From a bacterium (GTDB lineage Bacteria > Zhuqueibacterota > Zhuqueibacteria > Zhuqueibacterales > Geothermadaptataceae), in the NCBI GenBank assembly GCA_024275575.1, contig JAJRYV010000122.1, positions 1-47,841 on the forward strand: DNA of 47,841 nucleotides. The letters are read 5' to 3'. A program made the translations under genes and the position numbers. Shown in pieces: positions 1 through 47,841 of the stretch. A model generated the notes under the pieces. The model did no database searches and had not been told where the DNA came from. It saw only the letters and a program-made list of their open reading frames with translations. Positions within the stretch are counted from its first letter, which is position 1, and every line of letters begins with the position of its first letter.

Positions 1-228
1 CCCTGGGTGTCGCATAAACTCCCCGCGGCCCGACCCATGCAGTCAGTTGAAAATCCGCAGTGACCATCGGCATTTGGCTATCAGGCGTAAGTTGTTGTTT
101 ATATTGGTAGATTTGTTTTTAGTGTGGTGAACTTGGGTTAAATACTGACACTACAGATTTATTAGATTGAAGCAATTTACACTTTCTGCTTTAAATCCTG
201 TAAATCCAGTCATAAAAATCTAAGCAGG
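1..228. other. Left-edge stretch without a supported gene
   Basis: I see no convincing gene here. On the minus strand a short frame starts at an ATG at 71-73 (or 65-67) and stays open to the left edge, giving about 24 residues. It has no clear Shine-Dalgarno sequence and no recognisable motif, so it could be the first codons of a gene lying to the left or chance. The right part, roughly 100-228, is A+T-rich and looks like intergenic DNA downstream of the decayed nuclease gene. Confidence 0.3.
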
Positions 229-3200
229 CTATTTCCTCAAAACCCGCAATGGTTTGTAGTACTCTTTTCCATCGAGGCGAGCATAAATACGATCTAGCTG
301 CAATTGCTCTTTCCGGCAAATACTACGAAACTGCAATTAAAACAGGTCTGGTCTTTTTCTGCACAAACGGGTGGGTGAAAACGGCCGTCGACAATAAACC
401 GGTGAATTGCGGTGATATTTTGCTGGATACGATCCACTTCGTGCTTGAAATTAGCCTGTGGTAAAAATCCGTATTTGCGTTGACCGGAAAAGACCGGCGT
501 TTCCAGACTGACCTTGTCTTTGCGCATAGCCTGGAATTCTTTCCGCGCAAAATAACTGCTCTTTTTAATTTGCCGATACGATTTCACTAGATAAGTTCCG
601 GCGCCGATAAGCGACTTGCCCGGATAAAGTTCATCGATACAGCTTTGTAAAGCGCGAATTTGCAAGGGAAGTTTGAAGTCCAGGCCTTTGGCGATTCTCT
701 CAACAGTGCCGAGGTCTGCAGAGTTGTAATAATAAATGATGAGATTCCTGCCGTCCTGAGTTTGGTCAATGCGATCAATCTCCAGAGTGTAAACGATACC
801 GTTGATTGCGAATGTGCGCTCCGCTTGATCGAATTTGAGATTGGCCTGAAATGGTTCGAGCAGGTCGAGGCGTTGCTGCTCATTTTTCAAAAAAGCCGCA
901 GCACGCCGGGGCGGCGCCGGGCATTGGCCGCTGCACCGCTCAATCCTGCGAGCAGGCCATTTTTAAATTTTGTGCTGAAAAAATCATCTTTTTCAGTAAG
1001 AACTATTTCAAAAGCATTTTCCGCGATCTTTTTGAGCGCCGCCTCTGCTTTTTGCGGCACATTGCATTCGGTCTCCATTTTAGCGGAAAACTCTTTTAAA
1101 ATGTGCCGCATCAACAAACCGCGTTCTATCCGGTCGGGGTGGTAATCGATGAATCCCTCCAGTTTGAGCTCCATCAAATCATCAAAAAGATAACGCAGGC
1201 TGCAGCCGGCGTAGCGTTCGATTTTTTCGCTGTTGTAAGTCTCGCCGGCCAATTTTCTCCTGAGGTGATTTTTGTCGTTTTCAGAATTGATCAAACCGTC
1301 AAAAACGGAAAATTGCGCCGAACTGTTGCGCCGGCCATCGCAGGTAAAAATAGCGAGGAGAGCGTCATAATCCTGCTGATTCGCCGTCCTGAGTTCCTGC
1401 AGGAATGGCTGTGTTTTTGCCGGGTCGCGATCGATATGTTGTGCGATAAACGCAATTTTATCGCGCAGAGCAATCGCGCTCCGCTCTTGTTGGCGGCGGT
1501 CATTTTTTTCACCGAGGCATTTTAACGTTTCGGTGATTAACGGCGAAACCAGTATCTTTTTGCCGCCGTCGGAATAGGGGTAGCTTAAAATAACGTTCCG
1601 CAGGTGGCGTTTAGTATTTGATAAAAAATATGGCGGGCGCGATCCACGCAGGCGCCGCCGTCGGTTAATCTGCGTCCGGCTTTTTTCGGTTGCAGGAAAT
1701 TAAACACTTCCTGCGCGGGAAACTCCCCATCGACCAATCCGGCCCAAAAAGTAATGCTGCATTTTTTTTGCATGCCCTGCAAGGGCGTTACGATGCGAAC
1801 AGCATCCGCGGCCGGCGCTTCGGGAATATAGAATTCAGTATCCGCCAACAGATGCGTGAATCCCTGAACCAGCGACGACAGAGGGTGCTTTTGCGGTTCG
1901 GAACTCATGATTGAAAATTGCTGCTCCGGCGCGGTTAATATTTTCTCGATACCGGAGAGAATACTTTATCCTGCTGCGCGTATTTCTCCAACCCGGCGAT
2001 AGATTGTGTGTTATCATCGATACCGAACTGCGCCATCATGCTGCGCACGGCGCTGCAAAAGGCGGCGGGATACATATTTTTTTGCCAGTTGTTCAAAGCC
2101 CTGCCCGCCTGTGCGACCAGGTAAAACTGCACCACAATATCGAATAATGCCCGCTGGTATTGCCTGGGTTTTCCCTTGAATTTGCTCTGTAAATAGGATG
2201 AAATAAAGTGCAGTGGATGGGAAGCGTTTTGCCACTTCACCGCTTTACCGGCTTTTCTTTGCATATTTTGCAAGCGTTCAAAATTAAGAGTCAACTTTTG
2301 CGGCTGCGGAAGATGCTGCAAAACAAAATCGGGGTCGTCGATCAAACCGATAAATTTGGTATCATCGAGAAAACTTTGCAAAGCCGGCGCCGATATTTTC
2401 ACCTGAAAAGTAATATAGGGTGAGGAGAAAATCCGCTCGCGCACAGCAAAGGGGTTGGCGGCGATGGCATGCTCCACCATTTGTAAAATTAACTGCGCCA
2501 GGGGGAAATAGGCCGGCGGCATGCCGTGGCAACCAGCATAGGTTAAACCGAACCGCGGCAAGCAGGACGTAAAGTTCATAATTGGCCACAACGATCTGCA
2601 TATCGCTCAATGCCGTTCCGGCCTGGTTGCGCCGGACGATTTCTCCGGCGATAAACGCCATTTCCTGATAGCGGTCATTGGCTGTTTCGATAATGATGTT
2701 ATCGCTGTGGGCAAGCGTGCGCTTTTCAGCGGCTTCCTGAAAAACGGCTTCGCTGAGCTGCTGCGGCCGGCTTTTGTCCTCTGTTGCGAAAGCCAACTCT
2801 TTAACAGAATGCTGTCTTCGCATCTGATCGAGTAAAACATCGATTCGGCGACCGCACTTAAAAGCTGCGGGTGCGGCATGCTCATTTGTGGAATGTGCAA
2901 ACAGAACCAGAGGAAAGCATTTTATAAGCGCCTGCATGAATGAGAATTCCATCGCGGTAAAATGACTGAAACCCAAAATAATCAGTTTCTGCTCGCTCAA
3001 TTCAGGAAAGAGTTGAGCCGTCGTTGCAGAATCCGCTTGTTTGCAAAAATGCTGCACGGCGCGGCGTAAATCAAAAAGATTATTTTCATCGAGATGTTTT
3101 TCTAATTCATCATAAATATCGAGCAGATCGCGTTCTTTGGCGGAGAGGGTGCCTTTCTTGAGTTCGTTCAAGGCAGCAAGGAGATTCGCCTGGCCGTTTT

Positions 3201-3566
3201 CTCTGAAATCGAGAATAAACTCAGTCAGTGCGCGAATATAACCTTCAAAAGAAGTCTCAATATTGAGAAACTGCGCCCGGGTCTTCCCTCATCATTCTGG
3301 TCGGAATAAATGATATCATTGAGCATTTATCGGATCATTGCCCTGGAAAGCAAACAGTTTTGCTCGGAGTTGTTTTGAATATATAACTCAAGAAATTCAG
3401 GAAGCGTGAAAGCGTACGGCGCATCATAAATCATTTTAAACTGATGCGACGACCAGTTGCCCGGCAGGAGAATAATTGAGGGAGAAGCGGAGCCTTTGAG
3501 CCAGCGATTTCGCACCAGATGAAAATCCGACCACGATGTTGCAGAACAAAGATAGACTTGTGACAC
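229..3566 (-). pseudogene. Frameshifted AddB-like PD-(D/E)XK nuclease/helicase-family gene
   Basis: The minus strand carries pieces of one protein in order but in changing frames: a GTG start at 3566 to a stop at 3327; about 3270 to 2600; 2591 to 1935; 1908 to 1585; about 1584 to 887; 890 to about 345; and a last piece ending in TAG at 229-231. Laid end to end they give about 1,100 residues, the usual length of AddB/RexB. Family signals are visible: a helicase-like block with LIILGFSHFTAMEFS, an ITFWAGLVDGEFP block, a YNSEKIERYAGCSLRYLF block matching the entry to the nuclease domain, an EIDRIDQ nuclease block, and a C-terminal cysteine cluster (CFNC then SIC after a shift). At least six frame changes are needed. 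The usual D-x-K of the nuclease core (VIDYKTG-like) reads IIYYYNS, so the catalytic motif is degraded too. No addA is in the window. The AddB assignment is from family knowledge; a related RecB-family nuclease remains possible. Confidence 0.8.
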
Positions 3567-3710
3567 GAGAGAAATCCTGCTATTGATTATTTTGAAAGGG
3601 GCAGTGTTATATGGCGTTTGTTTTGCATAGATTAAAAATTGGTAAAATAAGCAAGAATAGAACAGAATTCAAATGAAAATCATTTTTCGCGCACAAATCT
3701 TTATAGATAT

Positions 3711-5858
3711 TTAGTCCGATTCGCGGTCAATACGCTCAACCAATGTGGGGATTTTGATCTGGTCGCCGATGTGTAATTCCTGTAAATTACTATCCGGGTT
3801 ATATTTCATCACCAGCCACAGCGGTACGTCATAAATGCTTCTGGTAATACTCCAGATGTTTTGTCCGCGTTTAACTTCATGGGTGATCACCGTATCGACA
3901 GAAAAAGTTGAGAAGAAATCTTCCTCGATACTGCTCTGATACTGAAATCGTCGTCTCTGGAATTCTTCCGGTTCAATTTTACGATAGGTCAGTTTTAATT
4001 TTTGTCCGACGTGAATGGGTTGGCTATAGGGAATGCGATTGATTTTTCGTAATTCCCGCGCCGAAATTTCCAGCCAGTCAGCAAAGTGGCCGATAGTTTC
4101 TTCCGGCTCGACAGTGATCCACTCACTCGGCGGTTGCGGTACAAATTCCAGCGCTGCAATGCTTTCATTGGCTTCCACGAGTGGTTCCTGTTGCGGCACT
4201 AAAATCATTTTAGTTGCTTCGCGGGCGACAAATTCGGCGCGCATGTTCGGTGGTGCGATATATTGTCCGGGCGTCGACAGGCCGTCGGCGAGTTTGAAAT
4301 AGCCACTGCCGCTACTGAGATGTCGCGATTTCGCTGTTGTTTTCACGGTCTCGATCACCGCATCGGCTTTGGGCGCAGCAGCCAGGGCCGTCATACTACT
4401 TATGCCGGGTTTGGAAGGTTTCGCCGACATATTTTGTCGGCGATCCGGTATTTTAATGATTTGCCCGACATAAATCCGATGGGCGCTGGACAAGTCATTA
4501 TAGGCCATCAACTTAGAAACCGAAGAACGCGTTCGACGAGCAATGGCGCTAAGGTTATCACCGCGCCGGACACGGTAGTAATCAGAAAAAACCTGTTGTT
4601 CGAATTGCTCTTCCGGGGCGATTGCCGCCCACAACGCATTTTCATCGATGTATGCGCGGTCGGGGATGCGCAGTACATAGCGTTTGGGAATGCGACGTTG
4701 CCCACGCAAAACCGGCCGGCGCAATGCGGGGTTGAAATTCTTCAATTCGTTTAATGAAATATTGAAAGCCTTGCAGATGCTTTTTGCGCTATAATATTTT
4801 TTCGTTTTAAAGGTGACGTACTTAATCGGTTGCCGAAACGAAACTGGGCCAAAATAACTTTGGTAATCTGTCGCCACACTATGAGCTGCAATAAATTCAG
4901 CATAGAAATTTCGCGAGGCAAATTTAAAAGTGCGGCTTCTGTAATGTTTGATGATTCTTCCGATATCGCTGCCATGTTTTCTTTTCGCCCGTTTCATGCC
5001 GGCGCGGCCGTGGTTATAAGCCGTGATAGCCAGCGGCCATGTCCGCAAATCCTGATAGTTTTTCTTTAGAAGTTTGGCTGCCGCCTCTGTTGCAATGATA
5101 GGGTCCGAGCGCTCATCGATGTCGTAATTAATTTTCATGAAAGCACGGCCGGTGCTGCGGGTAAATTGCCAAATACCGGCGGCACCATATTTTGAGTAGG
5201 CTTTAAAATTGAATGAGGACTCCACATGCGGCAACATCGCCAGTTCAACCGGCAATCCATGTTTCTCGAAAATTTTTATGATGTGCGCCAAATAAAGCCC
5301 TGACCTTTCCAGGCCGGCCCGGAATTCATTTTTCAACCCTTGTTGCCCGCGCAGGTTTTTTGCCGCCCTGCGAATGCGCTTATAATTCGCCTGATTACCG
5401 AAGAGTGTTGCAAGGTCTCGTTCGTGTTTTGTCAGCTTTTGTTTCTTATAAAGCTTATTGGCGAGGCGTAAAAGGTCTGATTTATATCTTTTTTTTATTT
5501 TCTCAATACGTCGCCACTTGTTGCGGTTGCTGATTTTGTCGGGGTTGGCATAAAGATCATTAAAATCGATCACCCGGTAGATGATCATCAAATCTTCGGC
5601 ATCATGCAGCAACACGAAATTTGAGGCGTATTTAGCGTAGATCAATTTCCAGAACTCAACATTTTGTCGTAATTCCAGTGGAACTGGAAAAAGAACGGGA
5701 TTTGGCTCTGGAGATTGACGTGCTGGCGCGCCACTGGAAATGGAAAGAATAAATAATACAGTAATTATCAATTGAGTACGAAATTTTCTGGCTGGGGGGA
5801 AATGGTTATGTTGCGGATCGATCATTAAAACCTTCCATGAAGCTGTCAGTGAATCCAT
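3711..5858 (-). CDS. Membrane-bound lytic transglycosylase with three LysM domains (MltD type)
   Basis: This is a 715-residue murein hydrolase expected to cleave peptidoglycan glycan strands non-hydrolytically in the periplasm. After an N-terminal hydrophobic segment (about residues 28-44) and a charged helical region, an SLT goose-lysozyme-like domain spans about 200-330. It has the catalytic Glu in PHVESSF, the GAAGIWQFT motif and the AYNHG motif. Three LysM peptidoglycan-binding repeats follow at about 428-473, 585-632 and 660-708, each ending in a G-x-x-I/L-K-I/L strand. Domain order and length fit MltD-type enzymes of Bacteroidota and Calditrichota. The listed start lies 11 codons before a second Met (MIDPQHN), and either could be used. 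The gene stands alone, divergent from the sensor pair to its right and 144 bp from the decayed nuclease gene. Confidence 0.9.
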   Translation of the reverse strand: MDSLTASWKVLMIDPQHNHFPPARKFRTQLIITVLFILSISSGAPARQSPEPNPVLFPVPLELRQNVEFWKLIYAKYASNFVLLHDAEDLMIIYRVIDFNDLYANPDKISNRNKWRRIEKIKKRYKSDLLRLANKLYKKQKLTKHERDLATLFGNQANYKRIRRAAKNLRGQQGLKNEFRAGLERSGLYLAHIIKIFEKHGLPVELAMLPHVESSFNFKAYSKYGAAGIWQFTRSTGRAFMKINYDIDERSDPIIATEAAAKLLKKNYQDLRTWPLAITAYNHGRAGMKRAKRKHGSDIGRIIKHYRSRTFKFASRNFYAEFIAAHSVATDYQSYFGPVSFRQPIKYVTFKTKKYYSAKSICKAFNISLNELKNFNPALRRPVLRGQRRIPKRYVLRIPDRAYIDENALWAAIAPEEQFEQQVFSDYYRVRRGDNLSAIARRTRSSVSKLMAYNDLSSAHRIYVGQIIKIPDRRQNMSAKPSKPGISSMTALAAAPKADAVIETVKTTAKSRHLSSGSGYFKLADGLSTPGQYIAPPNMRAEFVAREATKMILVPQQEPLVEANESIAALEFVPQPPSEWITVEPEETIGHFADWLEISARELRKINRIPYSQPIHVGQKLKLTYRKIEPEEFQRRRFQYQSSIEEDFFSTFSVDTVITHEVKRGQNIWSITRSIYDVPLWLVMKYNPDSNLQELHIGDQIKIPTLVERIDRESD

Positions 5859-6295
5859 TCATATTTCTAATAAAGTACTGTTAAATATTTCGAATTACGG
5901 GATTATTTCTTTAAGAAAAATGCAGATTTGTGCAATTCCGGCTGAGTTGGCAGCTTGAAATGTTCAATTTACTTTTTTTATGCAAATTTTACAAACAATA
6001 TACCGATAATGATTTATGTCAGGCCTGGCGGTCGACGGATTATTACTCACAATTTACTGAAAAAAAGGAGTAACCGCTCTCCGTGGTTGTATATGCAAGA
6101 TCTTTACCGCCAATCCTGGGGAAACGATAACATGATCATGCTTTCTTGCTGCTTATAACATTTTCGCAGGACAGAATTATTTCAGTTGATCGAGCAACAG
6201 CACAAAATATACGAATCCTGCCGGCGCAGCTTCGAATTTTGAGATGAAAGTGAATAAAATGAAATCAATCTTAATTAAGTATGATGAGGTAAAGG
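5859..6295. other. Divergent intergenic region, 437 bp
   Basis: This stretch separates the minus-strand transglycosylase from the plus-strand binding-protein gene, so it should hold both promoters. It is A+T-rich and has no long open frame with coding character; a 67-codon plus-strand frame at 5955-6158 lacks a ribosome-binding site and resembles no protein I know. I could not pick a consensus promoter or a known riboswitch. Confidence 0.4.
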
Positions 6296-6853
6296 ATGTC
6301 GAAGAAGTGTTTGATGTTTATTGTTTTCTGTTCAGTTCTTGGCCTTCAAATCGTATTTGCCCGGAATGATATTCAGGAAACCAAAGAAGCTTCATTTCTA
6401 CAGCAGATATTTATATTGAAACAATTAAAACCGGACTTGAAAAAAATTGGCGTTTTGTGCCAGGTTAAAGATCACAAAGATGTTGAAACCAAACTTGGCC
6501 GCCTGCAGAAACAAGCTCAGGTCAAGTTTGTCCTGTACGACATCAAGAAATTACCGGATGTCGCCAAACATGCCAAAAACGCAACGACGTCTAAAAAAGT
6601 AGATGCTCTCTGGATCTTTGCCGATGATATTCTGCTTGATAGCAAAACTCAGAGCTACTTGGTGAAACATTCGATCCAGTCGAAAACTTTTCTCCTTTCG
6701 GTGCAGCCGGAGCTGGTCAAAAAAGGCGGCACTGCCTGCATTAGAAAAGGACAGAGTAAACCGGTAATTTTTCTCAATCAGAAAGCCATCAATTTGATGG
6801 TGCTTGCTATCCCGCCCGGTTTAACAGAAACAGCCGAAGTTATCATTTTTTAA
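6296..6853 (+). CDS. Small periplasmic protein resembling one lobe of an ABC substrate-binding domain
   Basis: The 185-residue product has an N-terminal signal peptide (hydrophobic core about residues 6-22, cleavage near VFA). The rest resembles part of the uncharacterised ABC substrate-binding family (TrpX-like): a KKIGVLC strand, a DALWIFADD block and a QPELVKKGG block. Full family members have about 320 residues and two lobes, so this is roughly one lobe. A GAGG-type Shine-Dalgarno lies six bases before the ATG. The gene is 30 bp upstream of the chemoreceptor on the same strand and no permease or ATPase is nearby, so I infer a role in ligand sensing rather than transport. The family link is moderate and the ligand unknown. 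Confidence 0.6.
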   Translation: MSKKCLMFIVFCSVLGLQIVFARNDIQETKEASFLQQIFILKQLKPDLKKIGVLCQVKDHKDVETKLGRLQKQAQVKFVLYDIKKLPDVAKHAKNATTSKKVDALWIFADDILLDSKTQSYLVKHSIQSKTFLLSVQPELVKKGGTACIRKGQSKPVIFLNQKAINLMVLAIPPGLTETAEVIIF

Positions 6854-6883
6854 TACAAAACCATAAATTAGGATATTCGAACA

Positions 6884-8740
6884 ATGTTTAGACTTGGTAT
6901 TAATGGTAAAGTCATTATTTTCAGTCTTTTGTTCATCGTTGTATTTGCGAGTTTTATCGGTTATACATTGCAGAGCAGTGCAAATTTATCGGTGCAACAA
7001 GAGTTTATTTCGCGGGGTGAAGTTTTGACGCGTAACTTATCGTTTAATACCAAACTGGGTTTGGTATTCCAGGATACGGATAACCTGCAAGAACTGGTCA
7101 ATGGCGTGGTAAAGGAATCGGGTGTAAAGCTGGTTTTGGTTCTTGACGCCGAGCGTAATATGCTTATTAAATATGGCGATGATAAAAGTTATGACCCGAA
7201 ATTGATCAAGAAGATCAGGAAAGAGCAAAAACAGCCACTCTTAGATAAATCTGTTGCCAGGCGCATTAATTTTTACCATCCGGTTGTCAATGATGGTGAG
7301 GCTGTTGGAACAGTAGTGATTGGCCTTTCGACGGAAAAATTGCTGGCAAAAATTCAGAGCGCAAATTTTAACGCCATTATCGCGACCCTGATCATGAGTG
7401 CACTCAGCCTTATTTGTATCGCATTTATCGCCACTAAGAAACTGAATCAGTTGCAGCAAATTAAAGATTTTGCCGAGAAACTCGCTTCGGGCGGTCATGG
7501 CGAAACGGTGCAAGTCAATTCCAAAGATGAGATTGGCGAACTTGCCGATTCGTTGAACATCATGTCGAAAAAAATTGGCGAATCTATTAAGCAGGCTGAG
7601 GAAAATTTTGCCAAATCACAGGAGTCGGCAAAATCTCTGGCGCATGCACATGAGCAGGCTGTAAAAGAAAAAAGCGCGCTCGATGAAGCTGCCTCACGAA
7701 TGCAGCAAATATTTGAAAAGATTAAAAATGGCGACCTGAGCGAAAACCTGGTCTTGGAAAGTGAAAGTGAACTCAGTGAAGTTGGCGCCGGTTTGAATAA
7801 TATGCTCGATGAATTTTCCAGCATTTTGGAACAAATTCGCAATATGACCCATTCGCTGGAAGCGACCTCGCAAACCATCAATGACGTAAGCAACCAAATC
7901 ACTACGGGCGCAGAGAAACAATATGGCCAGACCGAAAGCATCACGGCTTCAGTGAAAGAGATGGCGCACAGTCTCGAACTTTCGCAAAGCGGGATCAAAA
8001 ATGCCCAGAACGTGGCCGATAAAGCCCAGCAGAAAGCAACCGATGGCGGCGTCGTTGTGCGCCGCGCGATCGAAGGTATAAATCGCATCGCCAGTATCGT
8101 CGATGATTCGACTTCCACTGTACGGTCGTTAGGCGAACAATCCCAGCAAATCAACGATATTGTTCAGGTTATCGAAGAGATTGCTGATCAGACAAATTTA
8201 TTAGCGTTGAATGCGGCGATTGAAGCTGCGCGCGCCGGAGAGCAAGGGCGCGGTTTCGCTGTCGTTGCCGATGAGGTACGTAAACTGGCAGAACGAACTT
8301 CGCAGGCGACGGGTGAAATTGCCTCTCTGATTAAAAAAGTACTGCAACTGACGGAAGATGCGGTCAAAGCGATGAACACCGGCAACACGGAAATGAAAAA
8401 CGGACGAGACCTGGTGCAAAATATCGGCGGGGTATTGCAGGATATCGTCGGCTCGGTTGAATCTATCCAGGGCGAGTTTGAGCATCTCGTCGAGAAAAGC
8501 CAGGATCAACACCATGCCGGTGAACAGATTTCCGAACAAATCGATTTGATTCAGGATGTCGCCCGGCAAAATAAAGTCTATGTACGTGACGTTCAGGAAG
8601 CCGGAACCGGCCTACAGACACAGATTGCAACCCTGGTCTCACTTGTCAGCCGTTTTCGCACTAAAAACAGGTACCCCGGTTCGTTGACGGAGCAATTCCC
8701 CGAAGATGAATCACTTGAGGTGACGGCGATAGATTTTTAA
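6884..8740 (+). CDS. Methyl-accepting chemotaxis protein
   Basis: This is a 618-residue transmembrane chemoreceptor. The first membrane segment is about residues 10-28, followed by a short periplasmic sensor of about 130 residues, a second membrane segment at 162-184, a HAMP domain at about 185-237, and a long coiled-coil signalling domain. The hairpin tip, about residues 425-480, carries the highly conserved [20 protein letters not shown] and [18 protein letters not shown] sequences that bind CheA/CheW. The sensor is small, in the size range of single-Cache-like domains, but I cannot name a ligand. The gene follows the binding-like protein by 30 bp and is probably cotranscribed; a terminator lies just after it. 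No che genes are in the window. Confidence 0.93.
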
Positions 8741-8758
8741 ACAAAATATGGCGGCAAT

Positions 8759-8809
8759 ACGGCAGTCTCTTGTTATCCGGGAAGGGTAAAGGGCCTGCCG
8801 TTTTTTTTT
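8759..8809 (+). terminator. Rho-independent terminator after the chemoreceptor
   Basis: A seven-base-pair stem (ACGGCAG at 8759-8765 with CTGCCGT at 8795-8801) closes a 29-base loop and runs straight into nine T residues. It lies 18 bp after the stop codon of the chemoreceptor gene. Confidence 0.7.
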
Positions 8810-8875
8810 GCGACAGGGGCTTCCTGGATTTAAAAAGGCTAACCCGTTTCAAGCTTTGAAAATAATTATTTTATG

Positions 8876-8904
8876 TTGACAACAAATAATTGTTTTGCTA
8901 TATT
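8876..8904 (+). promoter_or_regulatory. Near-consensus sigma-70 promoter (extended -10)
   Basis: TTGACA at 8876-8881 and TATATT at 8899-8904 are separated by exactly 17 bases, and a TGC just before the -10 gives an extended -10. Transcription should begin near 8911, 18 bases before the next start codon. It probably drives the small membrane protein and both tRNA genes as one transcript ending at the terminator at 9336-9367. Confidence 0.8.
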
Positions 8905-8928
8905 AGCGACTCTTAAAATTGAGGCGTT

Positions 8929-9171
8929 ATGGCAAAAGTAAAACGAAACTTCGGTATTAAAAAGACTGGAACCCAGATTGCATTTACGAAGGCGAATTTT
9001 ATTATTTTTATAATTGGCCTGATTTTGCTTTTGCTTGGTTATATCGCCCTGGCACAGGGCCCTGCTACGAGCTATTCTTCATTAAGCGTGGCTCCTGTAC
9101 TTTTGGTGATTGCCTACTGTGTCATCATTCCTCTGGCTATTCTCTATCGCACGAACAGCGAGGAAAAGTAA
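8929..9171 (+). CDS. DUF3098-like small inner-membrane protein
   Basis: The 80-residue protein has a basic N-terminus and two membrane helices (about residues 24-44 and 53-72), with LGYIALAQGPA between them and a PVLLVIAYCVIIPLAI second helix. Proteins of this size and pattern recur in FCB-group genomes and are annotated DUF3098 or small membrane proteins; their function is unknown. The stop codon lies only two bases before tRNA-Val, so the mRNA must be separated from the tRNAs by processing. Confidence 0.75.
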   Translation: MAKVKRNFGIKKTGTQIAFTKANFIIFIIGLILLLLGYIALAQGPATSYSSLSVAPVLLVIAYCVIIPLAILYRTNSEEK

Positions 9172-9173
9172 TT

Positions 9174-9248
9174 GGGCGATTAGCTCAGTTGGTTTAGAGC
9201 ACCTGCCTTACAAGCAGGGGGTCACTGGTTCGACTCCAGTATCGCCCA
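9174..9248 (+). tRNA. tRNA-Val (anticodon TAC)
   Basis: The sequence folds as a 75-base cloverleaf. The acceptor arm GGGCGAT pairs with ATCGCCC, the D-arm contains AGCTCAGTTGGTTTAGAGC, the anticodon stem CCTGC/GCAGG holds the loop CTTACAA, and the T-arm contains GGTTCGACTCC. The anticodon TAC reads valine codons. The discriminator base is A and no CCA is encoded. Confidence 0.96.
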
Positions 9249-9257
9249 CATTATAAT

Positions 9258-9332
9258 GGAACCGTGGTGTAGTTTGGTTAACACGCCGGCCTGTCAAGCC
9301 GGAGATCGCGGGTTCAAGTCCCGTCGGTTCCG
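9258..9332 (+). tRNA. tRNA-Asp (anticodon GTC)
   Basis: This 75-base cloverleaf has acceptor arm GGAACCG paired with CGGTTCC, D-arm GTGTAGTTTGGTTAACAC, anticodon stem CCGGC/GCCGG with loop CTGTCAA, and T-arm GGGTTCAAGTCCC. The anticodon GTC reads aspartate codons. The discriminator is G and CCA is not encoded. It lies nine bases after tRNA-Val. Confidence 0.96.
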
Positions 9333-9335
9333 CTA

Positions 9336-9367
9336 AAAGCAGCTTTTCACAAGGCTGCTTTTTTTTT
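9336..9367 (+). terminator. Rho-independent terminator after the tRNA pair
   Basis: An eight-base-pair stem (AAAGCAGC with GCTGCTTT) and a ten-base loop run into a T tract, four bases after tRNA-Asp. Confidence 0.85.
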
Positions 9368-9385
9368 GCCCAAAATGGAGGAAAT

Positions 9386-9769
9386 ATGCAAAAATATGTC
9401 ATTATGATCACTGGACTATTACTCATTTTCGCATGTCGGAAAAATGAATCAAATGCAGTAAGTTTTGCCGAACTGCGTGGCAATATCCCACTGGAAATTA
9501 CAATATTTGCTGATTCGACGCATAGCATGCATTTGCAAACCACGGTGAAAAAGGGCACGTCCCTGCAAAAAGTGATGCAGGCGACGGTGCAAGTCGGCTA
9601 TGGCGGGTCTGCTCAAAAATTTGTTACTTCTTTAATTGGCGTCAAGGCAGATTCAAGGAAAAGACAGTTCTGGTTTTTGGAAATAGATAACCAAGCCTCA
9701 CAGGTGGGCCTGGCACAAATTATGATCGAGAATAAAATGCAGGTAAGATGGCGCTTAAAAAACTATTGA
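9386..9769 (+). CDS. DUF4430-like lipoprotein
   Basis: The 127-residue protein starts with a short hydrophobic segment ending in LLIFAC, a plausible lipoprotein signal with Cys as the lipidated residue. The mature part fits the DUF4430/transcobalamin C-terminal-like fold: a KKGTSLQKVMQA helix where the family has a 'tvldal' element, an ITSI-like strand (FVTSLIGVKAD), an aromatic strand (RQFWFLEIDN) and a final VRWRL strand. Family members cap cobalamin-binding or cell-surface proteins; a substrate cannot be told here. GGAGG lies just before the ATG. The end overlaps the convergent minus-strand gene by seven bases. Confidence 0.6.
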   Translation: MQKYVIMITGLLLIFACRKNESNAVSFAELRGNIPLEITIFADSTHSMHLQTTVKKGTSLQKVMQATVQVGYGGSAQKFVTSLIGVKADSRKRQFWFLEIDNQASQVGLAQIMIENKMQVRWRLKNY

Positions 9770-10950
9770 TGCGGATAGTATTTATAGGTTTCAATTCTTT
9801 TCAGGAAATCGTCGCGGGAAGTTTTTCTGTCCATAAACGCACGAATGGCCTTATTTTGTACTTTGTAAACCGCACGTGTCGGGATTTTGGAGTTGAGCGG
9901 GTTGATTTTAGCTGCCAGAACCAGCCATAACTCCGGCTGTGACAAATCTAAAGTTGGCGCATACCGGGTGATGATATGTAATAGTTTCTCTTCAAAAGCC
10001 GCAAATGCACGTTGCAACTGATCTGTGCTCACAGTGTCGATATGTGAAAATTGACTCCAGATATTGACGCCGCTCACCCTCTTTTTCCCACGCGCCATGC
10101 CTGTTCCGGTGAACTCGGAAGCGTTGGGATTGACTCTGAAAAAGTATTCAAAAGAATTGCTGCTGAGAAAATTGGCTTCAAAAGAAACGATCATGCCGAA
10201 CTCATCGAGATGGATTTGCGAAAGGACACCGCGCAGGGCGAAACTCTCGGCCTCGTTGCTGCGCAAAATCGTGTGCATGGCATTGATGAAAATAGCCATT
10301 TCCGGCTGCTTGTCCCGCAGGCGGATAGCCGGGCGCACCGACAGTCTTTCATCAAATTTTTGCCTGTTGATTTCGCCGGAATTGAATTGCTGGATATTTT
10401 TAAAAGAAGCGGTGACTGTAAAACCGGGATCGCGCTGCACCTGCGATGACCAGTAGGCATCATTGCCGGCACTGAATTGGTTGGTGTAAATCACGGTGAT
10501 TTTATCTGATGCCCGCAACTGCCTGATTGCATCCGCATATTTGCCGAAAAAGTAGCTGATCTTTGCTTCAGCATCTTTCCGGGGCATCGGTGCTGCAGAG
10601 TTGCGCTGCCTGTCGGTGTTGATGAGGGATACCGGGCCCTCGTCGAGTGCGTAAATTTCGCTCATAAGTATCTGGAAAACAGAGGTCTGTACGGGCACTG
10701 TAAATATGATGCCATAGCTTGGAATGAAAACGCCGCGTGTTGAATTATGCGCTAAATGGATGCGCTGATAATCATTTTTGGCCAAAAGTTTATCGAGGAT
10801 GGATTCCATAATATTCAGGTCTTTGTCCATCATCGCCATATTTAATTTGCCGGTTATGGGTTGGCTGAAACTAACGCCAGACTGAAATACCTGTAAACCG
10901 AGCATTGCTGCCAAGCATAAAAAAATATGGTGCCAACGTCGTTTCATCAA
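9763..10950 (-). CDS. Secreted protein of unknown function, third gene of the sigma/anti-sigma cluster
   Basis: The 395-residue product has a signal peptide (about residues 1-30, ending near SFSQ) and no further membrane segment. I do not recognise a named domain. Visible features are an N-terminal helix (DKDLNIMESILDKLL), a strand-rich middle including GVFIPSYGIIFTVPV, a conserved-looking block around residue 170 (DKITVIYTNQF), and a globular C-terminal half. It starts 14 bp after the anti-sigma gene and is certainly cotranscribed. I infer an envelope role controlled by, or feeding into, the sigma/anti-sigma pair, with low certainty. Confidence 0.7.
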   Translation of the reverse strand: MMKRRWHHIFLCLAAMLGLQVFQSGVSFSQPITGKLNMAMMDKDLNIMESILDKLLAKNDYQRIHLAHNSTRGVFIPSYGIIFTVPVQTSVFQILMSEIYALDEGPVSLINTDRQRNSAAPMPRKDAEAKISYFFGKYADAIRQLRASDKITVIYTNQFSAGNDAYWSSQVQRDPGFTVTASFKNIQQFNSGEINRQKFDERLSVRPAIRLRDKQPEMAIFINAMHTILRSNEAESFALRGVLSQIHLDEFGMIVSFEANFLSSNSFEYFFRVNPNASEFTGTGMARGKKRVSGVNIWSQFSHIDTVSTDQLQRAFAAFEEKLLHIITRYAPTLDLSQPELWLVLAAKINPLNSKIPTRAVYKVQNKAIRAFMDRKTSRDDFLKRIETYKYYPHQ

Positions 10951-10964
10951 ATCCTGCCCTCAAA

Positions 10965-11621
10965 TTATTTCCGTGGGAAATTCACGTTTTTTATCATCTG
11001 TTCGTATTTCATCAACTGCGAGTTTTGCGATTCACGCATCGCATCGAGGCCGCGACCGATGAGCTGCAAATCGTTGCGCCTTTGCCGCTCTAACTGCCGG
11101 GTATACGACGCCATCATCACATCGAGCCTTTTCTCGTTGCGAACGCGTTCTGCCTGCAGATAGCTGGCGAGAATAGTCTGATTCTCTTCTCGCAGTTTTG
11201 CCAGTAATGCTTCCTGCATCTCCGAGGGCAGTTCCTCTGTCTTATGCGGAAACAGGCTCATTTTAACGGCAAATCCGTTCTGATCATGCTGGACTTGTAA
11301 ATTGACCAGCGAACCGATAAGAAGAAAAGTGATCACCGCCAATCCTGCAGCATAACCGAGTTTTGCAATTGAAAACTGAGGCCATGCAAACTGCAAACCT
11401 GAAAACCAGTTTTTTTTCGGTGTTTCACTAAAAACAAACCTTTCTCCCGGTTCGACCTCCGGCAGGGTGCGCAAGATTTTCTGTGTTTGTTGCAAGGATT
11501 TGAGCTCCACCCTACAGGATTCGCACGCCTTCAAATGCTGCTCAAAGCCCCCGGAATCTTCAGCAGCAAGTTCTTCATACAAATAATCCATCAGTAGGGA
11601 TTTTGCAGTATCACATTTCAT
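10965..11621 (-). CDS. Zinc-finger (zf-HC2) transmembrane anti-sigma factor
   Basis: The 218-residue protein has the anti-sigma zinc motif at its N-terminus (His29, Cys33, Cys36; HLKACESC, with Cys3 before it), one membrane helix at about 88-108, and a periplasmic tail rich in Arg, Glu and Gln that is probably coiled-coil. The family binds a cognate ECF sigma factor at the membrane and releases it on an envelope signal. Its ATG lies inside the last codons of the sigma gene (11-base overlap), the usual translational coupling of a cognate pair. The periplasmic tail resembles the DUF3379/RseC-like helical regions only loosely. Confidence 0.88.
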   Translation of the reverse strand: MKCDTAKSLLMDYLYEELAAEDSGGFEQHLKACESCRVELKSLQQTQKILRTLPEVEPGERFVFSETPKKNWFSGLQFAWPQFSIAKLGYAAGLAVITFLLIGSLVNLQVQHDQNGFAVKMSLFPHKTEELPSEMQEALLAKLREENQTILASYLQAERVRNEKRLDVMMASYTRQLERQRRNDLQLIGRGLDAMRESQNSQLMKYEQMIKNVNFPRK

Positions 11622-12213
11622 ATTGCAGCATCTCCTTGTCTATATTCCACTTTTCCAATTGTTTGCGTAATGCCTTCAGGCCGTAATACATACGCGATTT
11701 AACCGTGTTCACCGGTAAATCGAGAATCCTGGCAATTTCGATAAACTTTAATCCCTGATATTCCTTCATCAGAACGATTTACTTTTGTTCTTCCGGGATT
11801 TCCGCCAAAGCCGATTTGAGCAGTTCGTTCAGTTCGTTGCGGTGCAGTTTACGTGATGGATTATGTTCGGACATACCTGATTCATCTCGTTCGCTGGATA
11901 TATCGAAGCCGATGTTTTCACGCAACTCTTCGAACGAAAAATTGTTTTTATTTTTCTTTCTCTTCGATTCATCGCGGCATTGGTTCAATGCAATCTGATA
12001 GAGCCAGGATGAAAATTTATCCTTTTCCTTGAGCTTGCCCAGGCTTGAATATACTTTGATGAAAGTGCGCTGTGTGATGTCTTTGGCATCGTCAACATTG
12101 TTGAGATATTTCAATGTGAAGTTGAAAATCGGCTTTTGCCAACGCCAGACGAGGGTATTGAATGCGTTCACGTCACCATCCAGGAATTTTTCAATTAATT
12201 TGGTATCTGTCAT
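11611..12213 (-). pseudogene. ECF sigma factor interrupted by an in-frame TAA
   Basis: From ATG 12211-12213 (MTDTKLIEKF) the frame runs 144 codons through sigma region 2 (residues about 10-85, with FTLKYLNNVDDAKDITQRTF and FSSWLYQIALNQCRDE) to a TAA at 11779-11781. The same frame then continues with no further stop through an intact region 4 helix-turn-helix (MKEYQGLKFIEIARILDLP, then VNTVKSRM) to TGA at 11611-11613. That end overlaps the anti-sigma start by 11 bases, as expected for an intact operon. So one codon alone separates the two DNA-binding halves. An in-frame ATG four codons after the stop could start a 52-residue region-4 fragment. A point mutation, a base-call error, or read-through/reinitiation are all possible. 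There is an upstream in-frame Met 15 codons earlier, less likely as start. Confidence 0.85.
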
Positions 12214-12591
12214 TAGCCCGGCTTTAAGTGTGAGAGAAAAGATTTTTCTCCGTTGCAATTTTTCCTTGAATCCAAAGCAAAAATAGGACGAAGAGGTGAA
12301 ATTAAAAGTTTTATTGAAGGTAAGAAATTTGTGCGGAAATGCAAGAATTCTGAATTGCCGGCTTTTTTGTTAATTGCATCAACAACAATATCCAATATGG
12401 CGCTGCGCAGTATTTTAGCCTTTTCACTTTCTGCTATGAGCATAGCCAAGTTTAAAAATGCACGAAAATTAAACAAACCAAAGTTAACAGCTTCGAGGGC
12501 TGCATTGATGTCGCTCACACACCATGCTCTTTGAGCTATAAGATATACACTTTCGAGCTTTTTATACAGGGTGCAGTGCGATGAATTTCCC
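12214..12591. other. Divergent intergenic region between sigma gene and thiamine operon
   Basis: The stretch holds the promoters of the minus-strand sigma operon and, at its right end, of the thiamine operon. A minus-strand frame (12213-12518, extendable upstream past 12540 without a stop) would encode an amphipathic, helix-like peptide containing SDINAALEAVNFGLFNF; an opposite frame at 12253-12534 overlaps it. Neither has a good ribosome-binding site or recognisable homology, so I do not call a gene. A decayed gene fragment is possible. Confidence 0.35.
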
Positions 12592-12620
12592 TTGCATTTC
12601 CTCCCTCAATCATCTATTTT
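12592..12620 (+). promoter_or_regulatory. Promoter of the thiamine operon
   Basis: TTGCAT at 12592-12597 and TATTTT at 12615-12620 are spaced by 17 bases. The expected start point near 12627 coincides with the 5' end of the TPP aptamer, which supports the call. Confidence 0.55.
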
Positions 12621-12627
12621 TAGGACA

Positions 12628-12714
12628 ATCCGTAGGGGTGTCCCCCAAAAAACAACGGGACTGAGAACACACCCTTCGAACCTGAACCGGATGATACCGG
12701 CGTAGGAAACGGTC
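12628..12714 (+). promoter_or_regulatory. TPP (thiamine pyrophosphate) riboswitch
   Basis: The conserved THI-box elements are all present in order: GGGGTG near the start, CTGAGA at 12661-12666, ACCCTTCGAACCTGA in the middle, GGATGATACCGGCG and a final AGGAA. The closing stem P1 is CCGT at 12630-12633 with ACGG at 12709-12712. The TPP riboswitch binds thiamine pyrophosphate and normally shuts off the genes after it when the vitamin is plentiful. The strong terminator at 12768-12805, between the aptamer and the receptor gene, is the likely expression platform, so control is probably by premature termination. Confidence 0.96.
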
Positions 12715-12767
12715 GATTTTTCTCCTGTTAAGCCCGGGAGAAGCTTCACACTTTCAAGTTGGATTCG

Positions 12768-12805
12768 AAAGCCGTTTTCCACACGTCGGGAATCGGCTTT
12801 TTTTT
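12768..12805 (+). terminator. Terminator of the TPP riboswitch
   Basis: The hairpin pairs AAAGCCGTTTTCC (12768-12780) with GGGAATCGGCTTT with one mismatch, loop ACACGTC, followed by five more T residues. It is 28 bases before the receptor start codon, so it acts as attenuator of the operon rather than as an end of a preceding gene. Confidence 0.85.
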
Positions 12806-12832
12806 CATTAAACCAAAAGAAAGGATGAAGCG

Positions 12833-15253
12833 ATGAACCTACGTTTCGTGCAAAGCCTGTTCTCGATGTTGCTGTTTTTCTCAACCGCTGTGCTGTCGGC
12901 GCAGGTAGGCGAAAGAATTTCAGGCACAATCGAAAGCAGAGAGACAAACGAATCGCTGATCGGCGCCAATATCGTCGTGTTGCGCACCTCCCTGGGTGCA
13001 ATCTCCGATAAAAACGGAGAGTTTCGCCTGCCCAAACTACCGCCGGGTGAGTATGATTTGCAAATCACCTATATTGGCTACAGCACACAAAAGTTGCACG
13101 TTACCGTGCCCTTTACCGGTACAAAGCTGCGAGTACGGCTAAGCAATGAAATCATCGCCGGAGCGGTTGTGACTGTGGTGGCAACGCAAGCCCGCGATCG
13201 CGTTTCTCCGGTGACGTTCAGTACCCTCACCAAAAACGAGCTCGAAGCCCGTTACAGCATCGAGGAAATTCCCGAAGTGATTTCCGAGTTGCCCTCAACG
13301 ACGTTTTATTCGGACGGTGGCAATAATCTCGGTTATAATTACCTCAGTATTCGCGGCTTCGACCAGCGCCGGGTGGCTGTGCTCATCAACGGTATTCCGC
13401 AAAACGATCCCGAAGATCACAATGTCTATTGGGTTAATCTGCCGGATTTTACCGCCAATGTACAGAGTATTCAGGTCCAACGCGGTGCCGGTTCGGCATT
13501 TTACGGCCCGGCGGCTATCGGCGGTTCCATCAATATTCTCACTAATTATTTTTCGACTGAAAAAGAGTTGAAGTTTTTTGCCGGCGCCGGCGCTTACGAT
13601 ACGCAAAAGTATTCTATTTCTTACAATACCGGCCTGCTGCGCAACAAGTTCGTGCTTTATGCCCGCACCTCGAAAATCATCAGTGACGGCTACCGCAACG
13701 GCGCCTGGGTAGATTTCCGCAATTATTTTTTCGGCGCTGCATATTATACCAAAAACAGCAGCTTGCGTTTGCATGCCTTTGGCGGCCCGGTAAAAGATGG
13801 TTTCGGCTATTACGGCATTCCCAAAGATTATAATTCCGATGACAAATTGCGGCGCAGCAATTCTTTCCGCCCGCAAGAGCAGGAAAAATTCAATCAGCCG
13901 CATTTTGAAGCCATTCACGAATGGCGGCTGTCACCAAAACTTTTCCTCAACAACAGTCTTTTCTACGTGCGTGGTTATGGCTATTTCGATTATGACGGCA
14001 GTTGGGGCACACCGGAATATTTTCGCCTGACACCGGAATTTGGTTTTTCAAGTATCGATGACATCCCTGCCGATGCGCTCATCCGGGCTTATGTCGACAA
14101 TAATCAGATCGGCTGGTTGCCTAATCTGACCTGGAAGCACAAAGCGGGAGAGTTGGTGGCCGGTGCGGAAATTCGCGTTCACCGATCGTTGCACTGGGGG
14201 CGTTTGCAGTCCGGCGCCGGTTTGCCTGCCGATGTCGTCGGTAACGATGCGCGGCGTTATTACGAATACAAAGGAGCAAAGAATGTCTTTTCATTTTACC
14301 TGCATGAAACCCTTCGGCTGAGTGAAAATTTAATCGCGGTTGGTGATATGCAATTTGCCTTTAAAAAATACCGCTTGTACGATGAAAAATTTCTCGGCAA
14401 TGATTTTTTACTACCGCATAATTTTCTTAATCCGCGCTTTGGGCTGAATTATAATTTGAATTCAAATACAAATATTTACGTCAATATTTCGCGGACGACC
14501 CGGGAGCCACGGCTGAAAAATTATTATGATGCTGCGGAAGCGAGTTATCCCGAAAGCTGGGGAGCGGTGCGGCCGCAGTTTGAAGAAAAAGCCGGCGGCG
14601 GATATGATTTTGACCAGCCCCTGGTGGAACCGGAAAAACTCACAGATTTCGAGCTCGGTATTGGCTTTCGCAATACGTTTTTTAAAGCCTTCGCCAATGT
14701 CTATTACATGGATTTTCAGGATGAAATTATCAAAAGCGGGCAGCTCGATCGTTTCGGCCAGCCGATAACCGGCAACGCTAACCACACGACACATCAGGGT
14801 CTGGAGTTAAGTTCCGAGTTGCAAGTTTTGCCGCAGCTTTCCTTTAGTGGGAATTTATTGGTGAGCCAGAATAAACTCGATTCCTACAAAACCTACGACT
14901 GGGGCGGGGTAACCACAGATTTGAGCGGCAACCAAATCGCCGGATTCCCCAACACCCTCGCTAATGTGCGTCTTACATGGTCATGGCATGAAACCTATAT
15001 CTCGGTGCTCGCCAAATATGTGGGCAGACAATACACCGATAATTCACAATCAAAAAAACGGTCAGTAGCGCCCTATTCCGTTTTTAATCTAAATATGCGC
15101 TATCAATTGAATAAATTAGGTTTAGATGGGCTGGAACTGCGTTTACGTATCAACAATTTGCTCGATAAAAAATATCTTGCCTATGGCGAGGGTGATCAGT
15201 TCTGGCCGGCAGCCACACGCAACGGTTTTGTCGGCGTGCAGTATGTTTATTGA
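12833..15253 (+). CDS. TonB-dependent receptor, predicted thiamine (or thiamine derivative) importer
   Basis: This 806-residue outer-membrane receptor has a signal peptide (about 1-23), a carboxypeptidase-regulatory-like domain (about 27-105, with GTIESRETNESLIGANIVV and GEYDLQITYIGYS), a plug domain (about 120-235, with SIRGFDQRRVAVLING and VQRGAGSAFYGPAAIGGSIN) and a beta-barrel ending in an aromatic residue (VQYVY). It is the first gene behind the TPP riboswitch and is followed by thiamine pyrophosphokinase, so thiamine or its phosphates are the inferred substrate. This matches the TPP-regulated receptors known in Bacteroidota. AAAGGA precedes the ATG. Confidence 0.88.
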   Translation: MNLRFVQSLFSMLLFFSTAVLSAQVGERISGTIESRETNESLIGANIVVLRTSLGAISDKNGEFRLPKLPPGEYDLQITYIGYSTQKLHVTVPFTGTKLRVRLSNEIIAGAVVTVVATQARDRVSPVTFSTLTKNELEARYSIEEIPEVISELPSTTFYSDGGNNLGYNYLSIRGFDQRRVAVLINGIPQNDPEDHNVYWVNLPDFTANVQSIQVQRGAGSAFYGPAAIGGSINILTNYFSTEKELKFFAGAGAYDTQKYSISYNTGLLRNKFVLYARTSKIISDGYRNGAWVDFRNYFFGAAYYTKNSSLRLHAFGGPVKDGFGYYGIPKDYNSDDKLRRSNSFRPQEQEKFNQPHFEAIHEWRLSPKLFLNNSLFYVRGYGYFDYDGSWGTPEYFRLTPEFGFSSIDDIPADALIRAYVDNNQIGWLPNLTWKHKAGELVAGAEIRVHRSLHWGRLQSGAGLPADVVGNDARRYYEYKGAKNVFSFYLHETLRLSENLIAVGDMQFAFKKYRLYDEKFLGNDFLLPHNFLNPRFGLNYNLNSNTNIYVNISRTTREPRLKNYYDAAEASYPESWGAVRPQFEEKAGGGYDFDQPLVEPEKLTDFELGIGFRNTFFKAFANVYYMDFQDEIIKSGQLDRFGQPITGNANHTTHQGLELSSELQVLPQLSFSGNLLVSQNKLDSYKTYDWGGVTTDLSGNQIAGFPNTLANVRLTWSWHETYISVLAKYVGRQYTDNSQSKKRSVAPYSVFNLNMRYQLNKLGLDGLELRLRINNLLDKKYLAYGEGDQFWPAATRNGFVGVQYVY

Positions 15254-15341
15254 ATTTTTTAACCATAATTCAGGTCAACTAATATAAGTAAGCTCAAAAA
15301 ATATTTTGTGAAACTTGAGCTAAATACCGGGAAAATGAAAA

Positions 15342-15968
15342 ATGAGTGCTCTGATCATTCTCAATGGTATTCTGCCGCAGCAGCCGTTGCTCGATGAAAT
15401 CCTGCAAAAAAGCAGTTTGATTTTTTGCGCCGATGGCGGCGCCAACAAAGCCTGTGAGCGGGGGATTATCCCCGATTTTATCGTTGGTGATTTCGATTCC
15501 ATCGACAGCGATAAACAGTGGCCCTTCTCTGAAACGACTTTTATTCACCGGCCCGACCAAAATACGACGGATTTTGAAAAAACACTGTACACCGCCATTG
15601 AGAAAGAGCTGGAAAGGGCAATCGTCATCGGGTTTTCCGGTGAACGATTTGATCACCAGCTCTGTAATTTGAATGTCATGGAGAAATATTGCGGGAAGAT
15701 CGATCTGCAATTTATCGACGACTGGGGGTGGGGTTTTTTTGTCGGTAGCAGTTTTGAATTTTGCGGCCGGATTGGTCAGCAAGTGAGCTTGCATGCAATG
15801 GGCAAAGTGGAGGGAATTACAACCAGCGGACTAAAATTCCCTTTGCATAATGAATCCCTCGAATGGGCTGTACGCGACGGTCAGAGTAATGAAATCTTCG
15901 ACAACCCGGTCCAAATTTCGGTAAAATCGGGCAAATTGTTTGTCTTTGTCTGCCATATTTTTAAATAA
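15342..15968 (+). CDS. thiN: Thiamine pyrophosphokinase
   Basis: The 208-residue enzyme transfers pyrophosphate from ATP to thiamine, giving TPP in the cytosol. All family motifs are visible: CADGGAN (residues 29-35), FIVGDFDSI (46-54), DQNTTDFEK (72-80) and GERFDHQLCN (100-109), the last replacing the common GGRxDHxxxN. It lets the cell use imported thiamine directly and is the expected partner of an importer. It lies 88 bp after the receptor, and the symporter gene follows immediately. No thiamine biosynthesis genes are in the window. Confidence 0.93.
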   Translation: MSALIILNGILPQQPLLDEILQKSSLIFCADGGANKACERGIIPDFIVGDFDSIDSDKQWPFSETTFIHRPDQNTTDFEKTLYTAIEKELERAIVIGFSGERFDHQLCNLNVMEKYCGKIDLQFIDDWGWGFFVGSSFEFCGRIGQQVSLHAMGKVEGITTSGLKFPLHNESLEWAVRDGQSNEIFDNPVQISVKSGKLFVFVCHIFK

Positions 15969-17363
15969 TTGAAACTGATGATTAAACTTGCCCCAATCGA
16001 TCAACTTATCATTCTCGCCTATTTTCTGCTTACGTTGGCGCTTGGCTTATGTCGCAAAAAACAGGTGGAATCGGCAGAGAGTTATCTCGTCGCCGGGCGT
16101 CGGGTGACACTGCCGGCATTCGTCGCTTCTCTCGTTTCAACCTGGTATGGCGGTATTCTCGGTGTCGGTGAATTTACCTATTCGTTCGGTATTTCCAACT
16201 GGCTGGTGTTCGGCGTGCCCTATTATTTATGCGCTGCAATTTTTGCGATTTTCATCGCCGGGCGGGCCCGCCGCAGCGGACATTACACCATTCCGGATCA
16301 GTTGGAAAAAGTCTATGGCAGCCGCGCCCGAACTGCTGGAGCGCTTTTTATTTTTATTCTCGCCCTGCCGGCACCGTATTTGCTCATGTTAGGTATTTTA
16401 TTGAGCCTGTTTTTACCCATTCCCCTTTGGGCCGGCATCCTCTTCGCGGCTGGATTTTCACTGCTCTATATTTTTCGCGGCGGTCTGCAGGCGGTCATTC
16501 GTACCGACATGCTGCAATTCATTCTGATGTTCGCCGGTTTTATCGTTTTAGTGATGACGGCATTTTGGAAATACGGCGGTTTTTCATTTTTGCAGGAAAA
16601 TTTGCCGGTGCAGCACCTCACCTGGCACGGTGGCAATTCATTGCAATATATTTTAGTATGGTACGTTATCGCCATGGCAACCCTGGTGGACGCCAACTTT
16701 TACCAGCGCTGTTTCGCCGCTGAATCTGAAAAAACGGCGCGCCGGGGGATTTGGGTTGCCATCGTTTTTTGGATATTTTTTGATTTCCTTACCACAACGG
16801 CCGGGCTTTATGCGCGGGTTTTGTTGCCGGGCTTAACAGACCCGGCGCAAAGTTTCCCGCAATTGGCAATTACTCTTTTGCCCGTCGTTTTTCAGGGTTT
16901 GTTTTTCGTCGCATTACTTGCCACCATCATGTCAACACTGGATTCGTTTGGTTTTGTCTCGGCCGTGACCATCGGCCGGGATTTCCTCTGGCGCCTGCGC
17001 GGCGGCGATGATTCGAACCTCAACCGCTATACCCGCCTGGGCCTGCTCATCACCTTTGCTATTTCGGTTGCAGTTGCGCTGTTGAGCTCGTCGATCATAA
17101 CGATCTGGTTTCAATTCGGCAGTATCGCCACACCGGCGTTGCTATTGCCGCTGCTGAGCAGCTTCAGCCCGAAATGGAAAATGCGGCCGCTTTTCGCATT
17201 TTTAAATATCGTCGCCTGCGGCGGTTTGTCGGCGATTTGGCTTCTCATGGAGCTAATATTCGGGATAAAGTTATTGGCGATTGAAGCGATTTTTCCGGGT
17301 TTGCTTTTGTCCCTGATTATTTTTCTAATTGGGGGGAATAGTCTTGCAACTCAACAAAGATAA
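15969..17363 (+). CDS. Sodium:solute symporter family permease, candidate thiamine transporter
   Basis: The product is a 464-residue (or 461) SSS-family membrane protein with about 12-13 helices. Family features include an early LARKK-like loop (GLCRKKQ), SLVSTWYGGILGVGEFTY in the substrate/sodium region, YTIPDQLEKVYGSRA after helix 3, and a TIMSTLDSFGFVSAVTIGRD block. The frame can start at TTG 15969, directly after the kinase stop, or better at ATG 15978 (MIKLAPIDQ). It sits in the same operon as a TPP riboswitch, a TonB receptor and TPK, where Bacteroidota usually have PnuT. I therefore infer it carries thiamine across the inner membrane; the substrate is not shown by the sequence alone. 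Confidence 0.88.
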   Translation: MKLMIKLAPIDQLIILAYFLLTLALGLCRKKQVESAESYLVAGRRVTLPAFVASLVSTWYGGILGVGEFTYSFGISNWLVFGVPYYLCAAIFAIFIAGRARRSGHYTIPDQLEKVYGSRARTAGALFIFILALPAPYLLMLGILLSLFLPIPLWAGILFAAGFSLLYIFRGGLQAVIRTDMLQFILMFAGFIVLVMTAFWKYGGFSFLQENLPVQHLTWHGGNSLQYILVWYVIAMATLVDANFYQRCFAAESEKTARRGIWVAIVFWIFFDFLTTTAGLYARVLLPGLTDPAQSFPQLAITLLPVVFQGLFFVALLATIMSTLDSFGFVSAVTIGRDFLWRLRGGDDSNLNRYTRLGLLITFAISVAVALLSSSIITIWFQFGSIATPALLLPLLSSFSPKWKMRPLFAFLNIVACGGLSAIWLLMELIFGIKLLAIEAIFPGLLLSLIIFLIGGNSLATQQR

Positions 17364-17445
17364 AATCAATGTAAGTATTCAGCGAACCCACTTGGCGGGA
17401 TTTGTAAGGTTAAAGGCTTTCTGCGTCGGGGAGAAAAAGGTGCAA

Positions 17446-19647
17446 TTAAAAAGGATTTTTTCGTCGATTTTTGTTGGAACATAAGATTTTGTATTTGCCG
17501 TTTTTCCAGTTTCCCAGATCCGAACAGTACCATTTTGAGAACCGCCTGTCCGATGGGCCGCCGGCAAGATTGCTGTGGATTTCGTCGGTGGCGAGATCAC
17601 TGGCCATACGCAACGAAGGAAGGAAGGTGGTGACACGACCGGCACTGCGGTAAATCTGTCCCTGACTGATGGTGGCGCGGTTACCAATGGCGGCTACCGG
17701 GCCGCGATCAAAGCCGAGGAATTTAGGTAGCTTGCCGCCGAAAAGCATGTTTGTCATGGTGAATTGCTGTACATCTCCCCAAGTTTTGGGTTGCACCTGC
17801 AATGCCTTTTCAGCGGCGATTTTATAAATTTCTTCACGACTGCGCCCGCCGAACCACGCAGACTTTTCGGCTAAAAGAATGCGGTCAAAGTTTTCGTAGA
17901 AATCATTGAAAGTTCCGGTTTCCTCCTGTAAATAATCGATGATATCCGTCCCGAAGCCTGACTCACCAAAAACCTGCCGGTACAGTTCTTTATAAAATCG
18001 TTCGAAAAGAAATGCCCCTTTTGAATTCAAATCATAATGCAAATCCCAGTCGTGCAAGATTTTCCCGCTTGCAGAATCCGGCAGAAGCGGTCGCAAAATA
18101 TCTATGAAATACTGTGCTTGCAACGAGTAAACATCGTAGTGCATTGTGCACATATCTTCCACCGTCGCCTGGTTTTTGGTCTGCAGCAACGCATTGATGC
18201 GGTCGTATCGGTACGGTCCCATGGGCATGTTGACGGGTTTGGCGATGCTCAAATCATTAAAGTTGTTGTTGGCGGTGGCGAAAAAACCTTTTTCGGGATT
18301 GATACAGCGCGGCATTTCTTCCACTTTGTAAAATCCCTGCCAGTTATTTTCTTTTTTCCAGCCGGGCAAAGGCACGAAACCACTGACGCCATCTCGCCGT
18401 TTCGGCGCCAAACCAGACATCTGAAAACCAATATTATCTTGCTGATCGGCAAAAAGAAAACTCCAGCCGGTTTCAATTTCCCCCAATGTATTCATACCAT
18501 CTTCAACTGAGCGAATATCCCATATTTTTAAGAACGAAGTAAGTGTTTGTCCGCCGGAATCGGCTGCGGCCCAGCGAGTTGCCAGCAAATAGGCTTCATC
18601 AGCCGGATCGCCGTCGAGAGTGCCGTGTTCATTTTCATAGAAGATGACTTCAACCGGTTTCTTTTTCTTCCTTTTAATTGTCTCTTTTCTTTCAGCAAAC
18701 TCATTCCACGAATCATTTTCTTCACGATAATATTTTCCGTCTTTGCATTTTTCAACCCACGAATCAACGGAGTCGATAAAAGAATAGGTTACCGCCCAGG
18801 CTAATTCAGGAGTGCGACCGCTCAACACACCGGGAAAACCGGGCATGGTGCCACCCATGAGGTAGCGGCCCTCAGACTTCATCACCAGCTCGCACCAGAC
18901 ATTGGGCAAGCGGTTGGTTTCGAGGTGGGGATCATTGGAAATGACCGGTTTTCCCGACCTGGTTTTTTTACCGGAAAGCACCCAGTTGTTGGAAGCCATC
19001 ATACGCGGCACGACGATATTCCACAATTTTTCCGGCGGGATGATGCGTTCTTCCAGTTTGACTTTCTTCAGCAATTCAATATCAAGTCCACCAAGAATTT
19101 TGGGGAAAAGCTCGTGCAGCTTTTCTTCCGGCACACCGGCCTGCACCATTTCAACAAAAAAGCGTTCCATCTCAGCCTGCGATTGCACCAGTGTCAGATA
19201 TCCGATCATGCGTGAGATGAGCATGCTGTCCTCTGTACGCCATTTTTCAGGATGGTAGCCCATGAGTTTGAACTCCCACGGTACACGTTTGGCGAATGCA
19301 GTGTTGATACCGTCGCAATAGGCACTGAGACTGGCTTTTGTATCTTGTACCAGCTTTTCGACCTGTGCGCCTGTGCCGCCCTGCCAGTTCATTTTGCGAA
19401 AGAATTTATCGATTTGCAGAGTTTCATCACTGGCATCGAGCAATTCGCAGGCGCGGCCCTGGCCGAGAATGCGCATGAGAAGTAATTGCAGCCCGCGGTC
19501 CATCGCGTGGACATAACCTTGCCCCCAGTACATGTCAAATTTATTATCCGCTTCAATGTGCGGCACACCGTTTTTGTCTCGCCAAATATTTACGCCTGCC
19601 TTCATGGGATATCCTGTTTGTAGATTCGGTCGTATTTTTTTTCTCAT
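17446..19647 (-). CDS. Penicillin acylase family (Ntn-hydrolase) amidase
   Basis: The 733-residue protein belongs to the penicillin G acylase/aculeacin acylase family, self-processing N-terminal nucleophile amidases. The first block (VNIWRDKNGVPHIEA and GYVHAMDRGLQL) and the nucleophile region (MASNNWVLSGKKTRSGKPV, then SNDPHL) are typical; Ser219 would become the N-terminal nucleophile of the beta chain after autocleavage. The C-terminus (NLAGGPSDRRF, then LGNWKNGKYKIL) fits the family, so it is complete. Unlike most homologues it has no signal peptide: the N-terminus is basic and then enters the first domain. An ATG at 19603-19605 preceded by AGGA may be the true start. Acylated amines such as N-acyl homoserine lactones are possible substrates. 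Confidence 0.88.
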   Translation of the reverse strand: MRKKIRPNLQTGYPMKAGVNIWRDKNGVPHIEADNKFDMYWGQGYVHAMDRGLQLLLMRILGQGRACELLDASDETLQIDKFFRKMNWQGGTGAQVEKLVQDTKASLSAYCDGINTAFAKRVPWEFKLMGYHPEKWRTEDSMLISRMIGYLTLVQSQAEMERFFVEMVQAGVPEEKLHELFPKILGGLDIELLKKVKLEERIIPPEKLWNIVVPRMMASNNWVLSGKKTRSGKPVISNDPHLETNRLPNVWCELVMKSEGRYLMGGTMPGFPGVLSGRTPELAWAVTYSFIDSVDSWVEKCKDGKYYREENDSWNEFAERKETIKRKKKKPVEVIFYENEHGTLDGDPADEAYLLATRWAAADSGGQTLTSFLKIWDIRSVEDGMNTLGEIETGWSFLFADQQDNIGFQMSGLAPKRRDGVSGFVPLPGWKKENNWQGFYKVEEMPRCINPEKGFFATANNNFNDLSIAKPVNMPMGPYRYDRINALLQTKNQATVEDMCTMHYDVYSLQAQYFIDILRPLLPDSASGKILHDWDLHYDLNSKGAFLFERFYKELYRQVFGESGFGTDIIDYLQEETGTFNDFYENFDRILLAEKSAWFGGRSREEIYKIAAEKALQVQPKTWGDVQQFTMTNMLFGGKLPKFLGFDRGPVAAIGNRATISQGQIYRSAGRVTTFLPSLRMASDLATDEIHSNLAGGPSDRRFSKWYCSDLGNWKNGKYKILCSNKNRRKNPF

Positions 19648-19958
19648 TTGGGTTTAAAGTCTGTGAAATAGAGCGAAAATATCCCGCTAAACGCACGGTA
19701 TACTGTCCTCGGCGGGATGCCTTCAAACTTTGTATATGACTGAACAAATATCTGTTTTAAGCTTAGATAAAATCAAAGTAAAACACAAGTGGAACAGAAC
19801 GAAATTTCAGATGTTTACGCAATCCATTGAAATTTTACCGGCATTTATTTTGTTTTTGACCAATAATGTATTTGTTGCGAATTGAAGGAAAAATTATTAC
19901 ACTCGCGGCAATAAAAATGGAATGAAAATAATTTTTCTGAAAAATACAGGAGTAAAAG
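19648..19958. other. Divergent intergenic region, about 310 bp
   Basis: A+T-rich DNA between the minus-strand acylase and the plus-strand Fe-S carrier; it should contain promoters for both. I see no RNA gene, repeat or convincing open frame. Confidence 0.4.
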
Positions 19959-20276
19959 ATGATAGCAATAACAGATATAGCAGCAGAAGAAATAAACAAA
20001 ATTCTGTTGCAGGAAAAAGATGAGAGATTGAAGCTGCGTATTGGTGTGCAGGGTGGCGGCTGCTCCGGGTTGACCTTTTTCCTCAATCTGGATAGGGAAA
20101 ACGGTCAATACGATAAAGACCTGACTGTGAACGACATCCCGGTGCGAGTAGACGCCAAAAGTGCTCATTACCTGGAAGGCGCAAAAATAGATTACATCAA
20201 CGGGCCGCAAGGCGCCGGTTTTGTCTTCGATAACCCCAATGTGCAGCGATCATGCGCTTGTGGTTCATCGAATTAA
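19959..20276 (+). CDS. A-type iron-sulfur carrier protein (IscA/ErpA/HesB family)
   Basis: The 105-residue protein has the three conserved cysteines of A-type carriers (Cys35 in GGGCSG, Cys99 and Cys101 in SCACGSS) plus the GAGFVFDNPN segment. Such proteins hold and deliver Fe-S clusters to apo-enzymes in the cytosol. The length is normal. AGGAG lies before the ATG and a terminator follows 12 bp after the stop, so it is monocistronic. Other Fe-S genes in the window (Mrp and cysteine desulfurase) lie 24 kb away. Which subtype (IscA, ErpA or SufA) cannot be told. Confidence 0.93.
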   Translation: MIAITDIAAEEINKILLQEKDERLKLRIGVQGGGCSGLTFFLNLDRENGQYDKDLTVNDIPVRVDAKSAHYLEGAKIDYINGPQGAGFVFDNPNVQRSCACGSSN

Positions 20277-20288
20277 ATGTAGATTATT

Positions 20289-20318
20289 AAAAAAGCTCTG
20301 TAAATCGGGGCTTTTTTT
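20289..20318 (+). terminator. Rho-independent terminator after the Fe-S carrier gene
   Basis: AAAAAAGCTC pairs imperfectly with GGGGCTTTTTTT around an eight-base loop, giving an A/U-flanked hairpin with a T tract. Confidence 0.7.
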
Positions 20319-20380
20319 GTAAGTACCCGTCCGGCGCAAGCTCTTGTTTTTGAAGTAATGTGCGCTGCACTTCACATGTT

Positions 20381-20735
20381 TTATGCGAAGAATTTGTAAA
20401 GTGTTGCCACTCGCGGTTTCGCAAGTGCGTCGTACATTTCAATTATCGCCGCACGGCGGGCGCCTTCGTTCGACCCGATGAAGAGATAGTTTTTTCGCCC
20501 CGACGCGAGCCGCCGGATCGCGTTTTCCACCCTGCCATTTCAGTATTTGGCCCTGACGATAGAGCGGTTGATGGCCGACAAATTTGCTGATGGCGGCATC
20601 TGCCGTCAATCCCTGGCCGGTAATGCCTTTTTCGATGGGCCGGTTGGGCCGTGCGCCGATGAGCATGCCTTCGCCATCCGCTTTTGCTTATTTCAGGCGG
20701 ATGTAGTTGTTAACTCGACACCTGTCGGAGATTAA
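20381..20735 (-). pseudogene. IS66-family transposase remnant
   Basis: Two conserved parts of IS66 TnpC survive on the minus strand. The first (about 20735-20540) has PNRPIEKGITGQGL and ISKFVGHQPLYRQGQI, preceded by an in-frame stop after NNYIRLK. The second, in another frame (about 20500-20381), reads KNYLFIGSNEGARRAAIIE and ends at TAA 20381-20383. In an intact transposase these blocks are some 150-200 residues apart; here they nearly touch, so the catalytic centre has been deleted. No terminal inverted repeats or TnpA/TnpB genes were seen. The identification is from well-known family sequence patterns. Confidence 0.82.
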
Positions 20736-20780
20736 GGAGATTAATGATAACATCAATAAAAACAGTGATATCATCGCTCC

Positions 20781-22094
20781 TTAGCGAATCAACAACATTT
20801 TCTTCATTTTTACAAATTCGCCCGCTTTTATGTTATAAAAATAAACACCGGTATTCGCCGGTAAACCGCTGCGCAATTTTCCATCCCAACGCACCGAAAA
20901 GTACCCGGGCATTTGCAATTCATCAATCAGCGTGGCGATTTCTTTTCCGAGCACGTCATAAATTTTTAATTGCACCTGTGATTCGCGGGCAAGCCGGTAG
21001 GAGATAGTCGTCGCCGGATTGAAGGGGTTGGGATAATTCTGGCTCAAATGATAATCTTCCGACGAACTTCTGCCGGCGTTTTCAGCCACAGCGGTGGAGC
21101 TGTTTGAAACACCAGGCGTGGGTTCTGAAAAATAGGCCCACTCACCACCGCCATCGGGCGTGCGGCCGAACGAAGTATCGGCCGTCTGTGCATTAAAGGT
21201 CAATGAATCGATTATGGTTATGCCGTCGTTGGCACTGAGCACTATTTGTTCACCAGCCCCGGAAAGTCTGATATCCACATGCAGTGGCCCCTGGTGCATT
21301 TCTTTGTCTGCATAAAGCAACAGGAATCCACCGCCGGCAATCGTGGTCGCCGCCGGATCGGAATCAGGGATTTGCCACTGCGCCGGATTGCTCAAATTAT
21401 CGCTGATGAACATGCCGCCGATATCCACCGCTTTGCTACCAGGATTGTAAATTTCGATCCAGTCATCAAACGGATCACCGTCTGTTGCATCTTCATCCGG
21501 ATCGACCAGCGAGGCGTTGTTGCTCGCAAGAAATTCATTGATAAAAAGGTTAGCGGTTTTCAATGTACCGTTTGAGGCGTTCGGCGTCGGTTCGATGAAA
21601 AATCGCCACACCGGCCCGCCATCGATGGTGCGACCGAAGGAGGTGTCCGCATCCTGCCCTTTGTAAGTCAGGGAATCGAGCACGGTAACGCCGTCGGCTG
21701 CGGTGAGACCGATCTGCTCACCACCGCTTGAAAGCTTGAAATCCAGGTGCAGCACACCCTGATGCGTTTCTCTATCTGCAAAAAGCACGAGGAAACCGGC
21801 AGGGGGAATAGTCGTTTTGGCCGGCTGCGTTGCAGGAATGCGGTAGAGCAGTAGGTTGGTTAAATCATCGGTGAGATACATGCCGCCGATATCCACCGCT
21901 TCGCCACCCGGATTGTAAATTTCGATCCAGTCTTCCTGCGGATCGCCATCGTTGAAATCTTCGTCGGGATCGACGAGTGAAACAACATTTTTGGCAACGA
22001 ATTCATTGATATATAAATTCTGCGCCTGCGCAGTTGAGAGCAGCAAGAGCCAAAAACATAACCCGGTTATTTGAAACAATGTCCTTGGTTTCAT
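20781..22094 (-). CDS. Secreted protein with two lamin-tail domains and a type IX-like sorting domain
   Basis: The 437-residue protein has a signal peptide (1-24, TAQAQ), two near-identical lamin-tail (LTD) domains starting at residues 27 (LYINEFVAKN) and 183 (LFINEFLASN), and a C-terminal sorting module (about 352-437) with NYPNPFNP, LKIYDVLGKEIATL and a KMKKMLLIR tail. Each LTD unit has DPDEDxxDGDPxxDWIEIYNPG. The units repeat with a period of 156 residues (468 bp) and are also similar in DNA. Such modules are exported by the type IX system or an analogue and displayed or released. The role is unknown; LTD domains often occur in adhesive or nuclease-associated surface proteins. AGGAGG precedes the ATG. 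Confidence 0.88.
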   Translation of the reverse strand: MKPRTLFQITGLCFWLLLLSTAQAQNLYINEFVAKNVVSLVDPDEDFNDGDPQEDWIEIYNPGGEAVDIGGMYLTDDLTNLLLYRIPATQPAKTTIPPAGFLVLFADRETHQGVLHLDFKLSSGGEQIGLTAADGVTVLDSLTYKGQDADTSFGRTIDGGPVWRFFIEPTPNASNGTLKTANLFINEFLASNNASLVDPDEDATDGDPFDDWIEIYNPGSKAVDIGGMFISDNLSNPAQWQIPDSDPAATTIAGGGFLLLYADKEMHQGPLHVDIRLSGAGEQIVLSANDGITIIDSLTFNAQTADTSFGRTPDGGGEWAYFSEPTPGVSNSSTAVAENAGRSSSEDYHLSQNYPNPFNPATTISYRLARESQVQLKIYDVLGKEIATLIDELQMPGYFSVRWDGKLRSGLPANTGVYFYNIKAGEFVKMKKMLLIR

Positions 22095-22150
22095 CTTGCC
22101 TCCTTGTTTTTAAGGTAAACCGGTAGCCTGATCTATTTTTATAATACTTA

Positions 22151-22219
22151 ATCCATTGATATGCCCGGGTTCAACCTGATTTAAAGTTATCTGCGTTTAA
22201 TCTGGGTGAATCCGGGGCT
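22151..22219. repeat. Degenerate dispersed palindrome, copy 1
   Basis: The element begins ATTGATATGCCCGGGTTCAA and ends with GGTGAATCCGGGGCT, an imperfect inverted repeat. It matches the element at 36091-36149 (CACTGATATGCACGGATCAA and GTGTGAATCCGTGGCT), apart from an internal insertion. Elements of this 'gccacggattcacacggat' type are scattered between genes in many bacteria. Here it lies between a secreted-protein gene and the CYTH gene. Confidence 0.5.
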
Positions 22220-22282
22220 ATAATTATTCATTCGAGTGATGTCTCTGTGCATTATCCCGGGTAGATATATTGTCTCTTCCGA

Positions 22283-22747
22283 TCACCATGCCGAAAAAGG
22301 ATTTTTTACCAGATTGGCGTTGAAATAGCGAGGGTCGTCTGAAACCTCTTTTCCGACCCATGCCGGCCGCGCAAACTGCTGATTCTCGGTTCTCAGCTCA
22401 ATCTCGGCGATTACCAGACCCTGGTTTGCACCGGCAAACTCATCAATTTCCCAGAGATGACCTGCGTATTCTATATTATAGCGTGTCTTTTCGATGATCG
22501 CACCGCTGCAGCAGGTGTTGAGCAATTCTTCGGCATCGGCAAGGGGGATTTTGTATTCAAATTCCTGTCGTGCGAGCTGTGTCACCCGTCTTTTGATGGT
22601 TAAAAAAGCATGATTACCGCACATTCGTACGCGCACGACACGGTCGCTGCCGCCGCAGATATAACCTTGCCGGTAAAGCGTTCCACCCCCCGCTTGCCGC
22701 CAGGAATCATCTTTGACTAAAAATTTTCTTTCAATTTCTTTGGCCAC
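22283..22747 (-). CDS. CYTH-domain (triphosphate tunnel metalloenzyme) protein
   Basis: The 154-residue protein carries the CYTH signature EIERKFLV at residues 4-11, followed by alternating charged strands (VVRVRMCGNHAFLTIKRR, RQEFEYKIPL, EKTRYNIEY, WEIDEF and IAEIELR) typical of the eight-stranded tunnel. Family members hydrolyse inorganic triphosphate or act as adenylate cyclases or thiamine triphosphatases; the substrate is undetermined. The start is GTG at 22747, chosen because GGGAG stands six bases before it. It ends near the secreted-protein gene and lies downstream of the B12 operon on the same strand with a 134-bp gap, so read-through from that operon is possible. Confidence 0.88.
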   Translation of the reverse strand: MAKEIERKFLVKDDSWRQAGGGTLYRQGYICGGSDRVVRVRMCGNHAFLTIKRRVTQLARQEFEYKIPLADAEELLNTCCSGAIIEKTRYNIEYAGHLWEIDEFAGANQGLVIAEIELRTENQQFARPAWVGKEVSDDPRYFNANLVKNPFSAW

Positions 22748-22881
22748 GAAAGCTCCCGGAGATTGTCTCGATAAATTAAGTTAAACTAAAAATAAGAATC
22801 CTGCAGATAATTGTTCTGCCAAAATATTAAATTGTGCGCTCCAAAGCTATCTCTTTTTGCAGATGTTTTGCAAATAAAGCA

Positions 22882-25269
22882 TTAACGTGTACGCACGAGC
22901 ATCGTTTTAAACTCGATCTGTTTTTCGCTTTTTAATCGATAAAAATAGAGACCGCTGGAGACGGTACGACCGAAACGATCACGCCCGCCCCACTTCCGGC
23001 TGTGCATGCCTGTTGCCAGCACACCATCGAAAAGTTTGGCGACTAACTGCCCGCGGATATTGTAAATCTTCAGCGTAATATGCCCGCTTTCAGCGAGGTG
23101 GAATTCGATCTGTGTCGTCCGGCGTCCGCTTTGCGTGAGCTCGAACGGATTGGGATAGTTTTGCGCTAATGCCAAAGTTGCCGGCATGCGGGTTTCGCTG
23201 CTCGTTTTCACATCAGTGATCGTGGTTTGCATGACGAAAATAGTCGAGTCCTCAGCAAAACCGCTGAAACCTGCATTAGCGATGAAGAGTTTATCGGCGA
23301 CCAGCAGCAAGTCTTCGGGTTTTTGCCCAACCGGTATTATTTCTTCTAATTTGAGCGCGGTGAGATCGAAAGTGCGCACATCGTTGTTGAATGTGGAGAC
23401 GAAACCCATATGGTTTTGAATCGCCACCTGCCGTGGGCCGTCCCAGCCGGTTGTGCCCACTACCAATTGGCCGGCATACGTCCAGCTTTCAATATCGAGA
23501 ACCTGCACCGTGTGGCTACCGTTAACGGCGATGTAAATTTTGCCGTCTGCTTGTGTCAAACCGTTTGCCGTATCGCCAAGCGGTTTCCCGGCGATTGGTG
23601 CAAAAATATCCGTCGCCGCTTCAAAAGTCGTCAGCGAAGCCTGATTGGCGTTGTAAAAACCCTCGTTGAGCACGTACCAGCGTATGGCGCCCGGCACGAC
23701 TGGTGAAGGCATAGCTATTGCCTGACGCGGCAAAATGCCACAGGATATTTGTGCCATAATTTCCTGCGTCACCGGATCGATGAGGAAAAATTTGCCTCGA
23801 TTGCCATCAAAAACCGCCGTTGTTGCCCATATTTGATCGGCGGCAGCGTCGTAACCCAAAGCGTAAATTTTGTTTCCCAGAGCCGGTTCAGCGAGTAAAA
23901 GTGAGTCCTGTGTGAGATGAAAAGATTTCCCGTCGATTTGGCTGATACGATCGGGATTCGATTGCCGCAGTAGTAATTGCGGGCTATTGTTTTTCGGCAT
24001 TAACGCCAGGTTACCGGCGAAATCGCTGAAAGTAATTTTTGCGATAATTTCACGGCGGGCGGGGTCGATTTTAAAAAGCGCCGCCGGTGTCTCTCCGGCC
24101 TGCAACCGGCCGTCGAAATTCATATCCCTGCCTTCGGAAAGCGCATAGAGCCGGTTATCTTCTGCGAGAAAAATATCCAGCGTGCGCAGGCCGGTAACGA
24201 TCGTATCGACGACAGTTTTACTGGTGAGGTCGATGACGAAAATCGTCGAATCTGCAGCAAAACCGGTAAAGCCGCCATTAGCGACGAAAAGCATGTTGCC
24301 GAATACCGCCATGCGCTCCGGCTTTTGCCCGACGGCGAGGCTGTCGGTGATTTGCAGGGTGCGAATATCAAAAATCCGCACATCATTTTTGTAAGTCGTC
24401 ACAGCGGCGCTGCTATCGCCGGGCAGCATGAGGATACGGCGCGGGCCTTGATCTTTCAGCGTGCGCATATCAACCATGCCGGTTCGCATTTCTTTTTGTA
24501 AATCGAAAATCTGCACGCTGTGAGAGCCGTTAAGCACGACGAATAACCGATCGCCGTGGCACAGCAGGTCGTTTCCCGTATCGCCAAGCTCGACCCCGGC
24601 GATGTTTTGCGAAAAATTCTCCTGCACATTGAGGTAACTCAAAGTGGCATTGTTGGCGTTGAAAATCCCCTCATTGATCATTAAAATTCCGGTGGAGCGA
24701 GTGCGATCATTGAAAAAAGCCACAGCATCGCTGGCGCCGGGACCTGTTCGCATCGCATGTTGGAGTTTGCCGTTTTCAGTCATTATTCGCGCTTCGCCAG
24801 TGCCGCTGTAACCGCCTGTGCCGATGATGAGCCGGCCTCTTAACCGGTCGATGCTGAGTTCAATCTGTTTGAAATTTTCACCGCTTGCAGTGTTTTCCAA
24901 AATAAATGTATCGATTTTCGTCGTCAGTGTCTGTGTATCAAATGTACTGATGCGCATGGGTTTTGCCTGCACAAAATAGCCGGTTTCTCCTGAAACGGCG
25001 AGCTTGCCGATCGCGGTGCTGAAAGAGCGTTTTGCGAGAATTTCATGCGTCTGCGGGTCGATGCGAAAAAGTGTACCCGCAGTTTCGCCGGCGGTGGAAT
25101 CCGTGAGCCAGTCGAAATTGAGATCACGCCCCTGCGACAGAGCGATCACTGCGCCGGAGTGGTCGAGAGCCAAATCTGCAGTTTGCAAACCGACGGCAAT
25201 GGTATCGATAATTTGAGCTGTCAGATTTACAGCGGTAAAAAAAAGAAAAACGGTCAATGTTTTTTTCAC
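22882..25269 (-). CDS. Tandem double BtuG-like beta-propeller with sorting domain
   Basis: This 795-residue secreted protein has a signal peptide (1-19) and two homologous propeller units, about residues 22-354 and 355-695. Both begin VGLQTADLAL/TGLRTLDIFL, then ALSQGRDLNFD/ALSEGRDMNFD, and share an NEGxxNxNxAxL stretch, a GDTGN/GDTAN turn, an LNGSH/VNGSH xVQ motif and a GQKPE motif. These are the marks of the YncE/DUF5074 family that includes BtuG, the surface protein that hands cobalamin to BtuB in Bacteroides. A C-terminal sorting module (about 700-795, NYPNPFEL, LKIYNIRGQLVAKLF and a basic tail) follows. It starts with GTG behind GGAG, 19 bp after the lipoprotein gene. I infer B12 capture; each unit probably forms one seven-bladed propeller. 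Confidence 0.85.
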   Translation of the reverse strand: MKKTLTVFLFFTAVNLTAQIIDTIAVGLQTADLALDHSGAVIALSQGRDLNFDWLTDSTAGETAGTLFRIDPQTHEILAKRSFSTAIGKLAVSGETGYFVQAKPMRISTFDTQTLTTKIDTFILENTASGENFKQIELSIDRLRGRLIIGTGGYSGTGEARIMTENGKLQHAMRTGPGASDAVAFFNDRTRSTGILMINEGIFNANNATLSYLNVQENFSQNIAGVELGDTGNDLLCHGDRLFVVLNGSHSVQIFDLQKEMRTGMVDMRTLKDQGPRRILMLPGDSSAAVTTYKNDVRIFDIRTLQITDSLAVGQKPERMAVFGNMLFVANGGFTGFAADSTIFVIDLTSKTVVDTIVTGLRTLDIFLAEDNRLYALSEGRDMNFDGRLQAGETPAALFKIDPARREIIAKITFSDFAGNLALMPKNNSPQLLLRQSNPDRISQIDGKSFHLTQDSLLLAEPALGNKIYALGYDAAADQIWATTAVFDGNRGKFFLIDPVTQEIMAQISCGILPRQAIAMPSPVVPGAIRWYVLNEGFYNANQASLTTFEAATDIFAPIAGKPLGDTANGLTQADGKIYIAVNGSHTVQVLDIESWTYAGQLVVGTTGWDGPRQVAIQNHMGFVSTFNNDVRTFDLTALKLEEIIPVGQKPEDLLLVADKLFIANAGFSGFAEDSTIFVMQTTITDVKTSSETRMPATLALAQNYPNPFELTQSGRRTTQIEFHLAESGHITLKIYNIRGQLVAKLFDGVLATGMHSRKWGGRDRFGRTVSSGLYFYRLKSEKQIEFKTMLVRTR

Positions 25270-25288
25270 TTTTGTTCTCCAAAAATTT

Positions 25289-26374
25289 TTATTGAATTAA
25301 AATTGCACCGGGCAGAATGCGCGTCGCGAAGCGAAACTTCTCCCGGCCGGAAAGATCGAAGCAGACGACTTCACCATTTGTGGTGAAATTCCGGGCGTTG
25401 CTGACGAATAGCTCACCCCGTTGCAGGTTAAAAGCGATGGCATAAAAATAATTGTCCCCTGAAAGAGCAGTACGCGGGATAAAATCAAGCCGTAAAATTA
25501 GACGCATCGACAAAGAAACTGTAACGATAGCGCTGTCGGTGATCACATAAGCGGCGCCGTTTTGATCGAAGGTAAAATCACGCGGGTGGTGCGGGATTAA
25601 AATCGTATCGAGCACGGCGAAACGCGCCGGGTCGAAAACGACGATGCCGGATGGTTTTTCAGCCATCCAGGAGCCGCTGCCGCCGATATACAGCAACCCG
25701 TCGGGCCCTATATGCATGCTGTTGCAGTTGGGCAAAATGGGAATCCGGCCGATTTCCGTTCTGTCATCGCGCTTGATAATACTCAAAGTGCCGGCGCCGG
25801 TTTCTGCTGCGCGAATATCGCCGAGACCGCTATTGGTGACGAAGATAAAACCTGCTGCAGCGACGATGCTTTCGGGCGCCGGGCCGATGGATATTTCATC
25901 GGTTATACGGCCATTTTCGAGATTGATACGCAGTACGGCATCGGTATAAAGTGCGGTGACGTAAGCGATAGAATCGTCGACGACAATCATATTGCGCGGA
26001 CTGGGATTCCCCGGCAGCAGGATGCGCCCCAGGCTGGTCAAATCGTGACGATCGACAATTTCGATGGTATTTGAGCCGTTCATCACGATGTAAATACGCT
26101 CGCTCTGGACAATCCAGCTGTTGGCCGTATCGCCGAGTCGCAAGCCCGGATTCTGCTGCTGAAAAACGTTGTGCACGGTGAGGCCGCTTGCCCGGTCGTA
26201 ACGGCTGATGACGGCATTATCCCGCCCCCACAAACCTTCGTTGAGAACCAAAATGCTTTCTTCGCCTGAAATGATCTTTTGATTTTCAGGCGCTTGCGGG
26301 TTTTTCACACAGGCGAAAAAACTGCAGAGCAGGCTTTGTGCGAGCAGAATTTTGGGGGTCTTATTTTTCAGCAT
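25289..26374 (-). CDS. BtuG-like beta-propeller lipoprotein, predicted cobalamin-binding
   Basis: The 361-residue protein has a lipoprotein-type signal (hydrophobic, with Cys at FFAC about residue 21) and a single YncE/DUF5074-like propeller unit. The stretch ILVLNEGLWGRDNAVISRY, the turn LRLGDTANSW and IYIVMNGSNTIEIVD match the BtuG family pattern closely. Its ATG overlaps the end of the receptor gene by 14 bases, so the two are translationally coupled, as expected if they form a receptor-capture complex. In Bacteroides, BtuG binds B12 very tightly and passes it to BtuB; that function is transferred by family and context, and the ligand is not proven here. Confidence 0.87.
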   Translation of the reverse strand: MLKNKTPKILLAQSLLCSFFACVKNPQAPENQKIISGEESILVLNEGLWGRDNAVISRYDRASGLTVHNVFQQQNPGLRLGDTANSWIVQSERIYIVMNGSNTIEIVDRHDLTSLGRILLPGNPSPRNMIVVDDSIAYVTALYTDAVLRINLENGRITDEISIGPAPESIVAAAGFIFVTNSGLGDIRAAETGAGTLSIIKRDDRTEIGRIPILPNCNSMHIGPDGLLYIGGSGSWMAEKPSGIVVFDPARFAVLDTILIPHHPRDFTFDQNGAAYVITDSAIVTVSLSMRLILRLDFIPRTALSGDNYFYAIAFNLQRGELFVSNARNFTTNGEVVCFDLSGREKFRFATRILPGAILIQ

Positions 26375-28676
26375 GCCCGCTCCTCATTTCCGCCTGCAGA
26401 CGCCAGATGCGCCCGGGCATCGGATAATTGTGAATGATTTCATAAGTAACATCTACGATATTTTCGATTTGTAGATTGAGTACGCAATTGATTTTGCCGA
26501 ACGATTTTTTTATCCCGGCTTTTAAATCGATAATCGCATAGGCCGGCAGCAGGCTGTCGAAATCGTTTTCCGACAGATGATAGCGATAGCTCACCCGCCG
26601 CGCTGTGAGTGAGAATTGTCCGGACAATCGCGCTGTGAGTGGCTGTTCGAGCGCCATGATCGCGGTGAAAATTTCCCGCGGGATATAGACCAACTGTTTA
26701 CCGAAAGTGCGGCTGCCCGGGCTGCGGTCTTCAGCAGTTTGCCGCGTCCAGGTGGTGCGCAGATGTATCCTTTTGCCCGGGCTGCGCCACTCTCCCAGCA
26801 ATTCCAGGCCGCGATGGCGGGTTTTGCCGACATTTTCGGCGCTCCATAAAACCGGGGAGCGGGGAATGGAAATGATTTGATTGCTCACAGCAAAGGCAAA
26901 AAATGAAGCGTCGAAAATGAAATTGCCCCTAAAAGCAAATGCCGCATTAGCGCCACTCTCTATCGAGAGGCTTTTTTCCGGTTTGAGCCGGCGATTGCCA
27001 TAGTTTAAAAAATACTGCTCAGCAAAAGCCGGCACACGAAAACTGTGTGCAGCATGCAGCCGCAAATGCAGTGGCAATTGCGTTGGTTTGAAATTGAACC
27101 CCATGCTGGGGCTGAGCGCTGAACCGGCATCGGAATAGTGGCTGAAACGCAGGGCAAATTGCAGCATGCGAAAATGCAAACCACTTTCATCATTTTTTTC
27201 CCACAAAAAAGTCGCATGCACAAACCGGCGCTGTACTTTTTCGATGATTTCGAAGCTTTGCGCCAACGGGTGCGCCAGATTATTGCTGCGCAATTTGCTC
27301 TCACCGGCTTCCAGTTTTGTTAAAAACCGTTGATTGGTGCGAATAATCTCAAAAGCAGATTGGGCATAAAGCATATGATTACGGTAAAAGTCATCGATGC
27401 CCTGTGGACGTATTTTTACCTGCGGGTCACGATAATTCAGATCGGACTTGCGCCAACGTAACGCGTTTCGCCAAATTTTATCAGGCGCAATGCGCCATGA
27501 AAATTGCCCGGTGAGCTGTGTGTCTTCATCGTTCTGCCGCGCCTGTGAAGGGACAAAACTTCCCTGCAATACAGCGCCGGGAACGCCGCGGCGGCCGCTG
27601 TAACGGGTGAAACTCAATATCGTGGTTTTGGCGTCGGTTTTTTTTTGCAACGTGCTCAGAAAATGAAAGTTTTCATAATCGGCATTGGCGCGGGAAAGCA
27701 CGGTATCGCGGCCAAAGACATTGAAATGGAAGGGGTAATTTCCGGTGGCGTTTTGCCGTGAGACTGCGGTTACAGCCTGCAGCCCGGTCACTGTGCCGCT
27801 GGCCCGGAATTGTAGCGATTGTTGTCCAAATTCACCTTTGGTTGTGCTAAATTTGATCGCCGGGGTCTTGCCGGCAACAACGGTTCGTAAATCGATGACA
27901 CCGGCGAGTGCGTTGGCGCCGAATTGTGCCGCATTGCCACCGCGATAGAGATCGATGGCCTCAAAAGCATTCATATCCAGGGTGGAAAGATCGGTGACGC
28001 CGCTTTGTGAATTATCATATTCGATGCCGTCGAGGAGAATTTTTACCTGAGTTCCAGCCGCCCCGCGCAATGAGACGGTTTTTAAGCCGGAAAACCCACC
28101 ATAGTTTTTGATGAAAATACCCGGTGCAAAAGTGAGCACGTCTGCGGCATCTGCGGCGGCAATTTCGTCGATTTCCTGCGCTGCAAAATGCAGCACCGGC
28201 TGGCTTGAGCGTTGCATGAGCAGCAAGCGCCGGTCTTTTTCCGCGCTCAGGCTGATCTCTGACAATGCCAGCGGTTCGGGTAAAAGTTCAATCGTGACCG
28301 AGGTATCTGCTATCATAAAAAAATGGATATTGACATTTTGATAACTCAAGCGCTGCACGATGATTGTCGTTTCGCCTGCCGGGGTATTGGCAAATTGAAA
28401 GTGACCATTTTCGCCGGAGAGTTGGTGTTCAATTTTATTGTGCTGTTTTAAAAATACCTGTGCCGTCGCAACAGGTCGACTTGTGAGCGCATCGAGAATT
28501 CGGCCGCTGATGGTGAGACTTTGTGCTAAGCCGGTTTTCTCGCTACCGACAAATATGATCAGCAAAATGCCGAACCAGCGCACGCCGCCTCCCATTCTGG
28601 CTAATATTGGTTTAATTATCAACCGGTAAACCTCAGCGCACAATTTGAAACCGGCCCCAAAATGCTTCGGAAGCAA
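26361..28676 (-). CDS. btuB: BtuB-like TonB-dependent cobalamin receptor
   Basis: This outer-membrane receptor has a signal peptide, a carboxypeptidase-regulatory-like domain (LTISGRILDALTSRPVATAQ), a plug domain (DVLTFAPGIFIKNYGG, VSLRGAAGTQVKILLDG and IDLYRGGNAAQFGANALAG) and a long barrel. The listed start gives 771 residues and overlaps the upstream gene by 44 bases. An internal Met at residue 28 (28595; MGGGVRWFGILLIIFVG) gives a proper signal peptide and a 37-bp gap, so it is the more likely start, though without a strong ribosome-binding site. Substrate cobalamin is inferred from the riboswitch upstream and the coupled BtuG-like gene. The symbol names function by context; BtuB-type receptors in this group are not close to E. 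coli BtuB. Confidence 0.87.
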   Translation of the reverse strand: MLPKHFGAGFKLCAEVYRLIIKPILARMGGGVRWFGILLIIFVGSEKTGLAQSLTISGRILDALTSRPVATAQVFLKQHNKIEHQLSGENGHFQFANTPAGETTIIVQRLSYQNVNIHFFMIADTSVTIELLPEPLALSEISLSAEKDRRLLLMQRSSQPVLHFAAQEIDEIAAADAADVLTFAPGIFIKNYGGFSGLKTVSLRGAAGTQVKILLDGIEYDNSQSGVTDLSTLDMNAFEAIDLYRGGNAAQFGANALAGVIDLRTVVAGKTPAIKFSTTKGEFGQQSLQFRASGTVTGLQAVTAVSRQNATGNYPFHFNVFGRDTVLSRANADYENFHFLSTLQKKTDAKTTILSFTRYSGRRGVPGAVLQGSFVPSQARQNDEDTQLTGQFSWRIAPDKIWRNALRWRKSDLNYRDPQVKIRPQGIDDFYRNHMLYAQSAFEIIRTNQRFLTKLEAGESKLRSNNLAHPLAQSFEIIEKVQRRFVHATFLWEKNDESGLHFRMLQFALRFSHYSDAGSALSPSMGFNFKPTQLPLHLRLHAAHSFRVPAFAEQYFLNYGNRRLKPEKSLSIESGANAAFAFRGNFIFDASFFAFAVSNQIISIPRSPVLWSAENVGKTRHRGLELLGEWRSPGKRIHLRTTWTRQTAEDRSPGSRTFGKQLVYIPREIFTAIMALEQPLTARLSGQFSLTARRVSYRYHLSENDFDSLLPAYAIIDLKAGIKKSFGKINCVLNLQIENIVDVTYEIIHNYPMPGRIWRLQAEMRSGHAEK

Positions 28677-29625
28677 AATCCATTTTTACAAAATAACTGC
28701 CGGCCGGCCAATGGCGAATCGATAGCTCGATTTCCTGTATAATGTCCGTCGTCGGTGCCGGTGAGATTCGTTTGATCCGTTCACCGTGAATAGAGTAAAT
28801 CAGCAGTTTTGCCCCGCTGTTTTGCCGGTTTTGCCAGCGGATTTTCAAATGATCAACCGTGGTCGTATTTGCCGGATTGGGATAAATCTGCAGTCGCTGA
28901 TGGGTTGATTTTTTATTCATACGATCATCGTGAACAGCGGCTGGCAATACGGGCATGGAGTTAACAGCCACGATAGCGTCGAGATCAAATCCACTCAGCG
29001 TTGGATCCCAGAACGGGTGTTGTGCATCGTTGATGATAAAAGCGGTGATATCGCGCAGTTCGACGAAGCGCACCGTATCGAGACCGAGGATTGTGAGGTC
29101 AAAGCTGTCGCCACCGGAACTGTCGGGTTTTGTTGGGTCTGCCCAGCCGTTGGTCGGTGTCACGCCGGCGCAACCCTGCAATGTCAGGCTATCAAAAGGA
29201 AAAGCATAAAATGTAATACCATCTGTGCTGACAGCCACCTGCGCCGGCTCCGCGAAAGGTAATCCGGCTTTTGGCCCCTGCTGATGCAAAAAAACATTTT
29301 CAAAGACGGTGAAATCCGGCCCCGGGCCGTCGAAGATGAGATTATCAGTGAACTGCAAAATGATGCGGCCGCCAAGCCCGATGGAGGCAATTTCAGCAGG
29401 ATCGGCGCTGCCGGTGAGTTGTGTTGCCATGGAATCGGGCGGCCCATGAATGTTTTGTGGGAAATAGTCGCTACCCTGGCCGCTGTTTTGTCCACTGCCC
29501 GGTTCGAATAAGAACATGGCATCAGCCCAGGGGTCGGCCTTTTGAGCAGTTAATTCCGGGATTGAGATTACTAGCCAGAAAAAAAACGGCAGCAAAAATC
29601 GATTCCCTCTTATTTTTGCTGACAA
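28633..29625 (-). CDS. Secreted cell-surface protein of the cobalamin operon
   Basis: First gene after the cobalamin riboswitch, 330 residues. A hydrophobic signal (LPFFFWLVISIPELTAQ) is followed by a beta-rich domain with SLGGRI-like IGLGGRIILQF, DGPGPDFTVFENVF and EPAQVAVSTDGITFYAFPFD, then a second block with FVELRDIT. The end (YPNPANTT, then LLIYSIHGERI) is a type IX-like sorting module. The GPDFxVFEN/VSxDG pattern is one I recall from 'cell surface proteins' that travel with BtuB and BtuG genes in Bacteroidota. Function unknown; it may help capture B12. The start is TTG at 29625, supported by GAGG nine bases upstream. A perfect eight-base inverted repeat (GCAAAAAT/ATTTTTGC, 29592-29619) covers the first codons. 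Confidence 0.8.
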   Translation of the reverse strand: MSAKIRGNRFLLPFFFWLVISIPELTAQKADPWADAMFLFEPGSGQNSGQGSDYFPQNIHGPPDSMATQLTGSADPAEIASIGLGGRIILQFTDNLIFDGPGPDFTVFENVFLHQQGPKAGLPFAEPAQVAVSTDGITFYAFPFDSLTLQGCAGVTPTNGWADPTKPDSSGGDSFDLTILGLDTVRFVELRDITAFIINDAQHPFWDPTLSGFDLDAIVAVNSMPVLPAAVHDDRMNKKSTHQRLQIYPNPANTTTVDHLKIRWQNRQNSGAKLLIYSIHGERIKRISPAPTTDIIQEIELSIRHWPAGSYFVKMDFASEAFWGRFQIVR

Positions 29626-29774
29626 TAAATTGATCCTCAGTAACTTATGCTGATTCTTTGTGAGATAAACTGCAGGAAGGTGACGAAAGAGGTTAGAATT
29701 GGTGGGAAACCGGAGGATTGATTGCCGAATTTTTTCTAACGCCCGCCCTCCCTCGAAGGCCTCTGCAGCGCATT

Positions 29775-29938
29775 ATTACAGGCAGGTTTCCTGACTCACA
29801 GCGGAAATGACTGCTGCCTTCCCATTGAGTACATGTAAAAAAGTGGCAGGCAGTCTCCAAATGCTGTTTACAGTTGCGGGGCAGCTACCGGATTTCACGG
29901 TATTCCCTTTTCATCTTTCTGAGAAAGACACCTGTAAT
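29775..29938 (-). promoter_or_regulatory. Cobalamin riboswitch
   Basis: On the minus strand all hallmark elements occur in order: closing stem ATTACAGG (29931-29938) with CCTGTAAT (29775-29782), GGTG, AAGGGAA, GTGAAATCCGG, the B12-core GCTGCCCCGCAACTGTAA, GGGAAGGC and the B12 box GTCAGGAAACCTGCC. The class binds adenosyl- or aqua-cobalamin and represses the genes that follow when B12 is plentiful. The 150 bases from aptamer to start codon show no strong terminator, so translational control of the first gene is likely. Confidence 0.97.
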
Positions 29939-29946
29939 GCTTTGCG

Positions 29947-29974
29947 AATTTAAAAACAAATTGCGAAATTGCAA
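29947..29974 (-). promoter_or_regulatory. Promoter of the cobalamin operon
   Basis: Reading the minus strand, TTGCAA (29974-29969) and TAAATT (29952-29947) are spaced by 16 bases. Initiation near 29940 would begin at the 5' end of the riboswitch, which supports the call. Confidence 0.5.
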
Positions 29975-30061
29975 GCGACATTTAATGCGGCGAAACTTAA
30001 TTCGTAAATTCAAGTTTAAAAACGATGATCCGTGCATTCAGTTTTTTCGATATTAAAATCT

Positions 30062-30166
30062 GTTCGGCGTACACTAGGGAAATACTCTCTGAGCTTGCCG
30101 AAGCGGGGTGCAACTTCCGGAGAAACTTGGCTTAGACAAGCCCAGCCACCGTGAGATGCGCTGAAC
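30062..30166 (+). ncRNA. Candidate structured leader RNA, class unassigned
   Basis: The ends pair as GTTCGGCG (30062-30069) with CGCTGAAC (30159-30166), extended by TA/TG and CAC (30072-30074) with GTG (30151-30153). Inside are a hairpin CCGAAG with CTTCCGG around CGGGGTGCAA, and a hairpin GGCTT/AAGCC (about 30129-30142). This is too much nested pairing for chance intergenic DNA. It ends about 57 bases before the start of the outer-membrane protein gene, so it is probably its 5' leader, but it could belong to the minus strand. The 3' part faintly recalls the c-di-AMP (ydaO) class, though I could not align the core and do not assign it. Confidence 0.4.
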
Positions 30167-30222
30167 GAATAGCATAAAAAATTACTGACAATTAACGATA
30201 AAATAATATGTTGGGAGTTGGG

Positions 30223-31008
30223 ATGCGGAAACTGTTGCTCATAATTCTCGTCGCTGTTTTTTGCGCCGGTTGTGTTTCAATTTGTCAGGCACAAGAAGGC
30301 AAAAAAGAGAAAAAAAAGGGGAAACTGGGGAAACTCGCGAAAACTTATACTGATGATGAAAAAGACGAAGACGGTAAAAAGAAGAAAAGCGATAACGACG
30401 ATGATGACTCCTTTTTTGCTGTAATCGTGGAAGATATGCTCAGTTATGCGATTTCCAATATGCAGGCAGGGCCTTATCCTTATAATGGTGCTGCAGCTAA
30501 TTTTTCCCCAACGGACGTTTATCCCGGCGGTATTCTGCATGTGCAGTCGAGCTATTTTCGCCATAATTCCGATCTCTTTGGTTTGCTCTGGCGAATCAAT
30601 TATTACTACAAACGTTTCGGGATCGACTTTGATTTGATCAACCTGATCGAAGATCTGGGAATGGAAAATGATTATCTAAACCTTGCCGGATGGCGCGTTT
30701 CCTGGGATTTTGTTGCCGATCAGGAATTTCGTTTCGGTGGACAGCTCGGCTTGAGAAATTTGTCTTATGAAGGGGTGAGCAAAACCGGTCCCGATGCTGG
30801 ATTTCGTCTCGTTGGTTTGCCGGCAAAACCTTTTATTTTTGAAGGCACAGGCACCGTGGCGCGGATAAACGGTCACCAGCTCTCCACCCTCAGCGGCACC
30901 TTCGGCGTGATGGTTAAACGTGTCCATATTTTTCTCGGTGGCGAAATCATTCGTTCGTCCGATATTTCCATCGATGGATTTAAGTTGGGATTCCGTGTCT
31001 GGTTGTAA
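30223..31008 (+). CDS. Putative outer-membrane beta-barrel protein with acidic/basic linker
   Basis: From ATG 30223 (GGGAG five bases upstream) the product has 261 residues; an earlier ATG at 30208 is less likely. A signal peptide of about 24 residues is followed by a low-complexity stretch rich in Lys, Asp and Glu (about residues 26-65). A strand-rich domain then ends in LGFRVWL, an aromatic, hydrophobic C-terminus typical of outer-membrane barrels. I do not recognise the family. It is preceded by the structured leader element and has no cotranscribed neighbour within 300 bp. Confidence 0.6.
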   Translation: MRKLLLIILVAVFCAGCVSICQAQEGKKEKKKGKLGKLAKTYTDDEKDEDGKKKKSDNDDDDSFFAVIVEDMLSYAISNMQAGPYPYNGAAANFSPTDVYPGGILHVQSSYFRHNSDLFGLLWRINYYYKRFGIDFDLINLIEDLGMENDYLNLAGWRVSWDFVADQEFRFGGQLGLRNLSYEGVSKTGPDAGFRLVGLPAKPFIFEGTGTVARINGHQLSTLSGTFGVMVKRVHIFLGGEIIRSSDISIDGFKLGFRVWL

Positions 31009-31331
31009 GTTTGTTAATAAAATTAATAGCTTTGTAATATTATTTTCTACTGGAATGCAATAATTTAATAACGAATTGTAAAAAGATTCTTGCAAAGCAG
31101 ATTTAGAAGACTTATATTTTAGGCGATTTAGATTTCTTCCTTCTTGCCGATAGATGTAATGTGCGCGAAATTCCCGGCATGGGATTAATTTAACATCCCC
31201 CAAAAAAACAAGCCCTTATCGCTGTAGCTTTTCCGAAGATTGCAGAGTCCTTGCCCGGTCACTGGTCTGATCCCAGGTCTGATTTGAAAAAGACAAATTT
31301 GACAACGAATTCTAATACGAGGTTTAAAAAC
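31009..31331. other. Intergenic region, about 320 bp
   Basis: Between the outer-membrane protein gene and the small SCP2-like gene. The first half is A+T-rich. A TTG-started extension of the next gene could begin at 31251 but lacks a ribosome-binding site. I see no RNA gene or clear terminator. Confidence 0.4.
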
Positions 31332-31691
31332 GTGGCTCATGTAAGTACGATTCCTGATGAAATTGCCCAATTTTTGGCAACAACCCCACTGAATACGGAA
31401 GAACTGCCCGATGTCATCAATTTGGCGTTTAGCGGAGAGCGCAAACCGGAAGCCTGGCACGTCCGTGTGGCCACGAAACAGGTCATCCGCGGTTTTAATA
31501 AAATCGCACCGGTAACCGTAATGCTACCGCTGACAACCTGGCGAAAGCTCTTGAAGAAAAAAGATTTGAAATTGTGGAATGAAGCCGTAAAAGAGGGATA
31601 CATCCATATCCACGGCGACAAGCAAGCTTCACGCGCAATCGCTAAAATTTTCAGCACTAACGACAAAACAGTTGAAACTACAGTGGAATAA
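31332..31691 (+). CDS. Small cytosolic protein resembling an SCP2 sterol-carrier domain
   Basis: A GTG start at 31332 with GAGG nine bases upstream gives 119 residues, preferred over a TTG at 31251 without a ribosome-binding site. The middle reads WHVRVATKQVIRGF, then PVTVMLPLTTWRKLL, WNEAVKEGYIHIHGD and a final helix. This order (strand, 'T-L-x-x-x-x-x-L', then 'A-x-x-x-G-x-I-x-I-x-G-D') is reminiscent of SCP2-like lipid-binding domains. The similarity is by eye and modest. No signal peptide or membrane segment is present, and no neighbour suggests a pathway. Confidence 0.5.
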   Translation: MAHVSTIPDEIAQFLATTPLNTEELPDVINLAFSGERKPEAWHVRVATKQVIRGFNKIAPVTVMLPLTTWRKLLKKKDLKLWNEAVKEGYIHIHGDKQASRAIAKIFSTNDKTVETTVE

Positions 31692-31818
31692 ATCGATTTT
31701 TCAATAATACAGTCACAGTTGAGTCTCTAACCATTATTTGCAGACAAAAGCGAGACCGCTTTCCATCTTTATCCTTTTGCAAAACGAAGTCAATCATTCA
31801 ATACCATGTGGAATGTGC

Positions 31819-31850
31819 GCCCCTCCCTGTTTTCATTGCCGGGGGGGCTT
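31819..31850 (+). terminator. Possible terminator hairpin
   Basis: GCCCCTCC (31819-31826) pairs with GGGGGGGC (31841-31848) around a 14-base loop, with one G-T pair, in the gap between the convergent SCP2-like and aldolase genes. The following bases (TTCTTC) are only a weak T tract, so its efficiency is doubtful. Confidence 0.4.
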
Positions 31851-31919
31851 CTTCAAAAGCTGCTATTGAAAAATGATTGCGTCTTTAGCCCCGTATTTCA
31901 AGTTGCAGTATTCCGTCAT

Positions 31920-32843
31920 TTAGTTAAAGTAATGATTGGGGAAATCAATTTCTTGCAGGGCGGTGGTTAATTCTGACACAGCCTGAATGCTCAGTGGGAT
32001 TTGCGGCGGGCGCATGTTCAACCAATTTTCTCGCTTCGTCACCTGTGCCATCACCTGTTTTAAAACAGCGATCATCGGATATTTTTCGATAATCGAGCGC
32101 AGATCATCGAGTGCATTTTGCAGTTCTTCAATCCTTTTTTTATCGCACTGCCCGAGTAGTTGTGTCGCGAGTTTACAGCTTAAATTCATTGTCGCGGAAA
32201 TACAACCGGCGCCACCGATGGCGGTAATTTCTGTGAGAAATCTTTCGCTGCCGGAAAAAACCTGAAAATCTGGAAAATTTTCTACCAGCTTTCTCATGTT
32301 CTGCCAGTCGCCGCTGGAGTCTTTGATACCACAAATGTGCTGCGGGAAACAGTTGAGGAGTTTTTTGATCAATGACTGGCTGAAGGGGACCTGTGTCATT
32401 TGCGGGAAATGGTAGAAATAAACCTGTAGACGTCGATCATTAACCTGCTCGATGATCTTTTCGAATGTGTTAAAAATTCCGCTGTCGGCAACATTTTTAT
32501 AGTAAAAAGGTGGTAACATCAAAACACCGCCGACACCACAGCTCAGCGCATGGTGTGTCAATGTAAGTGTATCCGGGATGGCGCAACAGCCAGTGCCGAC
32601 GAGCAATTTTTCAGCGGCAATACCGCCGGCGACGAGGGTATCGAGAGCGCCGATGCGTTCGGAAATACTGAAGGAGTTTGCCTCGCCGGTTGTGCCCATG
32701 AGCAACACACCCGTGCAGCCGTTTTCCAGCAACCAGCGGCAATGATCGAGCAAATGGCTGTGATCGATGTTGAGATTTTTATCCAGGGGCGTCAGGCTTG
32801 CAGCATAAACACCGTCGGCTAATTTTTGCTTCATACTTTTCAT
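31920..32843 (-). CDS. Dihydrodipicolinate synthase/N-acetylneuraminate lyase family aldolase
   Basis: A 307-residue class I aldolase of the DapA/NanA superfamily. The Schiff-base lysine is Lys174 in GIKDSSGDW, the supporting tyrosine is Tyr144 (YFYHFP, where DapA has YNxP) and the GTTGE motif is at 50-54. The superfamily condenses or cleaves pyruvate with aldehydes. The YHFP variant and the genomic setting (not next to lysine genes) suggest a catabolic member rather than true DapA, but the substrate cannot be read from sequence. The ATG has GAGG six bases upstream. It follows the M14 peptidase gene by 44 bp and is probably in one operon with it. Confidence 0.9.
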   Translation of the reverse strand: MKSMKQKLADGVYAASLTPLDKNLNIDHSHLLDHCRWLLENGCTGVLLMGTTGEANSFSISERIGALDTLVAGGIAAEKLLVGTGCCAIPDTLTLTHHALSCGVGGVLMLPPFYYKNVADSGIFNTFEKIIEQVNDRRLQVYFYHFPQMTQVPFSQSLIKKLLNCFPQHICGIKDSSGDWQNMRKLVENFPDFQVFSGSERFLTEITAIGGAGCISATMNLSCKLATQLLGQCDKKRIEELQNALDDLRSIIEKYPMIAVLKQVMAQVTKRENWLNMRPPQIPLSIQAVSELTTALQEIDFPNHYFN

Positions 32844-32887
32844 ACCGTTCCTCTACAATTTTTCCCATTATCCAAAACAGCAATTCA

Positions 32888-35689
32888 CTACCACGGCACC
32901 GGTTGGCTGCTGCCCATGCCGGGGCCGAGCAGAAAACTGTTGATCAGCATCCGTCCGGTACCGTAAAAATAGGAGCGGAAATTCGGTTCACCGGCGAACA
33001 GGATAATCTGTCCGCTACCACTGGATTCACGAGTGGCGTAGGCTGTAGTTTGCCAGCGTTCGCGTGCTTCAGGCCAGAGCAGGCCGGAGAGGCGCAGTGT
33101 TTTTGCCGGTGCGAAACGAGCTGCTGTCTGCACCGGTTTTTTGCTCATAAAAGCATAAGAACTGTAAAAAATTGCCGGTACGTTTTTGCCCAATCCGAAG
33201 TTGAGCCAGTGTTCTTCGTCGAGCAGCACATTCATGATGATGCCGCGTGGCATGAACAGGCGCTGGCGGGCATCTAATTCTTTCGTTATAGCCAGCTCGA
33301 ATTTTGCCGCTTTTTTGTTTGCAGAATTTTTCACCGGCACAGTTTGGTTCGCCCATACAGCGAGGCTGTCGATGGCGATTTTTTGTGCTGCCGTCTCTTT
33401 TTCGACCGCCGCTTTATATTCAGGCAGCTTTTTTAAAACCTGGCGACGTAACCTGACGGCACTTATCTTCGCGCTGCTATCGGCAAGAAACGCCGCGCTG
33501 TTGCTGATTGCGATCAGCGTGCCACCCTGCTTAACCCATGCTTTCACTTTTTTCTGTACCTGTTTGTCAAAAACTTTTTTGAAGGCACGGCCGGAGGAAG
33601 GCAGAATGAGCACGTTGTATGGCCGCAGGTCGGTCCTGTTCAGATAATCCGAATTAAGCAGTGAAACGCCGAGGCGCAGTTCAACATCGAGCAGGTAGCG
33701 AATTGTGCCCAGGTTGCCGCTGCTCACGGTCGGCCCGGCGAGCATGGCGATGCGTGGCTTTTGCAACAGTTTGAACATGCCGCCGCCAAGATCAGGCCCT
33801 TTCTCGCTCAGCGCAGTATTGACGCCGTGAATGGCAATGCCAAATTTTTCAGCGCATTTTTCCAGGGCTGCTGCAGTCAAATCGGGATTTTCATTGCGAA
33901 TGAGCAGCAAAGTCCCGCGTTTGTAGCGCTGCCCTTCGATTTGAAAAGGTTTGGTGGCACAGCGTACACGCCAGTTTTTTTCGAAAAAATGCAATAGCGC
34001 ATGCACGGCATTATCATCATTATAAGGCATGAGATAGGCGAAAGCCGCCCGGGGATTTGTCAGCAAGCCAGCAACGGATTTGAGCCCATCGAGTTTTTGA
34101 AGCTTGACGGAGGGCAGCGATTTTGAGGCGCAGGCGTCGATATCATAAGCCAGCGGCATCGCCCAGGCGCCGACTTCATACATGCGGCTGCCGCGCCCTT
34201 TTTCCAGCGATTCCCGTTCGTCTTTCAAAACAGCCGTGCTCATTCGCGGGTCCGGTTCGAGGATGGCGTTGATCAGCGGGCGCAGCGGCTGGTTCAGCGG
34301 CACGACAAATGTTCCTTTGGGGAAAGTGCGCCTTTTTTTAGCAAATTCGGTATAAAACTGCCCGTCATTCAGGGTGAAACCGGCTGTAGCGCGATAGACT
34401 TCAATTTTTTGTGCGATCAGATTTAGCACTAACTTGTGAGTACGTGAGGGATTTTTTTCTCCGCTGAGAATATAGGCGCGCACGCCGTTTTTATTTTTGC
34501 CTTTCACTGCTTTTTTGCGCATTTTGTAAAAATCCTGCAGCAAGGCACGGCGGTTGTCCGCAGCGGTTGTTAAATTGGCCAGGGAGCTGGTGAACTGACG
34601 TTTGATGGCATCGTGAAACGTACTTAAAACTCCGTTTGGTTTTTTCACTGCCGAACCGTCTGTGGAAGCCTGTTCATATAAAATGGCTACAGCGCCACGG
34701 TAGCATGGATAGGAACTACCGTAACCGGGATACCAGTCTTCGTACCATTCACCGGTGTAATAACTCCAGCCGTTGCGGTCGAAAGCTGCTGCCTGGTCCT
34801 CGGAAAAAGTTTTCCACCAGGCATGAATTTTCGCATCGACGTTGTGGTTGATGGGTTCGCGAGGCGGGTTGAACAAATAAGTGCTCGTGGCGCCCATTTC
34901 GTGCGCGTCGACGACGAGCTGTGGGTTCCATTCGGCGACGAGTTGTGTGCGTGAGCGGCTTTCCGGCTGCGACAGGATAAACCAGTCACGGTTGAGATCA
35001 AAAAAATAGTGATTCGTGCGGCCCCCTGGCCACAGGCCGGTGTGCTGCAAAGTCTGACGATCATGGCTGGGCAAGTTGCCGCCCCATTGCTCCATTTGCG
35101 CCAGATATCTTTCACGGCCGTCGGGATTTTCCATGGGGTAAATGCCGATGACGAGCGCTTTACGCAATTTTTGGCTTTGCGCATCAGTGCCGGCTGCAAG
35201 GCGATAGGCAAGGGCGATGGCCGCCTCGGAGCCGCTGAGTTCATCGCCGTGAATGCTGTAAAACATCCAGGCAACTGCCGGGCTCTTTTTGATGAGATTT
35301 TTTGCCACGGCCTGACTGGTTTTGCGCGGGTCAGCCAGGCGCGAAATATCTTTTTTAATGTCATCGAGCCGCTGCAAATTTTCTTCAGCGCTGATGAGCA
35401 GATAATAAAGCTTGCGGCCTTCCCAGGTCTGTCCGTTTTCAAACATTTGCACGCGCGGTGATTTTTCAGCGAGTACTTTGACATAACGGATGAGCTCGTG
35501 ATAGCGCGTAGCGCGCGCTCCTAAATCAAAACCGAGAATTTCCTTTGGCACAGGCACGGCCGCATCATATTCGTTTGTGATATAAAACAGACGTTCACCC
35601 GGCTGCGCATTAGCCGGCTGTGAAATTGAGCAACAAATTAGGATGCTAACTAAAATAAATGAAAACAGATAGCCTTTTCTCGTGGACAT
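32888..35689 (-). CDS. Secreted M14-family zinc carboxypeptidase
   Basis: The 933-residue protein has a signal peptide (about 1-28) and an N-terminal M14 domain. The zinc ligands are visible as His147 and Glu150 (SIHGDE) and His263 (VVDAHEMG); ENPDGRERY carries the substrate-binding Arg region, and Glu339 in LYEQAST is the probable general base. The C-terminal half, about 400-930, is a long extension including a glutamine-amidotransferase-like Rossmann segment (VLILPSSGRAFKK and VKQGGTLIAIS). Such large M14 peptidases occur widely in Bacteroidota, Calditrichota and Gemmatimonadota and are thought to digest peptides outside the cell. GGAG precedes the ATG. Confidence 0.92.
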   Translation of the reverse strand: MSTRKGYLFSFILVSILICCSISQPANAQPGERLFYITNEYDAAVPVPKEILGFDLGARATRYHELIRYVKVLAEKSPRVQMFENGQTWEGRKLYYLLISAEENLQRLDDIKKDISRLADPRKTSQAVAKNLIKKSPAVAWMFYSIHGDELSGSEAAIALAYRLAAGTDAQSQKLRKALVIGIYPMENPDGRERYLAQMEQWGGNLPSHDRQTLQHTGLWPGGRTNHYFFDLNRDWFILSQPESRSRTQLVAEWNPQLVVDAHEMGATSTYLFNPPREPINHNVDAKIHAWWKTFSEDQAAAFDRNGWSYYTGEWYEDWYPGYGSSYPCYRGAVAILYEQASTDGSAVKKPNGVLSTFHDAIKRQFTSSLANLTTAADNRRALLQDFYKMRKKAVKGKNKNGVRAYILSGEKNPSRTHKLVLNLIAQKIEVYRATAGFTLNDGQFYTEFAKKRRTFPKGTFVVPLNQPLRPLINAILEPDPRMSTAVLKDERESLEKGRGSRMYEVGAWAMPLAYDIDACASKSLPSVKLQKLDGLKSVAGLLTNPRAAFAYLMPYNDDNAVHALLHFFEKNWRVRCATKPFQIEGQRYKRGTLLLIRNENPDLTAAALEKCAEKFGIAIHGVNTALSEKGPDLGGGMFKLLQKPRIAMLAGPTVSSGNLGTIRYLLDVELRLGVSLLNSDYLNRTDLRPYNVLILPSSGRAFKKVFDKQVQKKVKAWVKQGGTLIAISNSAAFLADSSAKISAVRLRRQVLKKLPEYKAAVEKETAAQKIAIDSLAVWANQTVPVKNSANKKAAKFELAITKELDARQRLFMPRGIIMNVLLDEEHWLNFGLGKNVPAIFYSSYAFMSKKPVQTAARFAPAKTLRLSGLLWPEARERWQTTAYATRESSGSGQIILFAGEPNFRSYFYGTGRMLINSFLLGPGMGSSQPVPW

Positions 35690-35899
35690 GGGTTCTCCCT
35701 CTGGTCAGAATCAGACTGCGTGTATTGAATTGGGCACATTAGCTTTTAAGTAACCTGCAAGGTTTAGCTCTACGTTACTTTTAGATTGAGCCCGCAGTGC
35801 TGCGGGTGGGTTGCTAAACAGTCACTTGAATTGGTTTACAAATTTCAATAAACAATTATTTGGCGTTCAACAATAGTATCTCGTTTGGCGTGTTGGGAA

Positions 35900-35975
35900 A
35901 ACCCTGACAGGGTTGATGCTTTCTATATAAAAACTTTAGCACTCCTTTATTACTGCTATGAACCCTGTCAGGGTT
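35900..35975. repeat. Pair of AACCCTGWCAGGGTT palindromes
   Basis: AACCCTGACAGGGTT at 35900-35914 and AACCCTGTCAGGGTT at 35961-35975 are perfect palindromes apart from the central base, 46 bp apart. The same sequence is a common small palindromic repeat in several bacterial genomes. It may be a mobile-element scar or a binding site; the spacing does not decide. Confidence 0.75.
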
Positions 35976-36090
35976 ATGGTAGTTCTCACGCTGAATTATT
36001 ACCAATAATAAACGAATTACCAGCCTGGAAAATAGTTTTTCAAATAGAGATAGTTGATCGTGTCACCCAACTTTAGAAATTAATTATTTG

Positions 36091-36149
36091 AGCCACTGAT
36101 ATGCACGGATCAAACACCGATCAAAATATATCTGTGTGAATCCGTGGCT
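36091..36149. repeat. Dispersed palindrome, copy 2
   Basis: AGCCACTGATATGCACGGAT at the left end is the imperfect inverse of CTGTGTGAATCCGTGGCT at the right end. The element is a shorter relative of the one at 22151-22219. Confidence 0.6.
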
Positions 36150-36469
36150 AAAATTGAGCATGTTTAAATTTTTGAAACAGAAATTATCTCCGACTCATGG
36201 AAAACTTAAAAACAAAGCAAGATAAAATAGAGGGTAAATTATTAGAAGTCAAGAAATTATCACCCAAATTTCGTATGTCAGCCTCACTCTGTGTTCAAAG
36301 ATTGTGCGTGCTGACCAGTTACCGATCCAATTGAAGCAGATGTCAATATCCGAATTTGAGCGGGCAATGAGAGAAACTTTTTCTTTGCTTCCTTTGCCAT
36401 TTTTCCTATTTTCAATATTTCAGCTAAAATTAAAAACAGTTCACCAAATTAAATAATGATGGGGATTTA

Positions 36470-38647
36470 ATGTCCGATACACCCCAATCTGTTTTGCAGG
36501 AAATATTCGGCTACCAAACCTTTCGTCGGCACCAGAGCGATATTATCAAGATGGTGCTACAGAAAAAAGATGTGCTGGTTATCATGCCGACGGGCGGGGG
36601 GAAATCCCTGTGTTATCAGATACCGGCGTTGCTTTTCCCCGGGCTCACCGTCGTGGTTTCGCCGCTTATCTCGTTGATGAAAGATCAGGTGATGCAGCTC
36701 AGGCAACTCGGCGTCGCCGCCTGTGTGCTCAACAGCAGTCTGACAGCACAGAAATATTACAGCAATGTGCAGCAGGTAAAAAATGGTGCAGTAAAATTAC
36801 TCTACGTTGCGCCGGAAACCCTTTTGCAGCCAAAAACTCAACAAATTTTACAGCAGGTACAAGTCGATTGTCTCACCGTTGATGAGGCGCACTGCATTTC
36901 CGAGTGGGGGCACGATTTTCGCCCAGAGTATCGGCAAATCGTTGTATTGCGTAACCAGTTTCCCCGAGCAGTCTGGATGGCTTTAACCGCTACCGCCACA
37001 CCACGGGTGCAGCAGGATATTTGGGATTCGCTTAAATTTCAGGACGGGAAAAAATTTGTCGCCAGTTTCGACCGTGAAAATCTCTTTTTACAGTTGATAA
37101 ACAAGAGCGATACCCTGCACCAGACTCTGGATTTTTTACAAAATCATCGCCAGGATTCCGGTATCATTTACTGTTTCTCGCGCAATCAGGTGGATGAACT
37201 CGCGGCTACCCTGCAAGATCATAATTTTAGCGCATTGCCCTATCACGCAGGAATGGAAAGCGAAACACGCGCTGCTACACAGGAAAAGTTCCTGCGCGAT
37301 GAAGTGCAGGTCATCGTCGCGACGGTTGCTTTCGGTATGGGCATCAACAAATCGAATGTACGATTCGTCATCCACTACGACCTGCCGAAAAACATCGAAT
37401 CCTATTATCAGGAAATTGGCCGCGCCGGCCGGGATGGTTTGCCGGCGGAATGCCTGCTCTTTTTCGGTTATGGCGATGTGCGGAAAATCCGCCATTTTTT
37501 TAAGGAAAAATCGGAGAAAGAACGGCAAATCGCTGAAACGCAACTGCAGGCGCTCATCGGTTATGCCGAGTTCACCGGCTGCCGGCGCAAACCGGTTCTC
37601 GCTTACTTTGGACAGACGGCCGTACAGGAAAATTGCGATACGTGCGATAACTGCACTTCGGCGGAGAAAAATGTTCAAGACGCCACAATCCCGGCACAAA
37701 AATTTCTCTCCTGTGTGAAAAGGACAGGTGAAATGTTTGGTGCCGGCCATATCGCAGACGTACTGCGGGGTTCGAAAAACGCTAAAATCCGTCGTTTTAG
37801 TCACGAACGTTTATCAACGTATGACATCGGCGCCGAGCTGACGAGGAAACAATGGGTTTTTCTGGCGAATCAGCTCGTTTCTCAGGGATTTTTACAGGGT
37901 GATGAAGAAGTGGGCAGCTTGCGCCTTACTACCGCAGCCGGACCGCTTCTATTGGGCGAAAGGCCGTTTCTGACACAGATGATTGAAGATCGCGAAAAAA
38001 CCTCGACCGGGAAACGAAAAATCGACTTCGGTGATTATGACCGCGATCTTTTCGAGAAATTGCGCGACCTGCGGCGCAAATTGGCAGAGCAGGTTAACGT
38101 GCCACCGTTTGCTGTTTTCTCGGATAAATCATTGGTCGATATGGCGGCCAGTTTCCCCCAATCGCAGGAAAGTTTTTTGATAATGCACGGCGTGGGCCGG
38201 GTTAAGAATGAGAAATACGGCACGATTGTCCTCGACGTAATTCGCAAGTATTGCCTTTCTCGGGGGATAAGACCAAAACCATTGGCACAGCGGCACCTCA
38301 GGTCGGAGCGGGGTAAAAAGCGGCCGCCCAAATTTCTGCGTGTCGGTGCGGTATTTAACCGCGGTCTGACGATCGAACAAATTGCCGCTAATGAACAAAT
38401 TAAAACTGTAACCGTTGTTCAGCATCTGCTTGATTTCGCGGCAGCAGGGGAAGCATTGCGGCCCTATGATTTCAGCAAAGATTATCCGGAGCTGACGCAA
38501 TATAAAACAGCTATCGCAGCGGCATTTGCACGTCATGGTGACTTCAGGTTAACTACAGTTTTCAATGAATTAAGCGGTGAGGTCTCCTGGGAATTACTGA
38601 AAGTATTTCTGTTGCAGCAACATCACGATGCGCTGAATCTCCCCTGA
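36470..38647 (+). CDS. recQ: ATP-dependent DNA helicase RecQ
   Basis: A 725-residue 3'-to-5' DNA helicase of recombination and replication repair. The motif 0 block is GYQTFRRHQ (14-22), Walker A is PTGGGKS (40-46), Walker B is DEAH (138-141, in VDEAHCISEWGHDFRPEY), and motif VI contains QEIGRAGRDG. The zinc-binding RQC part has cysteines in FTGCRRK and NCDTCDNC. An HRDC domain spans about 524-597. A further winged-helix-like C-terminal segment (LTIEQIAANEQI, about 625-665) adds to the usual 600-residue core, as in long RecQ proteins of many bacteria. It stands alone behind a long intergenic region. Confidence 0.97.
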   Translation: MSDTPQSVLQEIFGYQTFRRHQSDIIKMVLQKKDVLVIMPTGGGKSLCYQIPALLFPGLTVVVSPLISLMKDQVMQLRQLGVAACVLNSSLTAQKYYSNVQQVKNGAVKLLYVAPETLLQPKTQQILQQVQVDCLTVDEAHCISEWGHDFRPEYRQIVVLRNQFPRAVWMALTATATPRVQQDIWDSLKFQDGKKFVASFDRENLFLQLINKSDTLHQTLDFLQNHRQDSGIIYCFSRNQVDELAATLQDHNFSALPYHAGMESETRAATQEKFLRDEVQVIVATVAFGMGINKSNVRFVIHYDLPKNIESYYQEIGRAGRDGLPAECLLFFGYGDVRKIRHFFKEKSEKERQIAETQLQALIGYAEFTGCRRKPVLAYFGQTAVQENCDTCDNCTSAEKNVQDATIPAQKFLSCVKRTGEMFGAGHIADVLRGSKNAKIRRFSHERLSTYDIGAELTRKQWVFLANQLVSQGFLQGDEEVGSLRLTTAAGPLLLGERPFLTQMIEDREKTSTGKRKIDFGDYDRDLFEKLRDLRRKLAEQVNVPPFAVFSDKSLVDMAASFPQSQESFLIMHGVGRVKNEKYGTIVLDVIRKYCLSRGIRPKPLAQRHLRSERGKKRPPKFLRVGAVFNRGLTIEQIAANEQIKTVTVVQHLLDFAAAGEALRPYDFSKDYPELTQYKTAIAAAFARHGDFRLTTVFNELSGEVSWELLKVFLLQQHHDALNLP

Positions 38648-38714
38648 TTTTTATTCAATAATGAATTTGAAGAAGAATCCAAAAATCAAGAATTGTAAAG
38701 AATAGGGTAACGTT

Positions 38715-39293
38715 ATGAAATCATCGCTTATTCGCAAAGAACTACTACCCTTCCTGGCTATATTCGGCTTGCTCATTCTGGCGACTATTATTATTGATGT
38801 TCTGTTGCATCAGTTTGAACTTGTCTGGATTGGTCGTTGGTTAGGCATACCGGGCACTTTTCTGATTCTATTGTCCTTCATTTATTCATTTCGCAAGCGC
38901 AAAATAATCAACTACGGCAAACCGAAGGTATTGCTTACTTTGCATGAATTATTAACCTTGCTTGGTGCACTTATGATTCTGGTGCACGCGGGTATACATT
39001 TCTATACAATCCTGCCCTGGCTGGCATTAATTGCCATGCTGGTTAACGTTATCAGTGGCATGACGGGCTCCTATCTTTTGGGTCGTTCACGCCGTTTTCT
39101 GTCCGAAAAGAAAAATGCCTATTCACAGCAGGGTTTATCAAAGGAGGAAATCGAAAAGAATCTCTTCTGGGATGCGACATCCTTCGATCTGATGAAGAAA
39201 TGGCGCGCCGTGCACCTGCCGATAACCTTAGTTTTTGTCGTACTTGGTGTCACTCATATCCTGAGCATTTTTCTTTTCTGGGAGTGGAAATGA
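38715..39293 (+). CDS. b-type cytochrome-like membrane protein
   Basis: The 192-residue protein has five predicted membrane helices (about 10-31, 43-59, 72-96, 98-122 and 168-189). His77, His91, His95, His167 and His181 lie in or near helices 3 and 5, positions expected for bis-His ligation of b hemes. Its stop codon overlaps the start of the octaheme cytochrome gene (ATGA), so the two proteins are almost certainly made together. I infer a quinone- or membrane-facing electron carrier that passes electrons to the periplasmic cytochrome. The family resembles small cytochrome b561/ferric-reductase-like proteins; the assignment is by pattern. Confidence 0.72.
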   Translation: MKSSLIRKELLPFLAIFGLLILATIIIDVLLHQFELVWIGRWLGIPGTFLILLSFIYSFRKRKIINYGKPKVLLTLHELLTLLGALMILVHAGIHFYTILPWLALIAMLVNVISGMTGSYLLGRSRRFLSEKKNAYSQQGLSKEEIEKNLFWDATSFDLMKKWRAVHLPITLVFVVLGVTHILSIFLFWEWK

Positions 39294-40072
39294 AAAATAA
39301 AACTTTTACGCTTATCGTTGCTTTTAGTATGGCCGTCCTGGTCTTGTTCTCAATTTATTTTCCCCACCTGATGATCAGTCCGGGGAAACCAATTGACGCT
39401 CATGCTGAACTTGAAACAGATTGTTTTGCCTGTCATACACCTTTTATTGGCAGTGAACCTGAGAAGTGTATCGTTTGCCATAAAGTGGAGGAGATCGGCA
39501 TTATCACCACCAAAGGTTTGCCGATCGCAAGAGAGAAGAAAAATGTTGTCTTTCATCAAAACCTGATCGAAGATAATTGTATATCTTGCCACAGTGACCA
39601 TAAAGGTGTAAAGGCTTTTCGTCCCATCAGTCAATTCTCTCACACCCTGCTTGAACCGAACTTGCGGAAACAGTGCGACAATTGTCACACTCGTCCCCGC
39701 GATGCTTTACACTTGACCCTCAATAGCAATTGTATCCAATGTCATACCCTCAAGGCCTGGCTCCCAGCCACATTTGACCATAAAAAGTATTTCCGGTTTG
39801 ACCGGCATCACAACACAGAATGCACAACCTGTCATGTTAATAATGACTATACGAACTATACTTGCTATGGTTGTCATGAGCACTCCCGATCAAAAATTCG
39901 CGAAGAACATGTTGAAGAAGGAATCTATGACTATGAGAGCTGCGAAAAATGCCATCGAAGCGGGGATGAAGATGAAGCTAAAAAACGATGGCGCTCCCGC
40001 AAAAGAAAAGATACCAGGTTCAATGATCATGAGTCTGATCATGAAGAACATGAAGCAAGGGATGATGATTGA
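39290..40072 (+). CDS. Membrane-anchored octaheme c-type cytochrome
   Basis: Starting at ATG 39290, which overlaps the previous stop as ATGA and has GGAG five bases upstream, the product has 260 residues. A single N-terminal membrane anchor (about 5-24) is followed by eight CXXCH heme-attachment motifs: CFACH, CIVCH, CISCH, CDNCH, CIQCH, CTTCH, CYGCH and CEKCH. Extra histidines are available as distal ligands. The end is a strongly charged tail (KKRWRSRKRK, then acidic). The fold resembles class III/c7-type multiheme proteins. It is a periplasmic electron carrier, with its b-type partner encoded just upstream. The electron acceptor is unknown; no reductase gene is nearby. Confidence 0.9.
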   Translation: MKNKTFTLIVAFSMAVLVLFSIYFPHLMISPGKPIDAHAELETDCFACHTPFIGSEPEKCIVCHKVEEIGIITTKGLPIAREKKNVVFHQNLIEDNCISCHSDHKGVKAFRPISQFSHTLLEPNLRKQCDNCHTRPRDALHLTLNSNCIQCHTLKAWLPATFDHKKYFRFDRHHNTECTTCHVNNDYTNYTCYGCHEHSRSKIREEHVEEGIYDYESCEKCHRSGDEDEAKKRWRSRKRKDTRFNDHESDHEEHEARDDD

Positions 40073-40138
40073 TAGTCGGGAAACTCATGATAGGCACAAC
40101 TGATGCGACCAATATCAGCATTTAAAAACAGGAATGTG

Positions 40139-41773
40139 ATGATTTTTTTTAAAAACAAGCAACAGTGTTTTCTTCCCGTTCTTCTTATATTGCTTTTCGG
40201 CTGCAGCGCCCCTGCCCTGCGTCTGCAAACCTTTGGCCGCGAACCACAGATCCGTGTGGGTTTGCTTAAAGATCAAAAATCGGTTCAATTTCTCGTTAGC
40301 GGGCGTTTTGCTATTTACGGCCCCGACAACCGGTTCATCGGCCGTGGCATGCGCGGCATTAACTGGCAGGCGCGAGCATTGAATTTTACTCCTGCGACCA
40401 CGGTTTTTCGCTTGCGTTATGTGGAAAATGTCAGCCGCAGTGAAGCTGAAAAAGCCGGTCGTATCTTGAAAAAACTCGATTTGCGTTCTGAAATCGTTCG
40501 TGCTCATCCCAAATCAATACAATTTGAAACACGTGAAAAATACTATGATGTTTTTCTGTGGAGCACCTTTGCCAGCGCTCTCGAAGCAGCTAACTTTCGA
40601 GCTGAACTTGGTAAAAGTTTTCCACTTGAAATCGTTGAAATCGAGAATATCGGTGCCGGAGGACAGATCGAGATCACCAGCGGCGATTCGCCAAAGAAAT
40701 ATCAGGTTCCTAACGGTACACGCATCCATGCGGACAGGTTTGCTCTTTTAAATGTGCCGGTGGGAGATGGGTTTCATTGGGAGGATAAAAACGACCTTCT
40801 TTTCCGCGGTATGCTCGAACTCAGAATTGACCGGAATAATCGACTTTCGGCCATAAATATCGTCGATACTGAAGAATATTTGCGTGGCGTCGTGCCTGCT
40901 GAGATGCCGCATGGTTTTCCCGCAGCGGCATTGCAAGCGCAGGCCATCGCTGCGCGCAGTGAAGTTTTGAAAAAAGTTGAGCGCAGAGCTCATGAAAACG
41001 ATGGTTTTGATATTTGCGCGACAGTGCATTGTCAGGTTTATGGCGGCGTCAGCAGCGAACAAGCGGGAACTGACCGTGCTGTCAATCAAACGCGCGGACA
41101 GGTATTGAAAAGCGGCGGACGGATAATCGATGCGGTGTATTCTGCTGTCTGCGGCGGACACACGGAAAACAATGAAAATATCTGGTCTGGTGAGGCCGAG
41201 TCCTTTTTACGTGGCCGTTTCGATGGCAACGGCGCGGCCGATTTGTTGCGCGGGCGGCTGCAGGAAAATACTGTGGCAAAAAAATGGATCAGCAACAACA
41301 CGCCGGTTTTTTGCAATACGACGGGCACAGACACACCGCAAGAGCTGCACTATATGCGCAAATATTTCCGTTGGCAAATTGCCGTCACCACACAGGCATT
41401 GCAGCGCAGTATCCGCAGCGCAACGGGCAAAAATGTGGGAGTTGTGCGCACGATTTTACCGCTGCAACGCGGCGTTTCCGGTCGCATCATACGCCTGCAA
41501 ATCATCGGCAGTGCAGGGTCTTTTGAAATCGATCATGAGCTGACGATTCGGCAGGCGCTGCATGATTCGACACTTTACAGCTCATGTTTTACAATCGAAA
41601 CGCAGAAAAATGAAAAAGGCATGCCCGATCGCTTCATTTTCCACGGTGCAGGCTGGGGACATGGTGTCGGCATGTGCCAGGCCGGAGCAGCTCGAATGGC
41701 GCTGGCCGGCAAAACGACGGCAGAGATTTTGGCGTTTTACTATCGGAATGCGGTTGTGGAGAAGATTTATTAA
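40139..41773 (+). CDS. SpoIID/LytB domain lipoprotein
   Basis: From ATG 40139 (AGGA five bases upstream; an ATG at 40103 is in frame but has a weaker site) the product has 544 residues. A lipoprotein signal ends at LLFGC. The N-terminal half contains strand-rich and SPOR-like repeat segments (DVFLWSTFASALEAANF). The SpoIID/LytB domain begins near EEYLRGVVPAEMPHGFP and ALQAQAIAARSEVL and ends with GAGWGHGVGMCQAGAARMA and AEILAFYY. SpoIID is a lytic transglycosylase and LytB-type relatives are amidase enhancers; a peptidoglycan role at the envelope follows. It lies 66 bp after the cytochrome gene on the same strand but looks functionally separate. Confidence 0.9.
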   Translation: MIFFKNKQQCFLPVLLILLFGCSAPALRLQTFGREPQIRVGLLKDQKSVQFLVSGRFAIYGPDNRFIGRGMRGINWQARALNFTPATTVFRLRYVENVSRSEAEKAGRILKKLDLRSEIVRAHPKSIQFETREKYYDVFLWSTFASALEAANFRAELGKSFPLEIVEIENIGAGGQIEITSGDSPKKYQVPNGTRIHADRFALLNVPVGDGFHWEDKNDLLFRGMLELRIDRNNRLSAINIVDTEEYLRGVVPAEMPHGFPAAALQAQAIAARSEVLKKVERRAHENDGFDICATVHCQVYGGVSSEQAGTDRAVNQTRGQVLKSGGRIIDAVYSAVCGGHTENNENIWSGEAESFLRGRFDGNGAADLLRGRLQENTVAKKWISNNTPVFCNTTGTDTPQELHYMRKYFRWQIAVTTQALQRSIRSATGKNVGVVRTILPLQRGVSGRIIRLQIIGSAGSFEIDHELTIRQALHDSTLYSSCFTIETQKNEKGMPDRFIFHGAGWGHGVGMCQAGAARMALAGKTTAEILAFYYRNAVVEKIY

Positions 41774-41843
41774 AGTTGGATGCGACGCAAGATACTGTAA
41801 ATTATGGCGTTGCGTCGCTGAGCGGTGCAACGAGAGCATGTCA

Positions 41844-43928
41844 TTACTGAAATCCACGTCGTTTGAGCAACGGTGTTATTTCCGGCTCATGGCCGCGAAA
41901 ATCGATGTACATTTGCATCGCTTCCTTCGTTCCGCCGCGGGCGATGATATTGTCGTGAAATGCTTGTCCGGTTTGCCGGTCGAAGATACCGTTTTCCCTG
42001 AAGGCTTCAAAGGTGTCGGCATCGAGTACTTCCGACCACAGGTAGCTGTAATAGCCTGCCGAATAGCCGCCGACGATGTGGCGGAAATAGGGGCTGCGGT
42101 AGCGGCTGACAATCTCCGGAATCAGGCCGATTTTTTCAAAGACGCCGTTTTCAAAAGTCGTGACATCCCACTCTTTTTCGACAATAAGCGTATGCCAGGC
42201 CATATCGAGATAGGCGGCTGCCATGTATTCCATCGTGGCAAAGCCCTGATTGAATTTACCTGCAGCTTTAATTTTATCGATCAGCGCTTGCGGCATGACT
42301 TCGCCGGTTTTGTAATGAAAAGCATATAGTTTCAGCATCTCCGGTTCCAGTACCCAGTTTTCCATCACCTGGGAAGGGAATTCGACAAAATCACGTGGCA
42401 CATTGGTCCCTGAAATCGATGGATAAGTACAATCGGAAAGCAGGCCGTGCAGCGCGTGACCAAACTCGTGAAAGAGAGTCGCCGCTTCATCAAGACTGAG
42501 CAGGCTCGGTGTATCGGCAGTGGGTTTGGTAAAATTACCGACGTTGGTGATAATCGGCAAAATCCGCTCGCCGCCGATATTGCTCTGGGCGCGGAATTCA
42601 TTCATCCAGGCGCCGCCGCGTTTGCTACTGCGGTAAAACCAGTCGGAAAGATAAATGCCGATCATCTGCCCCTGCTCGTTTTTAACCACATAGGTCTTCA
42701 CTTCCGGGTGGTAGCGCGGGATAATTTTGTCCTCTTCGAAAGTGAGGCCGTAGAGTTTATTCGCTAAAATAAATGCACCATTGATGACATTATCGATTTT
42801 CAAATAGGGCCGGATTTCGTCTTCATCAAGCTGGTATTTTTTCTGACGGATTTTTTCGGCATAATACCACCAGTCCCATGAAGCCAGTTTAAAATCACCG
42901 CCATCAGCATCGATCATTTTTTGCATCATGGCGCGCTCTTCTTTGGCTTTTTTCAAAGCTGCAGGCCAGATTTTATCGAGCAGGTTATAAACGTTCTGCG
43001 GTGTTTTGGCCATGGTTTTTTCGAGTACAAAAGCAGCATGCGTTTTATAACCGAGCAAACTGGCCTTACGCACGCGCAAATTGGTGATATCGTTGAGTAT
43101 TTTCTTGTTGTCGAATTCGTTATTGTTATCACCCCGGTTAATATAACCCTTGTACAGTTTTTCCCGCAAGTCACGGCGGTCGGAATATTGAATGAACGGA
43201 ATCAGGCTCGGCTTGTGCAAAGTGAAAAGCCACTTGCCCTCATTTCCTTTAGTTTTGGCCGCTTCCGCTGCCGCAGTTTTCACCCCGTCCGGCAAGCCGG
43301 TCAGGTCTTTTTCTTCGAGCAGCAATTCAAAACGGTTGTCCTCATTAAGCACGTTGTCACTGAATTTTACTGTGAGTAGCGAAAGATGCTCGTTGATTTC
43401 GCGCAGTTTGGCTTTATCTGCATCATTAAGATTAGCGCCACCGCGAACGAAATCACGATAATTGTCTACCAGCAGACGCTGTTGTTCGCCGGTCAAATCA
43501 AGGCTTTCTCGCTTGTCATAGAGCGTTTTCATACGCTGGAACAGTTTAGCATTGAGTGTGATGTCATCCCGATGCCCGGAAAGCAGCGGGCTCACTTCAC
43601 GGCGCAGCGCCTGTTTTGTATCATTGGTATTGGCAGAAACCAAATTGAAAAATACACTCGCAACCCGCTCGAGCAACTTTCCTGATTTTTCCATTGCTTC
43701 GATGGTGTTAACGAAGGTCGACATTTCGCTATTGTCGGCAATTTTCTCAATCTCAGCGAGATGTTCGGCCATGCCTTTTTTAAATGCAGGCATATAATGT
43801 TCATCTCTGATCAGTTCAAAGGGCGGCACCCCGTAGGTTGTTTTCCACTCCTGAAAAAACGGATTGTCGTCGGCGCTCTTTGAGGTAGTACATGCGGCCA
43901 TAATTAGAACTCCTGTGATAAAAAACAA
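41844..43928 (-). CDS. M3-family oligopeptidase/dipeptidyl carboxypeptidase
   Basis: A 694-residue M3 metallopeptidase. The zinc motif is HEFGH at residues 487-491 (LFHEFGHALHG), with a downstream conserved DFVEFPSQVMENW that supplies the third ligand region. Length and block order match Dcp/oligopeptidase A. The start is unclear: TTG 43928 gives a hydrophobic N-terminus ending in IMAAC (lipoprotein-like but without basic residues), and a stop lies two codons upstream; ATG 43901 has a good AGGAG eight bases ahead and gives a cytosolic protein. The 5' end abuts a decayed plus-strand propeller gene, so part of the signal peptide may have been lost at a rearrangement. Confidence 0.93.
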   Translation of the reverse strand: MFFITGVLIMAACTTSKSADDNPFFQEWKTTYGVPPFELIRDEHYMPAFKKGMAEHLAEIEKIADNSEMSTFVNTIEAMEKSGKLLERVASVFFNLVSANTNDTKQALRREVSPLLSGHRDDITLNAKLFQRMKTLYDKRESLDLTGEQQRLLVDNYRDFVRGGANLNDADKAKLREINEHLSLLTVKFSDNVLNEDNRFELLLEEKDLTGLPDGVKTAAAEAAKTKGNEGKWLFTLHKPSLIPFIQYSDRRDLREKLYKGYINRGDNNNEFDNKKILNDITNLRVRKASLLGYKTHAAFVLEKTMAKTPQNVYNLLDKIWPAALKKAKEERAMMQKMIDADGGDFKLASWDWWYYAEKIRQKKYQLDEDEIRPYLKIDNVINGAFILANKLYGLTFEEDKIIPRYHPEVKTYVVKNEQGQMIGIYLSDWFYRSSKRGGAWMNEFRAQSNIGGERILPIITNVGNFTKPTADTPSLLSLDEAATLFHEFGHALHGLLSDCTYPSISGTNVPRDFVEFPSQVMENWVLEPEMLKLYAFHYKTGEVMPQALIDKIKAAGKFNQGFATMEYMAAAYLDMAWHTLIVEKEWDVTTFENGVFEKIGLIPEIVSRYRSPYFRHIVGGYSAGYYSYLWSEVLDADTFEAFRENGIFDRQTGQAFHDNIIARGGTKEAMQMYIDFRGHEPEITPLLKRRGFQ

Positions 43929-43929
43929 T

Positions 43930-44639
43930 CCTTTTTAAATATCCCGAAGAGCAGTCTGTCGAAGCCGTCGCGTTTAGAGAAAACAGAGGTTTCTTCTCCG
44001 TTTTGGGGTTGAAAAATTCGACCCTGAACCGCTGGAACAAGAACGGATGCCTGCTGTCGCAGGACTGCATCACCCCGGTGCTTATTTCCCGCAGCATTTC
44101 CTTTAGTAAAAATGGCGACTTTTTTAGCAGCACTGAGGGTGTCCGCAATAAAAACTTTATTTTGCACTATGACAAAAGAGGCCTTTTGCGCGACACCCTG
44201 GGCACAGCCCATCTTCACCACTACGAGCAGTTTCCGGAAAATCGCTGACGCAGTACTTGGCCAAAGGCCGTGTTCCCACCGCTTTCGATGACAATATTTT
44301 ACTCGCTGCCGTTTCCCGCGATCGTGTCTATGCTCTGCATCGCAGCAAACCCGTTTTACAGCGCTACCACGAGGGGAAATTGCGGTTCGAAAAGAAAACC
44401 ATTATATACCACTGAGTTGCTGGAGCGATCTCACAGTAACAGCAGACGGCAATATTTATATTTTGATGGCGATGCAAAAACATACCGTGGTCTATCATCT
44501 CGATCAGCACGGCAATATTTTAAGCCGATTATCAGGGCAGCCGGGGAAAGCCCACTTGCTCGCTGTGAGAGACAAAACTCTCGCTCTCGCCAACGCACTT
44601 TCAGGACAGATTACGTTGTACAGGCTTCTGAAACGCTAA
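43930..44639 (+). pseudogene. Remnant of a beta-propeller protein gene
   Basis: The plus strand holds consecutive coding pieces in three frames. The first (about 43930-44248) reads FFSVLGLKNSTLNRWNKNG and SISFSKNGDFFSSTEGVRN and stops at TGA 44246-44248. The second (about 44255-44410) reads GRVPTAFDDNILLAAVSRDR and YALHRSKPVLQRYHEGKL. The third (about 44420-44639) reads VTADGNIYILMAMQKHTVVY and HLDQHGNILSRL and ends in LYRLLKR at TAA 44637-44639. The repeating 'strand, D-x-x-G-N-x-Y/x-L' pattern is that of 6-bladed NHL-like propellers. At least two frameshifts and a missing 5' part make it a pseudogene. Its stop overlaps the convergent Mrp gene. Confidence 0.7.
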
Positions 44640-45739
44640 AACGTAAACTTTTTCGGTGCAGTTGCCTCATCAGCCTGAAAATGTGTTGCAACCGAATGTG
44701 CTATTTCCATAAAACGCTTCGCCGCCAACGAATCAGGATCGGCGACGGAGACGGGTTTTCCCGAATCTCCACCGATGCGAATTTCCGGTGTAATCGGAAT
44801 GGCGCCGAGAAAATCCACCCCTTCTTCGGCAGCAGCATTTTTCACCCCGTCTTTGCCGAACAAATCATGCTCCTTGCCGCAATCATCACACACGAATGTA
44901 CTCATATTTTCGATCATGCCGAGCACCGGCACATTGACCTTCTGAAACATGCGATAACCTTTAATGGCATCGGAAAGCGCCACCTCCTGCGGTGTGGAAA
45001 CCATAACGGCGCCGGTCAGCGTAATTCGTTGCGAAATCGTCAATTGGGCATCGCCCGTTCCGGGCGGCAAATCGATCACCAGCACATCGAGATCACCCCA
45101 TTCCACATCGCCCATCATCTGTTCGATCGCCCGCCCAACGAGTGGGCCGCGCCAGATGATTGCCTCATCGCTGGGCATGAGAAAACCCAGGGAAACCACC
45201 TTGACCCCCATGCTGGTCGCCGGGATAATTTTGCCGTCACGATTGACGTTCGGCCGGGCATTTTCGAGATCGAGCATCATCGGTAAATTGGGGCCGTAGA
45301 CATCAGCATCGAGAATACCGACGGAATAACCCAGTTTCGCGAGAGAACAGGCGAGGTTCACCGCAACCGTGGACTTGCCCACGCCGCCTTTACCGCTGGC
45401 CACAGCGATGGTATTTTTTACCTGCGGCAGTAAATTTTCCTGCGATGGCGCCGGTGGTTTTTCAGCCATTTGCGGTTGCTGCGGCACTGTGCCACTCTTA
45501 AAATGATCGACGACATCCACTTCGATTTTTTCGAAATTCAAACTGCGCATGCCGTTGATAACCTGAGCCTTAACGACATTTGCGACATTGCCGCGCGCGC
45601 TCCTAAATTCAATTTTAATTGTGATTTCCCTGCCCTGCCCACCGATTTCTTTGACATAACCCATGCTAACGATATCCTGATCCGAGCCCGGGAATTTGAT
45701 GCTTTTCAATTTATTGATAATGGTGTCTTTATCCGGCAT
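44636..45739 (-). CDS. mrp: Mrp/NBP35-family P-loop ATPase (Fe-S cluster carrier)
   Basis: The 367-residue protein has an N-terminal MIP18-like (DUF59) domain (about 1-80), a Pro/Gln linker, and an NBP35/Mrp ATPase domain. Its deviant Walker A SGKGGVGKS is at 115-123, DADVYGPN follows at about 144-151, IDLPPGTGD at 222-230, and the cluster-binding CxxC is Cys284/Cys287 (CDDC). Members of the family bind and transfer Fe-S clusters. The gene follows the cysteine desulfurase by 113 bp on the same strand, so sulfur mobilisation and cluster delivery are probably coexpressed. The name ApbC is used for the same family. Confidence 0.95.
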   Translation of the reverse strand: MPDKDTIINKLKSIKFPGSDQDIVSMGYVKEIGGQGREITIKIEFRSARGNVANVVKAQVINGMRSLNFEKIEVDVVDHFKSGTVPQQPQMAEKPPAPSQENLLPQVKNTIAVASGKGGVGKSTVAVNLACSLAKLGYSVGILDADVYGPNLPMMLDLENARPNVNRDGKIIPATSMGVKVVSLGFLMPSDEAIIWRGPLVGRAIEQMMGDVEWGDLDVLVIDLPPGTGDAQLTISQRITLTGAVMVSTPQEVALSDAIKGYRMFQKVNVPVLGMIENMSTFVCDDCGKEHDLFGKDGVKNAAAEEGVDFLGAIPITPEIRIGGDSGKPVSVADPDSLAAKRFMEIAHSVATHFQADEATAPKKFTF

Positions 45740-45852
45740 AACCTGTCCTTTTTTATTTCTTCAAAAAAAATTTCACTTTTGCTGATTTAAATCAGGTGCT
45801 GAATATAGTTTTTTTCACTTACGGGCGCAACCGATTATTCAACGATCCTCAA

Positions 45853-46983
45853 TCAACCGCGTAACTGTTTCACCTTTTCGATGATCATTTGTGCGGCAAT
45901 TTCAACTTCCTCACGCTTTGTTGCAACTCCGAGGCTGAGCCGCAGTGTTCCACCGGCATATTCAGGGGAGATGCGCATCGCTTGTAAAACCGGGGAGATC
46001 GTCATCTCGCCGGCATGACAGGCCGAACCAGCAGAACAGGCAATACGATCTTCAATTTCATACAAGATATTCTGGCTTTGCACACCGCGAATACTAATAC
46101 TCAGCGTGTTTGGCAGCCGCGGTGCATTGTGGCCGTTGACAATCACCCCGGTCAAGTTTTCCTGCAGGGTTGCCTGCAGATAATCCCGCAAGGCACGCAC
46201 ATGCGTTTGCTGTACTTCGATGCGGTTCCGGGCGAGCTCGCACGCTTTGCCCAAACCGATGATGAGCAGCACATTTTCGGTGCCGGCACGCCGTCCGCGT
46301 TCGTGTCCCGCACCATGAATCAAATTTTCCAGCGCCGTGCCTTCCCGGCAAAACAGCGCGCCGATGCCCTTGGGTGCGTATAACTTATGCCCGGCGAGCG
46401 AGAGCAGATCAACGCCAAGCACCCGCACATCGACTTGTATTTTACCGATTGATTGTGCTGCGTCCGTGTGCACGATAATATTTTTATTTCCGGCTATTGC
46501 TGCAATTTCGCCAACCGGCTGGATAGAACCGACCTCGTTATTGGCATGCATCACGGAAACAAGAGCGATGTTTTCACTCGCCAGCGCATTTTCAAATGCG
46601 GGCAAATCGACGACACCGTCGGCATTCACCGGGAGAAAAGTTGTTTCGATGCCTTGTGTGCCGAGGTATTTGCACACGTTCAAAATCGCCGGGTGTTCAA
46701 TTTGCGAAGTGATAATTCGTCCCCGGGAGAAAAGAGCGGCACGGCCTTTTAATGCCCAGTTATTCGATTCACTGCCGCCGGAGGTAAAATAGATCTCTTC
46801 AGGGCGGCAATTGATAAGCGTCGCGACCTGCCGTCGTGCCAGATCGACGGCCGCTTTAGCCCGGCGCCCGAAAGCATGCTCACTGCTTGGATTGCCAAAT
46901 TCCTGCAGATAGGGCAACATGGCCTCGGCAACTTCCGTTGCGATGGGTGTAGTGGCATTATAATCGAGGTAAATCGGTTTCAT
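45853..46983 (-). CDS. Cysteine desulfurase (NifS/IscS family)
   Basis: A 376-residue PLP-dependent enzyme that removes sulfur from cysteine for Fe-S cluster and thio-cofactor assembly. The opening YLDYNATTP, the TSGGSESNN block, Lys200 in the PLP site (SLAGHKLYAPKG) and the persulfide cysteine Cys322 (SAGSACHAG) are all present. The short active-site loop and GSACHAGE sequence fit group I (NifS/IscS-like) rather than SufS. It lies upstream of mrp and no IscU is adjacent. Because the family is large, the precise partner, NifS or IscS, is left open. Confidence 0.95.
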   Translation of the reverse strand: MKPIYLDYNATTPIATEVAEAMLPYLQEFGNPSSEHAFGRRAKAAVDLARRQVATLINCRPEEIYFTSGGSESNNWALKGRAALFSRGRIITSQIEHPAILNVCKYLGTQGIETTFLPVNADGVVDLPAFENALASENIALVSVMHANNEVGSIQPVGEIAAIAGNKNIIVHTDAAQSIGKIQVDVRVLGVDLLSLAGHKLYAPKGIGALFCREGTALENLIHGAGHERGRRAGTENVLLIIGLGKACELARNRIEVQQTHVRALRDYLQATLQENLTGVIVNGHNAPRLPNTLSISIRGVQSQNILYEIEDRIACSAGSACHAGEMTISPVLQAMRISPEYAGGTLRLSLGVATKREEVEIAAQMIIEKVKQLRG

Positions 46984-47094
46984 TTACATCCTTTTTTTGT
47001 AAAAAGAAAAAAGACAACAAAGTAAAAAATCATAACAATCCTTGCCGCACACCGATCGTGATGAATTTCTCTATCGTTAATAAAGACCCTTGAA

Positions 47095-47841
47095 TTAAGC
47101 TGCTTTGACATGGTACAAATATTTTTGAAATTCAATAAATGTATTTTTAATTGCTTCTACGCCGCCAAGCGCTTCGGCGGCATCCGTAATGGACTGATAT
47201 TTCAATTCCAACAAGCTCGGTAGTTTTTCCTGGTCGAGTTCGCTTACGCCGGTCTCGATGTACTTGGACAAAACAAAAGACAGAAAATCCTTTTGCCTGT
47301 CAGCCAAACCGTCAAAGATTTGTGAGCTGGCATTGACAACCCGTTCTTCCCGGGTGATGGGTTTGACGGCAGAGGAAACATATTCCAGCACATCAAACAA
47401 ATCGCTTTTTTCGGCATTTATTAATTTTTGCAGGTTGAGTAATTCATCTTTACCATAACCCGCTTCTTCCAACTGTTCCAGCAATGATTTACGGGTGGAC
47501 GGGACAGACCAGATGCGGCGCAGTTCTTCTTCATCTTGGAAAAATTCCGGTAATTTGCCATAAAGGTTTTCCAGAAATTCTGCGGCAGAAATGGGCTTGC
47601 CGTCCGCATTCCAGAAGGATGTGGCAATCATGTGCTGGATTTCCCGTTCTTTGCCATCGCTTAATTTTATTTTTATGCGTTGGTTGCGTTCGCGCGGCTC
47701 TGGCGGTTCCGGGGGGACGACCGGCTCTTTTGGTTCCTTCTGTTCTCTCGGTTCCTGTGGTTCAGGTTCCAACGGTTCGCCATCCCACTCGGGGTCGGAA
47801 AAATGATGGTAGGCGTTCACAAAATCATAAATGGTGAAATA
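47095..47841 (-). CDS. hsdR: Type I restriction endonuclease subunit HsdR, C-terminal part (cut by window end)
   Basis: The frame is open to the right edge and encodes the last 248 residues of a longer protein. The first visible residues (YFTIYDFVNAYHHFSDPEWDG) continue into a Pro/Glu-rich linker, and then the EcoEI-type HsdR C-terminal domain: RRIWSVPSTRKSLLEQLEEA, LINAEKSDLFDVLEYV and a helical region to the end. This domain docks the motor/nuclease subunit on the methylase complex. A GTG at 47820 is internal and is not a start. The helicase and nuclease parts, and hsdM/hsdS, would lie to the right. Confidence 0.9.
   Translation of the reverse strand, partial: YFTIYDFVNAYHHFSDPEWDGEPLEPEPQEPREQKEPKEPVVPPEPPEPRERNQRIKIKLSDGKEREIQHMIATSFWNADGKPISAAEFLENLYGKLPEFFQDEEELRRIWSVPSTRKSLLEQLEEAGYGKDELLNLQKLINAEKSDLFDVLEYVSSAVKPITREERVVNASSQIFDGLADRQKDFLSFVLSKYIETGVSELDQEKLPSLLELKYQSITDAAEALGGVEAIKNTFIEFQKYLYHVKAA

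Follow-up and report, generated by a model that had tools for sequence, protein, structure and literature searches.

A compact operon in a genome of candidate phylum KSB1, found in a stretch of 47,841 nucleotides (the window), very probably encodes the outer-membrane half of a vitamin B12 scavenging system in an auxotroph, with a CbrT-like ECF transporter taking the place of BtuCDF. The operon is built of the parts used by gut Bacteroides, but two carry tags of another secretion system and one is present in doubled form, and the usual inner-membrane B12 pump appears to have been swapped for another type in this genome. In the mechanism that we propose, low internal cobamide would let the riboswitch permit expression of the operon, whose BtuB-like receptor would serve as the TonB-driven channel and whose BtuG-like lipoprotein would sit on it as a lid, catching B12 and passing it inward. 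The first gene product, here called X, and a double BtuG-like protein would be exported and would then pass the outer membrane through the type IX secretion system (T9SS), and, held on the surface or shed from it, they could act as additional B12 binders feeding the BtuBG lid. An S-component encoded elsewhere, together with an EcfT module, may then carry B12 over the inner membrane.

The riboswitch and the receptor pair

The riboswitch match spans model positions 1-189, the full length of RF00174, and the copy that heads the operon is the sole one in the genome. It is followed on the same strand by tightly spaced genes for X, BtuB, BtuG and the double BtuG-like protein (Table 1), the BtuB and BtuG genes overlapping by 14 nt and BtuG being separated from the last gene by 19 nt. 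The sequence-only reading had placed four coupled genes under a promoter and a cobalamin riboswitch; the riboswitch and the close-set genes stand, while the promoter is unconfirmed, as a sigma-70 scan of the minus strand upstream of the riboswitch returned none, which is compatible with a promoter of another type. A terminator or sequestering hairpin was also sought, and no convincing candidate emerged. The description of the locus as a B12-switched outer-membrane capture operon is supported by the riboswitch score and the BtuB and BtuG family matches, the statement that it includes neither BtuCDF nor a cobamide remodelling gene is correct, and its attribution to KSB1, outside the Bacteroidota, is likewise supported. 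Genes with CYTH and LTD domains lie downstream of the operon, as they also do in the genus-mate G001; no link of these neighbours to B12 was seen, and they are not counted as part of the system.

Table 1. Features of the operon, with positions in the window
Feature	Position	Strand	Basis
Cobalamin riboswitch aptamer (RF00174)	29764..29950	-	Covariance model, 101.1 bits (cut-off 31.5)
X: BtuH-type predicted B12-binding domain (residues ~28-226) and T9SS-type C-terminal domain (~240-330)	28633..29625	-	AlphaFold, VIA-align, profile, Por_Secre_tail
BtuB-like TonB-dependent receptor with CarboxypepD_reg-like N-terminal domain	26361..28595	-	Pfam barrel and plug; open frame reaches 28676
BtuG-like seven-bladed propeller, probable lipoprotein	25289..26374	-	DUF5074; BtuG1 PDB match; relatives
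Double BtuG-like protein: two propellers and T9SS-type tail, without lipobox	22882..25269	-	DUF5074, TIGR04183, two BtuG matches, AlphaFold

The TTG start listed for the receptor (frame 26361-28676) is probably too early, and the start was moved to the ATG at 28595 because a normal signal peptide follows there; this leaves a gap of 37 nt after X. The earlier naming of a BtuB-like receptor is borne out by the TonB plug and barrel domains, by BtuB1 as the best PDB match (8blw_A, E 3.6e-43), and by the B12 riboswitch in control; against NCBIfam TIGR01779 the protein scores 99 bits, under the equivalog cut-off. The adjoining propeller is homologous to BtuG, its best PDB matches all being BtuG-type chains (BtuG1, E 2.7e-24; BtuG2, ~4e-17). 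Its signal segment is followed by SFFAC, a lipobox that is atypical at position -3, and clearer lipoboxes (LSAC, ASGC and AQGC) are found in the relatives G001, G003 and G005. Of the BtuG-like lipoprotein proposed before, the homology is confirmed and the lipid anchor probable.

X and the double BtuG-like protein

The core of X is modelled by AlphaFold with high confidence (pLDDT 97-98), and its closest folds in VIA-align are BtuH2 (7biz) and the H domain of BtuG1 (8blw), each with Z 13.4 over 155 and 162 aligned residues, respectively, the next match to the domain having Z 10.0. A PDB search with the single sequence gave no match, and a search with a profile of 88 relatives of X matched only the BtuG1 H domain (E 5.7e-5). 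Asn399 and Phe401, which contact B12 in BtuH2 of B. thetaiotaomicron (PMC8941943, PDB 7BIZ), align with Asn110 and Phe112 of X, the former invariant and the latter more than 90% conserved among relatives; the remaining six contacts could not be aligned. X shares with BtuH2 its fold, its Asn-x-Phe contact motif and its place in an operon with btuB, and differs in having no PKD/Ig-like N-terminal domains, a shorter domain (~195 residues) and a T9SS-type tail. X is not a lipoprotein with N-terminal PKD domains as BtuH2 is: Pfam detects no such domains in it, and the mature protein starts at the BtuH-type domain. The combination of a lipoprotein with N-terminal PKD domains is a feature of BtuH2 that some BtuH members do not have. 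An assignment of X to DUF4465/BtuJ was not supported, as none of 26 members matched Pfam DUF4465 and the NTPAY-type loop was not seen in the alignment; that BtuJ structures are not among the fold matches listed carries no weight by itself. What had been called a surface protein, with no function named, can now be put more sharply as a predicted BtuH-type B12 binder. The predicted capture proteins consequently number four including BtuB, not three as previously counted.

The last gene resembles a doubled and permuted BtuG with a T9SS-type tail, as had been suggested in part. It matches DUF5074 (54.7 bits) and contains two BtuG matches at ~27% identity; there is no cysteine in its signal region to serve as a lipoprotein anchor. 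Its AlphaFold model is of middling confidence (pLDDT 77, built from six sequences), and within it residues 164-526 recover the BtuG2, BtuG3 and BtuG1 folds with Z 23-25 (24.7 for residues 211-520 with BtuG2, 8bmx_D). The best overall fold match, over residues 20..682, is the generic propeller YncE (Z 31.8), and this, like the low identity to BtuG, would fit propellers that no longer bind B12 and act as a scaffold or hold something else, for instance a B12-carrier protein or a modified cobamide; in B. thetaiotaomicron BtuK2 does not bind whereas BtuK1 does (PMC12751083). We consider such a loss unlikely. The LGDT(A/G)N ... NGSH region is kept in both N-halves of the double protein, and it belongs to the part of BtuG, blades 1-4, that carries hydrogen bonds to B12 (PMC10404256), which argues for retained binding.

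Both X and the double protein end in Por_Secre_tail or FlgD_ig tails, in agreement with the two sorting domains read earlier. For X, Por_Secre_tail scores 30.3 bits (Pfam cut-off 27) and TIGR04183 22.4 bits, just below its cut-off of 23; for the double protein TIGR04183 reaches 29.8 bits. The genome encodes the SprA translocon (945 bits), so that type A sorting domains and a T9SS occur together, as in T9SS cargo. Such tails are compatible with either an anchored or a released protein.

Relatives and known systems

Absence of B12 riboswitches from homologous loci had been named beforehand as grounds for giving up the B12 reading; of the loci examined, all 14 in the KSB1 class (10/10 BtuG-X fusion loci, and G001, G003, G005 and G034) have a riboswitch, as do 20 of the 24 outside it. 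Roughly 24 of the 60 class genomes have X fused to BtuG, with BtuB adjoining where seen; the fusions resemble BtuGH of B. thetaiotaomicron and have a T9SS-type tail. Matches of ~640 aa in the class, at first taken for nitrous-oxide reductase propellers, turned out to be these fusions. A search of genome contigs with BtuG alone gave no matches, and the loci were found with the X alignment. The extra proteins are not peculiar to this lineage. The X-BtuB-BtuG neighbourhood is common in KSB1 and Calditrichota, and also in Ignavibacteria, Kapabacteria, Electryoneota and others. The full four-gene set is not KSB1-specific, since it recurs behind a riboswitch in Kapabacteria/Chlorobi-type MAGs (L122, L138 and L123, the BtuG of the last being cut off) in the order double BtuG-X-BtuB-BtuG, with double proteins 25-27% identical to that of the window.

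The genus-mate G001 has riboswitch, BtuB and BtuG only, and X and the double protein are therefore dispensable. It is conceivable, if rather doubtful, that these two are released "cobalophores" or vesicle-borne binders that withhold B12 from competitors and do not serve the cell's own BtuB; their T9SS-type tails without lipobox and their absence from G001 would suit this, and B. thetaiotaomicron loads vesicles with B12 binders as a means of delivery (PMC12751083). However, they share a riboswitch and an operon with BtuB and BtuG, and the fusion of X to BtuG itself elsewhere in the class suggests a role at the receptor. We thus prefer the reading in which they supply the BtuBG lid.

The nearest described counterpart is the BtuB1-BtuG1 (BtuGH) locus of B. 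thetaiotaomicron (PMC10404256, PMC12751083), which has the cobalamin riboswitch, TonB receptor, BtuG lid and BtuH domain, the last fused to BtuG as in much of the KSB1 class. The window differs in encoding BtuH as a protein of its own and a second BtuG that is double, both with T9SS-type tails in place of lipid anchors; its genome has no BtuC by FecCD search and belongs to the phylum KSB1. The view that the apparatus is expanded beyond a BtuB-BtuG pair cannot be kept on size alone, as a larger surface suite is already normal in B. thetaiotaomicron (PMC12751083).

B12 need and the inner-membrane step

The genome encodes MetH and methylmalonyl-CoA mutase. CbiC was found in none of the 60 genomes of the class, including this one, a 97.7% complete draft; the host and its relatives are therefore apparently auxotrophic for B12. 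FecCD (BtuC) is also absent from this draft. In relatives BtuC was counted only at FecCD E <1e-80 (eight), matches of ~19-44 bits being left out. A CbrT-like ECF S-component is encoded on another contig, without a riboswitch, and is likely the substitute for the missing BtuC pump. Its closest PDB sequence is CbrT (6fnp; profile E 1.4e-6, a remote similarity), and its tie to B12 genes is seen only in relatives. Among genomes at least 90% complete, 37 have only the S-component, five only BtuC, none both and one neither; for these genomes the complementarity gives Fisher p 6e-6, uncorrected for kinship. The S-component lies within 8 kb of a riboswitch in 13 of 40 genomes, and in three of these (family f3) it is directly under the riboswitch in one frame with BtuB.

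That the S-component imports another vitamin, and B12 takes an unrecognised inner-membrane route, seems improbable. Pfam recognises only a generic or riboflavin-type S-component, and in several genomes the gene is far from the riboswitch, but the relationship to CbrT, the distribution complementary to BtuC and the f3 arrangement all weigh against it. The CbrT-like route to which we hold has its model in ECF-CbrT of Lactobacillus delbrueckii (PMC5997447, PDB 6FNP), which replaces BtuCDF in a B12 auxotroph; here the cell is Gram-negative, with a TonB/BtuB outer-membrane step. There is a reasonable case that a distinct Gram-negative B12 path runs through this auxotrophic candidate class, in which BtuH and a double BtuG displayed or shed by type IX secretion, BtuB-BtuG and a CbrT-type ECF transporter, not BtuCDF, would act together.

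A survey of gut genomes found BtuG exclusive to Bacteroidetes (PMC6143338), and BtuH has been described as an accessory of gut Bacteroidetes (PMC8941943). That KSB1, Calditrichota and further uncultured lineages have homologues of both behind B12 riboswitches suggests that lid-type capture is a wider trait and no gut specialty. The T9SS-tailed forms of BtuH and BtuG would offer soluble, non-lipidated proteins for binding work, and the complementary distributions of BtuC and of the CbrT-like S-component may provide a testable explanation of B12 passage over the inner membrane in Gram-negative bacteria without BtuCDF.

Operon layout and predicted control

The whole window is a single contig, C102, from a draft genome of 4.96 Mb with a completeness of 97.7%. 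The sequence-only reading had proposed a promoter, a cobalamin riboswitch and a four-gene operon; the riboswitch and operon were borne out, the match being followed by X, BtuB, BtuG and the double BtuG gene, and the promoter was sought and not confirmed. The leader 3' of the aptamer folds no better than shuffled sequences (z -0.97). The closest solved relatives of the BtuB and BtuG proteins are B. theta BtuB1 (E 3.6e-43) and BtuG1 (E 2.7e-24), partners in a lid-and-barrel complex (PMC10404256), and homology together with the gene overlap suggests that the window's pair would share this mechanism.

Divergent to the operon lies a gene whose product has a stretch rich in lysine and acidic residues behind a signal peptide; it has matches in loci L032, L033 and L034 and is divergent in 4/4 family f1 genomes examined. 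Elsewhere in the window a TPP riboswitch (71.7 bits) lies 5' of a TonB-dependent receptor with a CarboxypepD_reg domain, probably a thiamine uptake receptor.

Location of the operon, other window features and S-component genes
Feature	Location	Strand	Remarks
Cobalamin riboswitch, full length	window 29764-29950	-	101 bits; 5' of X
X	window 28633-29625	-	first gene after riboswitch; TTG start, GAGG upstream
BtuB-like receptor	window 26361-28676	-	second gene; start better placed at ATG 28595
BtuG-like protein	window 25289-26374	-	third gene; 14-nt overlap with BtuB
Double BtuG-like protein	window 22882-25269	-	fourth gene; 19 nt after BtuG, GTG start, GGAG before
Divergent gene	window 30208-31008	+	
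TonB-dependent receptor	window 12624-15253 (TPP riboswitch and receptor)	+	
ECF S-component, own genome	C46:36705-37199		
S-component and BtuB frame, family f3	L200:3799-6597; L201:411-3209; L202:3254-4465	-; -; +	932 aa (cut in L202)
S-component and receptor-like frame, family f9	L203:4424-7231; L204:575-3094	+; +	935 aa; 839 aa
Outer-membrane-like protein, ~640 residues	L084:9280-11202 (own genome C46); L071:5282-7261; L075:8048-9889		

X and the double BtuG protein

X, earlier labelled "surface protein", has a T9SS tail as its only Pfam match; profile and fold point to a BtuH-type domain. In the PDB, a profile of 88 X domains matched a single sequence, the BtuG1 H domain of B. theta (E 5.7e-5), and Foldseek with the X model likewise placed BtuG1 top (E 3e-5). 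The AlphaFold model (core pLDDT 97-98) matches BtuH2 (PDB 7BIZ; Z 13.4, 155 residues) and the BtuG1 H domain (Z 13.4, 162 residues), the next structure matching this domain reaching Z 10.0. Asn110 and Phe112 of X, invariant and more than 90% conserved respectively among the 88 sequences, align with Asn 299 and Phe 301 of the BtuH2 construct, a stretch reached through BtuG1. Assuming an offset of 100, from our reading of the construct as "residues 103 to 593", these may be the counterparts of Asn399 and Phe401, which contact B12 in BtuH2 (PMC8941943). In about 24/60 genomes of the class X is joined to the end of a BtuG propeller in one protein of ~640 residues, which carries a tail similar in kind to that of X; these fusions adjoin BtuB, with a cobalamin riboswitch in front at 10/10 loci checked. 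On the profile and fold matches and the conserved Asn110 and Phe112, therefore, X is best read as a predicted BtuH-type binder, and the fusion as corresponding to BtuGH of B. theta.

Relative to BtuG, the segments of the double protein run C-half, N-half, C-half, N-half, then tail. Single tailed forms of ~450 residues are present in Kapabacteria, and one (L125) aligns with either half of the double protein (31% over residues 5-332, 25% over 356-786), which would therefore seem to have arisen from a single form by duplication. Residues 211-520 of its model (pLDDT 77, built on six sequences) follow BtuG2 in the usual order, with Z 24.7 over 287 residues, and matches spanning 20 to 682 use about 300 residues (YncE, Z 31.8); this suggests one propeller nested inside the other, the alignment ranges giving only the ends.

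Spread of X and its neighbours

X has at least 252 relatives in the genome collection. Those among the matches listed mostly adjoin BtuB or BtuG, and occur in Ignavibacteria, Kapabacteria, Chlorobi, Bacteroidetes-labelled MAGs, KSB1, Calditrichota, Electryoneota, Fermentibacterota, Zixibacteria and Gemmatimonadota. The riboswitch is present at 20/24 further X loci, and the four-gene set recurs in the Kapabacteria/Chlorobi-type loci L122, L138 and L123 (the last lacking the end of BtuG). In a quick tree with SH-aLRT support only, fusions form one cluster, the sole exception (L167) being truncated where its contig stops. The X of this operon, together with those of the same-family relatives G003 and G005, falls outside that cluster, nearest a Melioribacteraceae sequence. 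The genus-mate G001 shares with G003 and G005 the genes flanking the operon and has BtuB and BtuG only, which fits X and the double BtuG gene having been lost there.

The MAGs of L123, L164 and L197 are labelled Armatimonadetes, Actinomycetota and Bradyrhizobiaceae; the tree places their X among FCB sequences, and the contigs are likely misbinned. A Zixibacteria MAG (L181) carries tandem cobalamin riboswitches (1515-1733 and 2385-2571, +) 5' of a BtuB-fusion operon; a further pair of BtuG-like and receptor genes follows downstream.

The inner-membrane step and the system as a whole

The organism's genome encodes the B12-dependent MetH and methylmalonyl-CoA mutase. CbiC was not found in it or in any relative searched (search controls were positive), nor was FecCD, the BtuC family, in the genome itself. 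An ECF S-component lies upstream of several fusion operons and is present, with EcfT, in the organism's own genome; the only significant PDB match of its profile is CbrT (6FNP), the B12 S-component of Lactobacillus delbrueckii (E 1.4e-6). CbrT was originally predicted by the same logic, from absence of BtuCDF and gene neighbourhood. Where completeness is 90% or more, the S-component alone occurs in 37 genomes, BtuC alone in five, both in none and neither in one, a complementarity of p 6e-6 with kinship ignored. BtuC was found in families f5, f7, f9 and f11. In family f3 the S-component stands directly behind the sole riboswitch, and its frame continues unbroken into BtuB across a signal-peptide-like stretch (MKTQKTLFLTLLCVAVLCSSALAQ); the product may be a single polypeptide cleaved by signal peptidase, or the frame may contain an internal start.

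In family f9 the S-component shares a frame with an apparently second, different outer-membrane receptor-like protein. In the organism's own genome and at loci L071 and L075 the S-component also pairs with an outer-membrane-like protein of ~640 residues and no clear Pfam match, the pair lying just 5' of a B12 riboswitch in some relatives.

In the literature found, BtuG and BtuH are described only in Bacteroidetes. DUF4465 binders are already known beyond Bacteroidota, where 40% neighbour PF16819 (DUF5074) propellers (PMC13398666), so that part of the spread is already visible in that survey. No report of a T9SS-tailed BtuH, double BtuG and CbrT-like arrangement was found in the literature searched, which covered the minority of subscription papers. 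We infer the binding, export, regulation and transport in this B12 system. Its parts belong to known types, and the novelty lies in their combination and predicted secretion: a BtuH and a double BtuG, both T9SS-tailed, in a phylum outside the Bacteroidota, and a CbrT-like inner step.
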